A stretch of 10,880 nt of DNA from JAUXIQ01 sp030620925 [NCBI: Nitrospinota bacterium] (GTDB taxonomy: Bacteria > JAUXIQ01): the NCBI GenBank assembly GCA_030620925.1, contig JAUXIQ010000030.1:1-10880 (forward strand), in the 5' to 3' direction. A model generated the notes under the pieces. It saw only the letters and a list, made by a program, of their open reading frames with translations, made no database searches and was not told where the DNA came from. Positions 1-10,880 of this stretch are shown here, in pieces. Both the position numbers and the translations under genes were made by a program. The number at the start of each line of letters is the position of its first letter. Position 1 is the first letter of the stretch.

Positions 1-716
1 GCGGTGGCGTAGGCGTTGTTGGCACCTGCCTGCTTGATGTGGGGCACGGATATGTTGATAGGGTTGAATTTAGGTATGTTTTCGATGCAGTACTCGATGG
101 TGTCACCGATGAGCTTCACCGAAGGCCGGGTGGGGAAAATCCATGTGCCCCGCGCCAGATACTCTTTGAGGATGTCGTTCTGGAGGGTGCCCCTGAGCTC
201 TTTCACCTCAGCTCCGTTCTTTTCGGCCACGACGATGTACATGGCCAGGAGGATATTGGAGGTGGCGTTGACGGTGAATGAGGTGCTTATGGAATTGAGG
301 GGGATGTCCTTAAAGATGCCTTCCATATCCTCAAGGGTATCGATGGATACACCAGCCCTGCCCACTTCGCTCTGGGCCAGGTGGTTGTCCGAATCGAGCC
401 CCACCTGGGTGGGCAGGTCCAATGCCACGCTTAGGCCTGTCTGGCCGTTTTTTATGAGGAACTTGTAGCGCTCGTTGGTATCCTCGGCGGTGGCGAAGCC
501 GGAATACTGCCTGAACGTCCACGGTCTCCCCCGATACATGGTGGGATAGATGCCCCTGGTAAATGGGTACTGGCCCGGCTCGCCCAGGTCATTATGGTAG
601 TCCAGGTGCTTGATATCGTCCGGGCCGTAGACGGGCTTTATCTTTATCCCCGAACAGACCTCCACCTCCTCTATCTCTTTCTGCCCCTTTTCCTGAGGTT
701 TCTCGCCGCCGGCCAT
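1..716 (-). CDS. Methylmalonyl-CoA mutase-like large subunit, N-terminal part (cut by window start)
   Basis: This frame stays open from ATG at 716 to base 1, giving 238 residues of a protein expected to be about 540-560. GGGGAGG stands 7 bases before the ATG. The family interconverts methylmalonyl-CoA and succinyl-CoA with adenosylcobalamin, in the cytoplasm. The start of the substrate-binding barrel is clear: PWTFRQYSGF near 65-74, ALDLPTQVGLDSD 98-110, TLQNDILKEYLARGTWIFP 177-195 and HIKQAGAN 226-233. Without gaps, numbering is 18 lower than the recalled Propionibacterium enzyme, so Tyr71, Gln179, Arg189 and His226 match Tyr89, Gln197, Arg207 and His244. Tyr plus Arg point to a carboxylated substrate rather than isobutyryl-CoA. 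The residue matching Tyr243 is Pro225, in an otherwise divergent NISVPH stretch. A separate B12-binding subunit may lie outside the window. Family is certain; exact substrate is open. Confidence 0.9.
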   Translation of the reverse strand, partial: MAGGEKPQEKGQKEIEEVEVCSGIKIKPVYGPDDIKHLDYHNDLGEPGQYPFTRGIYPTMYRGRPWTFRQYSGFATAEDTNERYKFLIKNGQTGLSVALDLPTQVGLDSDNHLAQSEVGRAGVSIDTLEDMEGIFKDIPLNSISTSFTVNATSNILLAMYIVVAEKNGAEVKELRGTLQNDILKEYLARGTWIFPTRPSVKLIGDTIEYCIENIPKFNPINISVPHIKQAGANNAYAT

Positions 717-737
717 AAAATTTCCTCCCCTGTTCGG

Positions 738-743
738 ATTATA
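738..743 (-). promoter_or_regulatory. Possible promoter (-10) for the mutase gene
   Basis: A perfect TATAAT reads on the minus strand at 743 to 738, about 22 bases before the mutase ATG. No convincing -35 hexamer stands 16-18 bases upstream. The leader would be only about 15 bases. The 120-base gap from the CoA-transferase gene (717-836) holds no clear terminator, so read-through from the upstream gene is equally possible. Confidence 0.3.
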
Positions 744-836
744 TTTCCATACCTAAAAATTGAGTTATGCTTATCGCAGGCTAGCCCGTTTAGCTTTTCC
801 GGCAGCTCTTGTTTATGCTTCCGGGTGGACGACGCC

Positions 837-2045
837 TCACTCGTAATCGAGTATGCCTTCCTTGCGCAGGCTCTCTATTTCGCCCTCCTGGTAGCCCAGT
901 TCATTGAGCAGCTCGTCGTTATGCTGGCCCAGCAGGGGTGTGGGAGCCTTGGGGCCGCCGGGGGTTTTGGAGAATTTCACCGGATGCCCGATGGTCCACA
1001 TCTTGCCAGCTTTGGGGTGTTCCAGAGAGCAGATGATGTCTCCCTGGCGGAGGTTGGGGTCGTTGAAGATATCGTGATAATCGTAGACCGGGCAGCAGAA
1101 CACGTCCACCTCTTCCAGGGCCTCCGTCCATTCTTTTAAGGTTTTGGTTTTGAACACCTCTTCGAGCCGCGTACGGAGAAACTCCTGGTTTTCCCGCCGC
1201 CCTTCGGGCGTGTCGAACCTGGGGTCCTCGATCAGCTCGTCCAGGCCCAGGGCCTGGCAGAAGCCGGGCCAGCGTTTATCGCCCAGGCTGATGACCGCCA
1301 TGTAGCTGTCCTGCGCCTGGTAGACCTGGTATAAGACGTTGCTGGCGATGCCGTGGCTCATGCCGCCTTTTTTAACCGGCTCCTTTGAGTTGAGGTAGGC
1401 GGTCATCTCCCAGGTCTGCAAGGATATCTGTCCCTCCAACAGAGAGACGAAAATCTCCTGCCCCACGCCGGACTTTTCCCTGGCGTAGAGGGCCATCATT
1501 ATCCCGTAAGCTGAAAGGAATGAACCCACCTGATCGGCGATGGCCGCCCCCACGGGCATTGGCGGGCCGCCGGGCATACCGGTTGCGGCCATGACCCCTC
1601 CCATGGCCTGGGCCATCAGGTCCATGCCCGGTTTGCGGGCGTAGGGGCCGCTGGGGCCGTAGTTGGATATGGAACAGTAGATGATGTCAGGATTGATTTT
1701 GGACAGGTTGTCGTAGCCCAGTTTGAAACTGTCCATAACTCCCGGCCGGAAATTCTGGACGGCCACGTCCGCTTTCTCCGCCAGCTTGTAAATGACCTCC
1801 CGTCCTTTCTCCTCGCGGTATTCGATGGCCAGGCTCTTCTTGTTCCTGTTGAGGGCCAGGAAGTAAGGGTTTTGTCCGTTGAGGTCGGTAGGCAGTATGG
1901 ATGGCGCAAGCCTGGTCATCTCCCCCGGCGGCCGCTCAATCTTGATGACCTCGGCGCCCATATCCGAGAGCATCACGGTCGCGTAAGGGCCGGCCTGGAA
2001 CTGCGAAAAATCCAGGATGCGTATCCCTTCCAGCGGTAGGTTCAT
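837..2045 (-). CDS. Class III CoA-transferase, CaiB/BaiF (formyl-CoA transferase) family
   Basis: This 402-residue cytoplasmic enzyme has the usual family length. Family members move CoA between carboxylic acids through a covalent aspartyl-CoA intermediate. N-terminal landmarks are LEGIRILDFSQFQAGPYAT (5-23), MGAEVIKIERP (29-39) and LNRNKKSLAI (65-74). NFRPGVMD (98-105), the Gly-rich AMGGVMAATGMPGGPPMPVG (147-166) and GQEIFVSLLEGQ (195-206) follow, and the C-terminal part ends in LLGQHNDELL. GGGGGGAG lies just before the ATG at 2045. Where family members have SLLDA with the catalytic Asp, this protein has SLLEG, putting Glu204 at the nucleophile position. The histidine used by alpha-methylacyl-CoA racemases of the same fold is replaced in KPGMDLMAQA, so a racemase is unlikely. 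It precedes the acyl-CoA mutase on the same strand, 120 bases apart, suggesting a shared acyl-CoA pathway. Donor and acceptor acids are unknown. Confidence 0.88.
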   Translation of the reverse strand: MNLPLEGIRILDFSQFQAGPYATVMLSDMGAEVIKIERPPGEMTRLAPSILPTDLNGQNPYFLALNRNKKSLAIEYREEKGREVIYKLAEKADVAVQNFRPGVMDSFKLGYDNLSKINPDIIYCSISNYGPSGPYARKPGMDLMAQAMGGVMAATGMPGGPPMPVGAAIADQVGSFLSAYGIMMALYAREKSGVGQEIFVSLLEGQISLQTWEMTAYLNSKEPVKKGGMSHGIASNVLYQVYQAQDSYMAVISLGDKRWPGFCQALGLDELIEDPRFDTPEGRRENQEFLRTRLEEVFKTKTLKEWTEALEEVDVFCCPVYDYHDIFNDPNLRQGDIICSLEHPKAGKMWTIGHPVKFSKTPGGPKAPTPLLGQHNDELLNELGYQEGEIESLRKEGILDYE

Positions 2046-2129
2046 TTTTTCTCCCCCCAGAGCAATTGTGTGCGGTTTGGCAGGTTTAAAATCTTATCAG
2101 TTTATAGATTCCATTTTTTTGTTAGCGTT

Positions 2130-2158
2130 ATTATAGCACCGGGGGGGAGAATTTAGAA
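2130..2158 (-). promoter_or_regulatory. Promoter with extended -10 for the CoA-transferase gene
   Basis: On the minus strand TGCTATAAT (2138 to 2130) is an exact extended -10. A weak -35, TTCTAA (2158 to 2153), stands 17 bases upstream. The start would be near 2123, giving a leader of about 78 bases. The spacer includes a run of seven C on this strand. It lies in the 151-base gap after the RND pump gene, so the CoA-transferase probably has its own transcript. Confidence 0.55.
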
Positions 2159-2196
2159 AGGGGCTATTTTTTCGAGGCATCGGCAGGAGGGGGATA

Positions 2197-5100
2197 TCAA
2201 TCCCTCTGGCGCAGCCTCCGCTCCCATTTTACGTCCCCCAGAATGGAATAGAGGGCGGGGATAAAAAAGAGGGTGAGTAAGCTGGCGAAAGCCAGTCCCC
2301 AGATGATGGAGTTGGCCATCGGCCCCCAGACGTTGGATTTACCCCCTACCCCCAGGGCCATGGGCAGGAGTCCGAAAATGGTGGTTATGGTGGTGAGCAT
2401 GATGGGGCGCATCCTTATCACACCCGATTTGACGATGGCCCTCCATTTGGACGTTCCGGTGTCTCTGCGCGTGTTTATGAAGTCCACCAGGATGAGGGAA
2501 TCGTTGACCACGATGCCCGTCAGCCCCACCACTGCTATGAAAGCCACCAGGCTGAAAGGGTCTCCGTTCACCAGCAGGCCTATGATGACCCCGATAAAGG
2601 AGAAGGGCACGGTGAACATTATGACCAGCGGCTGTATGAAGGATTTGAATTGTGCGCCCAGTATCATGTAGATGACCAGTATGGCCACGAAGAACGCCCT
2701 GGTTAAGCTGGCGAACGATTCGCTGGTCTTGGTGTACTCGCCGCCCAGGGTAAAACGATAGGCCGGATATTTTACGCTCCATTTCCCCAGCTTCTTCTCC
2801 AGTATCTTATTCACCTTGCTGGAGCTGGTCACTTCTTTATCTATGTCAGCGGTAACGGAGGTGGTGCTTTCATTATCCCGCCGATAGAGATTAGCGAATC
2901 CTCGCTCTATGTGGTAGTCGGCAAGGTTCTTGAAGTACACCAGGCTGCCGTCCATGGTGACTACTCGAAGGCGGTCCAGGTCGGAAAGGGTGTCCCTGTC
3001 ACTCTCCTTGAACTTCACCACGATGTCTATTTCCTCGCCGCCTTCACGGTAGACCGAGGCCACCGCCCCGTCGAAAGCGGTGCGCAGGTTCCAGGCCAGC
3101 TCGGAATGGGTGAGGCCCCAGAGTGCGGCCTGGTCGTCTTTGAGTTTGACTCTGATTTCGTTCTTTCCCATTTCAAGGTCGTTCTTTATGTCTTTGACGC
3201 CTTTTATCCTGCGCAGTTGAGCTTCAATTTCATGGACCGCTTCCCCTATTTTTTCGTCCGGCTCTCCCCTGACGCGCACCGCCACCGGCTTGCCCATCGG
3301 CGGCCCCTGGGCCACCTCGGCTATCTCCACCGATTTTATCCCGCTTATCCTGGCCACCTTCTTCCTCAAATCATCCATTATCTCCTGGGTGGTGCGGCTC
3401 CTTTCTTTTGCTTCCACCAGGTCTATCATGACCTCCCCTACGTTAGAGCCGCGCTCCACGCCGAAATCGCCTATGATGATTCCCGTGCGGGAGAGGACTG
3501 CGGTCACCTCACTGCGGGGGAGGTTCATGGCCAGCTCTTCTATCTTTCCGATGATCTTGTCCGTGTTTTCCAGGGAGTATCTGGCGGGGGTGTGCACCCG
3601 CACGCTGAACTGGGAGACCTCATCGAAGCGGAACAGCTCGATGCCCAGAAAGGGGATTAACAACAACCCTGAGGCGGCTATAACGGGGACCACCGCCACC
3701 ACCAGGAACCTGTGCTTGAGCACCTTGAAGATGATTCGTTTGTAAAATTTTTCCATCAGCCGTATGAATTTGTCTCCGGGCGGGGGCCTGCGGGTGACCT
3801 TTCCGAAATCCGCCATGTGGCAGGGGAGCACGATGAACGCCTCTATGAGGGAGGCGGCCAGGGCGAAAGCCACCATCATGGGGATAAAGCTGAGGTATTT
3901 CCCCACGATCCCGGTCATTAACAGCATGGGAAGGAAGGCCGCTATGGTGGTGAGCACTGTGGCGATTACCGGCAGAGTGACCTCTTCGCCGCCTTTAATG
4001 GCTGCTTTAATCGGGGAAAGCCCCTGCTCCATGTAGCGGTAAATGTTCTCCACAATGACGATGGCGTCGTCCACCACTATCCCCAGAACAAGAACCAGGC
4101 TGAACAGGGTGACCTGGTTGAAAGTAAGGCCCACCCAGTCCATGAAAACGAAGGTGGTCAAAAAGGTAAAAGGAATGCCGATGCCCACCAGGAGAGCGCT
4201 CCTGCCCCCCAGGAACAGAAATAGTATGATGGAGACCAGGGAAACGCCGATGAGGGCGTTGCTCTTGAGGCGGTTCATTATTTCATTGATGTGGAAGGTG
4301 GTGTCGTTGACGTAGGCGACGTCCACCCTGGTGGGAAGGGTATTCAGATATTCTCCGACGACCCTCTTGATGTCTCTGACTATGCGGATGGATTCCCCGC
4401 CGCGCTCCTTAAGGATGAGTAGGGAAATAGCCGGTTTTTGCCCCAGCCGGGAGATAGTCTCGGGCTCTTCGAAGGTGTCCCGGACGAGGGCCAGGTCTCT
4501 CACCTTGATATGTTTTCCACCCGGGTCCGCTTTGACAATGATCTCTCTTATCTGCTCCGGTTTCTCCACCTCTCCCACCGCCCTGATCAGGTATTCGCTG
4601 CGACCCACTTCGATGTCTCCCCCGGGCACGTTCAGGTTGCGCTTGGCGATGCTGTCCACCACGTGGCGGAGCCCCATGTTGTAGCCGTAGAGCTTGCGGG
4701 AGTCCACTTCCACCCATATTTCCCTGTCTCGTATCCCGGCCAGCTCGACTTCGTCCACACCCTTGATCGCTTCGATGACGTCTTCCAGGTCTTCAGCTAC
4801 TTTTTTGAGTTCTTTTTCGGAGAGCTGGTCGCTGCTTATGATGGCGTTGACGATGGGGAAATCGCTGGTGTTGAGCTCTATAACTTCGGGGTCGTCCTTT
4901 ATCCCTTCGGGGAGGTCTTTCACCTTGTCCACTTCCGATTCCAGCTCGCGCACCGCTTCCTTGAAGTCCTTCAAGTCTGTCCTGAATTCCACGAAGATGG
5001 TGGATACGTTTTCGGCGGATGTGGAGATGACTCTGTTTATCCCGTCTACGTCTTTGATTTCATCCTCGATGGGGATGGTGACCAGTTTTTCGACCTCTTC

Positions 5101-5268
5101 GGGGGCGGCGCCGGGGTATTTGGTGATGATGACGGCTGATTCCAGGGAAACCTCAGGGTCCAACTCGGTGGGGAGGGAAAAATAGGCGTACACGCCTGCC
5201 ACTAGGAGGATGACGAAGAAGAGGTTGACCAGCACCGGCTGTTTTACAGAAAAACCGCAGATAGACAT
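2197..5268 (-). CDS. RND-family efflux transporter, inner-membrane pump subunit
   Basis: This is a proton-driven RND (AcrB-like, HAE) permease of 1023 residues, the normal family length. One membrane helix near 8-29 is followed by a large periplasmic domain. Helices 2-6 lie near 335-484, helix 7 near 519-541, a second periplasmic domain follows, and helices 8-12 lie near 857-1007. The helix 4 proton-relay pair is present as Asp400-Asp401 in GIVVDDAIVIVEN. In helix 10 the usual Lys (AcrB Lys940) is replaced: GIVVNDSLILVDF has Asn922-Asp923, a pattern I associate with a divergent RND subgroup. I chose ATG 5268 because GGTGAT, which can pair with the 16S rRNA tail, stands 4 bases before it; TTG 5280 and ATG 5274 are alternatives in the same frame. 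Its adaptor is encoded immediately upstream. Substrate is unknown. Confidence 0.93.
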   Translation of the reverse strand: MSICGFSVKQPVLVNLFFVILLVAGVYAYFSLPTELDPEVSLESAVIITKYPGAAPEEVEKLVTIPIEDEIKDVDGINRVISTSAENVSTIFVEFRTDLKDFKEAVRELESEVDKVKDLPEGIKDDPEVIELNTSDFPIVNAIISSDQLSEKELKKVAEDLEDVIEAIKGVDEVELAGIRDREIWVEVDSRKLYGYNMGLRHVVDSIAKRNLNVPGGDIEVGRSEYLIRAVGEVEKPEQIREIIVKADPGGKHIKVRDLALVRDTFEEPETISRLGQKPAISLLILKERGGESIRIVRDIKRVVGEYLNTLPTRVDVAYVNDTTFHINEIMNRLKSNALIGVSLVSIILFLFLGGRSALLVGIGIPFTFLTTFVFMDWVGLTFNQVTLFSLVLVLGIVVDDAIVIVENIYRYMEQGLSPIKAAIKGGEEVTLPVIATVLTTIAAFLPMLLMTGIVGKYLSFIPMMVAFALAASLIEAFIVLPCHMADFGKVTRRPPPGDKFIRLMEKFYKRIIFKVLKHRFLVVAVVPVIAASGLLLIPFLGIELFRFDEVSQFSVRVHTPARYSLENTDKIIGKIEELAMNLPRSEVTAVLSRTGIIIGDFGVERGSNVGEVMIDLVEAKERSRTTQEIMDDLRKKVARISGIKSVEIAEVAQGPPMGKPVAVRVRGEPDEKIGEAVHEIEAQLRRIKGVKDIKNDLEMGKNEIRVKLKDDQAALWGLTHSELAWNLRTAFDGAVASVYREGGEEIDIVVKFKESDRDTLSDLDRLRVVTMDGSLVYFKNLADYHIERGFANLYRRDNESTTSVTADIDKEVTSSSKVNKILEKKLGKWSVKYPAYRFTLGGEYTKTSESFASLTRAFFVAILVIYMILGAQFKSFIQPLVIMFTVPFSFIGVIIGLLVNGDPFSLVAFIAVVGLTGIVVNDSLILVDFINTRRDTGTSKWRAIVKSGVIRMRPIMLTTITTIFGLLPMALGVGGKSNVWGPMANSIIWGLAFASLLTLFFIPALYSILGDVKWERRLRQRD

Positions 5269-5278
5269 GCACATCACC

Positions 5279-5308
5279 AAAAAATCGGCCAGGGCGGCAT
5301 CCCTGGCC
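5279..5308 (-). terminator. Terminator-like hairpin between adaptor and pump genes (possible attenuator)
   Basis: On the minus strand GGCCAGGG, a six-base loop and CCCTGGCC (5308 to 5287) form a perfect 8-bp GC-rich stem. It is followed by GA and six T (5284 to 5279), the layout of a factor-independent terminator. The T run touches the GGTGAT ribosome binding site of the pump gene. Two more perfect stems precede it in the same 98-base gap: TCTCCG/CGGAGA (5342 to 5324) and GGCGC/GCGCC (5357 to 5345). It should lower or condition pump expression relative to the adaptor. That role is inference. Confidence 0.6.
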
Positions 5309-5366
5309 TACTCAATATTTATTTCTCCGGCGTGAGCGGAGAAGGGCGCACCGCGCCGACGCAGGC

Positions 5367-6638
5367 TCACATCTCATTACCCTGCACGGTTACCCTGCTT
5401 TTGTCTTGCAGGCTCTCCTGGCCCTCAACCACCACCATCTCGCCTTCTTCCAAACCCTTCTCTACCACCACTTCCTGATCCTGCATGGCCCCCAGCACCA
5501 CCTGCCTTCGACGGGCCACGCCGTCCAGCACGGTGAACACCAGGAACTCATTTCTTCTTTCCAACACGGCGTCGCGGGGCCCCACCAGTGCCCCTGCCAC
5601 CGTTTGCCCGGCTATCCTGATGGTGGCGATCCTGCTGGGTCTTAATGCGCTATCGATGTTTTTCAATTCGATGATTACCGGAAAGGAACCGCCGCTCTCG
5701 TCCGCTTTTATCCCTGCGTAGGTTATTGTGCCCGCGAACTCACGGCGGGGGTAAACGTTGACGAAGATGGAAACCGGGTCTCCCTCCCGCAGATGAACCA
5801 CGTCCTCCTGCACTACCCCCACTTCGACCTCCAGCCTGCTTACGTTCACCACGTTGGCAACAGGGGTGCCGGGGACGATGGTCTCCCCCTCCTCCACCAG
5901 CATTCTGGCCACCCTGCCGGCGAAAGGCGAGGTGATCCTGCAGTCCCGGAGTTTTTTGTCCGCCAAACCGACCTTGGCCTCAGCCTGCTTCACCCGGGCC
6001 AGGGACATCTGGATATCCTCTTCCCTTGCCCCTTCAACGGCCAGCTTGTAGTTTTCCTGCGCCTCCTTGAGATTTGCTTCAGCCACTTCCATCAGGGATC
6101 GATTATGGTCGTAAATCTCTTTTGAAATGACCTGCTGGAGGTAGAGGCGCTGGATGCGCTCCCAGTCTTTCACAGCCTTCTGATAAGCCGCCCGGGCGCT
6201 TTCCAGGGAGGCTTTCCGGGCCTCGAGCTCCTGGGGGCGTACTAACTGCTTCATCTTACGCAGATCAGCCTGAGCGAAGCTGAGGGCGGCCCTGGCTTCC
6301 TCCAGTTTGTATCTGTAGGATTCCTCGTCCACGCGCGCCAATATCTGCCCCCGCTTCACGATGTCCCCCTCGTCGAGAAGAACCTCTACCAGCACTCCTG
6401 AAACCTCGGATTTTACCACCACGTCGTCCCTGGCCCTCAGCCTGCCCGTGGCCTCGATGTAGGTGATGAAATCCTTGCGGGGCACTGATTTCACCTTCAC
6501 CGGCACCACCAGCGCCCGCTCATTTTCATCGACCGCTTCTTCGGCCTCGTTCCTGTCGCACCCGTAAGTGCCCAGGAGCAAGGAAACGAACATGGCCGGG
6601 ATGATGATTATAAGAAAGATACTTCTTGTATGTTTCAT
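5367..6638 (-). CDS. RND efflux periplasmic adaptor (membrane fusion protein, HlyD/AcrA type), likely lipoprotein
   Basis: This 423-residue adaptor links an RND pump to an exit partner. The N-terminus (KHTR, then hydrophobic residues 7-23, then TYGC) looks like a lipoprotein signal with Cys27 as the lipid site, although Tyr at -2 makes the lipobox weak. Asp28 would favour inner-membrane retention by the E. coli rule. The first half of the lipoyl-like domain is near 76-103 (SEVSGVLVEVLLDEGDIVKR); a charged coiled-coil hairpin spans about 110-230. The second lipoyl half, ITSPFAGRVARMLVEEGE, is near 235-252, followed by beta-barrel and membrane-proximal domains to the end. The ATG at 6638 is 18 bases after the LysE-type gene stop, with only a weak AGAAAG site, so translation may depend on the upstream gene. 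No TolC-like gene is in view. Confidence 0.92.
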   Translation of the reverse strand: MKHTRSIFLIIIIPAMFVSLLLGTYGCDRNEAEEAVDENERALVVPVKVKSVPRKDFITYIEATGRLRARDDVVVKSEVSGVLVEVLLDEGDIVKRGQILARVDEESYRYKLEEARAALSFAQADLRKMKQLVRPQELEARKASLESARAAYQKAVKDWERIQRLYLQQVISKEIYDHNRSLMEVAEANLKEAQENYKLAVEGAREEDIQMSLARVKQAEAKVGLADKKLRDCRITSPFAGRVARMLVEEGETIVPGTPVANVVNVSRLEVEVGVVQEDVVHLREGDPVSIFVNVYPRREFAGTITYAGIKADESGGSFPVIIELKNIDSALRPSRIATIRIAGQTVAGALVGPRDAVLERRNEFLVFTVLDGVARRRQVVLGAMQDQEVVVEKGLEEGEMVVVEGQESLQDKSRVTVQGNEM

Positions 6639-6656
6639 CTTCTTTCTCGGAGGACC

Positions 6657-7265
6657 TTAACTCCCGCGTATTACCGATTCAATGAACCAGACCCCGAAAC
6701 CCACCAGGGCTATACCGCAGCCCATGAAAACGTATTGATGGGCCCTCTTGCTCCACAGGTGCTTGGTCTTGAACACACTTGTGGACACGAACAGGCCCCA
6801 GAAAAAATCGCACAGCCAGTGGAGAACGGCCATGAGGGCGAAGCCTATAAGGCCGAAGGTTATGGACTTGCTGACCAGGGCGACGCCTACCGTAGCCCAC
6901 CAGAGGAACCAGTAGGGGTTCACCACGGTGCTCAGCACGCCGGCTGTGTAGGAATTGTAGGGCAGGGATCGGCCTTCATCGCCCAACTTGTTGCGGTCTT
7001 TGATCATGCCGTATCCCATGAACACGAGCATTATCCCGCCCACGATGCCGATGGTTGCTTTCACCGGGGCGTGGGCGAAAAAGCTGCCGAAGCCGAAATA
7101 TATGAGGGCCATCATGGGGAACTCCGCCACGCCGTGGCCCACCCCTATCTTTGCTCCGGCCAGGGAATCCTGATGTCCCTTGGCCACTGTTACGGCGAAC
7201 ACGGGTCCCGGCATCAAGACTCCTGAAAGAGAAATGACCACGACCCCGATCAGGAAAACCCACAT
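6657..7265 (-). CDS. LysE-superfamily exporter
   Basis: This 202-residue integral membrane protein has about six helices, the normal size for the LysE/RhtB superfamily, whose members export amino acids or other small polar compounds. The family PGP motif is in SGVLMPGPVFAVTVAKG (14-30), and GVGHGVAEFPMMALIYFGFG (41-60) and NPYWFLWWATVG (116-127) are characteristic. The GHGVAEFP form resembles LysE-type proteins I associate with archaea and anaerobes. AAGGA lies 8 bases before the ATG. It is the first gene of a minus-strand unit continuing into the RND adaptor and pump, and has its own good promoter. Co-transcription of a single-component exporter with an RND pump suggests a shared stress or efflux response. 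The substrate cannot be told from sequence. Confidence 0.88.
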   Translation of the reverse strand: MWVFLIGVVVISLSGVLMPGPVFAVTVAKGHQDSLAGAKIGVGHGVAEFPMMALIYFGFGSFFAHAPVKATIGIVGGIMLVFMGYGMIKDRNKLGDEGRSLPYNSYTAGVLSTVVNPYWFLWWATVGVALVSKSITFGLIGFALMAVLHWLCDFFWGLFVSTSVFKTKHLWSKRAHQYVFMGCGIALVGFGVWFIESVIRGS

Positions 7266-7318
7266 CTCACTGTTCCTTTTTCTTCTTGATTTTGCCCGTA
7301 AACTGCCTCTTATAGCTC

Positions 7319-7347
7319 ATTATACAGGCACTGACGCCCGGAGACAA
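7319..7347 (-). promoter_or_regulatory. Sigma-70-type promoter of the LysE-adaptor-RND unit
   Basis: On the minus strand TTGTCT (7347 to 7342) and a perfect TATAAT (7324 to 7319) are separated by exactly 17 bases. Transcription would start near 7312, giving a leader of about 46 bases to the ATG at 7265. It is divergent from the SDR promoter, with about 30 bases between the two -35 boxes. Confidence 0.65.
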
Positions 7348-7375
7348 GAATTCCCGTTTAACATAACTAAAAACC

Positions 7376-7404
7376 TTGCCTTGCGCTCATTTTATAAATA
7401 TAGT
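7376..7404 (+). promoter_or_regulatory. Sigma-70-type promoter of the SDR gene
   Basis: TTGCCT (7376-7381) and TATAGT (7399-7404) are spaced by 17 bases and match the consensus at 4 of 6 and 5 of 6 positions. Transcription would begin near 7411, about 68 bases before the SDR ATG. The transcript would then carry the dyad at 7417-7452. A second -10-like TATACA lies within the dyad region (7439-7444) but has no -35 at good spacing. Confidence 0.55.
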
Positions 7405-7416
7405 CTTAACCTGGAA

Positions 7417-7452
7417 AATTGTAGTGTAAAACAGGGCGTATACACGACAATT
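7417..7452. promoter_or_regulatory. Large dyad in the divergent promoter region (operator or leader hairpin)
   Basis: AATTGTAGTGTA (7417-7428) and TACACGACAATT (7441-7452) are reverse complements at 11 of 12 positions, with a 12-base spacer. The dyad lies between the SDR promoter and its ribosome binding site (AAAGGGGG). Size and symmetry suit a dimeric repressor, for example TetR- or GntR-type. In RNA it could fold as a 12-bp stem with one A-G mismatch. No regulator gene is in the window. Confidence 0.55.
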
Positions 7453-7478
7453 CTAATTAAATTTAAAAGGGGGCGATT

Positions 7479-8312
7479 ATGCTGCTCGAGAATAAGGTGG
7501 CGCTGGTTACCGGGGCCGCCAGGGGAATCGGCAGGGCTATTGCCCTGGTGCTGGCCGAAGAGGGAGCGGACGTGGGCGTGGCGGACGTTAAATGGAGCAG
7601 GTTCGACGGGGAGAGATATTACGCCGTCCCCCGGCGGGAGTCGGACCCTGAAGAGGAAGAAGTCCGCACCGACGAGGCGATAGAGAGATTGGGTAGGAAG
7701 GCGCATTCGGTGGAAATGGATGTCTCCGATTCGGCTCAGGTGAAGGAAGGGGTAGAGTCGGTGCGAAACGAGCTGGGGCGGATAGACATACTGGTGAACA
7801 ACGCGGGTATCGTGACCAACATCCGTCCCCTGGCCGACATGGAGCGGGCCTCCTGGGATCACGAGCTGGCGGTGAACCTCAGCGGGGCGTTCAACTGTTC
7901 CAAAGAGGTCCTTTCGGGCATGGTCGAGAACGGTTGGGGGAGGGTGATAAACATCTCTTCGGGCGCCGCCCTGGGGGGCATTCACAGGCAGGCGGCCTAT
8001 GCGGCCAGCAAGGCGGGCGTTCTGGGTTTTACCAAGTCGGTGACCCTGGAATACGCGGCGCAGGGCATAACCTGCAACGCCGTGATGCCCGGTATGGCCG
8101 AATCACCGCTGGTCAGGGCCATGCCCAAAGAAATAAGGGAAGAGCAGATGCGGCTCATCCCCGCCGGCCGGTTCGCGGATACCAGGGAGATAGCTTATAT
8201 GGTGGCTTTTCTGGCTTCGGACAGGGCGGCCTACATCAACGGGGTTGAGATTCACGTCAACGGCGGCGGCCACCTGACCCCCGGCACGCTGGCCAGCCGC
8301 AAGGGCAAGTAG
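7479..8312 (+). CDS. SDR-family NAD(P)-dependent oxidoreductase with an extended insert
   Basis: This 277-residue cytoplasmic classical short-chain dehydrogenase is FabG-like in core, and longer than the usual 245-255. The cofactor motif TGAARGIG is at 11-18, Asp36 at the end of strand 2 suggests a preference for NAD(H), and NNAG is at 107-110. The active-site set is Asn133, Ser161 (NISSG), Tyr174 and Lys178 (YAASK); the substrate-side loop is AVMPGMAESPLV. An insert of about 18 residues rich in Arg, Tyr and Glu lies between strand 2 and the next helix, about 40-66. Mycofactocin-dependent SDRs also carry an insert there, but their glycine motif is usually GARGQGR. AAAGGGGG lies 7 bases before the ATG. 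It is the only plus-strand gene and is divergent from the exporter unit. Substrate is unknown. Confidence 0.92.
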   Translation: MLLENKVALVTGAARGIGRAIALVLAEEGADVGVADVKWSRFDGERYYAVPRRESDPEEEEVRTDEAIERLGRKAHSVEMDVSDSAQVKEGVESVRNELGRIDILVNNAGIVTNIRPLADMERASWDHELAVNLSGAFNCSKEVLSGMVENGWGRVINISSGAALGGIHRQAAYAASKAGVLGFTKSVTLEYAAQGITCNAVMPGMAESPLVRAMPKEIREEQMRLIPAGRFADTREIAYMVAFLASDRAAYINGVEIHVNGGGHLTPGTLASRKGK

Positions 8313-8342
8313 CGCCTGCGACCCCCCGAAACACAAAGAATC

Positions 8343-8400
8343 CCCCCGCCACAAATGACGGGGGCCAGGGGTGGGGAGATTTAACAGCCGGCGAAATCTC
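8343..8400 (+). terminator. Hairpin pair after the SDR gene (weak terminator candidate)
   Basis: Two perfect stems follow the SDR stop by 30 and 63 bases. CCCCCG/CGGGGG (8343-8348 with 8359-8364) has a 10-base loop. GAGATTT/AAATCTC (8376-8382 with 8394-8400) has an 11-base loop and is followed by TTGTT. Neither has a long T run, so this is a weak terminator call. The remaining non-repeat parts of 8313-8743 show nothing further that I can name. Confidence 0.35.
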
Positions 8401-8499
8401 TTGTTCAGGGCAACCACCCCGCAGCCTTCGGTGTTGTACCTGCCTTGTAGGAGTTCCAGCTAAACGTTTTTTCAGGAAACAACCTAATGGCTAAGATAT

Positions 8500-8641
8500 G
8501 CGAGATTCTTCGCTTCGCTCAGAATGACAGGATCTGACGTGCGTGTTTACCTTTCGAATAGCGGCAAGATGCCGCTTCTAAGCTCAAATTGTCATTCTGA
8601 ACGGAGTCCCGCTGCACGCGGGACAGAGTGAAGAATCTCGC
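8500..8641. repeat. Palindromic intergenic repeat with nested hairpins (MITE/REP-like)
   Basis: The outer ends GCGAGATTCTTC (8500-8511) and GAAGAATCTCGC (8630-8641) are exact inverted copies. Inside them, TCAGAATGACA (8519-8529) pairs with TGTCATTCTGA (8590-8600). The right arm carries an extra perfect hairpin, GTCCCGC/GCGGGAC (8606-8612 with 8618-8624). The centre has another, GCGGCA/TGCCGC with a three-base loop (8561-8575). The GAGATTCTTC...GAATGACA arm is, from memory, a widely scattered intergenic repeat in environmental bacterial genomes. It sits between two convergent genes and has no coding capacity of its own. Confidence 0.7.
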
Positions 8642-8743
8642 CTACCCTTGCAAACCCGGTTTTTTTGAGGTTTTTTGTTAACCTTTCCCGTTTTTCCCCT
8701 CTACTGGAACGCCCCGCGGGATGTCTCTACAAGGCTACCTGCC

Positions 8744-10066
8744 CTATGCCATGAGGAATATGTAGCGCAGGACGAAGAGGGCCGCGAACAGGTGGATCAT
8801 CCAGTGCACTTCTTTAACCCGCCCGCTCAGGAGCTTGAGCAGCGAATAGGAGATGAAGCCGAAGGCGATCCCCTCGGTGATGCTGAAGGTAAGGGGCATG
8901 ATGATCAGTGTCAGGAAGGCGGGTATGGATTCGGTGTAATCCTTCCAATCGACGTGGATAACGTTTTTCAACATGATACTGCCCACGATGATAAGCGCAG
9001 GGGCGGTGACCGGATAGAGGAAGACGTTTTCGCTTATCTGCATCCCGCCCCCTATCATCTTTATGAGTGGTGAGAAGAAGATGGCGGCTATGAAAAAGAG
9101 GGCGGTCACCATGTTGGACAGCCCGCTCCTTCCCCCTTCCGCAACACCGGCGGCGCTCTCGATATAGCTGGTGACGGTGGAGGTTCCTAACGCAGAGCCG
9201 GCAACCGTGCCCACGGCGTCCGAAAGCAGAGCCCTATGCGCACGGGGCAGCTTGCCTTTCACCATGAAACCCGCTTCCTGGCTCACCCCTATGAGGGTTC
9301 CCACGGTGTCGAAGAGGTCCAGGAAGAAGAAGATGAAGATGACCTCCAACAGCCCGAAGCGTATCGCTCCCAGGATGTCCAGCTTGAGGAAGGTGGGGGC
9401 TATGGAGGGCGGCGCGCTTATCACGCCCTGGTACTCGATCAATCCGAAGATGACTCCCACCACGGCGGTGACGATTATCCCCCACAGGATCGCCCCCTTC
9501 ACCTTCCTGGAGAGGAGGGTGGCGATGAGTATTATGCCGAAGATGGAGAGCAGCACGGGGGGACTCTTCAGGTTGCCCAGCTTTACCAGGGTGGCCGGAT
9601 GGTCCACCACCAGGCCCGCCCACTCGAACCCCACCAGGGCTATAAGCAGGCCGATGCCCACGGCGATACCGTTTTTAAGGCACACGGGCATGGCGTCGAT
9701 CACCCTCTCCCGCACGCCGATAAAAGACAGTGCGATGAAGATCACCCCGGAGATAAAGACCGCGCCCAGCACCGTCTGCCAGGGGACGCCCATCACCAGC
9801 ACCACGGTGTATGCGAAGAAAAAGTTGTGCCCCATGGCGGGAGCCAGGGCGATGGGGTAGTTTGCGAGAAGACCCATCAGGATGGTCGCAAATGCGCTGG
9901 AGAGGCATACCGCCATGAACACCGAGTTGAAATCCATCCCCGTTGAGGAGAGGACGACGGGCTGAACGAAGATGATGTAGGCCATGGTCATGAAGGTGGT
10001 GGCGCCCGCTTTGACCTCGGTGCGCAGGTCGGTATTCAGCTCCTGGAGTTTGAAAAATTTTCTCAC
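8744..10066 (-). CDS. NCS2-family nucleobase permease, AzgA type (purine transporter)
   Basis: This inner-membrane purine:proton symporter has 440 residues and about 14 helices, the usual size. AzgA-type signatures are RTEVKAGATTFMTMAYIIF (15-33), PAMGHNFFFAYT (76-87), FDTVGTLIGVSQEAGF (252-267), the near-invariant block 294-315 (GTSTVTSYIESAAG, then VAEGGRSG) and ITEGIAFGFISY (396-407). Close relatives take up adenine or hypoxanthine/guanine; the sequence does not let me choose. Small departures are QP for the usual NP after helix 1 and GHN for GLN at 79-81. I take GTG 10066 as start because AAAGGGGGTG lies just before it and homologues begin with KFFKL; ATG 10102 in the same frame would add 12 unlikely residues and lies inside the leader. 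A long structured leader precedes it. It converges on the SDR gene. Confidence 0.92.
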   Translation of the reverse strand: MRKFFKLQELNTDLRTEVKAGATTFMTMAYIIFVQPVVLSSTGMDFNSVFMAVCLSSAFATILMGLLANYPIALAPAMGHNFFFAYTVVLVMGVPWQTVLGAVFISGVIFIALSFIGVRERVIDAMPVCLKNGIAVGIGLLIALVGFEWAGLVVDHPATLVKLGNLKSPPVLLSIFGIILIATLLSRKVKGAILWGIIVTAVVGVIFGLIEYQGVISAPPSIAPTFLKLDILGAIRFGLLEVIFIFFFLDLFDTVGTLIGVSQEAGFMVKGKLPRAHRALLSDAVGTVAGSALGTSTVTSYIESAAGVAEGGRSGLSNMVTALFFIAAIFFSPLIKMIGGGMQISENVFLYPVTAPALIIVGSIMLKNVIHVDWKDYTESIPAFLTLIIMPLTFSITEGIAFGFISYSLLKLLSGRVKEVHWMIHLFAALFVLRYIFLMA

Positions 10067-10094
10067 GTGCCCACCCCCTTTTAAATATAGCGGG

Positions 10095-10171
10095 TAGAGC
10101 ATTTATAGAGCAGGAAATCGGTGCCGACAAGTAGTCGGCGAATATCCCTCCGTTACCGGATAAGATGCTCT
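10095..10171 (-). promoter_or_regulatory. Structured 5' leader of the purine permease (riboswitch-like folding potential)
   Basis: On the minus strand AGAGCAT (10171 to 10165) can pair perfectly with ATGCTCT (10102 to 10096). This encloses two hairpins: TCCG-GTAA-CGGA, a stem closed by a GNRA tetraloop (10160 to 10149), and GCCGAC-TACTT-GTCGGC (10139 to 10123). A second TGCTCTA copy at 10112 to 10106 offers AGAGCA an alternative partner 11 bases away, so two folds can compete. The element ends about 30 bases before the GTG start and 14 before the ribosome binding site. I do not recognise a known riboswitch core. The role is inferred. Confidence 0.4.
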
Positions 10172-10279
10172 GGTGAGAAAAAAACCGGACGAGCCGTTCC
10201 CGTTCCAAAACCGCAGCGAACGGGCAGGGGGTTGATAATAAAGGTCGAGGTTGTTACTGAAGGAAGGTTTAATCCGTTG

Positions 10280-10307
10280 ATGATATATCAGGTTTTTTTA
10301 AGGACAA
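10280..10307 (-). promoter_or_regulatory. Possible promoter of the purine permease
   Basis: On the minus strand TTGTCC (10307 to 10302) and TATCAT (10285 to 10280) are spaced by 16 bases. A start near 10273 would give a leader of about 207 bases containing the structured element at 10095-10171. The rest of 10281-10404 holds short palindromes (TGATATATCA at 10281-10290, CTCTTAAGAG at 10325-10334) but no gene that I can support. Confidence 0.35.
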
Positions 10308-10404
10308 TGCCGGTCAGCGCACCTCTCTTAAGAGCGCAGGCGTTTTATTCCCGTCCCGCGTCTAACGGCTCGCTTCTTTAAATATCACCGCCTTAAGGGG
10401 GTCA

Positions 10405-10590
10405 TTATTCGTCTGAGCTGAGTTTTCCCGCGATACCCCAGTTACTCTTGGGGATGTCATAGATGACCACCTGCACACCTTCCGTCTTGGTACCGGTTTT
10501 TTCCACCATTACCTCGGTGATCGCTTTGACCAGCTCTCTCTTCTGCTGCTCCGATCTTCCTTCCCACATCTGCACTGTGACTACGGGCAT
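10405..10590 (-). CDS. 4-oxalocrotonate tautomerase-family small enzyme
   Basis: This 61-residue protein, at the family's normal length, has Met followed at once by Pro, which becomes the catalytic N-terminal Pro1 after Met removal. The 4-OT family performs keto-enol tautomerisation or related chemistry as small oligomers in the cytoplasm. Arg11 (numbered from Pro1, in WEGRSEQQK) matches the catalytic Arg11. The position of Arg39 is Gln (EGVQVVIYD), and Phe50 is replaced by Trp in SNWGIAGKL. It is therefore probably not a classical 4-oxalocrotonate tautomerase. AGGAGG lies 5 bases before ATG 10590, which decides this start over the ATG at 10620. It follows a LUD-domain gene with a terminator between them; no aromatic-degradation genes are visible. 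Confidence 0.88.
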   Translation of the reverse strand: MPVVTVQMWEGRSEQQKRELVKAITEVMVEKTGTKTEGVQVVIYDIPKSNWGIAGKLSSDE

Positions 10591-10625
10591 CAGCTCCTCC
10601 TTTTTTTGAATATGGAACATTGATG

Positions 10626-10647
10626 AAAAACGCGCCGGAGATGGCGC
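10626..10647 (-). terminator. Intrinsic terminator after the LUD-domain gene
   Basis: On the minus strand GCGCC, a six-base loop and GGCGC (10647 to 10632) are followed by G and five T (10630 to 10626). It stands about 50 bases after the LUD-domain stop and 36 before the tautomerase start, so it should separate the two transcripts, at least in part. Confidence 0.5.
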
Positions 10648-10697
10648 CGGACACCGCTTTAAAACGCCATCGCTTGTATTTGACGCCTTCCTCTCCC

Positions 10698-10880
10698 CTA
10701 CTCGGCTCCCAGGAGGATTATGTGCAGCTCCCTGGGGCCGTGCACGCCGATTGTCAGCTCAAGCTCTATGTCTCCCGTGCGGCTGGGACCGGTTATGAAG
10801 TATAAGCAGCTTTCCATGGTCGGGATATCCCTACCTTGAGACCCGCTTGCCAGGGGCAGAAGCTCTCCCATGGAGGAGAC
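10698..10880 (-). CDS. LUD-domain protein, LutC/YkgG-like, C-terminal part (cut by window end)
   Basis: The last 60 residues of a protein run in from the right edge and stop at TAG (10700 to 10698). The end shows the LUD-domain signature [19 protein letters not shown] followed by RELHIILL. In LutC-type proteins, which take part in L-lactate oxidation with LutA and LutB, the same place reads GPSRTADIE...GAHGPRELHVIL. Family members are about 200-240 residues, so roughly three quarters is missing. Whether LutA/LutB partners lie upstream cannot be seen. Confidence 0.85.

Follow-up and report, generated by a model that had tools for sequence, protein, structure and literature searches.

The permease locus

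The window analysed here is a 10,880-nucleotide stretch of DNA, one contig of a genome of 445 contigs (2.5 Mb) that is the sole representative of its phylum among the genomes compared. On the minus strand, a LUD-domain gene truncated at the window end is followed by a 4-oxalocrotonate-tautomerase-like gene, which ends at 10405, and, after a gap of 338 nt, by a permease gene:

8744 to 10066, minus strand: NCS2/AzgA-type nucleobase permease gene, start codon GTG at 10066-10064 (Pfam PF00860, E 2.8e-40)

An NCBIfam search gave the permease no name, and we take it to be AzgA on the label of the first-pass annotation and on general knowledge of the family. Among the matches listed, of which the best 80 were kept, the closest permeases are at most 65% identical to it. 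A tblastn search of plasmids with the permease retrieved 430 records, all below 60% identity (the eight listed carry no product names), and among IMG/VR contigs there are 125 stretches with a gene for a relative, the best 80 of the 125 being 41-48% identical.

The GTG start at 10066 is backed by three homologues, 54-65% identical, whose own starts lie at most 3 residues away. An in-frame ATG at 10102 was rejected as the permease start, since no Shine-Dalgarno (SD)-like stretch precedes it and the same three homologues begin within 3 residues of GTG 10066. With this ATG the permease would gain 12 residues (10102-10067, minus strand), and the distal AUGCUCU strand of the leader described below begins with it; were it the true start, the argument from the SD hairpin would fall.

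Predicted structure of the azgA leader

The leader was read on the minus strand, the sense of azgA, and its predicted element is made up of the following parts:

10058 to 10181, minus strand: the predicted leader element in full, with P0 as its closing helix (from folding of the surrounding 130 nt)
10173 to 10181, minus strand: P0 5' strand, UUUUCUCAC, a perfect 9-bp complement of 10058-10066
10058 to 10066, minus strand: P0 3' strand, GUGAGAAAA, nine bases at the very start of the permease gene, including the GUG start codon
10165 to 10171, minus strand: switch strand AGAGCAU, the P1 5' strand, with two possible partners
10171-10165 with 10102-10096, minus strand: alternative P1, AGAGCAU with AUGCUCU, 7 bp (the closing stem of the first-pass annotation)
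10149 to 10160, minus strand: P2 hairpin, UCCG-GUAA-CGGA, with a GUAA (GNRA) tetraloop (sequence and folding)
10123 to 10139, minus strand: P3 hairpin, GCCGAC-UACUU-GUCGGC, 6 bp, a 6-5-6 palindrome as DNA (sequence and folding)
10106 to 10112, minus strand: proximal TGCTCTA, the preferred partner of the switch strand (sequence and folding)
10095 to 10101, minus strand: distal TGCTCTA, the 5' part of the anti-SD strand (sequence and folding)
10092 to 10101, minus strand: anti-SD strand, UGCUCUACCC, paired with the SD stretch in the fold
10068 to 10101, minus strand: SD-sequestering hairpin, UGC/GCA (10101-10099 with 10070-10068) and CUACCC/GGGUGG (10097-10092 with 10076-10071)
10072 to 10078, minus strand: SD-like GGGGGUG, 5 nt before GUG (sequence)

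We presume GGGGGUG to be complementary to the 3' end of 16S rRNA, going by the general 16S sequence. The first-pass annotation had described a closing 7-bp stem around a GNRA-capped hairpin and a second 6-bp hairpin, with TGCTCTA, repeated at an 11-base period, as a second possible partner for one strand of that stem. All three helices are present on the minus strand, the two TGCTCTA copies do lie 11 bases apart, and the duplicated partner strand exists in the sequence. That description omits the 9-bp start-codon helix, in which UUUUCUCAC, adjoining the 5' side of the element, pairs perfectly with GUGAGAAAA, as well as the SD hairpin and the use of the proximal repeat in the lowest-energy fold.

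When the 130 nt from 10055 to 10184 were folded, the minimum free energy (MFE) was -50.4 kcal/mol, with a z-score of -6.38 and none of 200 shuffles as good, although the ends of the element were picked after viewing folds, which somewhat flatters its z-scores here and below. The complement of the same stretch reached -43.4 kcal/mol (z -4.63), i.e., the mRNA strand folds better. For the 106-nt core of the first-pass annotation, the z-score was -3.22 (0 of 200 shuffles as good), against -2.63 (2 of 200) for its opposite strand, and the core alone hardly separates an RNA reading from a DNA reading. A fold that includes the SD stretch gave an MFE of -43.4 kcal/mol (z -3.88, 1 of 200 shuffles as good), with AGAGC(A) paired to the proximal repeat. 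Taken as a whole, the 341 nt between the genes do not stand out (z -1.76, 5 of 100 shuffles as good), which places the fold signal in 10055-10184.

Elsewhere in the leader, at 10185-10310, just two sites were seen, one promoter-like and one terminator-like, both weak. The latter is a weak hairpin with a T run at 10178-10203 on the minus strand, the T run overlapping the 5' strand of P0. We rejected the terminator-like sequence at 10203-10189 as an attenuator, because the 61 nt around it fold less well than shuffled sequence does (z 1.06; 176 of 200 shuffles as good).

The 7-bp stem is not the preferred way to close the arm. AGAGC pairs with the proximal repeat in the MFE structure (5 bp) and forms the 7 bp with the distal copy once the SD stretch is omitted; forcing the 7-bp P1 costs 6 kcal/mol (-44.4 vs -50.4). 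In the model, GUG is unpaired with a probability of 0.00 and the SD with a probability of 0.14, and under the forced P1 these values become 0.01 and 0.33. Without P0, the modelled start codon is 0.87 free and the SD still 0.14. Since GUG stays paired under the alternative P1, as does most of the SD, strand exchange alone gives no clean ON state, and on these predicted pairings P0 must open as well if the leader is to be released.

Comparison with other leaders and with shuffled sequences

To judge the leader against its own genome, we used background leaders taken upstream of longest-ORF starts, uncurated, from 20 of the 445 contigs and the window; the 54- and 96-leader sets count azgA twice (once with the longer ORF start), and the 95-leader set is without this duplicate. 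In start-proximal 137-nt leaders (mean -0.02, sd 1.37), azgA ranks first of 95 by z-score, at -5.86 with the next at -4.22, and in 126-nt windows it ranks first of 54, at -4.52 with the next at -4.0. The start codon is covered by an exact helix of 9 bp or more in 2 of the 95 leaders; 10 of 3000 shuffles give such a helix. Three-strand 6-mers occur in five of the 96 leaders, the four besides azgA lacking a link to the SD, and azgA is the only one of the 96 to combine a three-strand 6-mer with an anti-SD overlap. Shuffling the 97-nt core 3000 times produced the three-strand arrangement with anti-SD overlap twice; when it was sought anywhere in 326 nt, 258 of 3000 shuffles had it.

Other measures do not single the leader out. 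SD accessibility alone, taken in a shorter window, is the 12th lowest of the 96 leaders and not exceptional, and stepping windows along the entire azgA leader gives a lowest z-score of an unremarkable -2.41, others going down to -5.15. The predicted pairing is beyond chance for the start codon and for the overall fold.

Some other leaders of the genome have features of their own. At L204 (7682, plus strand) the start codon lies in an exact helix of 9 bp, and the leader at L211 (2588, minus strand) has a z-score of -4.22. Within the window, a gene at 837-2045, which we take from its sequence to be CoA-transferase-like, has a leader (2046-2150, minus strand) in which the SD likewise seems to be hidden: in the predicted fold, GGGGGGAG, which immediately precedes the ATG, is paired with a CTCCCCCC run located some 80 nt upstream of the SD. 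The z-score of this leader is -4.0 in the 126-nt windows and only -2.35 in the 137-nt window.

Search for known families and homologous leaders

The first-pass annotation had seen no known purine riboswitch core and had proposed a covariance-model scan against known RNA families, together with a search for homologues upstream of azgA-type genes. Rfam 15 (4227 families, the purine riboswitch included) gave no match in the window at gathering score, and we take the xanthine/NMT1 and the PRPP/ppGpp (ykkC subtype 2) families to be covered by the 4227 scanned. A lax Rfam scan of 9900-10500, with E up to 5, returned as its sole line a sub-threshold snoRNA model at 9939-9995. The 20 homologous azgA loci scanned against Rfam had no match either.

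For homologous leaders, we built single-sequence covariance models of the core (R1) and of the whole element (R2); such models detect close relatives only, and blanks from them are weak evidence of absence. Within the own genome, both models matched the element itself and no second copy. Under stricter filters, R1 (E up to 0.1) matched one of 290 genomes, the own one, and none of the other 289, and R2 matched two of 386, namely the own genome and a single line with E 0.95 over 73 nt, which we take as chance. No match was obtained with R1 on 76 of the 189 azgA loci (from L003-L191, most Pseudomonas and viral loci omitted), with R2 on 67 of the 189, or with nhmmer (E up to 10) using leader and core against all 189 loci, where the added window was recovered as a positive control. 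The best blastn line has E 0.081 and is likewise taken as chance. R1 was also run on the phyla to which the genomes encoding the three closest AzgA proteins among the matches listed belong, and it matched 0 of 3, 0 of 4, and 0 of 4.

The three closest whole-genome homologues among the matches listed lie 65, 27, and 25 nt from the next upstream ORF (uncurated) and have other neighbours. Long upstream gaps are found in several more distant homologues (for example L006, 236 nt; L007, 385; L009, 391; L010, 448; L033, 399; L034, 278), and neither the covariance models nor nhmmer matched the leaders in these gaps. A leader common to homologous permeases was not seen among those covered. The search thus yielded no credible homologue in the genomes and loci covered: the leader is known from one sequence, and the number of homologues available for covariation is zero.

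A candidate translational lock

The reading that fits best, and which we consider moderately likely, is that the leader is a cis-acting mRNA element that represses translation of the permease. P0 would pair the GUG start codon and close the element, and the inner hairpin would pair the SD, such that ribosomes could not load by default. The side arm (P1 with the proximal repeat, the P2 GNRA hairpin, and the P3 hairpin), located 5' of the SD hairpin, would be able to compete with that hairpin, because both TGCTCT copies are possible partners of AGAGCA and the SD hairpin requires the distal one. A signal acting on the arm, whether a protein, a small RNA, a metabolite, or the kinetics of co-transcriptional folding, would then open P0 and the SD hairpin. 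The helices and their competition are predicted from the sequence, and we infer that the RNA is made with its 5' part, that translation is repressed, and that a signal exists. Counting against the lock, the 3' strand of P0 is coding sequence.

As a kind, the leader is ordinary, with an SD and start codon predicted to be sequestered in a closed mRNA structure, and no relative of the element was found in the genomes and loci covered. Protein- or sRNA-controlled leaders are alike in hiding both SD and start codon in this way and differ in that their regulators are known. The purine (guanine/adenine) riboswitch resembles the azgA leader in having a P1 with two hairpins and a nucleobase transporter downstream, but the junction and loop sequences differ from its core and there is no Rfam match.

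RBS-sequestering and strand-exchange control are described for known riboswitch classes (PMC7373994, PMC7266159, PMC10907184). The translational strand-exchange riboswitches (PMC10907184) share with the azgA leader a switching strand that can pair with either of two partners, one of which bears on access to the SD. In contrast, the azgA leader has no match to a known aptamer and no ligand, its start codon also lies in an outer 9-bp helix, and the modelled exchange leaves the SD uncleared. The xanthine (NMT1) riboswitch (PMC7373994) is alike in its RBS-sequestering expression platform and its purine-related genes; it differs in folding as a hairpin whose internal bulge is conserved, and the azgA leader is without an Rfam match. 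Passages of PMC13328217 describe AzgA-type transporters and mention purine riboswitches generally, with no link between them in those passages, and the titles and abstract openings of the literature on azgA and riboswitches name no azgA leader RNA.

Alternative explanations

The main rival, which we regard as possible but unlikely, is control at the DNA level, in which an internal promoter starts the azgA transcript near 10095, the RNA fold is mostly never transcribed whole, and the repeats serve as operators, GCCGAC-N5-GTCGGC lying over the -35 and TGCTCTA-N4-TGCTCTA forming a direct repeat at helical period. Two promoter-like sites bear on it, one on each side of 10171:

10102 to 10130, minus strand: promoter-like TTGTCG-17-TATAAA inside the element (9 of 12 matches)
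10280 to 10307, minus strand: promoter-like TTGTCC-16-TATCAT upstream of the element (9 of 12 matches)

Shuffles of the 97-nt core average 0.18 sites of the internal site's quality, and the 338-nt leader holds two such sites where its shuffles average 0.52. Additionally, the dyads fold on both strands, and the layout of OmpR/PhoB-type boxes is like the 7-N4-7 direct repeat. The promoter-like site upstream is equally good, however, and control at the DNA level explains neither the start-codon helix nor why the mRNA strand folds better. No regulon was seen in the genome: at up to 2 mismatches the repeat pattern has 6 matches, its own included, against 4 for a reversed control, and at up to 1 mismatch the palindrome has 18 matches on both strands, its own included, against 16 for the control, a count of recurrence that misses single-target operators.

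A new riboswitch class seems somewhat less likely than an internal promoter with its operators. The P1/P2/P3 arm would then be an aptamer for a purine or a related metabolite, and binding would shift AGAGCA between the TGCTCT copies and so alter access to the SD. The duplicated partner strand, one copy of which lies within the SD hairpin, is what such an exchange would use, and a GNRA-capped hairpin and a nucleobase permease downstream are in keeping with it. SD sequestration is common in the xanthine/NMT1 class (PMC7373994), and a mechanism of strand exchange has been described (PMC10907184). Set against this, the leader matches no Rfam family, occurs once in its genome and was found nowhere else searched, and the modelled exchange costs 6 kcal/mol while freeing little. 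It is by their conservation that riboswitch classes are normally identified. A narrower version is more doubtful still: a lineage-restricted new class answering to a nucleobase or nucleobase-derived signal, with a double lock (P0 on the start codon, the inner hairpin on the SD) and the duplicated partner as its exchange element. Of the switching leader put forward in the first-pass annotation, a strongly folded leader with two partners for one strand, ending on the SD and start codon and suited to translational control, holds up; its riboswitch part is not supported, with no match to a known family, no homologous leader found and hence no covariation, and a closing stem that is not the preferred fold.

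It is improbable that the element has no function, its pairing then reflecting a GC-rich SD together with complementarity that arose by chance in a single lineage. Homologues were not found, the ends were freely chosen, shuffles of the 326-nt leader gave the three-strand arrangement with SD overlap 258 times in 3000, and other leaders of the genome hold stretches with z-scores as low as -5.15, all of which speak for chance; the first rank among 95 leaders at a window fixed relative to the start, and the strand bias, argue otherwise. An RNA thermometer, in which heat would melt the SD and start-codon helices, is very improbable, for although both the SD and start codon are paired, the gene downstream is a permease and modest warming does not free the SD in the model (unpaired 0.14-0.17 for the SD and 0.00-0.03 for GUG from 37 to 65 C).

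Significance of the leader

If real, the translational lock that we favour would be a compact one, set on a nucleobase permease in the sole genome of its phylum among those compared. As an RNA of about 125 nt it is small and testable, and its trigger could be a purine signal. The case also shows that a leader without homologues can be judged against the other leaders of its own genome.
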